Shown: positions 1 to 64,000 of the stretch, in pieces
How positions within the stretch are numbered: position 1 is the stretch's first letter
How the letters are laid out: every line of letters starts with the position of its first letter
Assembly: GCF_013340205.1 (NCBI RefSeq)
Contig: NZ_BJTG01000006.1
Span: forward strand, 248,001 to 312,000
DNA: 64,000 nt
Direction of reading: 5' to 3'
Origin: Anaeromyxobacter diazotrophicus
GTDB taxonomy: Bacteria; Myxococcota; Myxococcia; Myxococcales; Anaeromyxobacteraceae
Program-made: the position numbers and the translations under genes
Notes under the pieces: generated by a model
What the model was told of the DNA's origin: nothing
The model's input: only the letters and a program-made list of their open reading frames with translations
Database searches by the model: none

Positions 1-1
1 C

Positions 2-1045
2 TACCGCATCCCGAAGGGCGTCCACGGCGCCATCGCCAACCGGTTCAAGATCATGAGCCGGCTCGACATCGCCGCCAAGAAGCCGCAGGACGGGCGCATC
101 CGCACCGCCCGCGGCGACGCCGAGATGGAGCTGCGCGTCTCCACCGTCCCGACCACCTTCGGCGACAAGATCGTCATCCGCATCCTCGACCCGAACGTGC
201 TGGTGCGCGACCTGTCGGAGCTGGGCTTCCTGCCCGACGAGCGCGAGACGTTCGAGCGCTGGCTCGACCGCCCGCACGGCCTCGTGATCGTGACCGGCCC
301 CACCGGCAGCGGGAAGACCACCACCCTCTACTCGGCGCTGCAGGCGCTCACCTCGCCGGAGGTGAACGTGGTCACCATCGAGGACCCGATCGAGATGGTG
401 CACGAGGACTTCAACCAGATCGCCGCCAACCCCAAGACCGGCACCGGGTTCGCGGACGCGCTCCGGCACGTCCTGCGGCAGGATCCCGACGTCATCATGG
501 TGGGCGAGGTGCGCGACGCCGAGACCGCCAGCCAGGCGGTGCAGGCGGCGCTCACCGGCCACATGGTGCTGACGACGCTCCACACGAGCGACTCCGTCGG
601 GGCGGTGGCGCGCCTGCGCGACCTGGGGGTGCCGAGCTTCCTGGTCGGCGCCACGCTCACCGGGGTGGTCGCGCAGCGGCTGGTGCGGCAGGTCTGCCCG
701 GCCTGCGCGCAGGACGTGCCCCTCACCGCCGACGAGGTGGCCGCGCTCGGGGTGAAGCACCCGGAGGACTGGGCCGGCAAGCTCCTCGCCCGCCGGGGGG
801 AGGGGTGCGCCAAGTGCCGCTACACCGGCTACTACGGGCGGACCGGGCTGTTCGAGGTGCTGCCCATGAACGCGCGGCTGCGCCACCTGGTGGCGGACGG
901 CGCCACGCCGGAGGTGCTGCAGCGGACGGCGCGCCAGGACGGGCTGCGCAGCCTGCGCGAGCACGCGGTGCGCAAGGTGGCGAGCGGCGTCACCTCCTTC
1001 GAGGAGGCGGTGCGCGGGACGGCCGACGCGGAGGGCTGGCGATGA
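2..1045 (+). CDS. Type II secretion / type IV pilus assembly ATPase (GspE/PilB family), 3' part
   Basis: This is the C-terminal 347 residues of a hexameric secretion ATPase that powers pseudopilus or pilus assembly at the inner membrane; the 5' end lies outside the window. The reading frame is open from base 2. The fragment shows Walker A (GPTGSGKTT, near fragment residue 99), an Asp box (TIEDPIE), Walker B (VIMVGEVRDAET) and the His box around TTLHT. A four-cysteine zinc element (CPAC, then CAKC) precedes the C-terminal domain, as in GspE and PilB. Nothing here separates GspE from PilB. The stop overlaps the start of the next gene (ATGA), so the two are probably co-translated. Confidence 0.93.
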   Translation, partial: YRIPKGVHGAIANRFKIMSRLDIAAKKPQDGRIRTARGDAEMELRVSTVPTTFGDKIVIRILDPNVLVRDLSELGFLPDERETFERWLDRPHGLVIVTGPTGSGKTTTLYSALQALTSPEVNVVTIEDPIEMVHEDFNQIAANPKTGTGFADALRHVLRQDPDVIMVGEVRDAETASQAVQAALTGHMVLTTLHTSDSVGAVARLRDLGVPSFLVGATLTGVVAQRLVRQVCPACAQDVPLTADEVAALGVKHPEDWAGKLLARRGEGCAKCRYTGYYGRTGLFEVLPMNARLRHLVADGATPEVLQRTARQDGLRSLREHAVRKVASGVTSFEEAVRGTADAEGWR

Positions 1046-2538
1046 GCTTCGTCGAGGAGCTGGCCGAGCTGCGCCGCACCGGGGCGCGCCTCCTGTACGT
1101 GGTGACCGACGAGGAGGAGCGCGCGGTGGCGCTCTGCCGGGCGGCGCTGGGGGGCGAGGCCGGAGTGGCCGTCTGGTCCCGCACGCGCGGGCTCGACCCG
1201 GTGGACCGCGCCGCCAAGGACCCGCACGCCGCGCTGGACGCGCTGCTCCGGCCGAACGCGGCCGAGAAGCCGCTGGCGGCGCTGCTGCTCGACTTCCACC
1301 ACGAGCTGGAGGACCGGTCGGTGGCACGCCACCTCCGCGACGTCCTCCCCGAGTTCTACCCGCGGCGGCGCTGCGCGGTCGTCATCGCGCCGGCGCTGCG
1401 GCTGCCGGAGGGGCTGGCCGCTGAGACGACCGTGCTGCGGCTCCCGCTCCCGGATCGCGAGGAGCTGGGGGCGGCGCTGGGCGCGCTCCTCACGGCGCGC
1501 GGCGCGGCCGCGGCGAACGCGCCGGCGCTCCACGCGATGCTGGGGGCGGCCGCTGGGCTCACCTACACGCAGGCGCAGCGCGCCTTCAGCCGCGCGCTGC
1601 ACGTCGACCCGGCGCTGGGGGAGCGCGCGGTCGCGATCGTGACGGAGGAGAAGGCGCGGCTGCTCGCCTCGGATCGCGGCCTCGAGCTGGTCGAGGTGAA
1701 GGAGCGCCCGGAGGACGTGGGGGGGCTGGAGGGCTTCAAGGCGTGGATCGGCGAGCGGGCGCTGGCGTTCGCGCACGACGCGCGCGGCTTCGGGCTGGCG
1801 GCGCCGCGCGGCGTGATGCTGCTCGGCGTGCAGGGCTGCGGCAAGTCGCTCGCCGCGAAGGCCGTGGCGGGGCTGCTCCGCATCCCGCTCGTCCGGCTCG
1901 ACCTGCCGTCGGTGCTCGGCGCGGGCGACGGGGCCGAGGAGGGGCTGGCGCGCGCGCTCGCCGCGGCCGAGGCCATCGCGCCCCTGGCGCTGTGGGTGGA
2001 CGAGATCGAGAAGGGGTTCGCCGGCAGCGCGCCGGGGGAGGGGACGGACCCGCGCGCCGCGCGCGTGCTGGGGACCTTCTCGACCTGGCTGCAGGAGCGG
2101 CGGGCGCCGGTGTTCGTGGTCGCGACCGCGAACGACGTGACGCGGCTCCCGCCCGAGCTCCTGCGCCGCGGCCGCTTCGACGAGCTGTTCTTCGTGGACC
2201 TCCCGGACCTCGAAGCGCGGCGCGCCATCCTCGCCCTGCACCTCCAGAAGCGGGGCCGCGGGCCCGAGGCGTTCGACCTCCCCGCCATCGCCGCCGCCTG
2301 CGACGGGTACTCCGGCGCCGAGCTGGAGCAGGTGGTGGTGGGGGCGCTCCACCGGGCCTACGCCCTCGGCCGCGAGGTGGAGACGCAGGATCTTCGCCGG
2401 CTGGCGCAGGACCTCGTGCCGCTCTACCGGACGTACGAGGAGCAGATCAAGGCGCTGCGCGAGTGGTCGCGCGGCCGCGCCCGCGGGGCGGGGCGCGAGA
2501 CGGCGGTGGTGGACCTGTTCCGGCGCGCAGAGCCGTGA
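1042..2538 (+). CDS. Ycf46-like AAA ATPase
   Basis: A 498-residue AAA protein. The N-terminal half (about 1-220) resembles the Ycf46 family, opening with a segment around LLYVVTDEEERAV. The AAA core has Walker A (GVQGCGKS, about residue 263), Walker B (LWVDEIEKGF, about 315), sensor 1 (VVATANDV) and an arginine-finger region (LRRGRFDE, about 373). The ATG lies inside the stop region of the secretion ATPase gene; I chose it because the reading frame upstream of it is the shadow of that gene. Family members are poorly characterised soluble ATPases. Coupling to a pilus or secretion motor gene could mean a remodelling role there, which is inference. Confidence 0.88.
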   Translation: MSFVEELAELRRTGARLLYVVTDEEERAVALCRAALGGEAGVAVWSRTRGLDPVDRAAKDPHAALDALLRPNAAEKPLAALLLDFHHELEDRSVARHLRDVLPEFYPRRRCAVVIAPALRLPEGLAAETTVLRLPLPDREELGAALGALLTARGAAAANAPALHAMLGAAAGLTYTQAQRAFSRALHVDPALGERAVAIVTEEKARLLASDRGLELVEVKERPEDVGGLEGFKAWIGERALAFAHDARGFGLAAPRGVMLLGVQGCGKSLAAKAVAGLLRIPLVRLDLPSVLGAGDGAEEGLARALAAAEAIAPLALWVDEIEKGFAGSAPGEGTDPRAARVLGTFSTWLQERRAPVFVVATANDVTRLPPELLRRGRFDELFFVDLPDLEARRAILALHLQKRGRGPEAFDLPAIAAACDGYSGAELEQVVVGALHRAYALGREVETQDLRRLAQDLVPLYRTYEEQIKALREWSRGRARGAGRETAVVDLFRRAEP

Positions 2539-2848
2539 TCTCCGCCTGCCCAGCTGGTCCTGACCCAGAGTAATTGGGGCAGCCGCGGCTTGGCCGCCTC
2601 CGGACCCAGAGTAGTCGAGGTCTCGCGCGGAGCCCGACTGGACGAGCCGCGGTGAGACCGTCAACTGGCGGGCAGCGATTCGGGAGATCTGGCGATCATT
2701 GGCCGGGCGGGGCGCACTCCGGAACGCTCTCGCCGCCCTCGTGCGCGCAGCACGTTGAAGGGAAGGCGTGAGGTCCTCGCCGCGATCACCGCGTCGCGGA
2801 TACGAGCGGGTGGCGGTTGTCGGTCGACTGCGCTCGTTCGATGCGCCG
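2539..2848. other. Non-coding stretch before the transposase, with an 11-base direct repeat
   Basis: I find no supportable gene in these 310 bases. The segment looks less GC-rich and less codon-structured than its surroundings. It carries a direct repeat GACCCAGAGTA at 2562-2572 and 2603-2613, 41 bases apart. Together with the adjacent transposase gene it probably forms one acquired or decayed segment. Confidence 0.4.
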
Positions 2849-3742
2849 TTACATCGTGGCGCAAGGAACGCCGTGGGCGATCCGTAACAGGTACGTGCCG
2901 GGAGGAAAGACCGCCGAACCATCGCCAGCCCGCCTCGCCTGCCACGCAGCCCGGTAGCGGGCGACGAACGCCGCGAGCCGCATGAGTGTTTCGATGCGTT
3001 TCCACTTGTCGTGCGCTGCGACGCGAGGGTTCAGGTTCCGGCGAGGCTCCGCGCGGACGGGGCGGTTCCACGGCTTCTGGGCCAGCACTCTGGCGACACC
3101 GACGAACGTCCGCCGGGCGCCTTCTGTGGCGCGACGCGCGCGATGCTCGAGCGCGGCGAGCGCGGTGCTGACCTGTTCACGGAACGTCTCGTGGGAGTCG
3201 AACCCGGGTGGCGAGCTCAGCGCGAGCTCGGCCGCCGCGGGCATGGAGCCGGTTGCGCTGAAGAACGTGTCGGGACGCGGCGCGCGTAGGGGTGCCCCGC
3301 CGATGTGTTCCGGCCCCGACCAGAGGCCCGGCCAGTCTCGCCCGCGCCCCACGAGGCCAGCGGCGACCGGGTTCGCCAGCACGTACGCGGTCTTTTCGAC
3401 GATGTCGGCTGGCGAGGTGAGGGCGACGGCGCTGTAGCTCGATGGTGCCCAGAAGGCTTCCCACCTGCCGAGGTGCGAGTTGATGGCGCGGGCTACGAGG
3501 GAGTCGAGGAACTGCTCGAACGCCGGGAGGCGAGCGAGAGGGTCGGTGAGGACGAGATGAAAGTGATTGGAGAGGACGCAGAACGCGTGGATCTGGACTC
3601 CGAAGCGCTCGGCGGCGACCGCCAGGACGTACAGGAAGATGGCGTTGATCGTGCGAGAAGGGCGGAGCAGGAACTGGCGCTGAGCGCATCGGCGGGTGAC
3701 GAGATACGTCGTGCCGGGGAGAACCTGGCGAGGCGCCGTCAT
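2849..3742 (-). CDS. REP-associated tyrosine (Y1/HUH) transposase
   Basis: A 297-residue protein of the Y1 transposase/RAYT family. These single-strand nucleases recognise palindromic REP-like sequences and are usually single-copy chromosomal genes. The HUH metal-binding pair is in SNHFHLVL (about residue 60), and a candidate catalytic tyrosine is in KTAYVLANPV (about 118). The C-terminal 120 residues are basic. Codon use and composition are less extreme than in neighbouring genes, fitting horizontal origin. A small dyad GTCCG-N5-CGGAC lies upstream at 3823-3837, but I cannot show that it is the cognate REP. The gene appears intact. Confidence 0.85.
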   Translation of the reverse strand: MTAPRQVLPGTTYLVTRRCAQRQFLLRPSRTINAIFLYVLAVAAERFGVQIHAFCVLSNHFHLVLTDPLARLPAFEQFLDSLVARAINSHLGRWEAFWAPSSYSAVALTSPADIVEKTAYVLANPVAAGLVGRGRDWPGLWSGPEHIGGAPLRAPRPDTFFSATGSMPAAAELALSSPPGFDSHETFREQVSTALAALEHRARRATEGARRTFVGVARVLAQKPWNRPVRAEPRRNLNPRVAAHDKWKRIETLMRLAAFVARYRAAWQARRAGDGSAVFPPGTYLLRIAHGVPCATM

Positions 3743-3870
3743 GAGCGGGGCGAGAGCAATGCGCGTGCCGATGCGAGAGCTGCGTCCTTGTGAATGAGTG
3801 CTGAGGATGGGCCGTTACTACCGTCCGAGTGGCGGACAGTGCGGGTGAATGGCGGAACTGTGGGTTGGGT

Positions 3871-4626
3871 TCAAGGGCGGCGGGCGCGCAGGGCGCGCCA
3901 GAGGATCGCGGCGAACGCGGGGTCCTGCATCAGGTAGCGGCGCCAGAGGCGGCGCGGCTCGCGGGCGAGGCGCCACAGCCACTCCAGCCCCGCGCGTGAG
4001 ACCCAGCGCGGCGCGCGGCGCACCCGGCCGGCGGCGAAGTCGAGCGCGGCGCCGACGCCGACCGCGACCGCGGGCGCGAGGGCGGCGCGGTGGCGGTGGA
4101 TCCACAGCTCCTGCTTGGGCGCGCCGAGCGCGACCAGCACGAGCTGCGGCCGCGCCGCGGCGAGCCTCGCGAGCGCGGCTGCGCTCTCGTCACCCGCCCC
4201 GTCGACCGTCAGTCGCGGCGCGTCGGCGCCGGCGACGACCAGCGCCGGGAAGCGCGCCCGGAGCCGCGCCGCTGCCTCGTCGGCGACGCCGGGGGCGCCG
4301 CCGAGCAGGTAGGTGCGCCAGCCGCGCGCGGCCGCGCGCTCGACGAGGGGCAGCAGGAGATCGGAGCCGGACACCTTCTCCGGGACGGGCGCCCCGAGGA
4401 GCCGGGACGCCCACACCACCGGCACGCCGTCCGCGAGCGACAGATCGGCCGCGGCGTAGGCGCGCGCGAGGTCGGGGACGCGCGAGGCCAGCACGACGTG
4501 GTCGACGTTGGGCGTGAAGACGGCCCCGCCGCGGCCCGCCTCCACCAGCGCCCCGATCCGGTCGAGCGCCTCGGCGGCGGTGACGCGGTCGACCGGGACC
4601 GCGCCCAGGACGAAGCGGGCGGTCAC
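3871..4626 (-). CDS. WecG/TagA/CpsF-family glycosyltransferase
   Basis: A 251-residue GT26 enzyme of the type that adds N-acetylmannosamine or a related sugar to a lipid-linked precursor of surface polysaccharide. The family signature is clear: TPNVDHVVLA near residue 38, LADGVPVVWASRLLG near 65, YLLGGAPGVA near 105, and VALGAPKQELWIHRH near 160. The GTG start overlaps the stop of the upstream phosphatase gene (GTGA at 4623-4626), so translation is probably coupled. The C-terminus is rich in Arg and Trp, as is usual for peripheral membrane binding in this family. The exact sugar donor cannot be read from sequence. Confidence 0.88.
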   Translation of the reverse strand: MTARFVLGAVPVDRVTAAEALDRIGALVEAGRGGAVFTPNVDHVVLASRVPDLARAYAAADLSLADGVPVVWASRLLGAPVPEKVSGSDLLLPLVERAAARGWRTYLLGGAPGVADEAAARLRARFPALVVAGADAPRLTVDGAGDESAAALARLAAARPQLVLVALGAPKQELWIHRHRAALAPAVAVGVGAALDFAAGRVRRAPRWVSRAGLEWLWRLAREPRRLWRRYLMQDPAFAAILWRALRARRP

Positions 4627-5426
4627 CGCGCCGCGAGGGCCGGCGCGAGCGCCGCCAGCAGGTGCTCGTGGACGAGGCCGTTGGAGGCCACGCAGTGCCC
4701 GGAGGCGACGGTGGCGGCGCCGGCGAGGTCGGTGAACCGGCCGCCCGCCTCCTCCACCAGCACCTTCATCGGCCCGAGGTCCCACAGCTGCACGCCGGCC
4801 TCGATCCACGCCTCGGCCCGGCCGGTGAGCACCATCGCGAATCCGGCCAGGTCGCCGTAGCAGCGGGTCCGGGCGCAGCTCGTGGCGAGCCGCTCCACCG
4901 GTCCGGCGAACGGCGGCGCGAGCAGCACGCGCGGCTCGCCGAGCTGGAGCGAGGCGTCCTCCCAGCGCACCACCCCCGAGACGCGCAGCGGCTCGGGCGC
5001 GCCGCCCCCCTTGGCGAGCCACGCCCCGCGCCCGCGCGCCGCGAAGTACACCTCGCCCGCCACCGGCAGCGCCATCGCGCCCACCACCACCTCGCCCTCG
5101 TGCTCGAGCGCCACGAGCGGGCCCCACAGCTCTTCGCCTCGCGTGAACCCTCGCGTGCCGTCGAGCGGATCGACGATCCAGCGCGTGGCCGCCGCGCCGG
5201 CGTGCGCCCCCGTCTCCTCGCCCAGCACCGCGTGATCGGGGAAGGCGGCCTTCACGATGGCGAGGATGGCCGCCTCCGACTCGCGGTCGGCGATCGTCAC
5301 GGGCGAGCGGTCGGGCTTCAGGTCCACCCGGACGCCGCGGCGGAAGTGGGCGAGCGCCGCGGCGGCGGCGGCCTCCACGGCGCGGCGCGCGGTGGCGAGC
5401 GCGAGATCGAGGTCGAGCGTCGGCAT
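4623..5426 (-). CDS. Inositol monophosphatase-family phosphatase (HisN-like histidinol-phosphatase)
   Basis: A 267-residue Mg-dependent phosphatase of the IMPase superfamily. The metal and substrate motifs are all present: VLGEETG near residue 68, WIVDPLDGTRGF near 84-95, and WDLGPMKVLVEEAGG near 216. The DGTRGF form, with Arg in place of Asn, is typical of the HisN branch, which removes phosphate from L-histidinol phosphate, so that activity is likely. Inositol or CysQ-type substrates remain possible. No other histidine genes are adjacent. It is the first gene of a pair with the glycosyltransferase. Confidence 0.82.
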   Translation of the reverse strand: MPTLDLDLALATARRAVEAAAAAALAHFRRGVRVDLKPDRSPVTIADRESEAAILAIVKAAFPDHAVLGEETGAHAGAAATRWIVDPLDGTRGFTRGEELWGPLVALEHEGEVVVGAMALPVAGEVYFAARGRGAWLAKGGGAPEPLRVSGVVRWEDASLQLGEPRVLLAPPFAGPVERLATSCARTRCYGDLAGFAMVLTGRAEAWIEAGVQLWDLGPMKVLVEEAGGRFTDLAGAATVASGHCVASNGLVHEHLLAALAPALAAR

Positions 5427-5473
5427 GGGCTGAGCCTAGCGCAGGCGCGGGCGCCGGTCGCCCGCGGCCTCGC

Positions 5474-5507
5474 AAAAAAAAGAGCGGCCGCCCCGGAGGG
5501 CGGCCGC
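5474..5507 (-). terminator. Rho-independent terminator of the CoA-transferase gene
   Basis: Read on the minus strand, a perfect 10-base-pair stem (arms 5498-5507 and 5484-5493, loop 5494-5497) is followed by a U-rich tract of eight T (5474-5481, preceded by TC). It lies about 26 bases past the stop of the CoA-transferase gene. It is the only textbook intrinsic terminator I see in the window. Confidence 0.85.
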
Positions 5508-5533
5508 GCGTGCTGCCGGGAGATCTCGCCGGT

Positions 5534-7060
5534 CTACTTCTTGGGCCTCATGTCACCCGTCTCGAGGTACCGGGTGTGGAACGAGAACGCCTCCTTGAGC
5601 ATGTGCGGCGACTGGAGGCCGGCGCTCGGGGACTTGCAGGAGCGCTTGAAGTAGTCCCACAGGATCGGCCGGTAGTCCGGGTGGGCGCACTTCTCGATGA
5701 TCTCCTTCGCGCGCTGCTTCGGGCTCTTCCCGCGCAGGTCGGCGAAGCCGAACTCCGTCACGTAGCCCATCGTGTCGTGCTCGGTGTGGTCGATGTGCGT
5801 CGCGAAGGGGACGATGGCCGAGATCTTCCCGTCCTTGGCGGTCGAGGGGGACATGAAGATGGTGTAGGCGGAGTTGCGGGCGAAGTCGCCCGACCCGCCG
5901 ATGCCGTTCTCGATGCCCTTGCCCACGATGTGGGTCGAGTTGACGTGGCCGTAGATGTCGGCCTCGACGAACCCGTTCATGGCGATGCAGCCGAGGCGGC
6001 GGATGACCTCGGGGCTGTTCGAGACGTCCTGCGGGCGCAGGATGATCTGCTTGCGGTAGCGGTCGATGTTCTTGTTGAACCGCTCCTGGCCCTCGGGCGA
6101 GACGGAGAAGGCGGTCGCGGAGGCGATGCGGAGCTTGCCCGAGTCGAGCAGGTCGAGCATGCCGTCCTGGATGACCTCGGTGTACGAGGTCATGTTCTCG
6201 AACTTGCCCTGGTTGAGGCCGACGAGCACCGCGTTGGCGATGTTGCCGACGCCCGACTGCAGCGGGGTGAGGCTGTTCGGGAGCCGGCCCGCCTTCACCT
6301 CGCCGTCGAGGAAGTCGAGGATGTGCTGCGCGATCTTCTTGTGGTCCTCGCCGGGCGCCTTGAAGGCGCCGTTGCGGTCGGGGAGCTTGGAGATGACGAC
6401 GGCCGCCACCTTGGAGACGTCGATCGGCATCGACGGCGTGCCGATGCGGTCATCGGCCTTCATCACCGGGATGGCCTTGCGATCGCCGTGCTTGCCCGGG
6501 ACGTTGAAGACGTCGTGCATCCCCTCGAGCCGCTCGTCCTGCCACTCGTTGACCTCGATGATGTACTTCTGCGCCATGTCGAGGTAGGCGGTGTTCATGC
6601 CGACGGACGAGCTGAAGACCAGTGAGCCGTCCTCGCGGATCTTCGCGACCTCGATGATGGCGAAGTCGATCTTGCCGTAGTAGCCGTACCGGACGAGGGT
6701 GCCGGCGTGGCTGAGGTGCATGTCCTGGTACTCGGCCGCGCCGGTGTTGATGCGCTCGCGCATCGTGGCGTCGCCGTTGTACGGGAAGCGGAACGCCACC
6801 GAGTCGGTGAGCGCCAGCGCCTGGTCGAGCTCGGGGCCGGTGGAGGCGCCGGTGAGGATGTTGAGGCGGAGCGGCTTGCCGCGGGTCTTGTCCTCCACGG
6901 CGCGCTGGGCGAGCGCGAGCGGGACCGCCTTCGGGTAGCCGGCGCCCGTGAAACCGCTCGTCGCGATGGTCGCGCCGGTCGAGATCATCGCGGCGGCCGC
7001 CTCGGCCGGCATGATCTTGTTCCACAGGGACTTGCAGAGAACTCGCGGATGCTCAGCCAT
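5534..7060 (-). CDS. Acetyl-CoA hydrolase / succinyl-CoA:acetate CoA-transferase
   Basis: A 508-residue class I CoA-transferase of the Ach1/AarC/Cat1 type. It exchanges CoA between acetyl-CoA, succinyl-CoA and free acids, allowing acetate use or release through a modified TCA cycle. The catalytic glutamate lies in GFVEADIYGHVNSTHI (about residue 365), followed by the glycine-rich oxyanion region GIGGSGDFARNSAYT. Length fits the family. The ATG at 7058-7060 is chosen because a strong GAGGAGG lies 8 bases upstream; the frame remains open farther upstream without homology. It is a single-gene unit with its own promoter candidate and terminator. Codon use suggests high expression. Confidence 0.93.
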   Translation of the reverse strand: MAEHPRVLCKSLWNKIMPAEAAAAMISTGATIATSGFTGAGYPKAVPLALAQRAVEDKTRGKPLRLNILTGASTGPELDQALALTDSVAFRFPYNGDATMRERINTGAAEYQDMHLSHAGTLVRYGYYGKIDFAIIEVAKIREDGSLVFSSSVGMNTAYLDMAQKYIIEVNEWQDERLEGMHDVFNVPGKHGDRKAIPVMKADDRIGTPSMPIDVSKVAAVVISKLPDRNGAFKAPGEDHKKIAQHILDFLDGEVKAGRLPNSLTPLQSGVGNIANAVLVGLNQGKFENMTSYTEVIQDGMLDLLDSGKLRIASATAFSVSPEGQERFNKNIDRYRKQIILRPQDVSNSPEVIRRLGCIAMNGFVEADIYGHVNSTHIVGKGIENGIGGSGDFARNSAYTIFMSPSTAKDGKISAIVPFATHIDHTEHDTMGYVTEFGFADLRGKSPKQRAKEIIEKCAHPDYRPILWDYFKRSCKSPSAGLQSPHMLKEAFSFHTRYLETGDMRPKK

Positions 7061-7131
7061 CGTGACGGCCTCCTCGATGCTTGGAAAGGACGGGACTTCA
7101 GGGGCTTCGAGCCGGGTCAAACAGCAGCGCG

Positions 7132-7171
7132 GTGAAATGTCACAGTACCTCCATGACACACACGGTGTGAA
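7132..7171 (-). promoter_or_regulatory. Promoter and two dyads upstream of the CoA-transferase gene
   Basis: On the minus strand, TTCACA (7166-7171) and TACTGT (7142-7147) are separated by 18 bases, a fair sigma-70-like pair about 75 bases before the start codon. A 5+3+5 palindrome (CACAC/GTGTG, 7157-7169) overlaps the -35 box. A second, imperfect dyad with outer arms GTGA and TCAC (7132-7143) overlaps the -10 region. The layout suggests a regulated promoter. The second dyad has a 4-base gap, not the 6 of a CRP site, so I do not name a regulator. Confidence 0.4.
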
Positions 7172-7193
7172 GGGGGAATTCCCGTGATCGCGG

Positions 7194-9725
7194 TCAAGAC
7201 GCGAGGTGTCGTTCGATCTCGCGCACGACCTCGGGGCCTGCCGCGTTGCGCCATGCGGCCGACGCCGAAGCCGCGGCCTCGTCCCGCCCAACCGCAGCGC
7301 CCGGCAGCGCGCCCTGCTGCTCGAGCCACTCGGCCGCGTTCTCGAGCGTCGCCTTCGAGAGCGACTCGCGCAGCGCGAGGCGGCCCGCGGCGTAGGCGGC
7401 GCGGCCGTGCTCCAGCGCGGCCTTCACCAGCGCGCGGCGATCGGCCGGCCCCTCGCCCGCCGGCGAGGCCAGGAGCACCTCGGCCGCCATGAGGTAGGCC
7501 TCGAGGTACGGGCGCAGGAGGTCGGCGAGGAACGCCAGCGTCTCCCGGTCCGGACCGGCGCGGAGCCGCTCGCCGTCCACCTCGAGCGCGCCGAGCCGCG
7601 CCAGGGCGACCACCGTCTCCGCGAACGTCTCCTCGAGCCGCGCGCCCACCCGGTACATGAACTCGAGCTTGAACAGGCGCGACAGCCAGTGCGTGCGCGC
7701 GAGCAGCTCGGCGCGGGTCGCGTCGCCGCCGCTCGCCCGCAGTGCGCCCGAGACCAGCGAGAGCGCCACGTACCGGTGCAGGACCGCGTTCTTGTGGTAG
7801 TCGAGCTGGGCGCGGCGCTCCTCCACCGCCTGGTAGATGACCTGGCCGGCGGCGCGCTCGACGCGGACGAGCCCCTCCTCCTCGAACCGCGCCACCGCGT
7901 CCGCGACCGGACCCGGCCGGCGCGGGTCGGCCTCGGCGTCGGCGAGGCCGCGCGCGAGCCGAGCCCCGTCGCGCGCCGCGACGGCGCGGAGCAGCGCCAC
8001 CCGCCGGGCGAGCTCGTCGGCCGGGAGGCCGCGGCGCACGTGCGAGAGGAGCGCCGTCGCCAGGAGCCCGGAGGGCGTGACGGTGCTGGCGCGGTCGATC
8101 CCCCAGGCGATGCGGCTCGCGAGGCCCTGCACGAGCTGGCGCCGCGCCGCGCCCGCGTCCGCCGCGCCGGCGGCGAGGAGCCGCTCCCGGCCCTCCGGCC
8201 CGAGCCGCTCGGCGGCGAAGGCGCGCAAGGACACGGGCCGCTCGAACTGGACCGTGAGCCGGCCGTAGCGGCGGCCGAGCACCTTCCTGGCCTGGAGCAG
8301 CCCGCGGAAGCTCTCCCGGTCCTTCTCGCCGCCCGCCAGCTCGCGCGCGTAGCTCTTCGCCTCCATCAGCCGCTCGTAGTCGATGGCGACCGGGACGAAC
8401 AGCACGTCGTCGGCGGCCTCCTCCAGCCAGGCGTCGACCTCCATCGAGACGAGCCCCGTCTTGGGGAAGAGCAGCTTGCCCGAGCGGCTGCGCCCGCCCT
8501 CCAGGTAGAACTCCTGCGGCACGCGCTGCCGGAGGAGGTGCTTCACGTAGGCGCGCAGGGTGGCGGTGTAGATGCGATCGCCTCGCATGCTGCGCCGGAT
8601 GAAGAAGGCCCCGCCGCGCCGCGCCACCGCCCCGAACGGCCAGAACGAGAGGTTGAGGCCGGCGGCGATGTGCGGCGCGGTCATGCCGCGCTCGTAGAGC
8701 AGCCAGGACAGGACGAGGAAGTCGACGTAGCTCTTGTGGCTCGGGCAGAGCACGATGGGCGTCTCGCCGGCGGCGCGCTTCACGCGCGCCAGGCCCTCCT
8801 CGTCGACGTCGACCGCGTCGTACAGGCGCCCGAAGAGCCAGGCGAGGACGGGGCGCAGCAGCTCGACCAGCGCCGGCGCGTACCGGCTCGCGATCTCGTC
8901 GAGGTCGCGCTCGGCCTCGCGCTCCACCGCCGCGGGCGCGCGCCCGGTGCTGGCTGCCTCGGCCGCCAGCGCGGCCCGCAGCGCCCGGTCGCGCAGGACC
9001 TGCTCGCGGACGCGGCCGGGGCTCTTCAGCCGCGGGCCGACCACGGCCTCCACCGCCCGCGCCAGGTGGTGGTGGACGGCGCCGCGCACCTTGCGCCCCA
9101 GCACCGCGTCGCCCTCGGCGGCGCGCTCCGCCACGAACGCCGCCAGGTCGGAGGCGCGCCCGAGCCGCAGCACCGCGCGGCGGCGGTTGGCCGCGAAGCC
9201 GAGCGCGTTGGCGAGCCGGCTCGGCTGATCCGGGGTGCCGAACAGGATCTCCCCCAGCGTCGGCTTCAGCTTCTGCGGCCGGCGCGTCCACACGAGCAGC
9301 GCCGGGACGAGCTGGATGGGGCGGCCGAGCCGCCGCTGGAGCGCGACCAGCGCCGGGAACGGGTCCTCGCCGCGGGCGCCGCGCAGGAACACCAGCGAGG
9401 CGTCGCCGCCCTCGACGGCGGCCGCCAGCGCGGCCGGGCCTGACCGGACCCGAAACAGCCAGGAGAGGAAGCCGCCGAGGCCGAGCGCGGCGCGCAGCGG
9501 CGGCAGCCGGAGCTGCCGCAGGAGCCAGGCGAGATAGAGGAAGTTGAGCAGCCCGGCCGACCTCATCACGAAGACGAGGCTCCCCTGGCGCGCCAGGTCG
9601 GCGAGCTCGCGCCCGGCCTCGAGCGGCACCTGGACCGGCTTGAACCAGCGATCGAGGAGGCTGGCGCGGGCCGCGGGCCGTTCGGCGGCGAGCTGGGAGC
9701 TGGGCGGGTCGCGCACGCGTCGCAT
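7194..9725 (-). CDS. plsB: Glycerol-3-phosphate 1-O-acyltransferase (PlsB)
   Basis: An 843-residue membrane acyltransferase catalysing the first acylation in phospholipid synthesis: acyl-ACP or acyl-CoA plus sn-glycerol-3-phosphate gives lysophosphatidate. The four PlsB blocks are visible: HX4D in CPSHKSYVDFL (about residue 326), the GGAFFIRRSMRGD block, FYLEGGRSRSGKLLFPKTG (about 410), and the VPVAIDYERL block. Length matches E. coli PlsB. It is the last gene of a three-gene minus-strand group with the HEAT-repeat and DnaJ-like genes. A shorter N-terminus is possible, since the first 20 residues are low-information. Confidence 0.93.
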   Translation of the reverse strand: MRRVRDPPSSQLAAERPAARASLLDRWFKPVQVPLEAGRELADLARQGSLVFVMRSAGLLNFLYLAWLLRQLRLPPLRAALGLGGFLSWLFRVRSGPAALAAAVEGGDASLVFLRGARGEDPFPALVALQRRLGRPIQLVPALLVWTRRPQKLKPTLGEILFGTPDQPSRLANALGFAANRRRAVLRLGRASDLAAFVAERAAEGDAVLGRKVRGAVHHHLARAVEAVVGPRLKSPGRVREQVLRDRALRAALAAEAASTGRAPAAVEREAERDLDEIASRYAPALVELLRPVLAWLFGRLYDAVDVDEEGLARVKRAAGETPIVLCPSHKSYVDFLVLSWLLYERGMTAPHIAAGLNLSFWPFGAVARRGGAFFIRRSMRGDRIYTATLRAYVKHLLRQRVPQEFYLEGGRSRSGKLLFPKTGLVSMEVDAWLEEAADDVLFVPVAIDYERLMEAKSYARELAGGEKDRESFRGLLQARKVLGRRYGRLTVQFERPVSLRAFAAERLGPEGRERLLAAGAADAGAARRQLVQGLASRIAWGIDRASTVTPSGLLATALLSHVRRGLPADELARRVALLRAVAARDGARLARGLADAEADPRRPGPVADAVARFEEEGLVRVERAAGQVIYQAVEERRAQLDYHKNAVLHRYVALSLVSGALRASGGDATRAELLARTHWLSRLFKLEFMYRVGARLEETFAETVVALARLGALEVDGERLRAGPDRETLAFLADLLRPYLEAYLMAAEVLLASPAGEGPADRRALVKAALEHGRAAYAAGRLALRESLSKATLENAAEWLEQQGALPGAAVGRDEAAASASAAWRNAAGPEVVREIERHLAS

Positions 9726-9807
9726 CCTACTCGGCGGCCTCGCCGAGTCGAGCCAGGCGCATGGTGCGGCGCGTCACGCGCGGCGCCGCGCGCGACGGGG
9801 CGCGGCG

Positions 9808-10566
9808 TCAGCCGCGCCGCTTCACGTGCCCCTCGCGATCGAGGTACCACGGCTCGACGAGCAGCGCCTCGACGGCGGGGCGGTGGCCCTTCACGTCGGC
9901 GCCGAGCTCCGCGAGCGCCTGCAGCACCTCGCCGCGGACGCGCGCGTTGTCCCGGTCCCGCTCGAGCAGCGCGAGGAGCGCCTCGCGCGTCCGCTCCGTC
10001 AGCGGCTGGCGCGCGAGGAGCCGCGCGGCGGAGATGCGGACGTCGTCCGCGAAGTCCTCGAGCAGCGGCAGCACCGCCTCCTCGAGCGAGGCCGCCGGCC
10101 CGGCGTGCTCGGTGAGGTCGCCGTGCTGCTCGGCCAGCCAGGAGAGGAGGACCAGCTTCTTCTCCGGGTCGCGCGTGTACTCGCCGCCGAGCCGCCGCAG
10201 GAGCTGGAGCGCGGTCTCGGCCACCTCCGCCGGCGAGGTGAGCGAGGTGAGCACCCGCAGCCCCCACGAGACGCCCGACTCCTGCGTCTCGAGGAACGCC
10301 TTCACCGGCGCGACGGCCTTCTCGCCGGCCTCGACCAGGATGAGGCGGACGTTCTCCTTCTCCTCGTCGTCGGTGATGCCCGGGTCGGCGCGGATGGTGA
10401 AGCGCTGGCACAGCACGCCCAGCGCCTCCGGCGTGCCGAGCTCGGCCAGCTGCTGGATGACCTTCTGGCGGTTCTCCGGCGGGCCGTACTTCTCCGTGAC
10501 CTTCTGCGCCTGCTTGCGCAGGGCCCCGGGGCCGCTCTTGCGGCCGAAGATGTCGAGAAATCCCAA
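9808..10566 (-). CDS. HEAT-repeat protein
   Basis: A 252-residue soluble alpha-solenoid protein without signal peptide or membrane segment. At least four helical repeats can be seen: around QKVIQQLAELGTPEAL, LVEAGEKAVAPVKAFLETQ, AVLPLLEDFADDVRISAARLL, and VRGEVLQALAELGADV. Such repeats usually form protein-binding scaffolds. It starts 21 bases after the DnaJ-like gene and precedes plsB, so it probably shares their transcript. No catalytic motif is present and its partner is unknown. Confidence 0.8.
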   Translation of the reverse strand: MGFLDIFGRKSGPGALRKQAQKVTEKYGPPENRQKVIQQLAELGTPEALGVLCQRFTIRADPGITDDEEKENVRLILVEAGEKAVAPVKAFLETQESGVSWGLRVLTSLTSPAEVAETALQLLRRLGGEYTRDPEKKLVLLSWLAEQHGDLTEHAGPAASLEEAVLPLLEDFADDVRISAARLLARQPLTERTREALLALLERDRDNARVRGEVLQALAELGADVKGHRPAVEALLVEPWYLDREGHVKRRG

Positions 10567-10587
10567 GGTGACGCCTCCCAGGCCTAT

Positions 10588-11541
10588 CTACAACGAGATG
10601 CCGGCCCGCGGGTCGGCCTTGTAGAGCGCCTCGAGCGGCTTCACGGCCCGCTCGAGCGCCGGGGTGTGCTCCGGCAAGACGATGTTCACGGTGACGTACA
10701 GGTCGCCGCGGCTGTCGCCGCGCAGCGCCGGCAGGCCCTTGCCGCGCAGCCGGAGCTTCTTGCCGGTCTGCGAGCCGGCGGGCACGCGCAGGCGGACCGG
10801 GCCCTCGAAGGTGGGGAGCGTCACCTCGGCCCCGAGCGCCGCCTCCGGGACGGTCACCGGCAGGTCGAGGTACAGGTCCTTGCCCTCCCGGCGCACCCAG
10901 GGGTGGTGGCGCAGCTTGACACGCAGGTAGAGGTCCCCGTGGCGGCCGCCGTGGCGCCCCGGAGCGCCCTGGCCGGCGAGGCGGATGGTGGAGCCGTCGT
11001 CGACGCCCCGCGGGATCTTCACCCGGAGCGTCTTTCCGTCGAGGCGGACGTCGCGCTCGGCGCCCAGCACCGCGTCGCGCAGGTCGACCGTCAGCTCGGC
11101 CTCGGCGTGGGCGCCCTCCTGCGGGCCGACCGGCCGGCCGCGGCCGCGCCCGGCCCGGCCGCCGAACAGCTCCTCGAAGAGCGACCCGAAGTCGAAGTTG
11201 CCGTAGTCGCCGACCCGGACCTCCTGGAAGTCGCCGAAATCGGGCATGCCGCCGGCCGGAGCGCCCTGGCGCTTCCACTGCCGGTACTGCTCGGCCTTGC
11301 CGGGGTCGAACCCCGAGCGGAGCGAGTCGGCGCCGAACTCGTCGTAGAGCGCGCGCCGCTTCGGGTCGTTCAGCACCTCGGCGGCGGCGGTGACCTCCTT
11401 GAACTTCTCCTCGGCCGCCTTGTCGCCGGGGTTCACGTCCGGGTGGTACTTCCTGGCCAGCCGGCGATAGGCCTTCTTGAGCTCGTCGGCGGTGGCGGTG
11501 CGCGCCACCCCCAGCACGTCGTACAGGTCTCGCTCGGGCAC
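10588..11541 (-). CDS. DnaJ C-terminal family co-chaperone (CbpA-like, no zinc finger)
   Basis: A 317-residue type II Hsp40. The J domain (1-70) has the HPD triad at residues 33-35, which stimulates DnaK ATP hydrolysis. A Gly/Phe-rich linker follows ([20 protein letters not shown], about 105), then two beta-sandwich substrate-binding domains (about 140-305). The four CxxCxGxG zinc repeats of DnaJ are absent, so CbpA or DnaJ-class II is the better name. It is the first gene of the minus-strand group and is divergent from the gene at 11687. Confidence 0.9.
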
Positions 11542-11674
11542 GCCGGGAAGGTAACGCGGGGGGTGGCCAGGTCAAATTGCACGTCGCGTGCCGCCCGGGC
11601 CCGGCGGGTCCCCGCTCCGCAGGAGCCCGGCCGCGGGGGGGCGCGCCGCGCTCGCCCGGGCGGGGGCGCCCGAC

Positions 11675-11680
11675 TACAAT
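11675..11680 (+). promoter_or_regulatory. Candidate leaderless -10 box (TACAAT)
   Basis: TACAAT lies 6 bases before the ATG at 11687, exactly where a -10 box would place the transcript start at the start codon. No ribosome binding site and no good -35 box are visible. Confidence 0.45.
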
Positions 11681-11686
11681 GTCGGG

Positions 11687-12394
11687 ATGCTGCGAGCGCT
11701 CGCCGCCGCGGTGGCGCTCGCCGCCGGAACCGCCCCGCCGGCCCCGCCCGCGGGGCAGGAGGTGGAGCGCGTGGTGGCGGTCGTGCGCGGCCGCGCCGCC
11801 GGCGCGCCCCACGTGGTGACGCTCACCCGCCTCGAGGGCGAGACGCGCGTGGCGCTGGTCGCGCGGGGCGCGCTGCTCGCGGCGGAGGGGCCGCTCGACG
11901 TCGCCGCGCTGCGCGCCGGCCTCCAGGCGCTGGTGGACGAGCTGCTCCTCGGCGACGAGGCGGCGCGCCTTCAAGTCTTGGAGGTGGACGCGGCGGAGCA
12001 GCAGGCCGAGCTGGCGCGCTTCGCCGCCCGCTTCGCGAGCCCGGCGGCCTACCGGGAGTTCCTGCGCCGCTGCGACCTCGTGGAGGAGGAGGTCGGCGCC
12101 GCGCTGGCGCGGTCGCTCAGGGCCCGCCGCTACCTGGAGAGCCGCGTCGCGCGGGCCGGGCAGCTCTCCGACGCCGAGCTGACGGCCTGGCTCGACCAGC
12201 ACGCGACCGCGCTCGGGACGCGCGATCGAGAGGTCGCCCGCGCCCAAGCCACCCGGGAGCGCATGGCGGAGGAGGCGCGGGCGCTCGTGCGCGAGGTGCG
12301 CGCGCGCGGCGAGGTGCGGCTCCTCGGCGAGCTGCCCGGGAGCGTCCTCGCGCCCGCCCCCACCCCGCTCCCCGCCCGCCAGGCGCGCCGCTGA
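11687..12394 (+). CDS. SurA-N-like periplasmic protein
   Basis: A 235-residue protein with a short signal peptide (cleavage plausible after about residue 15, in AAGTAPPAPP). The body, about 25-190, resembles the helical N-terminal chaperone part of SurA/PpiD-type proteins: an EVERVVAVVRGR opening, then a long helical block with LQALVDELLLGDEAARL and repeated LARF/LARSL helices. No parvulin PPIase domain follows, so it would be a chaperone-type or structural homologue and not an isomerase. The ATG at 11687 is preferred to an upstream in-frame start because of the signal peptide and the -10 box just before it. Function is uncertain. Confidence 0.65.
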   Translation: MLRALAAAVALAAGTAPPAPPAGQEVERVVAVVRGRAAGAPHVVTLTRLEGETRVALVARGALLAAEGPLDVAALRAGLQALVDELLLGDEAARLQVLEVDAAEQQAELARFAARFASPAAYREFLRRCDLVEEEVGAALARSLRARRYLESRVARAGQLSDAELTAWLDQHATALGTRDREVARAQATRERMAEEARALVREVRARGEVRLLGELPGSVLAPAPTPLPARQARR

Positions 12395-12399
12395 CCGCC

Positions 12400-12915
12400 A
12401 TGCGCCGCCCCGTCGAGCCCGACCGCCCCGCCGCGCCGCTCGCCCCGGCGCCGTTCGCCTTCCGGCGCATGGCGCTCGACGACCTGGCGCGGGTGATGGA
12501 GATCGAGAAGGACGGGTTCGCCCACCCCTGGTCGGCCGACCTGCTCCGGCGGGAGATGGTGCACGACTGGTCGACGATCCTGCTCGCGACCGAGCTGCGC
12601 GACGGCCGGGCGGGCGTGGCGCGCGAGGCGATCCTCGGGTTCATCGTGTTCTGGCTCGTCCACGACGAGCTGCACGTGCTCAACATCGCGACCGCGCTCG
12701 AGGCCCGGCGGCGCGGCGTCGGGCGCGCGCTCATGGACGAGGCCGCGCAGCGGGCGCGGCGGGGCGGTGCGGTGCTGGCCACGCTCGAGGTGCGGCGCTC
12801 CAACGCCTCGGCCATCGCCCTCTACCGCGCCCTCGGCTACCGCCAGGTCGGGATCCGGCCCAACTACTACGCCGACGAGGGCGAGGACGCGATCGTGATG
12901 CTGTTGGATCTGTGA
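12400..12915 (+). CDS. rimI: Ribosomal-protein-alanine N-acetyltransferase (RimI-like GNAT)
   Basis: A 171-residue GNAT acetyltransferase. RimI acetylates the N-terminal alanine of ribosomal protein S18; other GNATs acetylate different N-termini. The acetyl-CoA loop is in ALEARRRGVGRALMDEA (about residue 105), preceded by ELHVLNIA and followed by LEVRRSNASAIALYRALGY, the RimI-type signature. The C-terminus has NYY and EDAIVM, again as in RimI. It begins 6 bases after the stop of the preceding gene and probably shares its transcript. No strong Shine-Dalgarno is present. Confidence 0.82.
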   Translation: MRRPVEPDRPAAPLAPAPFAFRRMALDDLARVMEIEKDGFAHPWSADLLRREMVHDWSTILLATELRDGRAGVAREAILGFIVFWLVHDELHVLNIATALEARRRGVGRALMDEAAQRARRGGAVLATLEVRRSNASAIALYRALGYRQVGIRPNYYADEGEDAIVMLLDL

Positions 12916-12932
12916 GCGCGCCGTCGTAGAAC
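12904..12932 (+). promoter_or_regulatory. Promoter for a leaderless pyrD transcript
   Basis: TTGGAT (12904-12909), a 17-base spacer and TAGAAC (12927-12932) form a good sigma-70-like promoter. The ATG of pyrD lies 7 bases after the -10 box, so the transcript would start at the start codon. The -35 box overlaps the last codons of rimI. Confidence 0.5.
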
Positions 12933-12939
12933 GCCGGGC

Positions 12940-14028
12940 ATGCTGTGGCGCGCCCTCCGCTGGCTGCTCTTCCGCTTCGATCCGGAGACGATCCACCACC
13001 TGGCCGTGGTCGCGCTGCGCGCCCTCGGCTGGCGCCCCGTCGCGCGGCGGCTGCGGCGCCGCCCGCGCCCGGCGCTGGAGGTCGAGGCGCTCGGCCTGCG
13101 CTTCGCGCACCCGCTCGGCCTGGCGGCGGGGTTCGACAAGGGCGAGGTGGTGGCGCCGGGGCTCTTCGCGCTCGGCTTCTCGCACGTCGAGATCGGCACG
13201 CTCACCCCGCGGCCGCAGCCGGGCAACGACCGCCCCCGGCTGTTCCGGCTCCCGGAGCACCGCGCCCTCCTGAACCGCATGGGCTTCAACAACGGTGGGG
13301 CGGAGGCCTGCGCGGCCCGCCTGGCCCGGCTCGCGCCCGAGGACCGGCCGGGGGTGGTGGGCGTGAACGTCGGCCGCAACAAGGTGACGCCCAACGAGCG
13401 CGCCGAGGAGGACTACCTCGCCTGCATCGACCGGCTCCACCCCTTCGCCGATTACCTGGTGGTGAACATCTCCTCGCCCAACACCCCGGGCCTGCGGCAG
13501 CTCCAGGAGCGCGCGGCGCTGGAGCGGCTGCTCGGCGCGTGCGCGGCGCGGGCCCGCGCGCTCGCCACCCCGCGGCCGCTCCTCGTGAAGCTCGCCCCCG
13601 ACCTGTCCGACGAGGCGCTCGACGAGGCGGTGGACGTGGCGCTCGCGGCCGGCGCCGCCGGGATCGTCGCGACCAACACGACCCTGCAGCGCCCGGGCGC
13701 CGTCGCCTCCCACCCGCGGGCCGGCGAGGCGGGCGGCCTCTCCGGCGCGCCGCTCGCGCCGCTCGCCCGGCGCGCGATCCGGCGCATCCACGCCCGGGCG
13801 GGGGCGCGCCTGCCGGTGGTGGGGGTGGGTGGCGTCATGACGGGCGCAGACGTCTACGATCGGGTCAGGTCCGGGGCGACCCTGGTTCAGGCTTATACGG
13901 GTTACATCTACGGCGGGCCCACGTTCGTGCGAGACGCGCTGCGCGACCTGGAGGCGCTGCTCCGCCGGGACGGATTCTCCCGACTTTCCGACGCGGTCGG
14001 CGCTGACGTCCGGGCGACCGGGCGCTGA
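12940..14028 (+). CDS. pyrD: Dihydroorotate dehydrogenase, class 2 (quinone-linked)
   Basis: A 362-residue flavoenzyme of pyrimidine synthesis that oxidises dihydroorotate to orotate and passes electrons to quinone. The class 2 N-terminal membrane-associating helices are present (LLFRFDPETIHHLAV). FMN and substrate motifs include GLAAGFDKG (about 62), NRMGFNNGG (about 110), the catalytic-serine motif NISSPNTPGLR (about 177), and GVGGVMTGADVYDRVRSGA near the C-terminus. Length matches E. coli PyrD with a small extension. The start has no Shine-Dalgarno; the promoter just upstream suggests a leaderless mRNA. Confidence 0.95.
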   Translation: MLWRALRWLLFRFDPETIHHLAVVALRALGWRPVARRLRRRPRPALEVEALGLRFAHPLGLAAGFDKGEVVAPGLFALGFSHVEIGTLTPRPQPGNDRPRLFRLPEHRALLNRMGFNNGGAEACAARLARLAPEDRPGVVGVNVGRNKVTPNERAEEDYLACIDRLHPFADYLVVNISSPNTPGLRQLQERAALERLLGACAARARALATPRPLLVKLAPDLSDEALDEAVDVALAAGAAGIVATNTTLQRPGAVASHPRAGEAGGLSGAPLAPLARRAIRRIHARAGARLPVVGVGGVMTGADVYDRVRSGATLVQAYTGYIYGGPTFVRDALRDLEALLRRDGFSRLSDAVGADVRATGR

Positions 14029-14034
14029 TTCACC

Positions 14035-14076
14035 CGGAAAGAGGCGTCCTACCGGCCGGATGGCCGCCCCTTTCCG
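14035..14076 (+). terminator. Hairpin after pyrD
   Basis: A 12-base-pair stem with one mismatch (arms 14035-14046 and 14065-14076), plus an inner CCGGCCGG, lies just past pyrD. There is no T-tract, so it may be a weak terminator or an RNA 3'-end stabiliser. The rest of the gap to 14282 shows only GAGGTGAGGTGAGG ahead of the next gene. Confidence 0.35.
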
Positions 14077-14282
14077 TGTCCCGTACCCGGGGGCGGGAAT
14101 CCAGGAGGGGGCTTTGCATGTACTCCAGGAGGAGGCCACTTCTGGATGCGTGCAGGGCAGGGGAGCAGGCATACACTGGCCCCTCCCGCTGGACGGGCAT
14201 GACGCGATGCGCAATGATGGGGGTGTCAGGAACGCAGCGGGCGTGCCTGGCGAGGGATGCCTTCCAGAGGTGAGGTGAGGTC

Positions 14283-14765
14283 ATGGCGGACAAGCACGGC
14301 AACATGAAGGTCCCGGAGTTCCTGCGCGAGCCGCTCGACGCGGCTCAGCTGCGCCTGGCCGAGTTCGAGGAGGAGGCGCAGCGCGTCTACTCCGAAGCCC
14401 AGCGCGTGCTGAAGGACCTGGTCGAGAAGGGGCGCGAGAGCCGCAAGGACGTGGCGGAGCTGGTGCAGCGGCTCTCGAAGCAGGACTGGAAAGGCGTGGA
14501 CGAGCTCAAGGGGCGCGTCTCCAAGCTGCGCGACCAGGGCCTCTCGCGGGCCCACGAGCTGCGCGGCCGGGCCGAGAGCTTCCGCGCCGAGGCCATGGAG
14601 CGGCTCGAGGACCTGCAGACGAAGGCGGTCGCGTTCCTGGGCGTCGCCACCCGGTCCGAGGTCGAGGAGCTGTCGCGCGAGCTGGAGAAGCTCGCCAGCC
14701 GGCTCGAGAAGGGCGACAAGCCGGCCCGGCGCAAGTCGCCGAAGCGCCGCGCGGCGGGGGCCTAG
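14283..14765 (+). CDS. Phasin-like coiled-coil protein
   Basis: A 160-residue, highly charged, almost fully helical protein. The C-terminal part, FLGVATRSEVEELSRELEKL, matches the motif found at the end of poly(3-hydroxyalkanoate) granule-associated proteins (PhaF/PhaI-type), and the tail is Lys/Arg-rich as in PhaF, which can bind nucleic acid. Phasins coat polymer granules or act as general scaffolding proteins. A GAGGTGAGG element precedes the ATG. The following gene encodes a second protein with a related C-terminal motif, so the two may pair. No PHA synthase gene lies nearby. Confidence 0.65.
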   Translation: MADKHGNMKVPEFLREPLDAAQLRLAEFEEEAQRVYSEAQRVLKDLVEKGRESRKDVAELVQRLSKQDWKGVDELKGRVSKLRDQGLSRAHELRGRAESFRAEAMERLEDLQTKAVAFLGVATRSEVEELSRELEKLASRLEKGDKPARRKSPKRRAAGA

Positions 14766-14767
14766 CC

Positions 14768-15115
14768 ATGACCGAGCTCCGCGAGAGGTTCAAGGTGGCC
14801 TGGTCGCAGGCGCTCGTCGGGCTTGACGCCGCCGAGCAAGAGGCCGAAAAGGTGCTCGCGAAGGTGGCCGACGCCACCGGGTTCGGCCCGGAGGACGTCC
14901 GCCGCCAGGCGCGCGACTTCACCGAGCGGCTGCAGACTCAGCGCCGCGAGATCGAGCGCACCATCGACGAGGCGGTGAAGCGCGCCGTGGGCCGCTTCAA
15001 GCTGCCCTCGCGCGACGAGATCGACGAGCTGCGCCGCCGGGTGGACGCCCTGTCGTCCCGCCTCGACGGCCTCGCCGCCGCCCGAGCCGCGCCGAAGGAG
15101 GATCAGCACGCGTGA
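14768..15115 (+). CDS. Second phasin-like coiled-coil protein
   Basis: A 115-residue helical protein starting 2 bases after the previous stop. It ends with RFKLPSRDEIDELRRRVDAL, related to the C-terminal motif of its neighbour and typical of phasin-family oligomerisation segments. The middle region (QARDFTERLQTQRREIERTI) is predicted coiled coil. Its stop overlaps the GTG of the lytic transglycosylase gene, so the three genes are probably co-translated. The link to granules is family-based inference. Confidence 0.62.
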   Translation: MTELRERFKVAWSQALVGLDAAEQEAEKVLAKVADATGFGPEDVRRQARDFTERLQTQRREIERTIDEAVKRAVGRFKLPSRDEIDELRRRVDALSSRLDGLAAARAAPKEDQHA

Positions 15116-15861
15116 GGAGACCGACCGTCAGGGGCTGCGCAGGGGCCTTCATCGCCGTCGCCGTGGGCGCCGCCGTCACCGCGGCGCCCGGGACGATGGG
15201 CGAGCTTCCGGTCCTGCCGCGCATCGAGACGTTCATCTCGTCCGCGTGCGGGGGCTCCTCGCCCTGCCCGACCCCTGACCGCCTGCGCTGGCTCGCCACC
15301 CTGGAGAAGACCCTCCAGGAGAAGATGCCCGGCCTCCCGGAGAGCGACCGGACGCGGCTCGCCGACGTCATCTACGAGGAGGCCAAGGCCGCCTCGCTCG
15401 ACCCGCTCTTCGTCCTGGCGGTCATCGCGGTCGAGTCGGGGTACGACCACGTCGCCGAGAGCGAGCGCGGCGCGCGCGGCCTCATGCAGCTCCGGCCGGA
15501 GACGCTCCGCCACGAGGCGGCGCGCTCGCGCCTCGACGGCGAGGATCCTGACGATCCGGTGCTGAACGTCCGCGCCGGCGTGCGCTACTTCCGCCGGCTC
15601 GTGCGCGCCTTCGGCTCGACCGACCTCGCGCTCATGGCCTACAACGCCGGCCCGAACCGGATCCTGCGCTACCTGGAGGAGGACGGCGAGGTCCCGGATC
15701 GCTTCCTCGTCTACCCGCAGAAGGTGGCCGGTGAGCTGCAGCGGCTGAAGCGCCGCCCGCGGCCGCAGGTGGCCGCTCTCGGCGGCTGGCCGCGCCGCGC
15801 GCCCGAGGAGCCGGCGGCCGGCGCCGTCGCCCCCGAGGCGGCGCCGCAGGCCGCGCGCTAA
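15112..15861 (+). CDS. Lytic transglycosylase (SLT domain)
   Basis: A 249-residue secreted peptidoglycan-cleaving enzyme. A signal-type segment (GAFIAVAVGAAVTAAPG) lies at 10-28. The SLT domain (about 80-210) has the catalytic glutamate in FVLAVIAVESGYDH (about 106), then ESERGARGLMQLRPET, DPVLNVRAGVRYFRRL and DLALMAYNAGPNRI, the full family pattern. The last 40 residues are Pro/Ala-rich and probably disordered. The GTG start lies within the previous gene's stop (GTGA). Confidence 0.88.
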   Translation: MRRPTVRGCAGAFIAVAVGAAVTAAPGTMGELPVLPRIETFISSACGGSSPCPTPDRLRWLATLEKTLQEKMPGLPESDRTRLADVIYEEAKAASLDPLFVLAVIAVESGYDHVAESERGARGLMQLRPETLRHEAARSRLDGEDPDDPVLNVRAGVRYFRRLVRAFGSTDLALMAYNAGPNRILRYLEEDGEVPDRFLVYPQKVAGELQRLKRRPRPQVAALGGWPRRAPEEPAAGAVAPEAAPQAAR

Positions 15862-15864
15862 GAT
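15859..15864 (+). promoter_or_regulatory. Candidate leaderless -10 box (TAAGAT) for queE
   Basis: TAAGAT ends 8 bases before the queE ATG and contains the stop codon of the preceding gene. No Shine-Dalgarno is visible, and no clear -35 box either. Confidence 0.35.
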
Positions 15865-15872
15865 CCGCCGGC

Positions 15873-16505
15873 ATGCGGGTCACCGAGATCTTCTTCAGCC
15901 TCCAGGGCGAGGGGACGCGGGCCGGCCGGCCCTGCGTCTTCGTGCGCTTCACGGGCTGCGACCTCCGCTGCGGCTACTGCGACACCGCCTACGCCTTCCA
16001 CGGCGGCCGCGAGCTCTCCCGCGCGGAGATCCTGGCCGAGGTGGCGCGTCACCCGTGCAAGCTCGTCCTCCTCACCGGCGGCGAGCCCCTCCTGCAGCGC
16101 GAGCTGCCGGAGCTCTCGGCGGAGCTGCTCGCGCGCGGGTACGAGGTGACGGTCGAGACGCACGGGCAGCGCCCCACCGAGGCGCTGCCGGCCGAGGTGG
16201 TGCGCATCGTCGACGTGAAGACGCCCGGCTCGGGCGAGGTGGCCACCGAGCTCAGCTACCTGGACCGGCTGCGGCCGCACGACGAGGTGAAGTTCGTCGT
16301 CTGCTCCGAGGAGGACTGGCGCTGGAGCCTGGACGTCATCCGCCGGCACCAGCTCGCCGGGCGGGTGCCGCTGCTCGTCTCGCCGGTGCACGGGGCGGTG
16401 GAGGCGAAGGACCTGGCGCGCTGGATCCTGGAGAGCGGGGTGGAGGCGCGCCTGAACCTCCAGCTGCACAAGATCGTCTGGGGCGCCGACGCGCGCGGGG
16501 TGTAG
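15873..16505 (+). CDS. queE: 7-carboxy-7-deazaguanine synthase (QueE)
   Basis: A 210-residue radical SAM enzyme that contracts the ring of 6-carboxytetrahydropterin to 7-carboxy-7-deazaguanine in the queuosine (preQ0) pathway. The [4Fe-4S] cysteines are C29, C33 and C36 (GCDLRCGYCDT), preceded by the QueE-typical FFSLQGEGTRAGRPCVFVR. SAM-binding LLTGGEPLLQ is near residue 70. Other queuosine genes are not in the window. It stands alone, with a -10-like box just before the ATG. Confidence 0.92.
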   Translation: MRVTEIFFSLQGEGTRAGRPCVFVRFTGCDLRCGYCDTAYAFHGGRELSRAEILAEVARHPCKLVLLTGGEPLLQRELPELSAELLARGYEVTVETHGQRPTEALPAEVVRIVDVKTPGSGEVATELSYLDRLRPHDEVKFVVCSEEDWRWSLDVIRRHQLAGRVPLLVSPVHGAVEAKDLARWILESGVEARLNLQLHKIVWGADARGV

Positions 16506-16550
16506 GCCCCCGCCCGCCCGCGGCCTGGCGGGCGCGGCGGCCGCGCGCGC

Positions 16551-16580
16551 TTGACGGTGGAAGCGAGAGGGCGCTACGAC
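16551..16580 (+). promoter_or_regulatory. Promoter for a leaderless transcript at 16588
   Basis: TTGACG (16551-16556), an 18-base spacer and TACGAC (16575-16580) end 7 bases before the GTG start. This is one of the best -35/-10 pairs in the window, and it leaves no room for a ribosome binding site. Confidence 0.5.
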
Positions 16581-16587
16581 TCTGGCC

Positions 16588-17034
16588 GTGTTCCAGCCCG
16601 ACGAGAGCCTCGGCTACCTCCCCGCGTCGCGCGAGCAGGTCGTGTCGCTGCTCGAGAGCATCAACCAGCCGCAGATCTCCATCCCGGGCAAGGCGGCCCA
16701 GACCGCGCAGGCCTACCTGTGCGGGCTGCGGAACGCCGACGGCAGCTTCGCGGTGTTCGCCTCGCTCTTCCTCTCGGCGGCGGGCGAGAACGTCATCTAC
16801 GCGCACGCCCCGCCGCGCCTCCCCGGCGGCCAGTACGCCGCGGCCGAGAGCGAAGGCCGGCAGTTCCTCGAGTCGATGGGCTTCATCCTCGACGACCTCA
16901 ACTTCCGCGGCATGGCCCCCGAGCAGCAGGCGCTCGCCATGGAGCGCGTCCCGCTCTTCTCGGCGCCCCGCGCCGCTCCGGCCGACCGCGTCACGAGCCC
17001 CGCCGCCCTGGCGCGGCTGCTGGCGAGCTTCTGA
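16588..17034 (+). CDS. Protein of unknown function (148 aa)
   Basis: I do not recognise this family. The protein is soluble, with no signal peptide or membrane segment. It begins FQPDESLGYLPASREQVVSLL, has a likely mixed alpha/beta middle (SFAVFASLFLSAAGENVIYAH), and ends with a helical tail. The GTG start is supported by the promoter ending 7 bases upstream. It is followed after 2 bases by the Tgl-like lipoprotein gene, then the RodZ-like and recO genes, so it probably belongs to that operon and may relate to envelope or pilus functions. Confidence 0.7.
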   Translation: MFQPDESLGYLPASREQVVSLLESINQPQISIPGKAAQTAQAYLCGLRNADGSFAVFASLFLSAAGENVIYAHAPPRLPGGQYAAAESEGRQFLESMGFILDDLNFRGMAPEQQALAMERVPLFSAPRAAPADRVTSPAALARLLASF

Positions 17035-17036
17035 CC

Positions 17037-17804
17037 ATGACCTCCCTCTCCGCCTCGCGCCGGCTCCTCGTCCCCGGCGCGCTCCTCCTCGCCGCCGTGC
17101 TCGCCTGCGCCAGCGCCCCCACGCGCAAGGAGCGGGAGGCCGCCGAGATCCACTTCCAGCTCGGGGCCGAGGCGCTCCAGGGGGGGCGGCGCGACGACGC
17201 CCTGCGCGAGTTCAACGAGGCGCTCCAGCAGGACGAGCGCCACGCGCCCGCGCACCTCGGCCGCGGCATCGTGTACCAGTACTTCGGCAAGCTGCCGGAG
17301 GCCGAGGCCGACTACCGGCGGGCCCTGCAGCTCGACCCGGGCTTCTCCGACGCCCACAACGCGCTCGGGCAGCTCCTCGCCCAGACCGGCCGCCTCGAGC
17401 TGGCGGTGGGGGAGTTCGACCAGGCCCTCGGCAACGTGTCCTACCGCGAGGCGTACGTGGCCCGCTGCAACAAGGGCCAGGCGCTCTACCGCATGGGCAA
17501 GCACGAGGAGGGGGTGGCGGAGCTCCGGACCTGCCTCTCGAACGCGCCCCGCTACTGCCAGGGGCACCGCGCGCTGGGGCAGATCCAGCTCGAGCAGGGC
17601 AAGGTGAAGGACGCCCTGGCGAGCCTGCAGCGCTACACGGAGCTCTGCGAGAAGGTGCCGGACGCCTGGTTCCAGCTCGGGCTGGCGCAGATGCGCGCCG
17701 GGGACCCGGAGCAGGCGCGGGCCGCCTTCGAGCGCTGCGAGTCGGTGGCGGGCGACGCGCCGATGGCCGAGCAGTGCCGGCAGGAGGCGAAGGCGCTGCA
17801 ATGA
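17037..17804 (+). CDS. TPR lipoprotein, Tgl/PilF-like
   Basis: A 255-residue lipoprotein with lipobox VLAC (C24), then about five to six TPR units from residue 38 onward (AEIHFQLGAEALQGGRRDDALREF, APAHLGRGIVYQYFGKLPEA, SDAHNALGQLLAQTGRLELA and later ones). This matches PilF/PilW, known as Tgl in Myxococcus, the outer-membrane pilotin that assembles the PilQ secretin for type IV pili. A general TPR scaffold is the alternative. Its stop overlaps the next start (ATGA). Confidence 0.78.
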   Translation: MTSLSASRRLLVPGALLLAAVLACASAPTRKEREAAEIHFQLGAEALQGGRRDDALREFNEALQQDERHAPAHLGRGIVYQYFGKLPEAEADYRRALQLDPGFSDAHNALGQLLAQTGRLELAVGEFDQALGNVSYREAYVARCNKGQALYRMGKHEEGVAELRTCLSNAPRYCQGHRALGQIQLEQGKVKDALASLQRYTELCEKVPDAWFQLGLAQMRAGDPEQARAAFERCESVAGDAPMAEQCRQEAKALQ

Positions 17805-18265
17805 GTGAGGCGCGGGGCGGCGAGGCGGCGGCGGGCGCGTTCGGACGCTGGCTGCTCCAGGAGCGCGAGCTGCGCGGCCTGCCGCGCGAGGAGGTGGTCC
17901 GCCTCACCAAGCTCGGGCCCGGCGTCATCGAGGCGCTCGAGTCGGGCGACCCGGAGCGGATGCCCCCCAAGGCCTACGTGTTCGGCTACCTGCGCACCTA
18001 CGCCGCGGCGGTGGGCCTCGACGCGGACGACGTCGTCCTGCGCTGGCAGGAGGTGGTCGGGCCGGAGGCGCCGCAGGGTGAGGCGCCCGTCCGCCGCCCG
18101 CTGCCGGGGGCCGCGCTCACCGTGGGGACCGTGGTGGTGCTGCTGGCGCTGGCCCTGCTGGCGTACCTCCTGCTCGACCCGCCGCGCGAGCGGGCGCCGC
18201 TCAAGCTCGAGCGGCCGCGCGCCGTCGAGCGCGCGCCCTACGCGCCCGCGCCGCCGGGGCGGTGA
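17801..18265 (+). CDS. RodZ-like membrane protein with N-terminal helix-turn-helix
   Basis: A 154-residue protein. Residues 12-80 form a Cro/CI-type HTH (FGRWLLQERELRGLPREEVV, then GVIEALESGDPERMPPKAYVFGYLRTYA), as in RodZ, which anchors MreB and pilus or cell-shape machinery. One transmembrane helix follows at about 105-127 (VGTVVVLLALALLAYLLL). Only about 25 residues lie beyond it, so the periplasmic domain of full RodZ is missing. It overlaps the genes on both sides (ATGA and GTGA), pointing to tight co-expression. Confidence 0.8.
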   Translation: MSEARGGEAAAGAFGRWLLQERELRGLPREEVVRLTKLGPGVIEALESGDPERMPPKAYVFGYLRTYAAAVGLDADDVVLRWQEVVGPEAPQGEAPVRRPLPGAALTVGTVVVLLALALLAYLLLDPPRERAPLKLERPRAVERAPYAPAPPGR

Positions 18266-19044
18266 GGCCGGTGGCCGACGCGCTCAAGCTGACCGGCGTC
18301 GTCCTCCGCACCGTCGACTATGGCGAGTCGGATCGGGTGGTGACGCTGCTCACCGCCGAGCGCGGCAAGGTCTCGGCCTTCGCCCGCGCGGCGCGCGCGT
18401 CGCGGCGCCGGTTCGGCGGCGCCCTCGAGCCGTTCACGCTCCTGCGGGCGGAGGCGCGGGAGCGGCGCGGGGCGGACCTCGTCTCCCTGGAGAGCGTGGC
18501 GGTCGAGCGCGGCTTCGGCGCGATCCGGGGCGACCTGGCCCGCATCGCCTGCGCCGGCTACGCCTGCGAGCTCGCCCGCGAGCTGGTGCGCGACGCCGAG
18601 CCCCATCGCGAGCTCTTGCGGCTCCTGGTGGAGTACCTGGCGCGCCTCGACGCCGGGCCGGCGCACCCGACGGCGCTGCGCGCCTTCGAGCTGCTGGCGC
18701 TCGGCGCCGCCGGCCTCATGCCGCGCCTCGGCGCCTGCGCCCGCTGCGGCGGCGCGCTCGAGGCGGAGGGGCGGCTCGCCTTCGACGCCGCCCAGGGCGG
18801 CGCGCTCTGCGCGGGGTGCGCGCCGCGCGCCTCGCCCGCCGCGCCGCGCCTGGCGGCCGCGACGCTCCGGGCGCTGGCGCGGCTGCAGGAGGGCGGGCTC
18901 GCGCTCGCGGGCGCGGAGCCGCTCGCCCCCGGCGCCGGCGTGGAGGCGCGCGAGGCGCTCTCCGCCTTCCTCGAGCACCACCTGGGCGGCCGGCTGGCGA
19001 GCCGGCGCTTCCTCGACGAGGTCGGGCCGCTGCTCGGCGGGTGA
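18262..19044 (+). CDS. recO: DNA repair protein RecO
   Basis: A 260-residue recombination mediator that works with RecR to load RecA on SSB-coated single-strand DNA. The N-terminal OB fold (KLTGVVLRTVDYGESDRVVTLL) is followed by the helical domain and a four-cysteine zinc site (CARCGG near 155, CAGC near 183). The GTG start overlaps the RodZ-like stop; a second GTG nine bases downstream is an alternative start. Confidence 0.92.
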   Translation: MRPVADALKLTGVVLRTVDYGESDRVVTLLTAERGKVSAFARAARASRRRFGGALEPFTLLRAEARERRGADLVSLESVAVERGFGAIRGDLARIACAGYACELARELVRDAEPHRELLRLLVEYLARLDAGPAHPTALRAFELLALGAAGLMPRLGACARCGGALEAEGRLAFDAAQGGALCAGCAPRASPAAPRLAAATLRALARLQEGGLALAGAEPLAPGAGVEAREALSAFLEHHLGGRLASRRFLDEVGPLLGG

Positions 19045-19138
19045 GCGTCGGGCCGAGCGGCCCGCTCCGGGAGCGCGCCGGGCGCGGCGCGCTGCTAAGT
19101 GGTCTCCGGGCGCGCCCCGGCGGCGCGGAGGAGGAGCC

Positions 19139-19858
19139 ATGGACCCGCGCAGCGAGACGGCGCTCGACGAGATCGCCGACGGCATCTACCGCATCAGCAC
19201 GCCCGCCCCCGCCATCCCGGGCGGCTTCAGCTTCAACCAGTACCTCGTCGCCGACGACGAGCCGCTCCTGTTCCACACCGGGCTCTGCCGGATGTTCCCC
19301 GCGGTGCGCGCGGCGATCGCGCGCGTCCTGCCCATCGAGCGCCTGCGCTTCGTCGCCTTCTCCCACCTCGAGCAGGACGAGTGCGGGGCGCTCAACGAGC
19401 TGCTGGCGGCGGCCCCGCGCGCCGAGGCCGTCTGCAGCAGGATCGGCGCGATGACCTCGGTGGGCGACCTGGCCCTGCGCCCGCCGCGCCCGCTCGGCGA
19501 TGGCGAGCGCCTGAAGCTCGGGCGCCACGAGGTGATGTGGTGGGACGCGCCGCACGTGCCGCACGGCTGGGACTGCGGCTTCCTCTCCGAGCTGACCACG
19601 CGGACCCTCTTCTGCGGGGACCTCTTCACGCAGCCGGGGGTGAGCCCCGCGGCGCTCGTCGAGGGCGACATCCTCGGGCCCTCGGAGGCGCTCCGGGCCA
19701 AGCTCGACTACTACGCGCACGCCCCCGCGACCCGGGCCACCCTCGAGCGGCTGGCCGGGGCGGCCCCCGGGACGCTCGCGTGCATGCACGGCGCCGCCTG
19801 GCGAGGCGATGGGGCGAAGCTCCTGCGGTCGCTCGCGGACGCGGTGGCGGGGACCTGA
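19139..19858 (+). CDS. ODP-type di-iron metallo-beta-lactamase-fold protein
   Basis: A 239-residue protein of the oxygen-binding di-iron group, related to the catalytic half of flavodiiron proteins. Metal ligands are visible in FSHLEQDECG (HxExD, about residue 79), HVPHGWDCG (about 140), CGDLF (about 160) and ACMHGAAW (about 215). The flavodoxin domain is absent, so on its own it could bind or sense O2 or NO, or reduce them with a separate partner. ODP domains are described in signalling. The start has a strong GGAGGAG. It stands between recO and the peptidase gene. Confidence 0.78.
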   Translation: MDPRSETALDEIADGIYRISTPAPAIPGGFSFNQYLVADDEPLLFHTGLCRMFPAVRAAIARVLPIERLRFVAFSHLEQDECGALNELLAAAPRAEAVCSRIGAMTSVGDLALRPPRPLGDGERLKLGRHEVMWWDAPHVPHGWDCGFLSELTTRTLFCGDLFTQPGVSPAALVEGDILGPSEALRAKLDYYAHAPATRATLERLAGAAPGTLACMHGAAWRGDGAKLLRSLADAVAGT

Positions 19859-19897
19859 GCCCGGTCCGCGCGGCGCCTCGGACGCGCGCCGCCGTCG

Positions 19898-19903
19898 TAT
19901 AGT
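19898..19903 (+). promoter_or_regulatory. Candidate -10 box (TATAGT) for the M24 peptidase gene
   Basis: TATAGT is 10 bases before the ATG at 19914, giving a leader of only a few bases. No Shine-Dalgarno is visible. There is no obvious -35 box. Confidence 0.4.
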
Positions 19904-19913
19904 CGCCTCGCCC

Positions 19914-21077
19914 ATGACCCCCGCCACCGAATGCCGCGACCGGCTCGAGGCCCTCCGCGCGACGCTTCGCGCGCAAGGCCTCGACGGCGCGCTGCTCGCG
20001 CACGCGACCGACGTCTTCTACCTCTCCGGCACCCGCCAGAACGCGGCGCTGTGGGTGGCCGCGGAGGGCGAGGCGCTCCTCCTCGTGCGCAAGAGCCTGG
20101 CCCGGGCGCGGGAGGAGAGCCCGCTCCCGGACGTCCGCCCCTTCCCGCCCTCGAAGGAGCTGGCGGCGGCGGTGGGGGCGCCCCGCCGGGTGGGGTTCAC
20201 CTTCGACGCCGTGCCCGGGGCGGTGGAGCGGTTCTGGGCGCGCGCGCTCGGCGCGGAGCTCGTCGACGTCTCGGCGCCGCTGCGGGCCCAGCGGAGCGTG
20301 AAGTCGCGCTGGGAGCTCGCGCGGATGCGGGAGACGGCGGCGCTGCTCGCCGGCGTCTACCGGGAGATCCCGTCGTTCCTGCGCCCCGGGCTGCGCGAGG
20401 TCGATCTCTCGGCCGAGGTCGAGTACCGGCTGCGGCGCGGCGGCAACGAGGGCAGCCCCCGGCTGCGCGGGTTCAACCAGGAGTTCTTCATGGGGTTCGC
20501 CCTCGCCCCCGGCTCGTCCACCGCGCCGAGCTACTTCGACGGGCCGGTCACGGGGCGCGGGCTGTCGGCGTCCTCGCCGCTCGGCGCCTCGCTCGAACCC
20601 ATCCCCCCCGACGTGCCCATCCTGTTCGACTACACGGCCATGAAGGGCGGCTACGTGACCGACCTCACCCGCATGGCCGTCTGCGGCCGGTTCGCGCCGG
20701 AGCTGGCGCGCGCGTTCGAGGTCGCGCTCGCCATCCAGGAGGAGGTGCGGCGGCGGCTCCGCCCCGGCGAGGTCCCCTCCGCGATCTGGGCGCGGGCGCG
20801 TGAGGTGGCGGAGCAGGCTGGCCTGGGCGACCGGTTCATGGGCCCTCCCGGGGCGCAGGCGCGGTTCGTCGGCCACGGCGTCGGGCTCGAGCTCGACGAG
20901 CTGCCGGTGCTCGCGCCAGGGTTCGACGCGCCGCTCGCGCTGGGCCACGTGGTCGCGGTCGAGCCGAAGTTCGTCCTGCCGGGCCTGGGCGCCATCGGGA
21001 TCGAGAACACCTTTGCGGTCGGGGAGGGCGGCGGCGAGCGGATGACCGAGCTGCCGGACGACCCGATCGTGGTGTGA
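19914..21077 (+). CDS. M24-family aminopeptidase (Xaa-Pro peptidase-like)
   Basis: A 387-residue creatinase/prolidase-fold peptidase. The N-terminal domain (1-125) resembles creatinase-N (LDGALLAHATDVFYLSGTRQNA). The C-terminal pita-bread domain carries metal ligands in VPILFDYTAMKGGYVTDLTRM (two Asp), GHGVGLELDELP (His), VVAVEPKFV (Glu) and IGIENTFAV (Glu). Family members remove N-terminal residues before proline or cleave dipeptides. A proline-specific substrate is likely but not provable here. Confidence 0.87.
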   Translation: MTPATECRDRLEALRATLRAQGLDGALLAHATDVFYLSGTRQNAALWVAAEGEALLLVRKSLARAREESPLPDVRPFPPSKELAAAVGAPRRVGFTFDAVPGAVERFWARALGAELVDVSAPLRAQRSVKSRWELARMRETAALLAGVYREIPSFLRPGLREVDLSAEVEYRLRRGGNEGSPRLRGFNQEFFMGFALAPGSSTAPSYFDGPVTGRGLSASSPLGASLEPIPPDVPILFDYTAMKGGYVTDLTRMAVCGRFAPELARAFEVALAIQEEVRRRLRPGEVPSAIWARAREVAEQAGLGDRFMGPPGAQARFVGHGVGLELDELPVLAPGFDAPLALGHVVAVEPKFVLPGLGAIGIENTFAVGEGGGERMTELPDDPIVV

Positions 21078-21118
21078 TGGCGCAGCCCAGTCGAAGTGAC
21101 GCTTGCGATGGGGGGTGT

Positions 21119-21146
21119 TTGCGGGGGGAGAGTTCTCCCCCCGCAA
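21119..21146 (+). terminator. Perfect 13-bp inverted repeat after the peptidase gene
   Basis: Arms TTGCGGGGGGAGA (21119-21131) and its complement (21134-21146) form a very stable hairpin. A smaller hairpin GGCGCC-GAA-GGCGCC (21151-21165) follows. There is no T-tract. It may act as a terminator or be a dispersed intergenic repeat. Confidence 0.45.
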
Positions 21147-21311
21147 GTGAGGCGCCGAAGGCGCCGGACCTGATCTCACGGCGGGGCGGCGCCGCCGCGA
21201 TCAACCCGACCGAGCGCCGCCGTGAGGCCGGGCGGGCGCGCGCCTCCCCAGGGCGCGGGCAGCCAGGCGGGTCATTGCCGCTCCGGGCGCCACGCTGCAT
21301 GCTACGCAGCG

Positions 21312-21758
21312 GTGCTCGCCGCCGACCCTCACGCCCATCCCGCCTCACCGCACCCGGAGCCGGAGCGGGACCTCCCGCCCGACGCCGAGCGGCACGTCGA
21401 CGCCCGCGCGCGGGTGCTGGTGGTCGAGGACGAGCACGAGCTGCGGCAGCTCATCGCGCAGTGGCTCGAGCTGCGCGGCTACCAGGTGGTGGAGGCGGCC
21501 GACGGGGTGGACGCGGTCGACCTGCTGCAGGCCGGCCTGGAGCCGGACCTCATCCTGCTCGATCTCACCATGCCGCGGATGGACGGGCGCGCCTTCCTCG
21601 ACTGGCTGCGCGCGCAGCCGAAGCACGCCCATCGCCGGGTGATCGTCGCGAGCGGCTACCTCGACGAGGACCCGCCGGTGCGCGCCGACCGGACCTTCGC
21701 GAAGCCGTTCCGGCCGGATCTCCTCGAGCGGGAGCTGGCGCGACTCGTCTCGGAGTGA
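21312..21758 (+). CDS. Single-domain response regulator
   Basis: A 148-residue receiver protein without an output domain, comparable to CheY/Spo0F-type regulators. The acidic pair is in VLVVEDEHE, the phospho-acceptor Asp in LILLDLTMPRMDG, the Thr/Ser position in VIVASGY, and the Lys in FAKPFRPD. The N-terminal 35 residues are Pro/Asp/His-rich and poorly conserved in type. An upstream in-frame GTG at 21222 would add 30 low-complexity residues; I prefer the later GTG. No kinase gene is adjacent. Confidence 0.82.
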   Translation: MLAADPHAHPASPHPEPERDLPPDAERHVDARARVLVVEDEHELRQLIAQWLELRGYQVVEAADGVDAVDLLQAGLEPDLILLDLTMPRMDGRAFLDWLRAQPKHAHRRVIVASGYLDEDPPVRADRTFAKPFRPDLLERELARLVSE

Positions 21759-21774
21759 GCGCGGCCGGCCTGGA

Positions 21775-22722
21775 TCAGCGCAGCTCGGCGAGCAGCGCGC
21801 GCCACGCCGCGCGCTCCCGCGCCGGGTCGACCAGCGGCCGCAGCGCCTGGACCCGCGCGCGGAGCTCGCCCAGGAACCCCGCGTCCTCCTCCGCCCGGAG
21901 CGCGAGCGCCGCCAGCGCCGCCTCGTCGCCCACGGGGTAGAGGCCCGGGTAGTCCGGGCCGAGGACGCCCACCGAGCCGTCCACCCGCGTCGAGAGCACC
22001 GGCACGCCGGCGGCGATCGCCTCGGAGACCACGTTCGCCCCGCCCTCGAGCCGGGAGGTGACGGCGAGCAGCGCGCTCCCCGCGAGCGTCGCGAGCGCGT
22101 CGCGGCGCGGGTGCTCCCCCGCCCAGCGGTAGCGCGGGTTCGCGGCCATCTCGCGGCGGGCGCGCGCCTCCGCGCCGGCGTCGAGCGCGGCGCCGAGGTG
22201 CAGGAGCTCGGCGCGGGAGCGCGGCGGCAGCAACCGCATGGCCGCGGGCGCCAGGAAGACGTCCTTCACCGAGCGCAGGTGGGCGAGCAGGCACAGCCGG
22301 AACACGCCCTCCGGCGCCGGCGCCGGCGGGACCGCGCGGGCCGACTGCAGGATGGGGCGAGCCTTCGCGCGCACCGCGGGTGGGAGCGCCTCGATCCCGA
22401 GCGGCTGGAGGACGGTGAGCCGCGTCGCGAGCTCGAGCGAGCGGCGCGCCTCGGGGCTGGCGGGGAGATCCTGGTACAGGTCGGTGCCGGCCAGGCCGAC
22501 GACGAGCGGCGCGTCGGGGCGGCGCTCGCGCCAGGCGGCGGCCGACGGGTAGCTCCGGGTGGCGTGGAGCGCCACCAGGAGGTCGCAGGGCTGCCCGGTC
22601 CACGCCTCGGCGAGGGTGGCGCGGTGGCCGAGGGCGCGCAGGTGCGCGGCCCAGCGGAGCGCGGTGACGCGGTTCCCCTTGTGCGAGCCGCGGGGCGCGG
22701 GCGTGACGATGAGGATCTTCAC
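21775..22722 (-). CDS. senB: Selenosugar synthase-like glycosyltransferase (SenB family)
   Basis: A 315-residue GT4-like enzyme. It opens with [20 protein letters not shown] and has the EX7E donor-binding motif in [21 protein letters not shown] (about residue 240). This matches the family now called SenB, which couples selenophosphate with UDP-sugar to make a selenosugar for selenoneine synthesis. The GTG start overlaps the senA stop (GTGA at 22719-22722), so the pair is translationally coupled. Recognition rests on the pairing with SenA as well as the sequence. A different glycosyltransferase role is possible. Confidence 0.75.
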
Positions 22723-23834
22723 GTGGGGCAGGTCCGGAAGCCCGCCCACGGATCGCGGCGATCGGGCGTGTAGAAGTTGCGGAAGGTGGCCCTGAGCAGG
22801 CGGCGCGGCGTGGCGAAGCTTCCGCCGCGCAGCACCTTGTGGGAGCCGAACCAGGGCTGCGAGTACTCGCGGTACGGGTCGGGCGAGAAGCCAGGGTAAG
22901 GCAGGAAGTCGCTCGCGGTCCACTCCCAGACGGCGCCCCAGGTGAACGCGCCGGCCGCGGCCTCCCACTCCGCCTCCGAGGGCAGCCGGCGGCCGGCCCA
23001 GCGGCACCACGCCTCGGCCTCGTACCAGCAGGCGTGGACCATGGGCCGGTCCGGCTCGAGCGGCACCCAGCGGTCGAAGTCGCGGCGGGCCCAGCCGCCG
23101 TCGCGCCGGGCCCAGTACACCGGCGCCGCGGCCTCCGCGGCGGCGCGCCAGCGCCAGCCCGCCTCGCCCCACAGCTCGCGGCGGCGGTAGCCGCCGTCCT
23201 CCACGAACTCGGCGAAGCGCCCCTGGGAGACCGGCGCCCGGGCGATCGCGAACGGCGCGAGCGCGACGGGGTGGGCCCACTTCTCGTTGTCGAAGACGAA
23301 GCCGTCGCCGGCCCGCGCGCCGACGAGCCGGGTCCCGCCCTCCACCGGCACGTCGCCGGCGAGCTCCGCGCCGGCGCGACCGGCGGCCGCGGGCGGGAGC
23401 GGCGGCGCGGAGCGGGCCAGCGTCTGGCGCGTGAACGCCATCGCCTCGAAGTGCATGTCCTCGTGGAAGACCGAGAGCTCGACGAAGTACCGCTCGGCCG
23501 CGCCGCCCGCGACGAGCGCCAGCACCTCCCGCTCGACCTCGCGCAGGTAGCTCAGGGTCTCGGCGCGCCCGGGCAGCGCCAGCTCCCACCGCGCGTCGTG
23601 CGGGACGGCGGCCGAGTCGTAGAACGCGTCGCCGTCGGGGCGGAGGGGCGGACGCCCGGCGGCGTGGCGCAGCACCCACTTCTCCTGGAACCACCCGACG
23701 TGGCCGAGCTCCCAGAGCGGCGGGTTCACGATGGCCAGCCGGGGGACCGCGAGCTCGCTCTCCGCCGCCGCCGCCTCGAGCTGCAGGGTGCGGCGGCGGG
23801 CCTCCTCCACGATCGACGCCAGGTCCTGCAGCAT
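22719..23834 (-). CDS. senA: Selenoneine synthase-like EgtB homologue (SenA family)
   Basis: A 371-residue non-haem iron enzyme of the ergothioneine/selenoneine group. The DinB-like N-terminal part has the three-His iron site in [14 protein letters not shown] (about residue 46) and [10 protein letters not shown] (about 125). The C-terminal formylglycine-enzyme-like domain shows [33 protein letters not shown] and VLRGGSFAT. SenA joins a selenosugar to hercynine. Plain EgtB or OvoA-like activity is the alternative; the adjacent senB tips the call. No EgtD or selenophosphate synthetase gene is in the window. Confidence 0.8.
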
Positions 23835-23976
23835 GCCAGGACATCTACCGCGGGCGGCGCGCGCGTGCCCTGGCGGCGAGCAGGGCTCCGCCGGGCGAGC
23901 TCCCCGCGGGGTGAGCGCGGTGACACGCCCGAGACACGGCGCGCTTAGGTCCGGGGTCCCCTCGGAAGGAGACCGG

Positions 23977-24921
23977 ATGGCGCTATACCCCGAGCTGTTC
24001 AAGACCATGGAGCGCGCGCGCTGGAACCTCGCCAGCGACGTGGCGTGGGAGCGGTTCGACCCGGCCGCGCTGAGCGACGACCAGGCGCTGACCGTCAAGA
24101 TGAACGCCATCACCGAGTGGTCCGCGCTCCCGGCCACCGAGATGTTCCTGCGCGACAACCGGCACGACAGCGACTTCTCCGCCTTCATGTCGATCTGGTT
24201 CTACGAGGAGCAGAAGCACGCGCTCGTGCTCATGGAGTACCTGCGGCGGTTCCGCCCCGACCTCCTCCCGAGCGACGAGGAGCTGCACGCGGTGCGCTTC
24301 GAGTTCGACCCCGCCCCGCCGCTCGAGACGCTCATGCTCCACTTCTGCGGCGAGCTGCGCCTGACGCGCTGGTACCGGCGCGCCGCCGCCTGGCACACCG
24401 AGCCCGTCATCCGGCAGATCTACGAGCTCGTCGCGGCCGACGAGGCGCGGCACGGGGGCGCCTATCTCCGCTACATGCAGCGGGCGCTGGCGGCTGACGG
24501 CGCCGCGGCGCGGGCGGCGTTCGCGCGCATCGGCGTGCTCATGGCCAGCGCGGGCCGGGGGGGCAAGCCGCTCCACCCGACCAACCTCCACGTCAACAAG
24601 GGCCTCTTCCCGCGCGACACCGTCCAGAGCCGGCTGCCGGACCCCGCCTGGCTGGAGCGGTGGCTCGACGAGCAGATCCGCTTCGACGCGCGCTGCGAGG
24701 AGCGGGTGGAGCGCGCCATCCTGCGCAGCCTCTCGGCGCTCCTGGGTGAGCACTTCGAGAGCGTCCGCGACCTCAACCGTTACCGGAAGGCCGCCGCGGC
24801 CGAGGCCGCCGCCGGGGACCGAGGCTCACCCGGAGATGGCGACCGCGGCGGCCAGCGCGGCGGTGAGCGCCAGGGCGAGGGCCACGGCGTCGTGGCTGGG
24901 GCCCATCCGCCGCCGGGGTAG
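23977..24921 (+). CDS. Ferritin-like di-iron protein, acyl-ACP desaturase type
   Basis: A 314-residue helical di-iron protein. The iron-binding motifs are FYEEQKHALVL (EExxH, about residue 76) and AADEARHGGAYL (DEARH, about 155), as in soluble stearoyl-ACP desaturases, which introduce a double bond into acyl chains on ACP. Length of the core (about 270) fits the family. A good GGAAGGAGA lies before the ATG. The final 45 residues are Gly/Arg/Asp-rich and unlike the family; they correspond to DNA that also encodes a small protein on the other strand (24826-24984). The substrate is unproven. Confidence 0.82.
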   Translation: MALYPELFKTMERARWNLASDVAWERFDPAALSDDQALTVKMNAITEWSALPATEMFLRDNRHDSDFSAFMSIWFYEEQKHALVLMEYLRRFRPDLLPSDEELHAVRFEFDPAPPLETLMLHFCGELRLTRWYRRAAAWHTEPVIRQIYELVAADEARHGGAYLRYMQRALAADGAAARAAFARIGVLMASAGRGGKPLHPTNLHVNKGLFPRDTVQSRLPDPAWLERWLDEQIRFDARCEERVERAILRSLSALLGEHFESVRDLNRYRKAAAAEAAAGDRGSPGDGDRGGQRGGERQGEGHGVVAGAHPPPG

Positions 24922-24984
24922 CAGCCGGATCACCTGGCCCTGGCCCTGCTCGCGCCCGCTCGGCCCCGCCCGTCTCGAGGACAT
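24826..24984 (-). CDS. Small single-span membrane protein (52 aa)
   Basis: A 52-residue ORF with a basic N-terminus (MSSRRAGPSGRE, then RLLPRRRMGPSHD) and one hydrophobic helix at the C-terminus (AVALALALTAALAAAVAIS). A strong GGAGGAG lies about 6 bases upstream of the ATG. The 3' 96 bases are antisense to the end of the desaturase gene. The charge pattern (positive inside, helix out) is that of a real membrane mini-protein and would not be expected from a random shadow frame. Function unknown. Confidence 0.55.
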   Translation of the reverse strand: MSSRRAGPSGREQGQGQVIRLLPRRRMGPSHDAVALALALTAALAAAVAISG

Positions 24985-25120
24985 GTCGCGCTCCTCCGCT
25001 CGCCCGCGCCGTAGCAGCCCAACCCCGCGGCGGCGCCTTCCGTTCCGTGAGGGGGGACGCGCGAGGCGCGCGGGTGTGAGGGAGCGCGGGTGGCCGGCGG
25101 GTCGAGCGCCGCGAGGGGCG

Positions 25121-26302
25121 TCACGGGGCCTCGACGCGGACCCCGTCGGCCAGCCGGTCGCTGGGGTGGACGATCACCCGGTCGCCCGGCGCGACGCCCT
25201 CCACGATCTCGACCGCCGCCTCGCCCGCGGCGCCGGTCCGGACCGCGCGGAGCCGCGCGCGGCCGGCCTCGACCGCGAAGAGCGCCCAGCCGTCGCGCTG
25301 GCGGAAGAGCGCGGCGGCCGGCACCTGGGTCACGCCCTCGCGGTCGGAGACGATCACCGCCGCGTCGAGCGCGAAGCCGTCGCCGAGCCCTTGCCAGCCC
25401 GGACCCACCGGATCGACGAGGACGTAGACCCGCTGCTCCTCCACCCCGAGCGCCGACACCTTCGTGAACGCCGCCGGCTCCACCCGCCGCACGGTGCCGC
25501 GCAGGGCGCCGTCGCCGCCCCAGTGGCGGACCTCCACCGGCGCGCCCGGCCCGACGCGCACCGCCTCCGAGCTGAGGAGATCCACCCGCGCCTCGAGCCG
25601 CGCCGGATCGCCGAGCTCGAGCAGCGGGGCGCCGGCCGGCAGGGGCGACTCGCTCTCCTGCAGCACGCGCAGGACGCGGCCGGCGGCGGGCGCCCGCACC
25701 TCCACCGGCGCGGCGCCCGGGCCGCCCCCGGCGGCCAGCGCCGCCGCCGCGGCCTCGGTCTCGCCGCGCGCCTGGCGGACGGCGGCCTCCGCCATCTCCA
25801 GCTCGTGCCCGCGCTCGGCGGCCGCGGTCTCCGCCTCCTCCAGCTCGCGGGGCGCGAGCGAGCCCCCGCGGGCGAGCGCCCGGGCGCGCTCCTGCGCCGC
25901 CCGCGCCAGCGCGCCCGCGTGGCGCGCCCGCTCCAGCGTGCGCCCGGCGAGCGCCTCGGCGCCGCGGGCGGCCGCGAGCCGGCCCCGCAGCTCGGCGCGG
26001 GTGCGCGCGTCGAGGGGCGCCGGCGCGGTGGCCACGATGCGCGCCACCACGTCGCCGGCCTGCACGGCGTCCCCGGCCGCCACCGCGAGCCGGAGGAGGT
26101 GGCCCGGGACGGGCGCGGCGACGAGGTACCGCTCCCGCACCCGGGTCCGGCCCGGGCCCTCCACCGTCACCTGCAGGCGGGCGCGGGTGGCCGTGGCGAG
26201 CTCGACCGGCACCGAGGCGGGGCGGAGGGCGAGGGCGAGCGCCGCCGCGCCGCCGGCGGCGGCCAGCGCGGCGATGGCGAGGCGCTTGCGCGGGGCGGTC
26301 AT
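25121..26302 (-). CDS. Periplasmic adaptor (membrane fusion) subunit of an ABC exporter
   Basis: A 393-residue HlyD/MacA-type adaptor. One N-terminal membrane helix (LAIAALAAAGGAAALALALR) is followed by a split biotinyl-lipoyl domain (AAPVPGHLLRLAVAAGDAVQAGDVVARI, then VRAPAAGRVLRVLQ), a long coiled-coil hairpin (about 110-190), and beta-barrel and membrane-proximal domains ending GVAPGDRVIVHPSDRLADG. It bridges the ABC permease to an outer-membrane factor. AAGGAG precedes the ATG. It follows the permease gene after 2 bases. The substrate is unknown. Confidence 0.87.
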   Translation of the reverse strand: MTAPRKRLAIAALAAAGGAAALALALRPASVPVELATATRARLQVTVEGPGRTRVRERYLVAAPVPGHLLRLAVAAGDAVQAGDVVARIVATAPAPLDARTRAELRGRLAAARGAEALAGRTLERARHAGALARAAQERARALARGGSLAPRELEEAETAAAERGHELEMAEAAVRQARGETEAAAAALAAGGGPGAAPVEVRAPAAGRVLRVLQESESPLPAGAPLLELGDPARLEARVDLLSSEAVRVGPGAPVEVRHWGGDGALRGTVRRVEPAAFTKVSALGVEEQRVYVLVDPVGPGWQGLGDGFALDAAVIVSDREGVTQVPAAALFRQRDGWALFAVEAGRARLRAVRTGAAGEAAVEIVEGVAPGDRVIVHPSDRLADGVRVEAP

Positions 26303-26304
26303 GA

Positions 26305-28671
26305 TCACTCCTTCGCCTTCAGCACCGCCACCAGGTCGAGGCGGGCGAGCCAGCGCCGGGCGTGGAGCGCGACCGCGCCCGCCGCGGCGAGCACCACCAG
26401 CGCGGCCGCGGCGCAGTTGCCGCGGGTGACGAGCGCCGGGAGCCGCATGAGCTCCGAGGCGGTGGCGCGCGCGGTCAGCCCCACGAACCCGGCGCCCACC
26501 AGCCACCCCAGCGGCACCGCCAGGAGGAGCTGCGCGCCGACCGCGCCGGCCACCACCCGCCAGGTCTCGCCCACCGTGAACCCGACCACGCGCAGGGTCG
26601 CGAGCTCGCGCTCGCGCTCGGCCAGCGCGACGCGGGCGGCGTTGTAGACGACGCCCGCGGCGATGACGACCGCGAAGAAGCCGAGGAGGGTGGTGAACCA
26701 GAGGAGGCTGTCGTCGATCATCTTCGCGAGCGAGGCCAGCGTCGGCCCGCGCAGCGCGACCGAGGCCACCCGCGGCGCCGCGCGGAGGCGGGCGAGCAGC
26801 GCGTCCTGCCGGGCCGGATCGATCGCCAGCCACGCGCCGGTCACGAGCTCGCCGTCGCCCGCGAGCCGCGCCAGGGCCGGGGCCGCCAGCGTCGCCTGCA
26901 CGCCCAGGAGGTCGTCCACCGTCGCCGCCACCGGCAGGTCGGCGGCGGCGCGGGTGCCCTCGAGCAGCTCGACCCGCAGCGCGTCGCCCGGCGCGACGCC
27001 GAGCGTCTCCGCCAGGCGCAGGCTGAGGAGGAGGCCGCGCGGCGGCACCGGGACCGCCCGACCGCCGCCGTCGACGACACGGTGCAGGCTGGCGCCCGGC
27101 GCGAGCCCGACCAGCGCGGTGCGGTAGGAGCGGTGGCCGGCGCGGAGCGAGACCGGGACCGCCCGCCACCCCTCCGCGGCCGTCACCCCGGGCAGCGCGC
27201 GCAGCTCCCGCAGCGCGTCCGCCGAGCGGACCACCTGCGTGAAGCCCACGGTCACGTCCTCGCGCGCCGCGACGTCGAACTGCTGGGTGACGAGGAGGTG
27301 GGTCGCGTCCCGCATGAACGAGGCCACCACCATCACGCCCACCGCGGTCGCCATCCCCGCGCAGGAGAGCGCCGTCCGGAGCGGCCGCCGGCCGAGGTCG
27401 CGCAGCACCATCCGCCCGGCCGGCGAGAGGTGGCGCCCGAGGCCGAGCCGCTCGAGCGCGCTCGGCCGGTAGGTGGGGGGCGCCTCCGGGCGCATCGCCG
27501 CGGCGGGCGGGAGCCGGGCGGCCCTGCGGATGGCCCCGGCCGCCCCGGCCAGCGCCGCCGCGAGCGCGAGCGCGGTGGCGAGGGCGACGACGTCGAGGTC
27601 GAGGGTGTAGCGGAGCGCCGGGAAGCGGTAGTAGCGGGCGTAGACCCGGGCCAGGCCCGCGCCCATGAGGAAGCCGCCGGCGCTCCCGGCGGCCGCGCCC
27701 GGCAGCACCGTGAGCAGCGGGAAGCCGGCGTAGTGGAGCGCCAGGCGGAGGTCCCCGTAGCCGAGCGCCTTGAGCGTGCCGAGGTGCGTCCGCTGCAGGG
27801 CGACCAGGCGCGACAGCGCCACCCCCACCAGGAACGCCGCGACGCCGAGGAAGATGGCGGGGATGAGCGTCGCCAGGGCGCGCAGCTGGGCGATCTCGTC
27901 GCTCACGTAGCGGTGGGACGGGTGGCGGGCGCGCTCGTAGGCTCCCTGCCCGCCCCAGGGCGCGAGGAGCCGGTCGAGCCCCGCGAGGACGGGCCCGGAC
28001 GGCGCGCCCGGCGCGAGGCGGACGGCGATCGAGCTGAAGGCGTCCTTCAGGTCGAGCGCGGTCGCGAGCGGGGTCCGGGCCATCCACAGGACGCCGAAGT
28101 GACGGTCGTCGGGGACGAACGCGCCGGGCGCGAGGACGAAGAGGTGCTCCGGCGACAGCGCGACGCCGACCACGGTGAGCGCCTGCCGGCGGCCGTTGAT
28201 GACGGCGACGAGGCGGGCCCCCTGCGCGAGGTGGTTCGCCTGGGCGAAGCTCTCGCTCACCAGGACCTCGCCGGCGCGGTCCGGGGCGAGGGAGCGCCCG
28301 CTGCGCAGGTGCAGCCGCGAGAGCCGCGGCGCGCCGTCGTCGGGGAGGGAGGTGAGGAGCGCGCTCGCGGGCTCGCCGAGCCCGGGGACCTCCAGCGTGA
28401 CCTGCGCCCCGACGCGCGTCTCCACCTCGGCCACGCCCGGGAGGAGGGCGGCACGCCGCGCCACCGGCTCGGGCGCCCGGCGGCACTCGGCGAAGACGTG
28501 CGGGAACGCGTAGCCCGCGTAGTAGGCCGCCTGCGCCCGCTCCAGGGCGCGCCAGGTCCCCATCGCCCCGACGAAGGTGGCGACGGCGCAGGCGACGAGC
28601 AGGGCGATCGCCAGCAGCTGGCCGCGCGCGCCCCACAGCTCGCGCAGCAGCTTGCGCCGGAGCGCCTTCAC
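26305..28671 (-). CDS. ABC transporter permease with two FtsX-like domains
   Basis: A 788-residue membrane protein with an N-terminal helix ([19 protein letters not shown]), a large periplasmic domain, a first FtsX core (about 270-420), a second periplasmic part, and a second FtsX core (about 660-785, containing [32 protein letters not shown]). This is the duplicated-FtsX layout of MacB/LolCE-superfamily exporters. Its GTG start overlaps the stop of the ATPase gene (GTGA), so the earlier in-frame start codons inside that gene are rejected. Confidence 0.88.
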
Positions 28672-29387
28672 CAGGCGATCTCCCGCGGGGAGCGGCGCGA
28701 GGCGTTCCGCGACTCCCGGGCCACGCGCCCGTCGGCCATCCGGACCACGCGGTCGGCGCACTCCGCGATGGCCGCGTTGTGGGTGATGACGAGCACGATG
28801 GTGCCGAGCTCCCGGTTCACGCGCTCGAGCACCTCCAGCACCGCCCGCCCGGTGGCCGCGTCCAGCGCGCCGGTGGGCTCGTCGCAGAGGAGGACGTCCG
28901 GGCGCTTCGCCACCGCCCGCGCGATGGCGACGCGCTGCTGCTCGCCCCCCGAGAGCTGGGAGGGGAAGTGGTCGAGGCGGTGCGAGAGCCCCACCCGGTC
29001 GAGCGCGTCCTCGGGCGCGAGCGGGCGCGGCGCGATCTCGGAGGCGAGCGCGACGTTCTCGCGCGCGGTGAGGCTGGGGATGAGGTTGTAGAACTGGAAG
29101 ACGAACCCGACGTGGTCGCGGCGGTAGGCGGTCAGGCGCCGCTCGTCCGGCGCCGCCAGGTCGTGGTCCCGGTAGCGGACGAGCCCCGAGGTGGGGACGT
29201 CCAGGCCGCCGAGGACGTTGAGCAGGGTCGACTTGCCCGACCCGGACGGCCCCAGGATGACCACGTACTCGCCGTCCCAGACGCGCAGGTCCACCCCCTG
29301 CAGCGCCGGGACCTCGACCTCGCCCATGCGGTAGGTCTTCGTGAGCGCGCGCGCCTCGAAGGCGGGCCGCCCCACCTCGCGCGACAT
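28668..29387 (-). CDS. ABC transporter ATP-binding protein (LolD/MacB type)
   Basis: A 239-residue ATPase: Walker [10 protein letters not shown] (46-54), Q-loop [17 protein letters not shown], signature [14 protein letters not shown] (about 145), Walker [13 protein letters not shown], and H-loop VITHN. The LDVPTSG and FQFYNL forms are those of the MacB/LolD group, which power lipid, lipoprotein or toxin export. It is the first gene of the three-gene exporter operon. Confidence 0.92.
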
Positions 29388-29484
29388 GACCGCCCGATGA
29401 TGGGCGCTCGGGCCGCGGCTGTGCGCCGGCGTGAGGGGGTGCCCCGAGCGGGCGGCCGGGCCGGACGCCCGTCCGGTCCTCCGG

Positions 29485-32061
29485 TCACTCCGGGGACAGC
29501 AGGTAGCAGCTCGCCTCCTGCCGGACGCAGCTCGCGTCGAGCCACAGCGTCCGCGCGTCGCCGGGGAGCGGGAAGTCGATCACGCGCACCACCTCCGCCA
29601 GCCGCGCGTCGTCGGGGAGGAGCTCGGGGAGGCGGTTCGGCGCGGCGAGGAGGCGCTCGCGCTCGAAGGCGTGCCCGACGTAGGTCGGGTACACCGCCAG
29701 GTAGAGGATGTTCTCCTCGACGAGGTCGTTGAAGAAGTGCGAGCCGAGCGAGACGTCGGGGATGACCTGCCCGAGCTGCATCACCTCGCACACCGCCGAG
29801 GCGCGCTGGATCTCGGCGAGCGACACCGGCACGCCGAGCGAGGGGGTGGTGGTGCCCCAGCGCCCCGGCCCGACGAGCAGCAGCCGCAGCTCGCCGGCGG
29901 GCGCGAGGCGCGTGGCCCGGCCCACGACCCGGCCCACCTCGTGGCGCTCCTGGGTCGCCAGCGCGGCGTAGGCCTCGGGGTCGACGAACACGACGCGGTC
30001 GACCGGGGTGTGCGTGCTCTGCCCCACGACCGGGCCGCGGCTCTGGAGGAGGAGCGCGCCGGGCGCGAGCTGCCGCGGCATCGGGGCGGCGCCGCCGCCC
30101 TCGCGCACCTGGAGCGGCCGGCACTGCACCACGTTGAGCCGGAGCTGGCCGTCGCGGCCGAAGTTCCCGGTGAACTCGACGTCGACCGGCGTCCCGTAGG
30201 CGTCGCGCAGCGCGGCCAGGATCTCCCGCATCTCCTCGGGGAACGGCGTCCCCCACAGCAGCTCCTCGAAGGTCAGCACCCAGCCGCCGCCGCGCTGGCG
30301 CGCGGTGGCGAGCAGCCGGACCGGCAGCCCGGGGCTGTACCGGATCACCTCGTCCACGCCGAGGGAGGTGAGCCGGCGCGCCTCGAGGTCGAGGACGTCG
30401 ACGCGCCGCTGCGCGTACTCGGTCACCTCGTCGAGGCTGGTCTCGGGCCGCAGCGAGGGGGCGTTGAGGGCCACGATGCGGGTGTAGTCGTCGTCGGCGC
30501 GCTCCACGGCGCGGGTCCCGAGCCCGAACACGAGCCGCACGACCCCGGCCTGCGGGTCGATCCGCTCGTCCCAGACGTACGGGTTGTAGGAGAGGGCCAC
30601 CCCGGCGAGCTGCGGGTAGAACATCGCGCCGTGGAGCCCCCCCGAGACGCGCTGGACCAGGACCGCCATCTGCTCGTCCCGGTCGAGCAGGCCGCGCCGC
30701 TCGCGGTAGCGGAGCGCCTCCTCGCTCATGCTGCTCGCGTAGACGGTCCGGATCGCGGAGAGCACGGCCTCGAGCCGCTCCGCGGGCGACCCCTGGTTCG
30801 GGCAGAAGACGCTCTCGTACTTCCCGGTGAACGCGTTGCCGAACCCGTCCTCGAGCAGCGAGCTCGAGCGCACGATGATGGGCGACTGCCCGTAGTGCTC
30901 GAGCATGGCCACGAGCTGCTGCACCACGAAGTCGGGGAAGGTGCCGGCGAGCACCCGCGCGCGCGCCGCGGCGGCCACCTCGAGGAAGGGGCCCCCGCCG
31001 CGCAGCTCGCGGCGGGCGCGCCAGCAGCCGTTCCGCACGAGGTAGCTGTAGAACACGTCCGAGCCGATGAACCAGGAGTCGTGCGGCTCGAGCCGGGTGC
31101 TCCAGCGCGGGTGGGCGCGGGCCAGGATCGCCCGCGCCACCAGCATGCCGGCCGCCTTCCCGCCCACGAGCCCGGTCCCGATCATGCGCCGCTGGACGGC
31201 GAGCAGGTCGCCGAGCTCGAGCGAGCGGCCGGCCAGCTCGGCGAACCGGTCGTCGCGGGTGAGCACCATCCGGAGCAGCGCCTGGAACGCGAGCTGCTCG
31301 TCCTTCCAGGGGCGGGCGCCGGCGCGGCACGCCTCGCGGAGCTCGCGCGCCTCGCGGAAGCGCCGGTCCCAGACGTCGAGGCGCCCCAGCCCGGCCGGCG
31401 GCCGATCGGCCACGTCCGCCAGCTCCGCGCTCTCGGTGAGGGCGCGGAGGTCGTCGCCCTCCCAGGCGTGCGGCAGGTACAGGGTGGGCGTGTGGCGCCC
31501 CTCGACCCTGAGCGGCTGGACGTAGAGCCCGCGGCGCCGCCGGAACACGTCCACCAGGACCTGGGTGGTGTTGCGGATGGCGTCGATCGCCTGGGTGGCG
31601 TGCTGGTCGCGCAGCAGCCCGAAGCAGGTCACGGTCGCGAGCTCGTACAGGTACGGGCACGTGACCATGAAGAAGTTGCCCAGCATGAGGTCGCTGTACC
31701 AGTCGGCGGCCAGATCCGAGAGGCAGTCGAAGACGTGGAACGCGCCCGGTCCGGCCTCCGCGATGGCGCGGTGGATGGCGGCGGTGAAGCTCTCGAAGCC
31801 GATCGCCGGCGAGAGCCGCTCGACGCGGACGCCGGCGCCCTCCTCGACCAGCGGCGCGTGGCGGGCGAAGCGGAAGTAGACGAGGCGGCGGCCCTGCGCG
31901 AGCGCGCGCGCCACGAACGGCCGGGCGAGGAGCGCGTAGTCGTCGGTGGACTCCACCTGGAAGACGACGTTGTCGCCCGCCCGCAGCCCGCCGAGCACGC
32001 CGTCGAGCGCGGGCAGCCCGGTGCTGGGGGCGGCGGGATCCGCGCCGGAGGGCGAGGTCAT
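29485..32061 (-). CDS. KaiC-like domain fused to a PEP/pyruvate-binding (PPDK-N) domain
   Basis: An 858-residue soluble protein. Residues about 10-190 look like a RecA/KaiC-type fold ([24 protein letters not shown], then [14 protein letters not shown] and [18 protein letters not shown]), but the P-loop Gly-Lys-Thr/Ser is missing, so it may not hydrolyse ATP. Residues about 290-660 match the ATP-grasp PEP/pyruvate-binding domain ([46 protein letters not shown]). The phospho-histidine and PEP/TIM-barrel domains of PEP synthase and PPDK are absent. A C-terminal domain of about 150 residues is unassigned. The ATG at 32061 is a choice; GTG codons at 32100 and 32139 are alternatives. Role unknown. 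Confidence 0.75.
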
Positions 32062-32094
32062 CGCGCTGGACGGTTGTGGGGAAGCAGGCGCTTC

Positions 32095-33509
<1,415 letters not shown>

Positions 33510-33530
33510 CGGGCGCGGACCGGGCGCACG

Positions 33531-33564
33531 CCCCCTCTCCTCCGCGGTCCGGGTGGAGAGGGGG
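33531..33564 (+). terminator. Hairpin downstream of gdhA
   Basis: A perfect 10-base-pair stem (CCCCCTCTCC at 33531-33540, complement at 33555-33564) with a 14-base loop starts 22 bases after the gdhA stop. It lacks a T-tract. The rest of the gap to 33719 shows no clear signal. Confidence 0.4.
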
Positions 33565-33719
33565 ACACCCCGGGGCGCGGGTCTCTGCGACCCGCCCTGG
33601 TCGGGAGCAAGCCACCCGGGCGATCGAAAAAGTCCGCGCGGCGTCGCGGGTGACCGGCGGCACATCGGCTGCAGAGCGGGCGCGCGCCGTCCGTTCCCCC
33701 GACTGCCGGAGCCGCGCCC

Positions 33720-35807
33720 ATGCACCTCGATCTCACCCTCAAGACCAAGGTCGGCGCGGCGTTCGCGCTGGCCTTCGCGCTCGCCGTGGCCGTCGGGGCG
33801 GTGGCGCTCCTCGCCACCCGCGACCTCCGCGATCGCCTGGTGGACGTGGCGGAGCGCGACGTCGCCTCGGCCACGGCGGTGGGGGCCTTCTCGGAGGCGC
33901 ACACGGCCGTCATGCGCCGCCTGAACGGCTTCGCGCTGGGGGTGGATCTGACCCTGGCACAGCGGGCGAACGCGTACGACAAGACCGACGAGGCGGCGCG
34001 CCGCTACGACGAGGCCGCCGAGCGCTACCGCGCGATCCCGCACGGCCCCGCCGTGCAGGCGGCGTGGAGGGCGCTCGAGGCGAGCGACCGCGCCTTCCGG
34101 CGCAGCGCCCAGGACGCGCTGCAGGCGGCGCGGGAGCGCGACCGGGCGGCGGCGGCGGGCGCGACGCCCGAGGCGACCCGGGCCGCGGACGCGCGGGTGC
34201 GGGCGCTGTGGGAGCGCGCCTCGGAAGAGGTGAAGGGCGCCGACCGCGATCTGCAGCAGCTGAGCGCCGCGCAGGTCGCCGAGACGGCCGCGCACGTGGA
34301 GGACGGCCGGCGGGCCGCCGCGGGCGCGGTCGCGGCCGCGGTGGCGCTGCTCGCCGCCGCGGGCGCCCTGCTCCTCGGCCTGGGCTGGGGGGTCGCGCGC
34401 GCGGTCGGACGGAGCGTGCGGGTGCTCGCCCTGGAGGCCGAGCGGCTGTCCGGGGCGGTGGGGCGGGGCTCGCTCGACGAGCGAGGCGCGCCCGCGCTGG
34501 TCGCGCCCGAGTTCCGGCCGGTCGTCACGGGCCTGAACGGGATCATGGACGCGTTCCTCGAGCCCATCCGGCGGTCGAACGGGCTCGTCGAGGAGCTCGC
34601 CGACGGCCGCGTCCCGCCCGTCATCGAGGCGCGGTACGCGGGCGAGTTCGAGGCGGTGAAGCAGCGTTGGAACGCGCTCTTCGAGGCCACCCGGCGCCGC
34701 ACGGACGACGTCGCCAAGCTCCTCGCGGCGGCGCGCGAGGGCCGGCTCGACGTGCGCGTCGACGCCTCCGGATACCGCGGCTACAACGGCAAGACCGTGG
34801 AGGACCTGAACGCCGTCCTCGACACCATCGACGCGCCGCTGGTCGAGGCGACCGCCGTGCTGGAGCGGCTCGCCGAGCGCGACCTCACGGCCCGGATGCA
34901 GGGCGCCTACCCGGGCGACTACGGCCGCATCAAGGCGGCGGTGAACGCGACGGCGCAGGCGCTGCAGGACGCGCTGGCGCGCGTGGCCACCACCACCGCC
35001 GGGGTGTCGGCAGCCTCGGCCCAGATCGCGGCCTCCAGCCAGGCGGTCGCGGCGGGCGCCTCCGAGCAGGCCGCCTCGCTCGAGGAGACCTCGAGCCAGC
35101 TCGAGGCGATGGCGGCGGCGGTGAAGAGCTCGGCCGGGAGCGCCCAGCAGGCGAGCGCGCTGGCGCAGGCGGCGCGCGGGATGGCGGGGGAGGGCGCCAC
35201 GGCCATGGAGCAGATGGCGAGCGCGATGGCCAGGATCCGCGCCTCGGCCGAGGGCACCTCGCAGATCATCAAGGACATCAACGAGATCGCCTTCCAGACC
35301 AACCTGCTCGCGCTCAACGCGGCGGTGGAGGCGGCGCGCGCCGGCGAGGCGGGCCGCGGGTTCGCGGTGGTCGCGGAGGAGGTCCGCTCGCTGGCGCTGC
35401 GGAGCAAGGAGGCGGCCACCAAGACGGAGGAGCTGATCCGCGACTCGGTCCGGCAGACCGGCGAAGGCGACGCGACCGCCCGGGCGGTCGCGCGGAAGCT
35501 CGGGGAGATCACGGGCAGCGTGGCCCAGGTGACCGACCTCGTGACGGAGATCGCCGCCTCCTCGCGCGAGCAGTCGTCGGGGATCGAGCAGGTGGCCCGC
35601 GCGGTGGAGCAGATGAACGCGGTGACGCAGCAGAACGCCTCGAGCTCGGAGCAGTCCTCGGCCGCGGCGCTCCAGCTCTCCGGGCAGTCGGACGAGCTCT
35701 CGGCGCTGGTCGGCGGGTTCCGGCTGGAGGCCGGCGGCCGGCTGGCGCGGCCCGAGGCGGCCCGGGCGCGGTCCAGCGCGCTCGCCCGCGCGGGGGCGAG
35801 CGCGTAG
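33720..35807 (+). CDS. Methyl-accepting chemotaxis protein
   Basis: A 695-residue receptor. Two membrane helices (about 10-32 and 198-225) bracket a helical periplasmic sensor domain. After the second helix come one or more HAMP-like units (about 225-430, including [21 protein letters not shown]), then a long signalling domain with the conserved tip ([22 protein letters not shown], about 520). The tip binds CheA/CheW. There is no C-terminal NWETF-type CheR/CheB tether. No other chemotaxis genes are adjacent. The ligand cannot be inferred. Confidence 0.92.
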
Positions 35808-35821
35808 GCCCGGCCCTCGCG

Positions 35822-37093
35822 TCAGGGGGGCGGGGAGCGCGGGAGCTCCACCGTGAAGGTGGTCCCGCCCTCGCCGGTCGCCACCTCGATCGTGCCCCCG
35901 TGGGCCTCGACGAGCGACCGCACGATGAACAGCCCCAGCCCCACGCCGCCGCTCGCGTCGCGGCGGTCGGAGGCGCCGCGCCGGAACGGCTCGAAGATCA
36001 CGGGGAGCACCTCGGGCGGGATGGGCGGGCCCTCGTTGTGCACCTCGGCTCGGACGGCGTCCGGCTGCCCGGAGAGGCGCACCTGGACCGGCGCGCCCGG
36101 GGTGCCGTGGTGGCAGGCGTTGCCGACCAGGTTGGAGAGGATCTGCTCGAGGCGCTCCGGGTCCCAGCGCCCGGCCAGGTCGCCCGCCTCGGACAGGTGG
36201 ATGACGCTGCCGCGCCAGGCGGTGCGGACCTCCTGCACCACCGCCCGCCCGACCTCCCCCAGGTCCGCCTGCTGCGGCGCGACCGCGAAGCCTCCGGCCA
36301 CCCGCAGCCGCGTGAAGTCGAGCAGGTCGCGCACCAACCCCGACATGCGGGCCGCGCTCGACACGATGCGCTGCGCGGCGCGGAGGCGCGCGGTCGGCAG
36401 GTCGGGGGCGCGCGCGAGGAGCGCCGCCGAGCCGGCGATGGCGTTGAGCGGGGTGCGCAGGTCGTGGCCGACGATGCCCATGAGCTGCTGCTGCAGCTCG
36501 AGGGCGCGGCGCTGCTCCTCCTCGCGGCGCCCCCGGTCCGCGAGGTGCCCGCGCACGGCCACGGCGGCGGCCGCGACGAGGAGCAGCAGGCCGGCGTCGA
36601 TCGCGACCGTCAACCAGCCGGCGAGCGAGAGCCCGTGCTGGGCCCGGCGGTCGGCCTCCCCGAGGTCGCGCCGCTGCAGCGCCGCCAGCTCCTCGACCCC
36701 CGCCGCGGCGAGCCCGAAGGGCGCGCTGCAGCCGGGGCCGTCGAGCGCCCGCGGCAGCTCGCGCAGCGCCGCGAACCAGATCTCCGACCGGCCCGTGCCC
36801 CCCGCCGCGTCCGCGACGAGCCGCTCCCACGCGGCCGCGATCTCGGCGCGCGGGGCCTCCGGTGGGGCCGCCTGCGGCTCGGGCGCGAGGGGGAGGCCGG
36901 CGCAGATCGCCTCCGCCTTGCGGAGCGCGGCCGAGAGGTGCTCGGCGGCGGCGAGCGCGCGGAAGCCGTCGGTGACCGCCGCGGCCTCGGTGCGGCGCGT
37001 CTCGATCACGCGCGAGGACACGGCGGCGCCGCCCAGGGTGCCCGCCGCCAGCAAGCCGAAGAGCACCGAGACCCGTGTCGGAACCAGCCTCAA
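35822..37093 (-). CDS. Membrane sensor histidine kinase
   Basis: A 423-residue kinase with two membrane helices (about 5-25 and 150-175) and a short helical sensor domain between them. The HisKA box is LMGIVGHDLRTPLNAIAG (phospho-His about residue 206). ATP-binding boxes are LSNLVGNACHHG and GGVGLGLFIVRSLVEAHGG. The start is uncertain: TTG at 37091-37093 is preferred because AGGAGA lies 7 bases upstream and the first helix follows directly; the long open frame upstream runs through the aminotransferase gene region and is not real. It converges on the chemoreceptor gene. No response regulator gene is adjacent. Confidence 0.82.
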   Translation of the reverse strand: MRLVPTRVSVLFGLLAAGTLGGAAVSSRVIETRRTEAAAVTDGFRALAAAEHLSAALRKAEAICAGLPLAPEPQAAPPEAPRAEIAAAWERLVADAAGGTGRSEIWFAALRELPRALDGPGCSAPFGLAAAGVEELAALQRRDLGEADRRAQHGLSLAGWLTVAIDAGLLLLVAAAAVAVRGHLADRGRREEEQRRALELQQQLMGIVGHDLRTPLNAIAGSAALLARAPDLPTARLRAAQRIVSSAARMSGLVRDLLDFTRLRVAGGFAVAPQQADLGEVGRAVVQEVRTAWRGSVIHLSEAGDLAGRWDPERLEQILSNLVGNACHHGTPGAPVQVRLSGQPDAVRAEVHNEGPPIPPEVLPVIFEPFRRGASDRRDASGGVGLGLFIVRSLVEAHGGTIEVATGEGGTTFTVELPRSPPP

Positions 37094-37230
37094 AGCGCGC
37101 TCTCCTGGCTGCGCTGGCCGCTGGGGCGGAGGGTACTCGCAGCGAGCGCCTCCTCTGCGGCCAACCGAGCGTCCCCAGGATGTACCCGGAACATGGTACG
37201 ACGCAACGTGCGAGGAGGGCGGAGGCTTTC

Positions 37231-38418
37231 CTACCTGTCCGAGCGCGACACTCCGCTGCGCCCGAGCACCCGCGCGAGCCGGCCGAGGGCGTCGGTCAGC
37301 TCGGCGGGCGGCACCGCGGTGAAGCAGAGCCGCACCCAGGTGCCATAGTCGCGCCCGGCGGCGGGGCCGGGGGTGAGCAGCACGCCCGCGTCGAGGCAGC
37401 GCTCGAGGAAGCCGGGGAGCCCTTCGCCGGGCAGGAAGTAGGGCGCCGCGTCGAGGAAGAGGAACGTGCCCGCCTCGGGGGCGGGCAGCCCGAGCGCGGC
37501 GGCCGCCTCGGCACCGGCCCGGGCGTAGAGGCGCCGCGTCTCCGCCAGCCAGGCGTCGCCCTCCTCGAGGGCGCGGGCGGCCCCGAGCTGCATGGGACGC
37601 GGGGCGCAGTACGCGTTGAAGACCTGGACGCCGCGGATGGCGCGCATCGCGTCCGGCGGCCCGTGGACGAAGCCGACCCGCCCGCCGGCGAAGGCGTAGC
37701 TCTTCGACAGCGTGTGGCTCGCCACGGTGCGGTCGGCGAGGTCCGCGCGGAGCCACAGCGGCCGGTGCGGCTGGCCGTAGACGAGCTCCTCGTAGGCGTC
37801 GTCCGCGAGGACCCACAGGTCGTGGCGCCGCGCCACGCGCGCCACCGCGTCGACGACCGGCTCCGGCAGGATGCGGCCGGTCGGGTTGTGCGGGGTGTTG
37901 ACGTAGACGGCGGCCGTGCGCGGGGTGACCGCCGCCTCGAGCGCCGCCTCCGGGTCGAAGCCCGGCTCGCCGAGGCGCGTGAAGAACGGCACCTCCACCG
38001 GCGCGCAGCCGCGGGTGGTGGCGAGGCCGCGGATGAGCGGCCAGAACGGCGAGGGCAGGAGGAGCTCGTCGCCCGGATCGAGCAGCGCCGCCAGCACGAG
38101 CGCGAGGCCGGTGGTCGCGCCCGGCACGACCTGCAGGCAGGCGGGGTCGAGGTCGTGCCCGTAGCGGCCCGCCAGCCGGCGCCGGATGGCGGCGAGGAGC
38201 GCGGGCTCCCCCTGCACCGGCGCGTAGTTGTGCAGGCGCGGGTGCTCGGCCGTGCGCTGCGCCTCCGCCCGCGCGCCCTCGGGTGGGTCGAGGTAGGTGT
38301 CGCCGACGTGGAGCGGGTGGATCGTGCCGCCGCGGCGCCGCGCGCGCTCCGCGAGCGCGCTGTAGACGTCCGCGGAGAGGCCGGCGGTGGCGGCGGAGAG
38401 CGAGGGGTGGCGCGGCAT
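37231..38418 (-). CDS. PLP-dependent aminotransferase, class I/II
   Basis: A 395-residue fold-type I aminotransferase. It shows the Gly/Thr PLP-phosphate region (VVPGATTGLALVLAAL), the Asn in YVNTPHNPTGRILP, the Asp/Tyr in LADDAYEELVYG, and the PLP-lysine in HTLSKSYAFAGGRVGF (about residue 230). The C-terminal Arg is in GTWVRLCFTA. The acceptor amino acid is not evident. The ATG at 38418 fits the usual start of the family; TACGAT 13 bases upstream may be its -10 box. Confidence 0.88.
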   Translation of the reverse strand: MPRHPSLSAATAGLSADVYSALAERARRRGGTIHPLHVGDTYLDPPEGARAEAQRTAEHPRLHNYAPVQGEPALLAAIRRRLAGRYGHDLDPACLQVVPGATTGLALVLAALLDPGDELLLPSPFWPLIRGLATTRGCAPVEVPFFTRLGEPGFDPEAALEAAVTPRTAAVYVNTPHNPTGRILPEPVVDAVARVARRHDLWVLADDAYEELVYGQPHRPLWLRADLADRTVASHTLSKSYAFAGGRVGFVHGPPDAMRAIRGVQVFNAYCAPRPMQLGAARALEEGDAWLAETRRLYARAGAEAAAALGLPAPEAGTFLFLDAAPYFLPGEGLPGFLERCLDAGVLLTPGPAAGRDYGTWVRLCFTAVPPAELTDALGRLARVLGRSGVSRSDR

Positions 38419-38590
38419 GGCGGAGCGCCGGATCGTAGCACGCCGGGCGGCGCCGCTCACGGCTCGCCGGCCGGCGCGAGGCGCTGCAGCTCGACCGCGC
38501 AGGCGCCCCTCGCCTGCGGTATGAGTGGCGAACCGCCCCGGGCCGCCCGCGGCTCTCACCCGCGCGGCCTCGCCGCCGCCCCTCACGCGC

Positions 38591-39571
38591 ATGCGCCTCG
38601 GCCAACGCCAGATCCCGCTCGCCGCCCTGCTCGTGGTCGCCGGAGGCGTCGCCGTCTGCGTCCCCGGCGTCCCCGCGGCGGCGGCGCTGGCCGGCGGGAT
38701 CGCCATCGCCCTCACCGTCGGGAACCCGCTCGCCGCCAGGACGCGCCCGCTCGCGAAGGAGCTCCTCCCCGCCTCGGTGGTCGCGCTCGGCGGCGGGATG
38801 GACCTGGCCGCGGTGGCGCGCGTCGGCGCCCACGGGATCGGGTACACGGTGGTGTCGATCGGCGCCTGCGCTGCGCTGGGGTGGGGGCTCTCGCGGGCGC
38901 TGGCCGTCGAGCGCCGCACCGGGCTGCTCGTCACGGTCGGCACCGCCATCTGCGGCGGGAGCGCCATCGCCGCGGCGGCGCCGGTGCTCGGGGCGGACGA
39001 CCGCGAGCTCTCGGTCTCGCTGGCGACGGTGTTCGTGCTGAACGCGGTGGCGCTGGTCGTGTTTCCGCCGCTCGGCCACGCCGCGCACCTGTCGCAGCCG
39101 GCCTTCGGGCTGTGGTCGGCGCTCGCCATCCACGACACGAGCTCGGTGGTGGGGGCGGGGATGCAGTACGGCCCGGTGGCGCTCGCCGTGGCCACCACCG
39201 TCAAGCTCGCCCGCGCGCTGTGGATCGTGCCGGTCACGCTGCTGCTCGGGGTGCTCGAGCGGCGGCGCGCGACGGCGGCCGGCCCGGCGGGCACCGCGGG
39301 CGCGCGCAGCCGCCCGCCCTGGTTCATCCTCGGCTTCGTCCTCGCCGCCGCGCTCGCGACCTACGCCCCCGGGCTGCGCCCGGCCGGGAAGCTCCTCGCG
39401 GCGGTGGGCGGCCGCGCGCTCGTCCTGACGCTGTTCCTGATCGGCCTGGGCCTCTCCCGCGCCAGCCTGCGCGCGGTGGGGGCGCGGCCGCTGCTGCTCG
39501 GGGCCGCGCTGTGGCTCGCCATGGGGACCGGGACGCTCGCCGCGGTCTACCTCGGCTGGGCGGCGCTGTAG
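38591..39571 (+). CDS. YeiH-family putative sulfate exporter (first copy)
   Basis: A 326-residue membrane protein with about 10 hydrophobic helices. It has the family's internal Gly-rich motifs: LPASVVALGGGMDLAAV near 65, GTAICGGSAIAAAAPVLGA near 120, and IHDTSSVVGAGMQYG near 180. The family is annotated as putative sulfate (sulfonate-derived) exporters. A GTG at 38525 would add 22 low-complexity residues; the ATG at 38591 sits just before the first helix and is preferred. It precedes a paralogue and the sulfite reductase genes. Confidence 0.85.
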   Translation: MRLGQRQIPLAALLVVAGGVAVCVPGVPAAAALAGGIAIALTVGNPLAARTRPLAKELLPASVVALGGGMDLAAVARVGAHGIGYTVVSIGACAALGWGLSRALAVERRTGLLVTVGTAICGGSAIAAAAPVLGADDRELSVSLATVFVLNAVALVVFPPLGHAAHLSQPAFGLWSALAIHDTSSVVGAGMQYGPVALAVATTVKLARALWIVPVTLLLGVLERRRATAAGPAGTAGARSRPPWFILGFVLAAALATYAPGLRPAGKLLAAVGGRALVLTLFLIGLGLSRASLRAVGARPLLLGAALWLAMGTGTLAAVYLGWAAL

Positions 39572-39589
39572 CTCGCCCCATCCGGCATC

Positions 39590-39640
39590 ACGGACAGACG
39601 TCCGTTGTCCGCTTGACAGGACGCGCGTCCGCGATACAAG
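39590..39640 (+). promoter_or_regulatory. Promoter with palindromes upstream of the sulfur operon
   Basis: TTGACA (39613-39618), a 16-base spacer and TACAAG (39635-39640) form the best sigma-70-like promoter in the window. The spacer holds a perfect 12-base palindrome GGACGCGCGTCC (39619-39630). Upstream is a second dyad ACGGAC-N4-GTCCGT (39590-39605), centred 27 bases away. Both share GGAC/GTCC half-sites, as expected for an operator bound by a dimeric regulator. The regulator is not identifiable. Confidence 0.55.
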
Positions 39641-39649
39641 ATGCAGCGC

Positions 39650-39754
39650 ATGCTGGCCGCCACGGCGCGACGCGCCCAAGCCCGAACCGCTCACGCGCCC
39701 GCCGCCGGGTGCGCCTGTCCCGAGCCGGCGCCTCCCGCGCGAATGCGCGGCTGA
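39650..39754 (+). CDS. Candidate cysteine-containing leader peptide (34 aa)
   Basis: A short ORF begins 9 bases after the -10 box of the sulfur-operon promoter, so its mRNA would be nearly leaderless. The peptide contains AAGCACPEPAPP with Cys at residues 21 and 23, followed by a stretch of prolines that would also slow ribosomes. An in-frame ATG nine bases earlier is an alternative start. Downstream, two copies of GCCGGCGC (39724-39731 and 39756-39763) can each pair with GCGCCGGC (39800-39807), an arrangement seen in attenuators. In such GC-rich DNA this may still be chance. Confidence 0.35.
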   Translation: MLAATARRAQARTAHAPAAGCACPEPAPPARMRG

Positions 39755-39862
39755 CGCCGGCGCTCCACCCCTCCCGCCCCTCCCACCGCTTCGCCTCACG
39801 CGCCGGCCCGACCAGGGCTGCGGAGCCGTGCGCGCTCGAACCTCGGCCCCCGCGAGCAGACC

Positions 39863-41203
39863 ATGTCGAACCTCCCGCAGAACGCGCTCCCCTGGCACCG
39901 GCGCGAGGACACCTGGGCCATCTTCATCGCGCTCGGGCTCGTGCTGGCGGTGAGCGGCGCCTTCTTCCTCGGCGCCTCGCGCGCGGTCGGCGCGGCCGCG
40001 CTCGCCATCCCGACCTGGTCAGGCAGCCTCGGCGCCGTGACCGCCGCCCTGCGCGCCCAGCCGGCCGGGCCGCTCGCCCTGCTCCTCGTCTTCCTCGTCG
40101 CCTTCTCGGCCGCCTCGGCGGTCATCGGCTGGGACGTCGTCAAGTACGCCGCCGGCTTCGCGCTGCTCTTCGCGGTCTCGCTGGTGGTGGCGGTCCTGGG
40201 CTCGAACCAGACGCTCAAGGACTGGCAGCTCGAGACGCCGCTCCTGGCGCTCCTGGTCGGCATGGCGCTCGGGAACGCGGTGGCGCTCCCGGCGTGGTTC
40301 CAGTCGGCGCTCCGCACCGAGTTCTACGTCAAGGTCGGCATCGTCCTCATGGGCGCGACGCTCCCCTTCACCATCATCCTGCAGGCGGGCCCCCTCGCCG
40401 TCGCGCAGGCGACCGTGGTCGCGGTGACGACCTTCACCGCCATCTACCTCGCCGCCACCCGCCTGTTCGGCCTCGATCCGCGCTTCGGCGCCACCCTCGG
40501 CGCGGGCGGCTCGATCTGCGGCGTCTCCGCGGCCATCGCCATCGGCGGCGCCTGCCGCGCCGAGAAGAGCCACGTGTCGGTCGCGATCTCGATGGTGATC
40601 CTGTGGGCGGTGGCCATGATCTTCGCGCTGCCGGTCGCGGCGCGGCACCTCGGGCTCGCGGCGGGCCCGGCCGGCGCCTGGATCGGCACCTCCGAGTTCG
40701 CCGACGCGGCCGGCTTCGCCGCCGCCGCCGCCCTGGGCGACGAGCGCGCGGTGAAGACCTTCACGCTCATGAAGGTGGTGGGGCGCGACATGTTCGTCGG
40801 CCTCTGGGCGCTGGTGGTGGCGTTCCTGTCGGTCACGGTCTGGGAGCGGAAGCGCGCCGCGGACGCGGAGCGCGTGGGGCTGGGCGAGGTGTGGCGGCGC
40901 TTCCCCAAGTTCATCCTGGGCTTCTTCGTGGCGTCGCTCGTCGTGACGGTGATCCTGGCCTCGCTCGACGGGCGGATCGGGACCCGCTTCTCCAAGGAGG
41001 CCGTGGGCCCGCTCAAGACGCTGCGCGGCTGGGCGTTCACCTGGACCTTCCTCTCCATCGGCTTCACCACCCGCTTCCGCGAGCTGACGCGCTTCGGCTG
41101 GAAGCCGTTCGCCGCCTTCGCGCTGGGCGTCGCCGTCAACGTCCCGCTCGGCTACTGGCTCTCCACGCGGGTCTTCGCGAGCTACTGGCTCGCGGTGAAG
41201 TAG
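39863..41203 (+). CDS. YeiH-family putative sulfate exporter (second copy, long form)
   Basis: A 446-residue membrane protein with about 11-12 hydrophobic segments. An N-terminal cytosolic stretch (NALPWHRREDTWAIFIALGLVLAV) leads into the YeiH core with EFYVKVGIVLMGATLPF, LGAGGSICGVSAAIAIGGACRAEK and KVVGRDMFVGLWAL. Compared with the first copy it has extra N-terminal helices. The shared operon with siroheme synthase and sulfite reductase genes supports a role in moving sulfate, sulfite or a sulfonate; the direction of transport is not proven. Confidence 0.87.
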   Translation: MSNLPQNALPWHRREDTWAIFIALGLVLAVSGAFFLGASRAVGAAALAIPTWSGSLGAVTAALRAQPAGPLALLLVFLVAFSAASAVIGWDVVKYAAGFALLFAVSLVVAVLGSNQTLKDWQLETPLLALLVGMALGNAVALPAWFQSALRTEFYVKVGIVLMGATLPFTIILQAGPLAVAQATVVAVTTFTAIYLAATRLFGLDPRFGATLGAGGSICGVSAAIAIGGACRAEKSHVSVAISMVILWAVAMIFALPVAARHLGLAAGPAGAWIGTSEFADAAGFAAAAALGDERAVKTFTLMKVVGRDMFVGLWALVVAFLSVTVWERKRAADAERVGLGEVWRRFPKFILGFFVASLVVTVILASLDGRIGTRFSKEAVGPLKTLRGWAFTWTFLSIGFTTRFRELTRFGWKPFAAFALGVAVNVPLGYWLSTRVFASYWLAVK

Positions 41204-41212
41204 GGGCGCGCC

Positions 41213-41452
41213 ATGGTCGATCTCCTGACGCTGGTCACCCCCGAGCGCGGCCTCGCCCGCTGCCGGGCCCGCGAGCTCGGCGCGGCGCTCGCCGGGCTCG
41301 GCTTCGAGCGCCGGCCGGCGCCCGCCGGCGAGGCCTTCGCCTCGACCGAGGTGGAGGCGGGGGCGGTGAAGCGGCACCTGCTCGCGGCCGGGTTCCGCGA
41401 CCGGGAGTTCCGGGTGGTCCTCGAGTACGTGCGGCAGTGGGGGGTCCTGTGA
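41213..41452 (+). CDS. Small protein in the sulfur cluster (79 aa, unknown)
   Basis: I do not recognise the family. The 79 residues are mixed alpha/beta in character (LARCRARELGAALAGLGFERR, then FRVVLEYVRQWGVL), with no signal or membrane segment. Two genes flank it tightly: the transporter stops 9 bases earlier, and its own stop overlaps the GTG of the siroheme synthase gene. That spacing, and a normal codon pattern, support a real gene. A role in sulfite or nitrite assimilation is inference from context. Confidence 0.68.
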   Translation: MVDLLTLVTPERGLARCRARELGAALAGLGFERRPAPAGEAFASTEVEAGAVKRHLLAAGFRDREFRVVLEYVRQWGVL

Positions 41453-42789
41453 GCGCGCCGCTCCTGCCGCTCTTCGTGAAGCTCGCGGGGCGCCCGGTGG
41501 TGGTGGTGGGCGGCGGCGCGATGGCCGCGCTGCGCGTGCGGCAGCTCGCCGAGGTGGGCGCGCGCGTGACGGTGGTGGCGCCCGAGGTGCGCGAGGAGGT
41601 GGCCCGCGCCGCCGGCGCGGTGGTCCGCCGCGGCTTCCTCCCCGAGGACCTCGACGGCGCGTGGCTCGCGGTCGCGGCCGCCACCCCGGAGGTGAACCGG
41701 GCGGTGGCGGCGGCCGCCGAGGCGCGGCGGCTGCTCGTCAACGCGGTGGACGACCCGGAGCACGCCAGCGCCTACACGGCGGGGGTGGTGCGGCGGGGCG
41801 AGGCGACCGTCGCCATCTCGACCGGCGGCCGCGCACCGGCGCTGGCGGGGCTCCTGCGCGAGGCGATCGACGCCGTGCTCCCCCGCGAGCTGGGGCGCTG
41901 GGTCGAGCTCGGCGAGGCGGAGCGCGGCGCCTGGAAGCGCGGGAAGGTCCCGCTCGCCACCCGCCGGCCCATGCTGCTCCGCAAGCTGAACGCCCTCTAC
42001 GACGGCGCCGAGCCGGCGCCCGCCCGCGCGCCGGGGGGCTTCGTCTCGCTGGTGGGGGCGGGGCCCGGCGATCCCGGGCTCCTCACCCGGCGCGCGGCGG
42101 AGCGCCTGGCGGCGGCGGACCTCGTGCTCTACGACGCGCTCGTCGACGCGGAGCTGCTCCGGCTGGCGCCGCGCGCCCACTGCTTCCACGTCGGGAAGCG
42201 GGCCGGCCGCCCCAGCGTCTCGCAGCGGGCCATCGAGCGGCTCCTGATCCGCGGCGCGCGGCGCGGGCAGCGGGTGGTGCGGCTCAAGTGCGGCGACCCG
42301 TTCGTCTTCGGCCGCGGCGGCGAGGAGGCGCTGGCGCTCGCCCAGGCCGGCGTGCCGTTCGAGGTGGTGCCGGGCCTCTCCTCGGCCCTCGCCGCCCCGG
42401 CGCTGGCCGGCATCCCGGTCACCCACCGCGGCGTCGCCGCCGGGTTCGCGGTCGTCTCCGGGCACGCCGAGGCGACCTACGGGCCGCTCGTCGACGCCCT
42501 CCCGCCGACCGGCGTGACGCTGGTCGTGCTCATGGGCGTGGCCGCCCGCGCCGCGCTGGCCGACCGGCTGCGCGCGCGCGGGTGGAGCGCGAGCACGCCC
42601 GCCGCGCTCCTCCTCGGCGCCTCCAGCGCCGAGGGCTTCACCTGGACCGGGCCGCTCTCCGCGCTGGGCGAGGCGCCCATCCCGCCGGAGCGCGCCCACC
42701 TCCCCGGGACGCTGGTGGTGGGCGCGGTCGCCGCGCTCGCCTCGGCGGCCCACGCCGATCACCCCGCCGCCAGCGCGCGGCTCGCCTGA
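41449..42789 (+). CDS. cysG: Siroheme synthase (CysG-like: precorrin-2 dehydrogenase plus uroporphyrinogen-III methyltransferase)
   Basis: A 446-residue fusion that makes siroheme for the reductase encoded next door. Residues 1-195 are the dehydrogenase/ferrochelatase part with NAD site VVVVGGGAMAALRVRQLAEVG and ISTGGRAPALAGLLRE. Residues 200-446 are the SAM-dependent methyltransferase: LVGAGPGDPGLLTRRA, VRLKCGDPFVFGRGGEE, PFEVVPGLSSALAAPA and GIPVTHRG. The GTG start overlaps the preceding stop; its own stop overlaps the reductase start by one base (TGATG). Confidence 0.93.
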   Translation: MSAPLLPLFVKLAGRPVVVVGGGAMAALRVRQLAEVGARVTVVAPEVREEVARAAGAVVRRGFLPEDLDGAWLAVAAATPEVNRAVAAAAEARRLLVNAVDDPEHASAYTAGVVRRGEATVAISTGGRAPALAGLLREAIDAVLPRELGRWVELGEAERGAWKRGKVPLATRRPMLLRKLNALYDGAEPAPARAPGGFVSLVGAGPGDPGLLTRRAAERLAAADLVLYDALVDAELLRLAPRAHCFHVGKRAGRPSVSQRAIERLLIRGARRGQRVVRLKCGDPFVFGRGGEEALALAQAGVPFEVVPGLSSALAAPALAGIPVTHRGVAAGFAVVSGHAEATYGPLVDALPPTGVTLVVLMGVAARAALADRLRARGWSASTPAALLLGASSAEGFTWTGPLSALGEAPIPPERAHLPGTLVVGAVAALASAAHADHPAASARLA

Positions 42790-44780
42790 TGGAGCAGCCC
42801 GTGTCCGAGACCACGACCACGACCCGCAAGCCGACCGCGACCGCGCCGGCGAACACGACCTCGACCGCGACCTCGACGGCGGCCACGACGGCGACCACGA
42901 CGGCGACCACGGCCTCGACGGCGGCCGCGACCGCGACCGCGACCGCGACCACGACCACGACCTCGTCCACGGCGGGGCGGGAGCGGGCGGGGTTCGCCGA
43001 GGCGGCGGACGTCGACGCCTTCCTCGCCGAGCTCAGGCGCTTCGAGCGCGGCGAGATCGACGCCGAGCAGTGGCGCGCCTACCGGACGCTGCGCGGCGTC
43101 TACGGGCAGCGGCAGGAGGGGCACATGGTGCGGGTGAAGGTGCCGCAGGGCGTGCTCTCGGCCGAGCAGCTGCGCGCCATCGCCGCCGTCGCCCGGCCCT
43201 ACGCGCGGGGCTTCGGCCACATCACCACCCGCCAGGACGTGCAGCTGCACTTCGTGGCGCAGGAGCACCTCGTGGCGGTGCTGGCGCGGCTCGGCGAGGC
43301 GGGGCTCACCACGCACGGCGCCTGCGGGAACGCGGTGAGGAACGTGGTCGCTTGCCCGCACGCCGGCGTGTCGCAGGACGAGCTGTTCGACGTGACGCCC
43401 TACGCCGAGGCGGTGACGCGCCACTTCCTGCGCCACCCCCTCGGCTCCTCGCTCCCGCGCAAGTTCAAGATCGCGTTCGAGGGGTGCGCCGAGGACCACG
43501 CGCGTACGGCCATCCAGGACATCGGATTCCGGGCGCGGCTGCGCAGCGAGGGCGCCCGGGCGGTCCGCGGCTTCGCGGTGACGGTGGCGGGGGGCACCTC
43601 CTCGGCCTGCACCTCGGGCAGCCCCCTCGTCGAGTTCCTGCCGGCGGCCGACGTGCTGGCGCTGGCGGAGGCCATCGTCCGCGTGTTCCACGCGCGCGGC
43701 GACCGCGAGCACCGCCAGCGGAACCGGCTCAAGTTCCTGGTCCGGCAGCTCGGGTTCGAGACGTTCCGGACGCTGCTCACCGAGGAGCTGGCCCGCGTGC
43801 GGGCCGAGGGCGCTCCCGCGCTGCCCTTCGACCCGGAGGCGGCTCCCGTGGAGCTCCCGCCCGCGCGCGCCCGCCCGGCGGCGCCCAGCCCCCCGGCCCT
43901 CGCGGCGCGGGTGGCGGCCGATCCCCCGCGCGGCCCCGGACTCCTCCCCGACACGGCCGCCGAGCTCGCGCCGCCCGCCGCCGCGCGCGAGCTGTTCCGC
44001 CGCACGAACGCGCAGCCCCAGCGGCAGCGGGGGTACTCGACCGTCACGCTCTCGCCGGCGCGCGGCGACCTCACCGCCGCGCAGCTCGAGGCGGTGGCCG
44101 ACCTCGCGCTCGCCTACGGGGACGGCGCGGTGCGGCTCGCCAGCGGCGGCCACGTGCTCCTGCGCTGGGTGCCGGACGCCGAGATCGAGGCGCTGTACGA
44201 GGGCGCCGCCGCGGCCGGGCTCGGCCGCGCCGGGGCCGGCAGCGCCGGGGACGTGATCGCCTGCCCCGGCGCCGAGTCGTGCCGCCTGGCCGTGGCCGAC
44301 ACCCGCCTGCTGGCGCGCGACGTGGACGCGCACGTCCGCGGTGGGCTGGGGGCGCGCGCCCTCACGGAGCGGCTCCCGCTGCACGTCTCCGGGTGTCCCA
44401 ACGGGTGCAGCCAGCACCACCTCGCCGCCATCGGTCTGCAGGGCAGCCTGCGCAAGCTGGCCGGGCGCGCGGTGCCGCAGTACTTCGTGCTGCTCGGCGG
44501 CGGGGTGGACGAGCGCGGTGCGCGCTTCGGCAAGCTCGCCGCCAAGATCCCGCGCCGGCGGGTGCCGGAGGCGGTGGAGCGCCTCACCGCCCTGTGGCTC
44601 GCCGCGCGCCGCCCGGGAGAGGAGGCCGGCGCCTTCTTCGCCCGGGAGCACGAGCGGGCCCGCGCCGCGCTGAGGGAGCTCGAGGAGCTGCGGGTGGAGG
44701 ACGTCCGGGAGGAGGACTTCGCGCCCCTGGAGGACGGAGGGCCCGCCGAACCGTCCGGGCCGGCGACGACTGCGGCCTGA
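42789..44780 (+). CDS. Siroheme-dependent nitrite/sulfite reductase with Thr-rich N-terminus
   Basis: A 663-residue siroheme/[4Fe-4S] reductase that performs six-electron reduction of sulfite to sulfide or nitrite to ammonia. Two ferredoxin-like/NiR-SiR repeats are seen. The cluster cysteines are in ACPGAESCRLA (about 492 and 498) and SGCPNGCSQHH (about 535 and 539). HMVRVKVPQGVLSAEQL and GHITTRQDVQLHFV mark the first half. Residues about 8-62 are almost only Thr, Ala and Ser, encoded by hexamer repeats, and precede the catalytic core. Context with siroheme synthase and sulfate-type transporters favours sulfite. GTG at 42801 is an alternative start. Confidence 0.9.
   Translation: MEQPVSETTTTTRKPTATAPANTTSTATSTAATTATTTATTASTAAATATATATTTTTSSTAGRERAGFAEAADVDAFLAELRRFERGEIDAEQWRAYRTLRGVYGQRQEGHMVRVKVPQGVLSAEQLRAIAAVARPYARGFGHITTRQDVQLHFVAQEHLVAVLARLGEAGLTTHGACGNAVRNVVACPHAGVSQDELFDVTPYAEAVTRHFLRHPLGSSLPRKFKIAFEGCAEDHARTAIQDIGFRARLRSEGARAVRGFAVTVAGGTSSACTSGSPLVEFLPAADVLALAEAIVRVFHARGDREHRQRNRLKFLVRQLGFETFRTLLTEELARVRAEGAPALPFDPEAAPVELPPARARPAAPSPPALAARVAADPPRGPGLLPDTAAELAPPAAARELFRRTNAQPQRQRGYSTVTLSPARGDLTAAQLEAVADLALAYGDGAVRLASGGHVLLRWVPDAEIEALYEGAAAAGLGRAGAGSAGDVIACPGAESCRLAVADTRLLARDVDAHVRGGLGARALTERLPLHVSGCPNGCSQHHLAAIGLQGSLRKLAGRAVPQYFVLLGGGVDERGARFGKLAAKIPRRRVPEAVERLTALWLAARRPGEEAGAFFAREHERARAALRELEELRVEDVREEDFAPLEDGGPAEPSGPATTAA
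42809..42978 (+). repeat. Degenerate CGACCA/CGACCG hexamer repeats within the reductase gene
   Basis: About 170 bases are built from imperfect copies of ACGACC, GCGACC and ACGGCG. They encode the Thr/Ala-rich N-terminus of the reductase. Whole-hexamer gains or losses keep the frame, so variation would change length and not switch the gene off. Confidence 0.7.
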
Positions 44781-44847
44781 GGGACGCGGCGAAGGCCTGA
44801 GCGCCGGCGCGTGAGCAGAGGCCCCGCGGGGGCGCGCCGGTTACACT

Positions 44848-44864
44848 GTGACCGCCATGGTCAC
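44848..44864 (+). promoter_or_regulatory. Dyad GTGACC-N5-GGTCAC ahead of the two-component genes
   Basis: A perfect 6-base inverted repeat directly follows TACACT (44842-44847), a likely -10 box. A protein bound here would cover the transcription start of the kinase/regulator operon, so repression or autoregulation is plausible. Confidence 0.4.
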
Positions 44865-44946
44865 GAGCCACCGCCGTCCGCCGCAGCGCTTTCGGGCCGG
44901 GATCGCGCGCCTGCGCGGTGGCCCGGACATTGCTGAGGTGGGGTAG
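44857..44946 (+). CDS. Possible upstream ORF (29 aa) coupled to the histidine kinase gene
   Basis: An ATG 9 bases after the TACACT box opens a 29-codon ORF that ends with TAG at 44944-44946, immediately followed by the GTG start of the kinase gene. The peptide is basic (SHRRPPQRFRAGIARLRGG). A ribosome ending here could restart directly on the kinase. No homologue is recognisable; it may be only a translation-coupling device or chance. Confidence 0.3.
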   Translation: MVTSHRRPPQRFRAGIARLRGGPDIAEVG

Positions 44947-46410
44947 GTGGCGTCGACTCCCTTCAGCGGCTGGTCCGGCACCGCGCGGAAGCTCCTGCTC
45001 GGCTTCGGGGCGCTGGTCGTGACCTTCGGGCTCGCCTCGTGGCTGGCGCTCGCGGGCCTCGCGCGGATCCAGGCCGCCACCGCCCGGATGCTGGGCGAGG
45101 AGGAGAGCGTCCGGCTGGCCCTCGAGCTCGCCAGCGCGGTGCGGGATCAGTACGCGCACCAGGCGCACACCATCATCATCGGGGACGAGAGCCACCTCGG
45201 CTTCTACGAGCAGGCCGAGCAGCGCGTGCTGCGCCTCACCGAGCAGCTCCGGAAGCGGGCCGGCTCGGGAGGCGAGCGCGCCGCCGTGGAGGACATCGAG
45301 GCGGCCAGCGCCGAGCTGGACGTGATCTTCCGCCGGAGCATCGTGCCGGCCGTGGTGAAGGGGGACGTGCGCTTCGTGCGGGCCGAGCACGCCCGCGCCC
45401 AGCTCGTCGTGACGCGCATCCAGGACCGGGCCGAGGAGCTGGTGGCCGCCTTCGAGGCGCGCATCGCCGCCGCGCGCGCGGAGGTGGACGCGGTCGAGCG
45501 CCGCACCTACCGCTGGATCGTCGCGCTGCTCGTGGGGGCGCCGCTGCTCGCGGCGGCGGTGAGCCTCGCCATCGGACGCTCCATCGCGCGCCCGCTGGCG
45601 GCGCTGCAGGCGGGCACGGCGCGGCTGGCGGCGGGCGACCTCGAGGCGCACCTCGCGCTGGATCGCCGGGACGAGTTCGGCGCGCTGGCGCGCCAGTTCA
45701 ACGCCATGACCGCCGCGCTCAAGGAGCACCAGGCGCGGCTCGTCCAGAGCGAGAAGCTGGCCGGGGTGGGGCGGCTCGCCGCCGGCGTGGCGCACGAGAT
45801 CAACAACCCGCTCGGCGTCATCCTCGGCTACACGCGGCTCATGAAGAAGCGGGCCGACGGCGCGCTGCGCGAGGACCTCGGCGTCATCGAGGAGGAGACG
45901 CTCCGCGCGAAGGAGATCGTGGAGGGGCTGCTCGACCTGTCGCGGCCGGTGCAGGTCGGGCGCGAGGCGGTCGACCTCCGCGCCGCCGCCGAGGAGGTGG
46001 TGGCGCGCCTGCGCGAGGCGGCGGTGCTCGACGGCGTCGAGGTGATGGTCGCCGGGGACGCGATCGTGGAGGGGCACCCCTCGAAGCTCCGCCAGGTGCT
46101 CACGAACCTGGTCCGCAACGCCGCCGAGGCGGCCGGGCCGGGCGGCGCGGTCGCGGTGTCGCTCGGGGAGGAGGCCGGCGAGGCGCGGGTGGCGGTGCGG
46201 GACAGCGGGCCCGGGCTCGGGCCGGCGGCGCAGGCGCGGCTCTTCGAGCCGTTCTTCACCACCAAGGAGCGCGGGACGGGCCTCGGCCTCGCCATCTCGC
46301 GCGCCATCGCGCGCGCGCACGGCGGCGAGATCGAGGCGGCCGACGCGCCGGGCGGCGGGGCGATCTTCCAGCTCCGCCTGCCGCGCCGCCCGGAAGGAGT
46401 CATCGCGTGA
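44947..46410 (+). CDS. Sensor histidine kinase (HAMP, NtrB/ZraS-like)
   Basis: A 487-residue membrane kinase. Helix 1 at about 15-38, a helical periplasmic sensor (about 40-190), helix 2 (IVALLVGAPLLAAAVSLAIG, about 195-215), HAMP (RPLAALQAGTARLAAGDLEA), then HisKA with LAAGVAHEINNPLGVILGY (phospho-His about 282) and HATPase boxes NLVRNAAEAA and RGTGLGLAISRAIARAHGG. This form usually pairs with NtrC-type regulators, and one follows directly (GTGA overlap). Confidence 0.92.
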   Translation: MASTPFSGWSGTARKLLLGFGALVVTFGLASWLALAGLARIQAATARMLGEEESVRLALELASAVRDQYAHQAHTIIIGDESHLGFYEQAEQRVLRLTEQLRKRAGSGGERAAVEDIEAASAELDVIFRRSIVPAVVKGDVRFVRAEHARAQLVVTRIQDRAEELVAAFEARIAAARAEVDAVERRTYRWIVALLVGAPLLAAAVSLAIGRSIARPLAALQAGTARLAAGDLEAHLALDRRDEFGALARQFNAMTAALKEHQARLVQSEKLAGVGRLAAGVAHEINNPLGVILGYTRLMKKRADGALREDLGVIEEETLRAKEIVEGLLDLSRPVQVGREAVDLRAAAEEVVARLREAAVLDGVEVMVAGDAIVEGHPSKLRQVLTNLVRNAAEAAGPGGAVAVSLGEEAGEARVAVRDSGPGLGPAAQARLFEPFFTTKERGTGLGLAISRAIARAHGGEIEAADAPGGGAIFQLRLPRRPEGVIA

Positions 46411-47798
46411 GCAGGGTCAAGGTGCTGGTGGTGGACGACAAGGAGAACATGCTCAAGCTGTTCGGCAAGATCCTCGCCGAAGGCTACGAGCTCACCACCG
46501 CCCAGGACGGCGCCCGCGCGCTGTCGCTCGTCGCCGGCGAGGCGTTCGACGTGGTCGTGACGGACCTCCGCATGCCGGGCGCCGGTGGGTTCGAGGTGCT
46601 GCAGGCGGTGAAGGCGCGCCACCCCTCGACCGAGGTGGTGATGATGACCGGCTACGCGACCGTCGCCGACGCGGTCCAGGCGATGAAGCAGGGCGCCTAC
46701 GACTACCTCGAGAAGCCGTTCGACCCCGACGCGGCGGCGCTGGTGGTGCAGCGCGCCGCGGAGCGGAAGCGGCTGCGCGACGAGGCGGCGAGCCTCCGGC
46801 GCGAGCTCGAGGGCACCTACAGCTTCCACAACCTCATCGGCAAGAGCCCGCGCATGCTGGAGGCCTACCGGCTCCTCGAGCAGGCGGCGGGGCTCGACAT
46901 CACGGTGCTGCTCCTCGGCGAGACCGGGACGGGCAAGGAGCTCGCCGCCCGCGCCGTCCACTACCACTCGGCGCGGAAGGAGCGGCGGTTCGTGCCGGTG
47001 AACTGCGGGGCGCTGCCGCCGGACCTGGTCGAGAGCGAGCTGTTCGGGCACGCCCGCGGCGCCTTCACCGGCGCCGCCGGCGCGAAGCCCGGGCTGTTCG
47101 AGGAGGCGCAGGGCGGGACGATCTTCCTCGACGAGGTGGGCGAGCTGCCGCTGCCGACCCAGGTGAAGCTCAACCGCGCGCTGCAGGAGAAGGAGATCCG
47201 GCGCGTGGGCGACACGGCGGCGGTGAAGGTCGACGTCCGCGTCATCGCCGCCACCCACCGCGACCTCAAGGCCGAGGCGGCGGCCGGGCGCTTCCGCGAG
47301 GACCTCTACTACCGCCTCAACGTCTTCCCGATCCGGCTCCCGCCGCTGCGCGAGCGCGTGGAGGACGTGCCGCTCCTCGCGGCGCACTTCCTGGAGAAGC
47401 ACGCCCGCGCCTTTCGGCGGGACGTGGCGGAGTTCGCGCCGGACGCGCTGCGCGCGCTCACGGCCTACGCCTGGCCCGGCAACGTGCGCGAGCTCGAGAA
47501 CGCGGTCGAGCGGGCGGTGGCGGTGGCGAAGGGGAGGGTGGTCGGCGCCGAGGACCTGCCTCCCGATCTGGCGGCGGCGCCCGCCGCCGGGGCCGGCGAG
47601 GCGCTGCCGGACCTGCCGCTGCGCGACGTGGTCGAGCTGGCGCGCGACCGCGTCACCCGGGACTACCTGGTCGCGCTGCTGCGGGAGCTGAAGGGCAACG
47701 TCACCAAGGCGGCCGCGCGCGCCGGCATGGAGCGCGAGAGCCTGCACCGGCTGCTGAAGAAGCACGGGCTCAGGAGCGACGACTACCGGGAGGGGTGA
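46407..47798 (+). CDS. Sigma-54-dependent response regulator (NtrC family)
   Basis: A 463-residue activator. Receiver domain (1-125) with phospho-Asp in VVVTDLRMPG (about residue 52) and Lys in YLEKPF. The AAA+ domain has Walker A GETGTGKE (about 171), the sigma-54 contact loop GAFTGA (about 217), Walker B GGTIFLDEVGELP and RFREDLYYRLNVFPI. A Fis-type HTH ends the protein (GNVTKAAARAGMERESLHRLLKKHG). Its targets are unknown. The last 16 bases overlap the end of the copper-binding lipoprotein gene on the other strand. Confidence 0.94.
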   Translation: MSRVKVLVVDDKENMLKLFGKILAEGYELTTAQDGARALSLVAGEAFDVVVTDLRMPGAGGFEVLQAVKARHPSTEVVMMTGYATVADAVQAMKQGAYDYLEKPFDPDAAALVVQRAAERKRLRDEAASLRRELEGTYSFHNLIGKSPRMLEAYRLLEQAAGLDITVLLLGETGTGKELAARAVHYHSARKERRFVPVNCGALPPDLVESELFGHARGAFTGAAGAKPGLFEEAQGGTIFLDEVGELPLPTQVKLNRALQEKEIRRVGDTAAVKVDVRVIAATHRDLKAEAAAGRFREDLYYRLNVFPIRLPPLRERVEDVPLLAAHFLEKHARAFRRDVAEFAPDALRALTAYAWPGNVRELENAVERAVAVAKGRVVGAEDLPPDLAAAPAAGAGEALPDLPLRDVVELARDRVTRDYLVALLRELKGNVTKAAARAGMERESLHRLLKKHGLRSDDYREG

Positions 47799-48235
47799 GC
47801 GGCCTCGTCCACCCCGCCGGGAGGCGCATCGAGCCGCAGCGCGGTCGACGCCGGGAGCTTGTCGAGCCGCTCGATCTGCACGAGCGGACGCGAGAAGTCG
47901 ACGGCCAGCACGGCCTCCACCTTGTCGCCGGGCGCGAGCCCCGCGGTCGAGGCCGCGGGGCCCAGATCGAGCGCCATCACCATCGAGGGCATGCCGACCA
48001 CCGCGCCGGTCGCGTCGGCGAACCCGGGGATGGCCTCGTGGCGCAGCGTGAGCTGCGCCGGCTTCGCCTGCGGGCGGGGCAGGGCGACCACCTCGCCGCG
48101 CACCGTGTAGCGGCGGGCCGCGGCCCCCGCGGCCGGCGCCGACCCGCCGCGACAGGCGGCCGCGAGCGCCAGCGCCGCGAGCGCCGCGGCGAGCAGGGCC
48201 GCGCGGGCGCGGAGCGGCTGGCGGGGGAGGGGCAT
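47783..48235 (-). CDS. Copper-binding lipoprotein (CusF-like domain)
   Basis: A 150-residue lipoprotein: signal peptide with lipobox ending ALAAAC (about residue 30), then a small beta-barrel domain of the CusF-like type (RYTVRGEVVALPRP, LTLRHEAIPGF, GMPSMVMALDL, GLAPGDKVEAVLAV). The His and Met positions in RHEAIPG and MPSMVM are those that bind Cu(I) in this family. It converges with the NtrC-type gene; whether that system responds to copper is an open but reasonable guess. Confidence 0.77.
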   Translation of the reverse strand: MPLPRQPLRARAALLAAALAALALAAACRGGSAPAAGAAARRYTVRGEVVALPRPQAKPAQLTLRHEAIPGFADATGAVVGMPSMVMALDLGPAASTAGLAPGDKVEAVLAVDFSRPLVQIERLDKLPASTALRLDAPPGGVDEAAHPSR

Positions 48236-48525
48236 CGTCGCGCGGGCTCCGGAGCGCGGAGGTGGTCCGCGGAGAGAGGCATCCTCCTCGGGCGCGGCGC
48301 GCGCCGCAAGCGCGCGGAAGGGGGCGGCGAGCCGCCGCGGCGCGCGCGGGCGCCCTGGCCCCTCGGCACGGCTCCAGAGCGGGGTCCCGGCCGGCCGCTG
48401 CCCGCGGGGAGCGGGCCCGCGCCGGGTCCGCCGGACCCAACCGCGCCTCAGACTTTTTGGATCTCGGCTGCCCAAGTTTTGTACAGTGCCGCCGCGCGCC
48501 CGCGCGCCGACCTCCAGGGGCCCCC
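48236..48525. other. Gap between the copper lipoprotein and the 589-aa gene
   Basis: These 290 bases hold no supportable gene. Near the right end, TTGGAT (48457-48462) and TACAGT (48482-48487) could be a promoter for the rightward gene, but the 19-base spacer is long. The predicted leader is about 30 bases. Confidence 0.35.
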
Positions 48526-50295
48526 ATGACCGACCTCGCCAAGCGCAACCTCGTCGCGCAATGGGCGTTCGACACCCGACCCGTCCTGCTCCGCTTCCAC
48601 CTCTGGCTGGAGGACGTCGAGATCGAGCGCGCCCAGCCCGAGCCGGTGTCCTCGCGCTCCTTCACGCCGCGCGGCATCCACCGCTGCCTCGCCATGACCT
48701 CCGCCGTGACGGCGCTCGGGACGCGCCTCTTCGGCGGCTTCGGCGAGGGCGCAGGCAAGGACAAGGCCGCCTACAACCAGGTGAAGAAGTCGGCCGACGC
48801 CATCAGCGCCTACGTCATGAGCGAGGGGCTGTGGCACCTCACCCGGACGCTCCCCGAGAACCACGCCATCATGGTCTCGCTCGGCGAGGGGCTCATGCCG
48901 AAGGCGGGCGAGACCCCGGAGATGGGCGCGAACCCGCTCCTCGGCTTCGGCCGCGTGTACGCCCGGCCCGAGGTGGCGCGCCTCGTCGATCGCCGCGTCC
49001 GGCGCCTCCTCAACGAGCCCGGCCACACCTTCGAGAAGTTCTACGGCTGGCTCCAGGAGCGCGGCATCACGCTCTGGGGCGCGGCGGTGGACACGCTCGA
49101 GAACACCTCGCGCTTCGCCGAGGGCAAGCCCACCGGCCCGATGGCCGTGTTCCACCTCTTCGACTCGCCGCTCACCGTCGCGAAGCCCTACGAGTCGTAC
49201 ATGGGCTGCCTCACCGTCCCGCGCCGCGTCACGCAGGCGGCCGAGGAGGCGGCGGTGCTGCTCGATTACCGCACCGAGCGCCGCAAGGTGCTCGAGTGCG
49301 TCGAGAAGGCCTACCCGGGCGTGCGGCGCGAGCACGTGCACGTCTGGACGCTGCGCGGCAAGAGCCGCGTCGCGCGCCTCGGCAAGCTCTGGGAGGAGTG
49401 GAAGGGGCTCGGCGTGCACCTCGTCGAGGACGGCTGGAAGGCGCCCTCGGGGATCGAGGTCTTCACCGACTCCGGCACCTACGCGCCGACCTTCCTGGTG
49501 GGGAGCTGGAAGGACGCGGCGGGCGCCACGCACGTCTTCCTCTGCGACGGCTACGCCGCGACCGCCGAGGCGATGCAGGCCGCCAGCCTCTCCGAGGTGC
49601 TCGACGTCGACGCCTCGATGGCGCTCTTCTCGCCCACCTTCGACCAGCCGTGCGACGTCGAGGCGCGCCTGATGCACCTCGACCCGGCGGCGCCCGACTT
49701 CGCGCGGCGGGTGCAGGAGCTGCTCGGCGGGCGCGAGGTCGAGGCGGGGCGGGTGCAGGGCTACGCCGAGGCCATCGCCGACGCCCGCGCCTCGCACATG
49801 CCGGTGGGCCGCCGCGTGCTGCGCGCCGACGACTTCCTGCCGGAGAAGGCCTGGCGCACGCTCGCCTGCACCGGGTACATGTGCGACGACCCGTACAGCG
49901 GCGCGCCCGGCGTGACGAAGGTGTCCGACGGCGTCTACAAGGTCGCGACCCAGCTCGCCACGCAGCAGGTGAAGAGCCGGATCACGTTCACCTTCCGGCT
50001 CATGGAGTCGCTCGAGCAGGCGCGCCACGTGTTCAGCCCGCTCCTCGTCCGCTTCCTCTCCGGCGTGGACCACACCCGCCGCGCGGTGAAGATCTCCGAC
50101 TCGGGCCGGATCCGGAACGAGCTGCAGACCATGCTCTCCCAGGCGCTGGAGCACGAGGGCGAGAAGGTGCGCGTCCACTTCGACCGCATCGACGAGAAGG
50201 TGATGCCGCGCGAGAAGCAGCTCGCCATCCGCCGCGTGCTCGAGTGGTACAAGGAGAACCACCCGGTGTGGTTCGGGTGGCTCGAGCTGGAGTGA
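48526..50295 (+). CDS. Large protein of unknown function (589 aa)
   Basis: I do not recognise this protein. It is soluble, with no signal peptide, membrane span or clear repeat. Distinct segments include FTPRGIHRCLAMTSAVTALG (about residue 45), GLWHLTRTLPENHAIMVSLGEG (about 105), VHVWTLRGKSRVARLGKLWEEW (about 275), TDSGTYAPTFLVGSW (about 315), and LACTGYMCDDPYSGAPGVTKV (about 445). The C-terminus is rich in aromatic and charged residues (KENHPVWFGWLELE). Codon use is that of a well-expressed native gene. It stands alone in its own transcription unit, which suggests an independent, perhaps metabolic, role. Confidence 0.75.
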   Translation: MTDLAKRNLVAQWAFDTRPVLLRFHLWLEDVEIERAQPEPVSSRSFTPRGIHRCLAMTSAVTALGTRLFGGFGEGAGKDKAAYNQVKKSADAISAYVMSEGLWHLTRTLPENHAIMVSLGEGLMPKAGETPEMGANPLLGFGRVYARPEVARLVDRRVRRLLNEPGHTFEKFYGWLQERGITLWGAAVDTLENTSRFAEGKPTGPMAVFHLFDSPLTVAKPYESYMGCLTVPRRVTQAAEEAAVLLDYRTERRKVLECVEKAYPGVRREHVHVWTLRGKSRVARLGKLWEEWKGLGVHLVEDGWKAPSGIEVFTDSGTYAPTFLVGSWKDAAGATHVFLCDGYAATAEAMQAASLSEVLDVDASMALFSPTFDQPCDVEARLMHLDPAAPDFARRVQELLGGREVEAGRVQGYAEAIADARASHMPVGRRVLRADDFLPEKAWRTLACTGYMCDDPYSGAPGVTKVSDGVYKVATQLATQQVKSRITFTFRLMESLEQARHVFSPLLVRFLSGVDHTRRAVKISDSGRIRNELQTMLSQALEHEGEKVRVHFDRIDEKVMPREKQLAIRRVLEWYKENHPVWFGWLELE

Positions 50296-50302
50296 GCGCG
50301 GC

Positions 50303-50323
50303 GGCGGGGGACGAGCCCCCGCC
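50303..50323. terminator. Palindromic hairpin between convergent genes (copy 1)
   Basis: GGCGGGGG-ACGAG-CCCCCGCC forms an 8-base-pair stem. The same element, inverted and with one base changed, occurs at 58603-58623, also between convergent genes. A bidirectional terminator role is likely despite the lack of T-tracts. Confidence 0.5.
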
Positions 50324-50388
50324 CTACGGTGAGCGACGGCCGCAGCGGGCGGGGGACGGGCCCCGCCCCGCGGGCCCGGCCGACGCGG

Positions 50389-51435
50389 CTACGCCAGGGT
50401 CTTGGCGTCGATCGAGAAGCGGTAGCGGACGTCGCCCTTCATCATCCGCTCGTACGCCTCGTTGATCTGCTGGATCGGGATCACCTCGACGTCCGCGACC
50501 AGGCGGTGCTGGGCGCAGAAGTCGAGCATCTCCTGCGTCTCGGCGATGCCGCCGATGAGCGAGCCGGAGATGCTCTTGCGGCCGCCGATGAGCGAGAAGG
50601 CGTGCACCGGCGCGGGCTGCGGCGGGACGCCGAGCAGCACCATCGTCCCGTCCACCTTCACCATCCCCAGGTAGGCGTTGTAGTCGTGCGGCGCCGAGAT
50701 GGTGTCGATGATGAGGTCGAAGCGGTTGCCGAGCTTCTTGAAGGTGGCCTGGTCGGAGGTGAGCCCGAACTCGTGGGCGCCGAGCCGCCGCGCGTCCGCC
50801 TCCTTCCGCTTCGAGGTGGAGAGCATCGTCACCTCCGCCCCCATCGCCGCGGCGAGCTTCACCGCCATGTGGCCCAGGCCGCCGAGTCCCACCACGCCCA
50901 CCCGGCTGCCCGGCTTGGTCTTCCAGTGGCGGAGCGGCGAGTAGGTGGTGATGCCGGCGCAGAGGAGCGGCGCCACGCCGGAGAGGTCCTGGCCCGGCTG
51001 GATCTTGAGCGCGAACCGCTCGTCGACCACCACCCGCTGTGAGTAGCCGCCGTAGGTGGGCGTCTTCCGGTCCATCTCGGTGCCGTTGTACGTCATGGCG
51101 GCGCCCCGCTCGCAGAACTGCTCGAGGTCGCGGCGGCACGGCTCGCAGGTGCGGCAGGAGTCCACCATGCAGCCGACCCCGGCCAGGTCGCCCTCCTTGA
51201 ACTTCTCGACGCGCGCGCCGACTTTCGTCACCTTCCCGGCGATCTCGTGGCCCGGCACCATGGGGAAGATCGACCCGCCCCACTCGTCGCGCGCCTGGTG
51301 GATGTCCGAGTGGCAGACGCCGCAGTAGGCGATCTCGATGACGATGTCGTGCTCGCGCGGCTCGCGCCGCTCGATCTCGAACGGGCCGAGGGGCGAGCGG
51401 GGGGAGGTGGTGGCGTAGGCCTTGGTCTTCGACAT
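50389..51435 (-). CDS. Zinc-dependent alcohol/aldehyde dehydrogenase (YahK/CAD type)
   Basis: A 348-residue MDR enzyme using NADP(H) to reduce aldehydes. Catalytic zinc ligands are in CGVCHSDIH (about residue 38) and PGHEIAG; the structural zinc cysteines are in DSCRTCEPCRRDLEQFC (about 100). The nucleotide site is VGVVGLGGLGHMAVKLAAAMG. The YNGTEMDRKTPTYGGYSQ loop is typical of the YahK/cinnamyl-alcohol group. AGGAG lies 10 bases before the ATG. It is divergent from the quinone-oxidoreductase-like gene. Confidence 0.9.
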   Translation of the reverse strand: MSKTKAYATTSPRSPLGPFEIERREPREHDIVIEIAYCGVCHSDIHQARDEWGGSIFPMVPGHEIAGKVTKVGARVEKFKEGDLAGVGCMVDSCRTCEPCRRDLEQFCERGAAMTYNGTEMDRKTPTYGGYSQRVVVDERFALKIQPGQDLSGVAPLLCAGITTYSPLRHWKTKPGSRVGVVGLGGLGHMAVKLAAAMGAEVTMLSTSKRKEADARRLGAHEFGLTSDQATFKKLGNRFDLIIDTISAPHDYNAYLGMVKVDGTMVLLGVPPQPAPVHAFSLIGGRKSISGSLIGGIAETQEMLDFCAQHRLVADVEVIPIQQINEAYERMMKGDVRYRFSIDAKTLA

Positions 51436-51555
51436 GGGTGTGCGGCTCCTGGTCTGGCGTTGGCGCCTGGGTTTAGGCGCGCCGACGCCGCTCCGCAACG
51501 CGGTAGACTGCCGCCGCCGCGGCGGGCGGAACCGGCGCGGTGCGAGGAGATCATC

Positions 51556-52575
51556 ATGAGGGCGATCTGGATCACGCGGGTGGGCGGCCCCGAGGTGCTG
51601 GAGGTCCGGGACGGCCCCGACCCCGCGCCGCGCGCGGGCGAGGTGCGGGTGCGCGTCCGCGCGGCCGGCCTCAACTTCGCGGACATCATGGCGCGGCTCG
51701 GGCTCTACCCGGACGCCCCCAAGCTCCCGGCGGTGGTGGGCTACGAGGCGGCCGGCGTGGTGGACGCGCTCGGCCCGGGCGTGACCGCGCCGGCGGTGGG
51801 GACGCGGGTGCTCGCCATGACCCGCTTCGGCGGCCAGGCGGAGCTGGTCTGCGTGCCGGCCGCGCAGGCGGTGCCCATGCCCGAGGGGATGAGCTTCGAG
51901 GAGGGCGCGGCGCTGCCCGTGAACTACCTCACCGCCTATCACGCGCTGTTCCGGGTGGCGGCCCTGAGGCCCCGCGAGAAGGTGCTCGTCCACATGGCGG
52001 CGGGGGGCGTGGGCCTCGCCGCGCTGCAGCTCTGCCGGACGGTGGAGGGGGTCGAGACCTTCGGCACCGCCTCGGCCGGGAAGCACGCGGCGCTCCGGCA
52101 GCAGGGGTGCGATCACCCCATCGACTACCGCAGCCAGGACTACGAGGCCGAGGTGCGCCGTCTCACCGGCGGGCGCGGGGTGGACATCGTGCTCGACCCG
52201 CTCGGCGGCAAGGACTGGAAGAAGGGCTACCGCCTGCTGCGCCCCGCCGGGCGGCTCGTCGCCTACGGGTTCGCGAACCTCGCGAGCGGCGAGAAGCGCG
52301 ACTACCTGCGCCTCGCCCAGGAGATGGTGCAGCTCCCCGTCTACACGCCCATCGGGCTCATGAACGACAACCGCGCGGTGGCCGGCGTCAACATGGGCCA
52401 CCTGTGGGGCGAGCTCGAGCTCCTGGCCGAGGAGATGACCGCGCTGGTCGGGTTGTACCAGCGCGGGGCCATCCGGCCGCACGTGGACGCGACCTTCCCC
52501 TTCGCCCGCGCGGCCGAGGCGCACCGCCACATCCAGTCGCGCCGGAACGTCGGCAAGGTCGTGCTGGTGCCGTGA
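51556..52575 (+). CDS. Zinc-free MDR oxidoreductase (VAT-1/quinone oxidoreductase-like)
   Basis: A 339-residue NADPH-dependent reductase. It has the quinone-reductase signature (GLNFADIMARLGLYP, PVNYLTAYHALF) and nucleotide loop VHMAAGGVGLAALQLC, and lacks zinc-binding cysteines. PLGGKDWKKGYRLLRPAGRLVAYG is typical of the VAT-1-like branch. The ATG is chosen for GAGGAG about 7 bases upstream. Likely substrates are quinones or enones. Confidence 0.87.
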   Translation: MRAIWITRVGGPEVLEVRDGPDPAPRAGEVRVRVRAAGLNFADIMARLGLYPDAPKLPAVVGYEAAGVVDALGPGVTAPAVGTRVLAMTRFGGQAELVCVPAAQAVPMPEGMSFEEGAALPVNYLTAYHALFRVAALRPREKVLVHMAAGGVGLAALQLCRTVEGVETFGTASAGKHAALRQQGCDHPIDYRSQDYEAEVRRLTGGRGVDIVLDPLGGKDWKKGYRLLRPAGRLVAYGFANLASGEKRDYLRLAQEMVQLPVYTPIGLMNDNRAVAGVNMGHLWGELELLAEEMTALVGLYQRGAIRPHVDATFPFARAAEAHRHIQSRRNVGKVVLVP

Positions 52576-52593
52576 CCCGGCGGCCCCGGGGCG

Positions 52594-52926
52594 CTAGACG
52601 TCGGTGCCCTCGCCGCCGTCGAGCGCGTCGTGGACCCAGCTCATGGCCGCCAGCGCGCGGGGCCACCCGAGGGTGGTGATGGCGAGGAGCGCCACGTGCT
52701 CGGCGTCCTCGCGCGAGCACTCGGCGCCGAGCGCCTGGCGCAGCGCCGAGTGGACCGCCCCCTCGGTGTTGACGCCGATGGCGATGCCCAGCTTCACCAG
52801 CCGCCGCTCGCGCTCGCTGAGCGGGCCGCCGTCGTGGACGCGCTTGCCGAGCTCCTCGAACGCCTTCGCGACGTCGGGGTGCTTCTTCTGGAAGCGGAGG
52901 AAGTGGGCGGGGAGCTTGGGGGCCAT
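52594..52926 (-). CDS. Carboxymuconolactone decarboxylase-family protein lacking the CxxC
   Basis: A 110-residue all-helical CMD/AhpD-fold protein (SERERRLVKLGIAIGVNTEGAVHSAL, then AEHVALLAITTLGWPRALAA). In AhpD-type peroxidases the central helix carries CxxCxxxH; here the aligned segment is EGAVHSAL, so both cysteines are gone. A thiol peroxidase role is therefore unlikely. It may bind a small molecule or act structurally. Confidence 0.75.
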   Translation of the reverse strand: MAPKLPAHFLRFQKKHPDVAKAFEELGKRVHDGGPLSERERRLVKLGIAIGVNTEGAVHSALRQALGAECSREDAEHVALLAITTLGWPRALAAMSWVHDALDGGEGTDV

Positions 52927-52990
52927 GGCGGACCTCGTGAGGGGGGTCCCCGGAGCGTAACGCCGGCGGGCCGGCGGCGCGCGCGCGCGT

Positions 52991-52996
52991 TATACG
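52991..52996 (+). promoter_or_regulatory. Candidate leaderless -10 box (TATACG)
   Basis: TATACG ends 7 bases before the ATG at 53004; no ribosome binding site is present and no clear -35 box is seen. Confidence 0.38.
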
Positions 52997-53003
52997 CCGC
53001 GGC

Positions 53004-53993
53004 ATGGAGACGACGCGGCTGGGGAGGACGGGGCTCGAGGTGAGCCGGCTCTGCCTGGGGACGATGAACTTCGGCCCGGAGACGAGCGAGGCGGACGCGT
53101 TCCGGATCATGGACCGCGCCCTCGAGGCGGGCGTCCAGTTCTTCGACACCGCGAACGTGTACGGCCAGAAGATGACCGAGTGGGGCAAGCTCCCGAAGAG
53201 CGGCCTCACCGAGCAGATCGTGGGGCGCTGGCTCGCCCAGGGCGGGCGGCGCGAGCGGATCGTGCTCGCCACCAAGGTCTACGGGGCCATGTACGAGGGG
53301 CCGAACGGCCGCGGGCTGTCGGCGCTGCACGTCCGGCGCGCCTGCGAGGACAGCCTGCGGCGGCTCCGCACCGACCACCTCGACCTGTATCAGATGCACC
53401 ACGTGGACCGCGCCGTGCCCTGGGAGGAGATCTGGCAGGCGATGGAGCTGCTCGTGCAGCAGGGGAAGGTGCTCTACGTGGGGTCGAGCAACTTCGCCGG
53501 CTGGAACATCGCCCAGGCGTGCGAGTCGGCGGCCCGGCGCGGGTTCCTCGGGCTCGTCTCCGAGCAGAGCCTCTACAACCTGTCGGCCCGCACCGTGGAG
53601 CTGGAGGTGCTCCCCGCCTGCCGCGCCTACGGGCTCGGGGTCCTGCCCTGGAGCCCCCTCGGCGGCGGGCTGCTCGGCGGCGCGCTCCAGCAGGCGACCG
53701 AGGGGCGGCGGTCGAGCGAGCGCATCGCGCAGCGCATCGCGGCGAACCGCGCGCGCCTCGAGCCGTGGGAGCAGCTCTGCCGCGAGCTCGGTCACGCCCC
53801 GGCCGACGTGGCGCTGGCGTGGCTCCTCCACCGGCCCGGGGTGACGGCGCCCATCGTCGGGCCGCGCACGATGCAGCAGCTCGAGGACGCGCTCCGCGCG
53901 GCCCGCCTGAAGCTCGACGCCGCCGTGCTGGAGCGGCTCGATCGCATCTGGCCCGGCCCCGGCGGCGAGGCGCCGGAGGCGTACGCGTGGTGA
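53004..53993 (+). CDS. Aldo/keto reductase
   Basis: A 329-residue (beta/alpha)8 NADPH oxidoreductase. The catalytic tetrad is visible: Asp and Tyr in FFDTANVYGQK (about residue 46), Lys in IVLATKVYG (about 90), His in LYQMHHVD (about 130). NADPH-binding elements come near VGPRTMQQLEDALRAA. It resembles the YajO/Tas-like group that reduces ketones and aldehydes. Native substrate unknown. Confidence 0.91.
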   Translation: METTRLGRTGLEVSRLCLGTMNFGPETSEADAFRIMDRALEAGVQFFDTANVYGQKMTEWGKLPKSGLTEQIVGRWLAQGGRRERIVLATKVYGAMYEGPNGRGLSALHVRRACEDSLRRLRTDHLDLYQMHHVDRAVPWEEIWQAMELLVQQGKVLYVGSSNFAGWNIAQACESAARRGFLGLVSEQSLYNLSARTVELEVLPACRAYGLGVLPWSPLGGGLLGGALQQATEGRRSSERIAQRIAANRARLEPWEQLCRELGHAPADVALAWLLHRPGVTAPIVGPRTMQQLEDALRAARLKLDAAVLERLDRIWPGPGGEAPEAYAW

Positions 53994-54034
53994 GCGTGCG
54001 CTGAGGCGCCGGCGAGCCACGCGACGGAGCCGCG

Positions 54035-55255
54035 ATGTCGAACGACGCCCGGCCGAGCCCCGCCGACCCGCCGCCGCCGCCGCCCCCGCGCGCCGCGCCG
54101 GCCCCGGGCGAGCGGCCGGCCGCGGACCCCGCCCGGACCCGGCGGCGCCGGGTGCGCGTCGCGATCGCGGTCGCCGTCCTCGCCCTGGCGGCGCTCGGGT
54201 GGTGGCTCCACGCGCGGCGGTACGAGGACACCGACGACGCCCAGATCGACGGCAACATCAGCGCCGTGAGCCCGCGGGTGTCGGGCACCGTGCTGGCGGT
54301 GCACGTGGTCGACAACCAGGCCGTGAGGGCGGGCGACGTCCTCGTCGAGCTCGACACGACCGACCTCGAAGTCGCCCTGGCGCAGGCGCGGGCGGCGGTG
54401 GTCCAGGCCGAGGCGCAGGTCGCGGCGGAGACCCCGAGCGTCGACATCACCCAGGCGACGAACCTGGCGCAGGTCCAGGGGGCCGACGCCGACGTGGAGA
54501 ACGCGCGCGCGGACGCCGAGGCGTCGCAGCGCGAGCTCGAGCAGGCGCAGGCGAACGACCGCCTGGCGCAGCTGCAGCTCGAGCGCGCGAAGCGGCTCGT
54601 CGCCGGCGCGAGCATGGCGCCGGCCGAGTACGACCAGCGCCTGGCGCAGGCGGAGGTGGCGCGGGCGGCGGTGGCGGCGGCGCGGCAGCGGGTGGAGGGG
54701 CGGCGGACCCGCCTCGCCGCCGCGCTCTCGCGGCAGCGCGAGGCGCACCAGAACGCGCCGCGGCAGCTGGTGACGCGGGAGGCGCAGGTGGCGGTGCGCC
54801 GCGCGAACCTCGACCTGGCGCGGGCCCAGCTCAAGCAGGCGCAGCTCAACCTCTCCTACGCCCGGGTGACCGCGCCCGCCGACGGCATCGTCGGCAAGAA
54901 GTCGGTCAACGTGGGCGACCGGGTGCAGCCCGGGCAGCAGCTGCTCGCGCTCACCCAGACCGGCGAGCTGTGGGTGACCGCCAACTTCCGCGAGACGCAG
55001 ATCGAGCTCATGCGCGTCGGGCAGCGGGCGGAGGTCCACGTGGACGCGATCTCCCGCGACTACGGCGGCGTGGTCGAGAGCTTCGCCGGCGCGACCGGCT
55101 CGCGCTACAGCCTGCTGCCTCCGGAGAACGCGAGCGGCAACTACGTGAAGGTGGTGCAGCGGATCCCGGTCCGGATCCGGCTCGACCCGGGGCAGCCCGG
55201 GATGGAGCGGCTCCGGCCCGGCATGTCGGTGGGGCCGTCGGTGAAGGTGCGGTGA
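54035..55255 (+). CDS. EmrA-like efflux adaptor (HlyD family)
   Basis: A 406-residue adaptor with a Pro-rich cytosolic N-terminus (a run of Pro at about 10-18), one membrane helix (VAIAVAVLALAALGWWL), lipoyl half-motifs (AVSPRVSGTVLAVHVVDNQAVRAGDVLVEL and ARVTAPADGIVGKKSVNVGD) and a long coiled coil (about 110-260). The YEDTDDAQIDGN opening is the EmrA signature. It couples the MFS pump encoded next to an outer-membrane channel for drug export. Confidence 0.92.
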   Translation: MSNDARPSPADPPPPPPPRAAPAPGERPAADPARTRRRRVRVAIAVAVLALAALGWWLHARRYEDTDDAQIDGNISAVSPRVSGTVLAVHVVDNQAVRAGDVLVELDTTDLEVALAQARAAVVQAEAQVAAETPSVDITQATNLAQVQGADADVENARADAEASQRELEQAQANDRLAQLQLERAKRLVAGASMAPAEYDQRLAQAEVARAAVAAARQRVEGRRTRLAAALSRQREAHQNAPRQLVTREAQVAVRRANLDLARAQLKQAQLNLSYARVTAPADGIVGKKSVNVGDRVQPGQQLLALTQTGELWVTANFRETQIELMRVGQRAEVHVDAISRDYGGVVESFAGATGSRYSLLPPENASGNYVKVVQRIPVRIRLDPGQPGMERLRPGMSVGPSVKVR

Positions 55256-55279
55256 GCGGGGCGAGGGCGCGGGCGGACC

Positions 55280-56869
55280 ATGGCGGCGGGCGGCGGCGCG
55301 GAGCAAGGGCACGGCTTCACCGGCGGGCACAACCCGTGGGTGGTCGCGCTCACCGTCACCCTGGCGACGTTCATGGAGGTGCTCGACACCGCCATCGCGA
55401 ACGTCTCCTTGCCCCACATCGCGGGCAGCCTCTCGGTCAGCCAGGACGAGAGCACCTGGGTCCTCACCTCCTACCTGGTCTCGAACGCGATCGTGCTGCC
55501 GGTGAGCGGCTGGTTCGCCACCCGCTTCGGCCGCAAGCGCTTCTACATGAGCTGCGTGGCGCTCTTCACGACCAGCTCCTTCCTGTGCGGGGTCGCGCCG
55601 AGCCTGGGGGCGCTCATCTTCTTCCGCGTGCTGCAGGGCGTCGGCGGCGGCGGGCTCGGCCCGAGCGAGCAGGCCATCCTGGCCGACACCTTCCCGCCCC
55701 GGCAGCGCGGGATGGCGTTCGCGGTCTACGGCATGGCGGTCGTACTCGCGCCCGCCATCGGGCCCACCCTGGGCGGCTACATCACCGACCACTTCAGCTG
55801 GCGCTGGGTCTTCTTCATCAACGTGCCGGTGGGCCTCTTCTCGCTGTGGGCCTCGAACCAGGTGGTGGTGGACCCGCCGCGGCTGGCGGCGCTGCGCCAG
55901 CGGGCCGGCCCCATCGACTACGTCGGCCTCGGGCTCATCGCGGTGGGGCTCGGCTCGCTCGAGTACGTCCTCGACAAGGGCCAGGAGGACGACTGGTTCG
56001 CCTCGCACGCCATCGTCGGGTTCTCCCTGGCGGCCGCGGTGTGCCTGGTCGCGTTCGTCTGGTGGGAGTGGCGCCAGGAGCACCCGGTGGTCGACGTCCG
56101 GCTCTTCGCGCAGCGCAGCTTCGCGGCCTCCAACGTCATGATGCTGGTGCTCGGCATGACCCTCTACGGCAGCACCGTGCTCCTGCCCCAGTACCTGCAG
56201 GTCTGGATGGGCTACTCGGCCCAGCAGGCGGGGGAGGTGCTGTCGCCGGGCGGGGTGGCGGTCATCCTGCTCCTGCCGCTCGTCGGGCGGCTCGTCTCGC
56301 GCTACGACCCGCGGCTCCTCATCGCCTTCGGGTTCACGGTGCTGTCCCTCGCCACCTTCCACATGGCGCACACCCTCTACCCCGGCATCGACTTCCGCAC
56401 CGCGCTCCAGCTGCGCGTCTACCAGTCGTGCGGGCTCGCCTTCCTCTTCGTGCCCATCAACACCCTCGTCTACGCCGGCGTCCACCCGTCGAAGAACAAC
56501 GCGGTGTCCGGCATCGTGAACCTGTCCCGGAACATGGGCGGCGACATCGGGATCGCGCTCGTCACCACCCTCATCGCGCGGCGCTCGCAGGTGCACCAGG
56601 CGAACCTGGTGGCGCACCTCGACCCCGGCCGCGGCGAGGTGCGCGCGCGCCTGGAGGCGATGGCGCAGGCCCTCACCCGCGCCGGCAGCTCCAGCGCCGA
56701 CGCGGCGCGCCAGGCGTACGGCGCCCTCTCCCGGCTGCTCGCGCAGCAGGCGCAGACGCTGGCGTACCTGGACGTCCTGTGGCTGCTCGGCTGGTTCGCG
56801 CTGGCCATGATCCCGCTCGTCTTCCTGGCGCGCCGCCCGGCCCCCGGCGCGGCGCCCGCGGGCCACTGA
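55280..56869 (+). CDS. EmrB-like MFS multidrug exporter (DHA2, 14 TM)
   Basis: A 529-residue proton-coupled exporter. Motifs include VTLATFMEVLDTAIANVSLPHIAG (TM1, motif D1), GWFATRFGRKRFYM (motif A) and VYGMAVVLAPAIGPTLGGYI (motif C). About 14 membrane helices can be counted. With the EmrA-like protein it would form a tripartite pump; no TolC-like gene is adjacent. Confidence 0.93.
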   Translation: MAAGGGAEQGHGFTGGHNPWVVALTVTLATFMEVLDTAIANVSLPHIAGSLSVSQDESTWVLTSYLVSNAIVLPVSGWFATRFGRKRFYMSCVALFTTSSFLCGVAPSLGALIFFRVLQGVGGGGLGPSEQAILADTFPPRQRGMAFAVYGMAVVLAPAIGPTLGGYITDHFSWRWVFFINVPVGLFSLWASNQVVVDPPRLAALRQRAGPIDYVGLGLIAVGLGSLEYVLDKGQEDDWFASHAIVGFSLAAAVCLVAFVWWEWRQEHPVVDVRLFAQRSFAASNVMMLVLGMTLYGSTVLLPQYLQVWMGYSAQQAGEVLSPGGVAVILLLPLVGRLVSRYDPRLLIAFGFTVLSLATFHMAHTLYPGIDFRTALQLRVYQSCGLAFLFVPINTLVYAGVHPSKNNAVSGIVNLSRNMGGDIGIALVTTLIARRSQVHQANLVAHLDPGRGEVRARLEAMAQALTRAGSSSADAARQAYGALSRLLAQQAQTLAYLDVLWLLGWFALAMIPLVFLARRPAPGAAPAGH

Positions 56870-56954
56870 GCCTCCGCGCGAGCGGGGGAATGCACGGCAG
56901 GCGGCGGTGGGTTATCCTGCGCGGCCTCGCGCGGACTCCGCGCGCGCTCCCACC

Positions 56955-58583
<1,629 letters not shown>

Positions 58584-58602
58584 GCGGCCGCGGGGTCCGT
58601 GG

Positions 58603-58623
58603 GGCGGGGGCTCGTCCCCCGAC
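58603..58623. terminator. Palindromic hairpin between convergent genes (copy 2)
   Basis: GGCGGGGG-CTCGT-CCCCCGAC is the reverse complement of the 50303-50323 element with one change. It lies between prfC and the glyoxalase gene, which converge. Confidence 0.5.
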
Positions 58624-58631
58624 GCCTCCCG

Positions 58632-59021
58632 CTACAGGCTGCCCCGCTGAATGAGCTCGATCTTGTAGCCGTCCGGGTCCTCGACGAACGCGATGACGGT
58701 CCGGCCGTGCTTCATCGGGCCGGCCGCCCGGACCACCTTGCCGCCGCGCCGCTCGATCTCCGCGCAGGCCGCGTAGGCGTCCGGCACCTCGAGCGCGACG
58801 TGGCCGAAGCCCGTGCCGAGGTCGTAGCGCGGGGTGTCCCAGTTGTGCGTGAGCTCGAGCGCCGCCTGCTCCGACTCGGGGCCGAAGCCGACGAAGGCGA
58901 GGGTGAACTTGCCCTCGGGGTAGTCCTGCCGGCGCAGGAGCTTCATGCCCAGCACCTGGGTGTAGAAGGCGAGCGACCGCTCGAGGTCGCCGACGCGGAT
59001 CATGGTGTGGAGGATGCGCAT
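58632..59021 (-). CDS. gloA: Lactoylglutathione lyase (glyoxalase I)
   Basis: A 129-residue metalloenzyme that isomerises the methylglyoxal-thiol hemithioacetal to S-lactoylglutathione. The four metal ligands fall exactly at the E. coli GlxI positions: H5, E56, H74 and E122. The short form without the extra loops of the human enzyme suggests a nickel/cobalt type. TAGGAT (minus strand, 59031-59036) ends 9 bases before the ATG and is a -10 candidate. Confidence 0.93.
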
Positions 59022-59030
59022 GGGGGTTGC

Positions 59031-59036
59031 ATCCTA
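59031..59036 (-). promoter_or_regulatory. Candidate -10 box (TAGGAT) for gloA
   Basis: On the minus strand TAGGAT is followed by 9 bases and the gloA ATG. The same hexamer stands before the divergent nucleosidase gene at 59093-59098. Confidence 0.33.
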
Positions 59037-59092
59037 ACGCCGGCGGACGCGGCGCGCGCGGCCGCCGCTGCGAGGCCGGCCCCGGTCTGGCG

Positions 59093-59098
59093 TAGGAT
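59093..59098 (+). promoter_or_regulatory. Candidate leaderless -10 box (TAGGAT) for the nucleosidase gene
   Basis: TAGGAT is followed by 7 bases and GTG (59106). If it is the -10 box, the in-frame ATG at 59097, which overlaps it, could not be the start. Confidence 0.33.
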
Positions 59099-59699
59099 GC
59101 CGGGCGTGCCCGCGAACGTCCCCGACCTCCTCCTGGCCGCCTTCCCGCCCGAGCTGTGCGGGCTCGACGCCGCGCCGCCGCCGGGCTGGCGCGCCGCCTG
59201 CGTCGGGGTAGGGGCGGTGACCGCCGCGGCCGCGACGGCGCGCCTCCTCGCCGCCAGCGCGCCGCGCCGGGTGCTGTTCGTCGGCACCTGCGGCGCCTAC
59301 GACGGCCGGCTCGCGCCGGGCGACCTCCTCGCCGGCGCGGAGGCGATCGCCACCTCGCTCGACGAGGTCGAGGGGCGCGCCTACCGGCCCGCGGCGGAGC
59401 CGGTGCGCTGGGCCGCCGGCTGGGCGCTGCCGGCGCGCTTCGCCCCGCACGCGGTGGCCGTCCCGCCCGCCATCACCCGCACCGCCGCCGGCGCGGCCGC
59501 GCTGGCGCGCCTCGCCGCGGCCGAGCACCTCGAGCTCAGCGGCGTCTTCGCGGCCTGCGCCGCCGCCGGCGTCCCGGCCGCGGCCGCGCTCGGGGTCGCG
59601 AACCGGGTCGGCCCGGAGGCGCACGCGGAGTGGTGCGCCCGCCACGAGGGCGTCAGCCGGGCGCTGGTGCAGGCGCTGCGCGACGAGCGCGTGCTGTGA
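59097..59699 (+). CDS. Nucleosidase of the MTA/SAH nucleosidase / futalosine hydrolase group
   Basis: A 200-residue purine-nucleoside phosphorylase-fold enzyme. It has VLFVGTCGAYDGRLAPGDLL (ribose/phosphate region, about residue 58) and HLELSGVFAACAAAGVPAAAALGVANRVG (base-specificity region, about 145). Short length and these motifs suit MqnB-like futalosine hydrolase or MTA nucleosidase; I cannot decide between them. Start is ATG 59097 or GTG 59106; the latter fits a leaderless transcript. Confidence 0.75.
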   Translation: MPGVPANVPDLLLAAFPPELCGLDAAPPPGWRAACVGVGAVTAAAATARLLAASAPRRVLFVGTCGAYDGRLAPGDLLAGAEAIATSLDEVEGRAYRPAAEPVRWAAGWALPARFAPHAVAVPPAITRTAAGAAALARLAAAEHLELSGVFAACAAAGVPAAAALGVANRVGPEAHAEWCARHEGVSRALVQALRDERVL

Positions 59700-60673
59700 G
59701 CGGTGGGGCGCGCCGGCTCGGGCCGCTCCTCGTCCGCGGCGTCCTGGCGGGCCTCTTCTTCAGCGCGACCTTCGTGCTGAACCGCGCCATGAGCCAGGCC
59801 GGCGGGCACTGGGTGTGGAGCGCCGCGCTGCGCTACCTGCACATGCTCCTCCTGCTGGCGGTCGCGCTGGCCGCGACCGGGCAGGGCGCCGTGCTGCGCG
59901 GCGCGCTGCGCCTGTTCCGGGCCCACCTCGGCTTCTGGGTGGTCGCCGGCGGGGTGGGGTGCGGGCTCTTCTACGCGCCTCTCTGCCTGGCGGCGGCCTA
60001 CGCGCCGGGGTGGGTGGTCGCCACCACCTGGCAGTCGACGGTCCTCGCCACGCCGCTCGTGCTGTTCGCCTTCGGCCGCCCCGTCCCGCTGCGCGGCCTC
60101 GCCTTCACCGCGCTCGTCTTCCTGGGCATCGCGCTCGTCACGCTGGAGCAGGCGGGCGGCGCCGGGGTCCGCGAGGTGGCGCTGGGCGCCGCCCCGGTGC
60201 TCCTCGCCGCCTTCGCCTACCCGGTCGGCAACCAGCTGGTGTGGGAGGCGCGGCGCGGCGGGCGGCGGTGGGTGCCGCACCTCGACGACCCGCTCCTCGA
60301 CCACGACCTGGCGCGCGTCCTCCTGCTCGTGCTGGGCTCCCTGCCGTTCTGGCTCGTGCTGGGCGCCGCCGTCCGCCCGCCGCCGCCCAGCGCGGCGCAG
60401 GTGGGACGCACGGCGCTGGTGGCGCTCCTCTCCGGCGTGGTGGCGACGAGCCTGTTCCTCTCGGCGCGCCACCGCGCGCGCACCGCCTACGAGCTGGCGG
60501 CCGTGGACGCGACGCAGGCGACCGAGGTGATCTTCTCGGTCGCGGGCGAGGTGGCGCTCCTCGGCGGGGCGCCGCCCGGCCCGCTCGGCGCCGGGGGCGT
60601 CGCGCTCGCCCTCAGCGGGCTGGGGCTGTACCTGGGGGCGCAGACGCGGCCGCCGCCGGCGGCGCGATCGTGA
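59696..60673 (+). CDS. DMT-superfamily transporter (EmrE-type putative efflux protein)
   Basis: A 325-residue membrane protein with about 9-10 helices in two halves, starting RGVLAGLFFSATFVLNRAMS. The PGWVVATTWQSTVLATPLVLF helix and the second half (AVDATQATEVIFSVAGEVAL) resemble the putative multidrug resistance efflux branch of the drug/metabolite transporters. The GTG start overlaps the nucleosidase stop, so the two are linked. Its last 62 bases overlap the end of the cupredoxin gene on the other strand. Confidence 0.78.
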   Translation: MSGGARRLGPLLVRGVLAGLFFSATFVLNRAMSQAGGHWVWSAALRYLHMLLLLAVALAATGQGAVLRGALRLFRAHLGFWVVAGGVGCGLFYAPLCLAAAYAPGWVVATTWQSTVLATPLVLFAFGRPVPLRGLAFTALVFLGIALVTLEQAGGAGVREVALGAAPVLLAAFAYPVGNQLVWEARRGGRRWVPHLDDPLLDHDLARVLLLVLGSLPFWLVLGAAVRPPPPSAAQVGRTALVALLSGVVATSLFLSARHRARTAYELAAVDATQATEVIFSVAGEVALLGGAPPGPLGAGGVALALSGLGLYLGAQTRPPPAARS

Positions 60674-61064
60674 TCGTGCCCTGATCCATCATGGCGTTGC
60701 GGACCAGCCAGCAGAAGTAGGGGACGACCGTCCCCACCGCCGCGGTGGCCGGGAGCTGGAACGGCTGCTCGCTCCGCGCCGGAAGGTACAGGTCGAGGGC
60801 GACGCCGCCCACCGGGGCCTCCACGTACTGCCCCGGGGCGGCGGCGCTCATGAGCCAGTGGTCGTAGTCGTCGTCGTTCCGGAAGAGCACCGTCGCGCCG
60901 GGCGGCGCGGCCAGGTCGGCCGGGAGGAACTGGTAGTTCCGGACGGTGACGACGTACGGGGTCGCGACAGGGTTGAGATCGGCGGTCGCGCCCGCCCCGC
61001 AGGCCGCGATCGCGGCGGCGAGCGCGGCCGGGATCGAGCGCGGGAGGTGGAGGCGGGCGAGCAC
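60612..61064 (-). CDS. Cupredoxin-like lipoprotein with incomplete copper site
   Basis: A 150-residue protein. Lipobox AIAAC puts the lipidated Cys at 22. The cupredoxin fold is suggested by VRNYQFLPADLAAPPGATVLFRNDD. Candidate copper ligands are H69 (DHWLM), C118 (YFCWL) and M125/M126; the usual second His after the Cys is missing, so copper binding is doubtful. The GTG start lies 6 bases after TAGAGT on the minus strand, so the mRNA may be leaderless. The C-terminal tail is Pro/Ala-rich. Confidence 0.7.
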   Translation of the reverse strand: MLARLHLPRSIPAALAAAIAACGAGATADLNPVATPYVVTVRNYQFLPADLAAPPGATVLFRNDDDYDHWLMSAAAPGQYVEAPVGGVALDLYLPARSEQPFQLPATAAVGTVVPYFCWLVRNAMMDQGTITIAPPAAAASAPPGTAPAR

Positions 61065-61070
61065 GGGGGG

Positions 61071-61076
61071 ACTCTA
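61071..61076 (-). promoter_or_regulatory. Candidate leaderless -10 box (TAGAGT)
   Basis: On the minus strand TAGAGT is followed by six C and the GTG of the cupredoxin gene. No purine-rich ribosome binding site can fit. Confidence 0.38.
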
Positions 61077-61093
61077 CCGCGCGCGGCCTCGAT

Positions 61094-62263
61094 TCAGAAC
61101 TGCTCGCCGAAGGACACGTAGAGCGTCTCGTCGCCGCCGCCGAGCGCCCGCCCCATCTCGACGCGCACCAGGATGGCGTGGTCCCAGGTCAGCCGGAGCC
61201 CCGCCGCGAGGCCCGCCGCGTCCACCGCGGCCCAGCCCGGCTGCCGCGCCCACCCCGCGTCGATCCCGCCGTCGACCCCGTACTCCTGCAGCTTGCCGAG
61301 GAGGTGGGTCGAGAAGAGGTCGAGCCTGAGCTCGGCGCTGCCGAGCGCCTTCTCGTCGCCGGAGAGCCGGAAGCGCGCGATCCCCCGCACGCTGCCGCCG
61401 CCGCCGAGCCCCTCGCCGTAGGCGAGGCCCTCGTACAGCGACCGCTCGAAGAACGGGACCGCCCGCGCCGCGTCGGCCCGCGACGGCACGCCGGCGAGCT
61501 TGTGGTCGTAGAGCGCCCGCAGCGCCAGCGTCGCCCGCGAGAGGAGCGGGAGGTACGCCCGGGCGCTCGCGTCGTACCCGTGAAAGGAGAAGTCCGAGAC
61601 GCCGCCCAGCTGCGGCGCGGCGAACGCGGCGGCCGTGACGAAGAGGCCGCGGTGCGGCGAGAGCTCGTGGTCGCGGGTGTCGTAGAGCAGCCCGGCCTCG
61701 AAGAGCGCCACCCGCCCGCCCCGGGCCCCGGGCGGCGCGGACCGGGCGAGGAGGGCGCTCGGCTCGGGGACGCCCACGTCGAGGAAGCGCGCGCGGAGGT
61801 GCCAGCCGAAGCCGCCGAGGAACGGGCCCCGCAGCGTGGCCGCCGCGAGGAAGCGCCGGTCGTGGTACCGGTACGGCGCCGGCGGCGTGCCCGAGCCGGT
61901 CGGCACCTCGAGGCCGCCCAGCTGCGCCCCCTCGCCCCAGTACGGCATCAGCGCGTCGTCGCCGCCGTGGAGGGTCAGCCTCCACCGCAGCGGCAGGCCG
62001 AGCAGCCGCTGGTGGACCCAGGCGACGTCGGCCTGGCGCGGCCCGCGCGTCGCGTACGAGGCGGCGAGGGTGAGCGAGTCCTGCTCCCCCGGGTGCTCCG
62101 GGTCGGGCGCGTACATGAAGAGCGCCGCGCCCACCGTCAGCCCGACGTCGCTCGCGTACGAGGCGACGGGGACCCCGGCGAAGTGCCAGCGATCGACCTC
62201 GACCGGCGCCTCGAAGGCCGGCTCGCCGGCGGAGAGGACGAGCAGGAGCAGGGCCGCGGTCAC
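61094..62263 (-). CDS. BamA/TamA-family outer-membrane beta-barrel protein
   Basis: A 389-residue surface-antigen (D15-like) barrel. After a short signal segment (ALLLLVLSAG) there are alternating amphipathic strands to the C-terminus, which ends in Phe (YVSFGEQF), the usual outer-membrane insertion signal. GLLYDTRDHELSPHRGLFVTAA and GGGGSVRGIARFRLSGDEKALGSAEL match the conserved Omp85 barrel strands (the latter covers the VRG[FY] motif). POTRA domains are absent, so it is not BamA itself. The GTG start is overlapped by a 4-codon ORF. Confidence 0.78.
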   Translation of the reverse strand: MTAALLLLVLSAGEPAFEAPVEVDRWHFAGVPVASYASDVGLTVGAALFMYAPDPEHPGEQDSLTLAASYATRGPRQADVAWVHQRLLGLPLRWRLTLHGGDDALMPYWGEGAQLGGLEVPTGSGTPPAPYRYHDRRFLAAATLRGPFLGGFGWHLRARFLDVGVPEPSALLARSAPPGARGGRVALFEAGLLYDTRDHELSPHRGLFVTAAAFAAPQLGGVSDFSFHGYDASARAYLPLLSRATLALRALYDHKLAGVPSRADAARAVPFFERSLYEGLAYGEGLGGGGSVRGIARFRLSGDEKALGSAELRLDLFSTHLLGKLQEYGVDGGIDAGWARQPGWAAVDAAGLAAGLRLTWDHAILVRVEMGRALGGGDETLYVSFGEQF

Positions 62264-62405
62264 CCCTCAACCATGAGGGCGAGGGGCGCGCCCGGCGAGG
62301 CGTCCCGGTGGGAGGGCCGGGCGCGCGGCGGCCGGACCACGGCCGGGCGGGCGAGCCGGGGGCCCGGGCGTGGCTAACGTCTCCTGGAACCCAAGGAGAT
62401 CTGCC

Positions 62406-62897
62406 ATGGACGCCCTCAAGCTCCTCACCCAGCAGCACGCCGAGGCCGCCGACCTGTTCGAGCGGTTCGAGAAGGCGGGGAAGAACGCACGCAAGACGAA
62501 GGAGCAGCTCTGCCAGAAGCTCGGCGACGCGCTCACCATCCACAACACCATCGAGGAGAAGATCTTCTACCCGGCGACCAAGGACGCCCGGACGGAGGAG
62601 CTGTTGCGCGAGGCGGTGGAGGAGCACCTCGCGGTGAAGCGGCTCCTCGCCGACATCCTGCAGACGGACCTCGGCGACGCTCAGTTCGACGCGAAGATGA
62701 AGGTCGCCCAGGAGCAGTTCCAGCACCACCGCCAGGAGGAGGAGAAGGAGCTCTTCCCCGTGGTGCGGAAGATGATGGAGCGCGACGAGCTCGAGCAGCT
62801 GGGCGAGGAGATGGAGCAGCTCGGGAACGAGCTCAAGCAGCAGGCGGCGCCGCGCGATCAGGTCCTGGGGGAGACCGACCACCCGGCGCACATTTGA
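62406..62897 (+). CDS. Hemerythrin/HHE-domain protein
   Basis: A 163-residue four-helix-bundle protein with di-iron ligands in LLTQQHAEAADLFERFE, DALTIHNTIEEKIFYPA (HxxxE), EEHLAVKRLL and HHRQEEEKELFP (HxxxE). Such proteins bind O2 or NO, store iron, or repair iron centres. AAGGAG lies 7 bases upstream of the ATG. The C-terminal 25 residues are a polar tail. Confidence 0.9.
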   Translation: MDALKLLTQQHAEAADLFERFEKAGKNARKTKEQLCQKLGDALTIHNTIEEKIFYPATKDARTEELLREAVEEHLAVKRLLADILQTDLGDAQFDAKMKVAQEQFQHHRQEEEKELFPVVRKMMERDELEQLGEEMEQLGNELKQQAAPRDQVLGETDHPAHI

Positions 62898-62920
62898 CGC
62901 TCCCGGCCGCGGGCCGGCGT

Positions 62921-62926
62921 TAAGAC
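62921..62926 (+). promoter_or_regulatory. Candidate leaderless -10 box (TAAGAC) for the helicase gene
   Basis: TAAGAC ends 6 bases before the GTG at 62933. TTGACG at 62894-62899 is 21 bases upstream, too far for a standard -35 box. Confidence 0.28.
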
Positions 62927-62932
62927 GAGGGG

Positions 62933-64000
62933 GTGACGGCGCGCGCCCGCGCTCCCCTGGAGCTCTTCCACCCGAGCACCCGCGCCTGGTTCGAGGGCGC
63001 GTTCGAGGCCCCGACCCCGGCGCAGGCGCTGGCCTGGCCGGCGCTCGCGCGCGGGGAGAGCACGCTCCTCCTCGCGCCGACCGGCAGCGGCAAGACGCTC
63101 GCCGCGTTCCTCGCCTGCATCGACCGGCTGGTGTTCTCGCCGGAGCCGCCGAAGCGCGAGCGGCTGCGGGTGCTCTACGTCTCGCCGCTCAAGGCGCTGG
63201 CGGTGGACGTCGAGAAGAACCTGCGCGCGCCGCTCGCCGGGGTGACGGCGGCGGCCGCCGCAGCCGGCGAGGCGCACCGCGTCCCCTCGGTGATGGTGCG
63301 CACCGGCGACACGCCGGCGCGCGACCGCGCGCGCTTCGCCCGCGCCCCCGACGACGTCCTCATCACCACCCCCGAGTCGCTCTTCCTGCTGCTCACCTCG
63401 CAGGCGCGCGAGGTGCTCCGGCACGTCGAGACGGTCATCGTGGACGAGATCCACGCGCTGGTGCCGACCAAGCGCGGCGCGCACCTGGCGCTCTCGCTGG
63501 AGCGGTTGGAGGCGCTCGCCGGCCGCCCGCTGCAGCGCGTCGGCCTCTCGGCCACCCAGCGGCCGCTCGACGAGGTGGCGCGCTTCCTGGGGGGCGCCGG
63601 GCGGCCGGTGGCCATCGTCGACGCCGGGGCGCGGAAGGCGCTCGAGCTCACCGTCGAGGTGCCGGTGGAGGACATGGCGCGGCTCGGCCAGCCCATCGAG
63701 CCCGCGGGCGGCCCCGGCGCGCAGGGGCCGGTGCGCGCCTCCCTCTGGACGGCCATCCACCCCCGGCTGCTCGAGCTGGTGCGCGCCCACCGCACCACGC
63801 TCCTCTTCGTGAACAGCCGCCGCGTGGCCGAGCGGCTGGCGGCCGCGCTCAACGAGCTCGCCGGCGAGACGCTGGTCCAGGCGCACCACGGGTCGATCGC
63901 CCGCGCCCAGCGGCTCGCCATCGAGGACAACCTCAAGGCGGGCCGGGTGCGGGGGCTCGTCGCCACGAGCTCGCTCGAGCTCGGGATCGACATGGGCTCC
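62933..64000 (+). CDS. Lhr-like large DEAD/DEAH helicase, 5' part
   Basis: The first 356 residues of a superfamily 2 helicase; the gene runs past the window. Q-motif region FEAPTPAQALAWPAL, Walker A APTGSGKTLAAF (about residue 50), VLYVSPLKALAVD, ITTPESLFLLL, VIVDEIHAL (DEIH, about 170), GLSATQRPLDEVARFLG, TLLFVNSRRVAERLA and the start of motif V (VATSSLELGIDMG). This order is that of Lhr-core helicases, 3'-5' translocases linked to DNA repair. The GTG start is the first in frame after the previous gene. Confidence 0.88.
   Translation, partial: MTARARAPLELFHPSTRAWFEGAFEAPTPAQALAWPALARGESTLLLAPTGSGKTLAAFLACIDRLVFSPEPPKRERLRVLYVSPLKALAVDVEKNLRAPLAGVTAAAAAAGEAHRVPSVMVRTGDTPARDRARFARAPDDVLITTPESLFLLLTSQAREVLRHVETVIVDEIHALVPTKRGAHLALSLERLEALAGRPLQRVGLSATQRPLDEVARFLGGAGRPVAIVDAGARKALELTVEVPVEDMARLGQPIEPAGGPGAQGPVRASLWTAIHPRLLELVRAHRTTLLFVNSRRVAERLAAALNELAGETLVQAHHGSIARAQRLAIEDNLKAGRVRGLVATSSLELGIDMGS

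Follow-up and report, generated by a model that had tools for sequence, protein, structure and literature searches.

Cysteine leader peptides were predicted before the cys operons of actinobacteria by Seliverstov et al. in 2005 (PMC1262725), and a role for Rho was proposed for the mycobacterial cys operons in the same study. An experimental test in Mycobacterium smegmatis followed in 2020 (Canestrari et al.; doi 10.1111/mmi.14498), as related in PMC9031893 and PMC13236596. In Rhodobacterales, the uORFC-8-2 motif lies before cysS (Brewer et al. 2021; PMC8632094). In Streptomyces lividans, a leader designated "metL" (MSTTSDRTPATEATTTPGARCMCRRMCAF) precedes metNIQ and was assigned to methionine in the study that described it (PMC8079986). 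The metL peptide (..RCMCRRMCAF; PMC8079986, Table 4) has three Cys codons near its stop codon, and cysteine, not methionine, may be the amino acid to which it responds.

The leader described here was recognized in a 64,000-nucleotide stretch of Anaeromyxobacter diazotrophicus DNA (the window; 75% G+C, from a genome of 4.83 Mb) and is found in other Anaeromyxobacteraceae. Like the actinobacterial cysteine leaders, it has a short ORF, here predicted to be leaderless or nearly so, whose Cys codons lie toward the 3' end and which is located before genes for sulfur or cysteine metabolism, and in both cases a U-tract terminator is lacking and Rho is suggested. In the predicted mycobacterial leaders, however, the Cys codons form runs, and none of these leaders was reported to have a conserved hairpin, whereas the Anaeromyxobacteraceae leader, from another phylum, has CxC or CC directly beside a conserved hairpin in which the stop codon lies. 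The contiguous Cys run by which mycobacterial polycysteine leaders are recognized is not a feature of this leader; contiguous CC or CCC was found only in genomes G009, G007, and G005, and Cys-x-Cys mostly elsewhere. Similarity to curated leader families was likewise not found, in an NCBIfam search with three of the leader peptides that gave no match at E values up to 1. The uORFC-8-2 motif shares tandem Cys codons in an upstream ORF, hairpins, a cysteine-related gene, and the logic of attenuation, but it controls a cysteinyl-tRNA synthetase, uses an intrinsic terminator with a U-run, and carries its Cys codons inside the first stem. The S. lividans metL leader is leaderless, as the present one is predicted to be, with CxCRR near the stop codon, a sulfur amino acid gene behind it, and no intrinsic terminator, but it belongs to another phylum and precedes another gene, and its resemblance may be convergent. 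The Anaeromyxobacteraceae leader would thus work like the actinobacterial and rhodobacterial leaders, while by sequence it is a member of neither group.

Results

Leader copies were gathered by promoter and by first gene, and the arrangement was found in 15 copies in 14 of the 24 Anaeromyxobacteraceae genomes. A preliminary description of the window had placed a promoter of the form TTGACA-N16-TACAAG, with a palindromic spacer, before a short ORF containing Cys-Ala-Cys and then several prolines, and all of these elements were confirmed as placed. On the plus strand, the -35 box TTGACA, read in the sequence (positions 39613 to 39618), was kept in 15/15 leaders; the -10 box TACAAG (39635 to 39640) was replaced by TAGGAT, TCCAAG, or CAGGAT in relatives, and the 16-nt spacer between the boxes contained GGACGCGCGTCC. 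The leader ORF of 34 codons (39650 to 39754, plus strand) runs from ATG at 39650 to TGA at 39752 to 39754. Its proposed sensing codons, TGC GCC TGT (Cys-Ala-Cys, 39710 to 39718, plus strand; TGC at 39710 and TGT at 39716), are followed by Pro and Ala codons. An alternative in-frame ATG at 39641 gives 37 codons with the same TGA, but it is so near the -10 box that a start site about 7 nt downstream would leave it out of the transcript.

All 15 copies had an in-frame ATG or GTG at a constant distance from the promoter, approximately 9 to 12 nt behind the -10 box, which predicts a 5' untranslated region of a few nucleotides. The length of the ORF varied from 93 to 111 nt, always by multiples of three and with the stop codon in frame. 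At least one in-frame Cys codon was present near the hairpin described below in every copy, and two or three such codons, adjacent or one codon apart, were present in 13/15; in all copies, the in-frame Cys codons lay 27 to 45 nt ahead of the end of the stop codon. The codon between the Cys codons varied freely (Ala, Thr, Met, Ile, Pro, or Cys). The leader of G017, whose downstream region is cut by the end of its contig, had one Cys codon and a degenerate hairpin. TGY accounts for about 1.9% of the window's trinucleotides, so that chance would not be expected to put a Cys codon here in all of the copies, with the limitation that the genomes are related and the copies nonindependent. Codons further upstream in the ORF were too variable for a claim that the peptide is under purifying selection. 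The test set beforehand for the proposal was whether relatives conserve the short ORF and its Cys codons; these 15 copies in 14 genomes, with the reading frame kept, show that they do.

The -35 box is surrounded by operator-like inverted repeats, CGGACAGACGTCCG and TTGTCCGCTTGACAGGACGCGCGTCC (39591 to 39632, plus strand), that are common to sulfur genes of the family. An operator pattern, TTGTCCGCTTGACAGGANNNNCGTCC, matched 22 of the 24 family genomes when three mismatches were allowed, with no control matches, and it preceded cysK, metY (O-acetylhomoserine sulfhydrylase), cysD, cysH, metQ, and yeiH/osmC genes in Anaeromyxobacteraceae genomes. Genes behind operator sites were named by eye from their translations, except where a family search is cited. 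The operator also preceded threonine-synthase-like genes bearing a SAM-II-type riboswitch in family genomes; in three of these, the riboswitch (RF00521, SAM_alpha) lies directly 3' of the sulfur operator and before the threonine-synthase-like gene (L072:1566-1641, L048:1376-1450 on the minus strand, and L052:592-667). At the cysD, cysK, and metY sites of family genomes, the operator was present and no cysteine leader was seen. Because the operator is shared with other sulfur genes, a common repressor for the operator-bearing genes is suggested. A regulator gene for the operator was not found, the other operator sites in the window's genome fronting cysD, metN, cysK, and a CBS-domain gene. In this genome (G000), an operator-like palindrome, TCCGTTATNACGGA, occurs before the same four genes (C9:259323, C9:283779, C2:264700, and C3:346555; L199 to L202).

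A two-part hairpin, designated hairpin A (39724 to 39761, plus strand), contains the end of the ORF, with the stop codon within its 3' side. The outer stem pairs 39724 to 39730 with 39755 to 39761 (GCCGGC(G)/(C)GCCGGC), and the inner stem pairs 39735 to 39740 with 39745 to 39750 (CCGCGC/GCGCGG), leaving a GAAT loop at 39741 to 39744. The repeat GCCGGCGC at 39724 to 39731 and 39756 to 39763 and its complement GCGCCGGC at 39800 to 39807 were all present as first described. The claim that the first repeat copy lies just past the Cys codons also held, as the 5' arm of hairpin A begins about 5 nt past the last Cys codon in the window; in all copies, the Cys codons lie within about 10 nt of the 5' arm. 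A two-part hairpin contained the end of the ORF in each leader copy, with that of G017 being degenerate, and its energy was below the mean of dinucleotide shuffles in 15/15 (z = -0.9 to -4.4; z = -2.6 for the window).

Paired columns were nearly invariant in an alignment of 13 copies, so that covariation there gave no support either way. In the G002 leader, which precedes cysH, the inner stem CCGCGC/GCGCGG is replaced by GCGGAC/GTCCGC and pairing is retained; the loop differs and holds the stop codon, and the outer stem and the position of Cys-Ala-Cys are the same. The covariation support for hairpin A comes from this leader. At unpaired columns, residues change freely (Arg-Met to His-Ala, Arg-Thr, or Arg-Pro; Pro-Pro to Ser-Pro, Pro-Thr, or Ala-Pro), and the conserved peptide tail RRPAPPARMRG is therefore best read as a shadow of RNA structure. 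The prolines, which had been put forward as a feature of the leader, seem to have come with the hairpin sequence and not from selection on the peptide.

Hairpin A is followed by a C-rich, G-poor tract (39763 to 39787, plus strand), a candidate Rho loading site or anti-Shine-Dalgarno tract, in which C exceeds G by 18 in 25 nt, an extreme of the window background. In 10/15 copies, the tract behind the hairpin ranked among the top 1% of background values for the window. A possible hairpin B (39798 to 39840, plus strand), which contains the GCGCCGGC complement, lies before the first structural gene. Stems could be drawn there in most copies with differing sequences, and their stability was not consistently above that of shuffles, so that hairpin B is a weak candidate for a real structure. 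The mutually exclusive hairpins first proposed, in which 39800 to 39807 would compete for pairing, were not conserved beyond chance, since pairing of the hairpin A 3' arm with downstream DNA beat shuffles (P < 0.05) in only 1/15 copies (P = 0.19 for the window). With regard to the concern that pairing in so GC-rich a context might be fortuitous, hairpin A was more stable than shuffles, and the repeat at 39800 to 39807 is the weakest part of the original scheme. An intrinsic terminator with a U-tract was not found on the plus strand, and Rfam covariance models gave no match over 39400 to 40100 up to E = 1.

Use of a 371-base region of the locus as the query recovered the same gene boundary in several relatives, at 67 to 74% identity over approximately 190 to 350 bases. 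The pattern Cys..xRMRG* matched solely at the leader locus, in 10/24 family genomes, with no control matches. These matches and identities, together with a hairpin that beats shuffles, indicate on comparative grounds that the arrangement is beyond chance. A covariance model built from 13 copies recovered those 13 at E < 1e-9 and gave no convincing match in the rest of the family or among 195 Myxococcota genomes. Of the matches to the model outside the main set, some of the best were inspected individually (L125 to L127, L107, L108, and L110); these lay within other coding genes and were considered chance. When about 85,000 species genomes were scanned for the exact pattern, matches were confined to Anaeromyxobacter and related metagenome bins. 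Pattern matches obtained outside the family consisted of strings that had no hairpin in common with the leaders and were also taken as chance.

Behind the leader in the window, and on the same plus strand, are genes for a yeiH-type putative sulfate exporter (PF03601; 39863 to 41203), a cysG-type siroheme synthase (41449 to 42786), and an NIR_SIR-family sulfite/nitrite reductase (42789 to 44780), taken as a sulfite reductase (sir) by context. The reductase scored below equivalog cutoffs, and its putative substrate, sulfite, therefore rests on gene context, which is strong in G002. There, the leader heads a cysH-sat/cysC-cysG-sir operon that ends with the reductase homologue. The operons of the window and of G002 bear out the assignment of the downstream genes to sulfur assimilation. 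The reductase gene of the window starts with a long and unusual low-complexity Thr/Ala stretch (42790 to 42960; TATSTAATTATTTATT...), and the true start codon may lie elsewhere. Upstream of the promoter, on the same strand, is another, distantly related YeiH-like gene (PF03601; 38525 to 39571), which ends about 20 bp before the operator.

In the DNA fetched for each copy, cysG and/or sir lay behind 13/15 leaders. In G009, yeiH is gone and the leader is kept before cysG-sir. In G003, conversely, yeiH has the operator but neither a leader nor cysG-sir behind it, and cysG-sir is found elsewhere, in a metY-cysD operon where no leader was seen. The cysG-sir genes of G011 and the sir gene of G001 are in metY-led stretches, and no leader was seen at either metY promoter. 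An exception is contig C23 of G010, where a second leader-yeiH copy has no cysG-sir within the 7 kb behind it. From the arrangements in G009, G003, G011, and G001, it is the cysG-sir operon, and not the transporter, that the leader appears to accompany. Two leader copies occur in G010, L065 (C23) and L214 (C8); the start of an osmC-like gene is fused to yeiH behind one of them, and osmC is complete behind the other.

Discussion

The promoter, ORF, Cys codons, hairpin, C-rich tract, and operon, and their conservation, can all be read in the genomes compared here, and they make it quite likely that the leader is a ribosome-mediated cysteine-codon attenuator, added to an operator that is shared with other sulfur genes. 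The Cys codons are so placed that a stalled ribosome would affect RNA structure, and the downstream operon makes or supplies cysteine. The spacing fits ribosome-controlled folding as well, since with the 5' arm beginning about 5 nt past the Cys codons, the leading edge of a stalled ribosome would cover that arm. From this organization we infer translation of the ORF, stalling, refolding, and an output step. The near-leaderless mRNA would start with the short ORF. When Cys-tRNA is ample, the ribosome would clear the Cys codons, reach the stop codon inside hairpin A, where it would cover the 3' arm, and depart; hairpin A would then fold, the C-rich tract would be exposed, and expression of the operon would be lowered, most likely via Rho-dependent termination or else via occlusion of a ribosome-binding site. 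When Cys-tRNA is scarce, the ribosome would stall on the Cys codons with its footprint over the 5' arm of the outer stem, so that hairpin A opens; refolding of the leader RNA and expression of the sulfite-reductase operon would follow. The repressor-type operator at the promoter would form a second layer common to other sulfur genes.

The leader does not have the intrinsic terminator and competing antiterminator of a classical trp-type attenuator. Because no terminator was found and the alternative pairing was not beyond chance, either Rho or a translational output would be needed. Rho is preferred here, the C-rich, G-poor tract resembling a candidate Rho loading site. With the same cysteine sensing, the CUCC of this tract might instead be paired to the first gene's Shine-Dalgarno sequence, except when a stalled ribosome reshapes the leader. 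Minimum-energy folds do pair CUCC with the GGAG before the start codon in five leaders (G004, G019, G022, G010, and G010b), and translational attenuation of cysteine genes has been reported in mycobacteria, according to work cited in PMC13236596. However, pairing with GGAG is open to any C-rich tract, the partners do not align from one genome to the next, and in the window itself the ribosome-binding site is weak and shows no clear pairing; nor is it evident how a stall at Cys codons would free the ribosome-binding site. We regard a translational output as less likely than Rho, by a modest margin.

Two other explanations would dispense with Cys-tRNA as the signal. The ORF might be incidental and hairpin A a protein- or ligand-binding RNA, a constitutive attenuator, or a stabilizer, with the operator as the real control. 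This would agree with the near-invariant hairpin sequence and with the occurrence of the operator before leaderless sulfur genes such as cysK, metY, and cysD, at which no cysteine leader is present. It is nevertheless improbable, as the reading frame and start position are kept despite changes in length, the Cys codons are kept beside the hairpin while the codon between them varies, G002 has a changed hairpin sequence yet retains both the Cys codons and the structure, and Rfam provides no match. Least probable is a sensor in the nascent peptide itself, in which ribosome arrest, or the binding of a metal or thiol, is brought about by the tail RRPAPPARMRG or CxC independently of Cys-tRNA. The C-terminal tail is indeed the best-conserved part of the peptide and reaches the stop codon, and CxC can bind metal, but residues are altered at unpaired columns and paired columns are near-invariant, as expected if RNA pairing is what is kept; moreover, the tail differs in G002 and CxC is not strict (CC, CCC, or a single Cys).

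Cysteine attenuators are known in mycobacteria, as the preliminary description had noted in suggesting that a similar device would be new here, and a literature search found no paper that joins Anaeromyxobacter with a leader-peptide attenuator. As far as these searches show, the proposed device, an amino acid leader-peptide attenuator in kind, is new for Myxococcota. In its most specific form, the proposal is of an independently evolved Myxococcota cysteine leader in which two Cys codons are coupled to Rho at a C-rich tract, with no intrinsic terminator, as a second layer under the operator of a sulfur regulon; this version as a whole is advanced tentatively, at somewhat less than even confidence.

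The model is directly testable in named species (A. terrae, A. soli, A. oryzae, and strain PSR-1), and natural controls are provided by G003, which is without the leader, and by G009 and G002, in which it is rearranged. A conserved cysteine leader before a sulfite reductase in this family suggests that the device arose more than once. Cysteine attenuators may be common in G+C-rich bacteria, where leaders without U-tract terminators are missed by standard scans.
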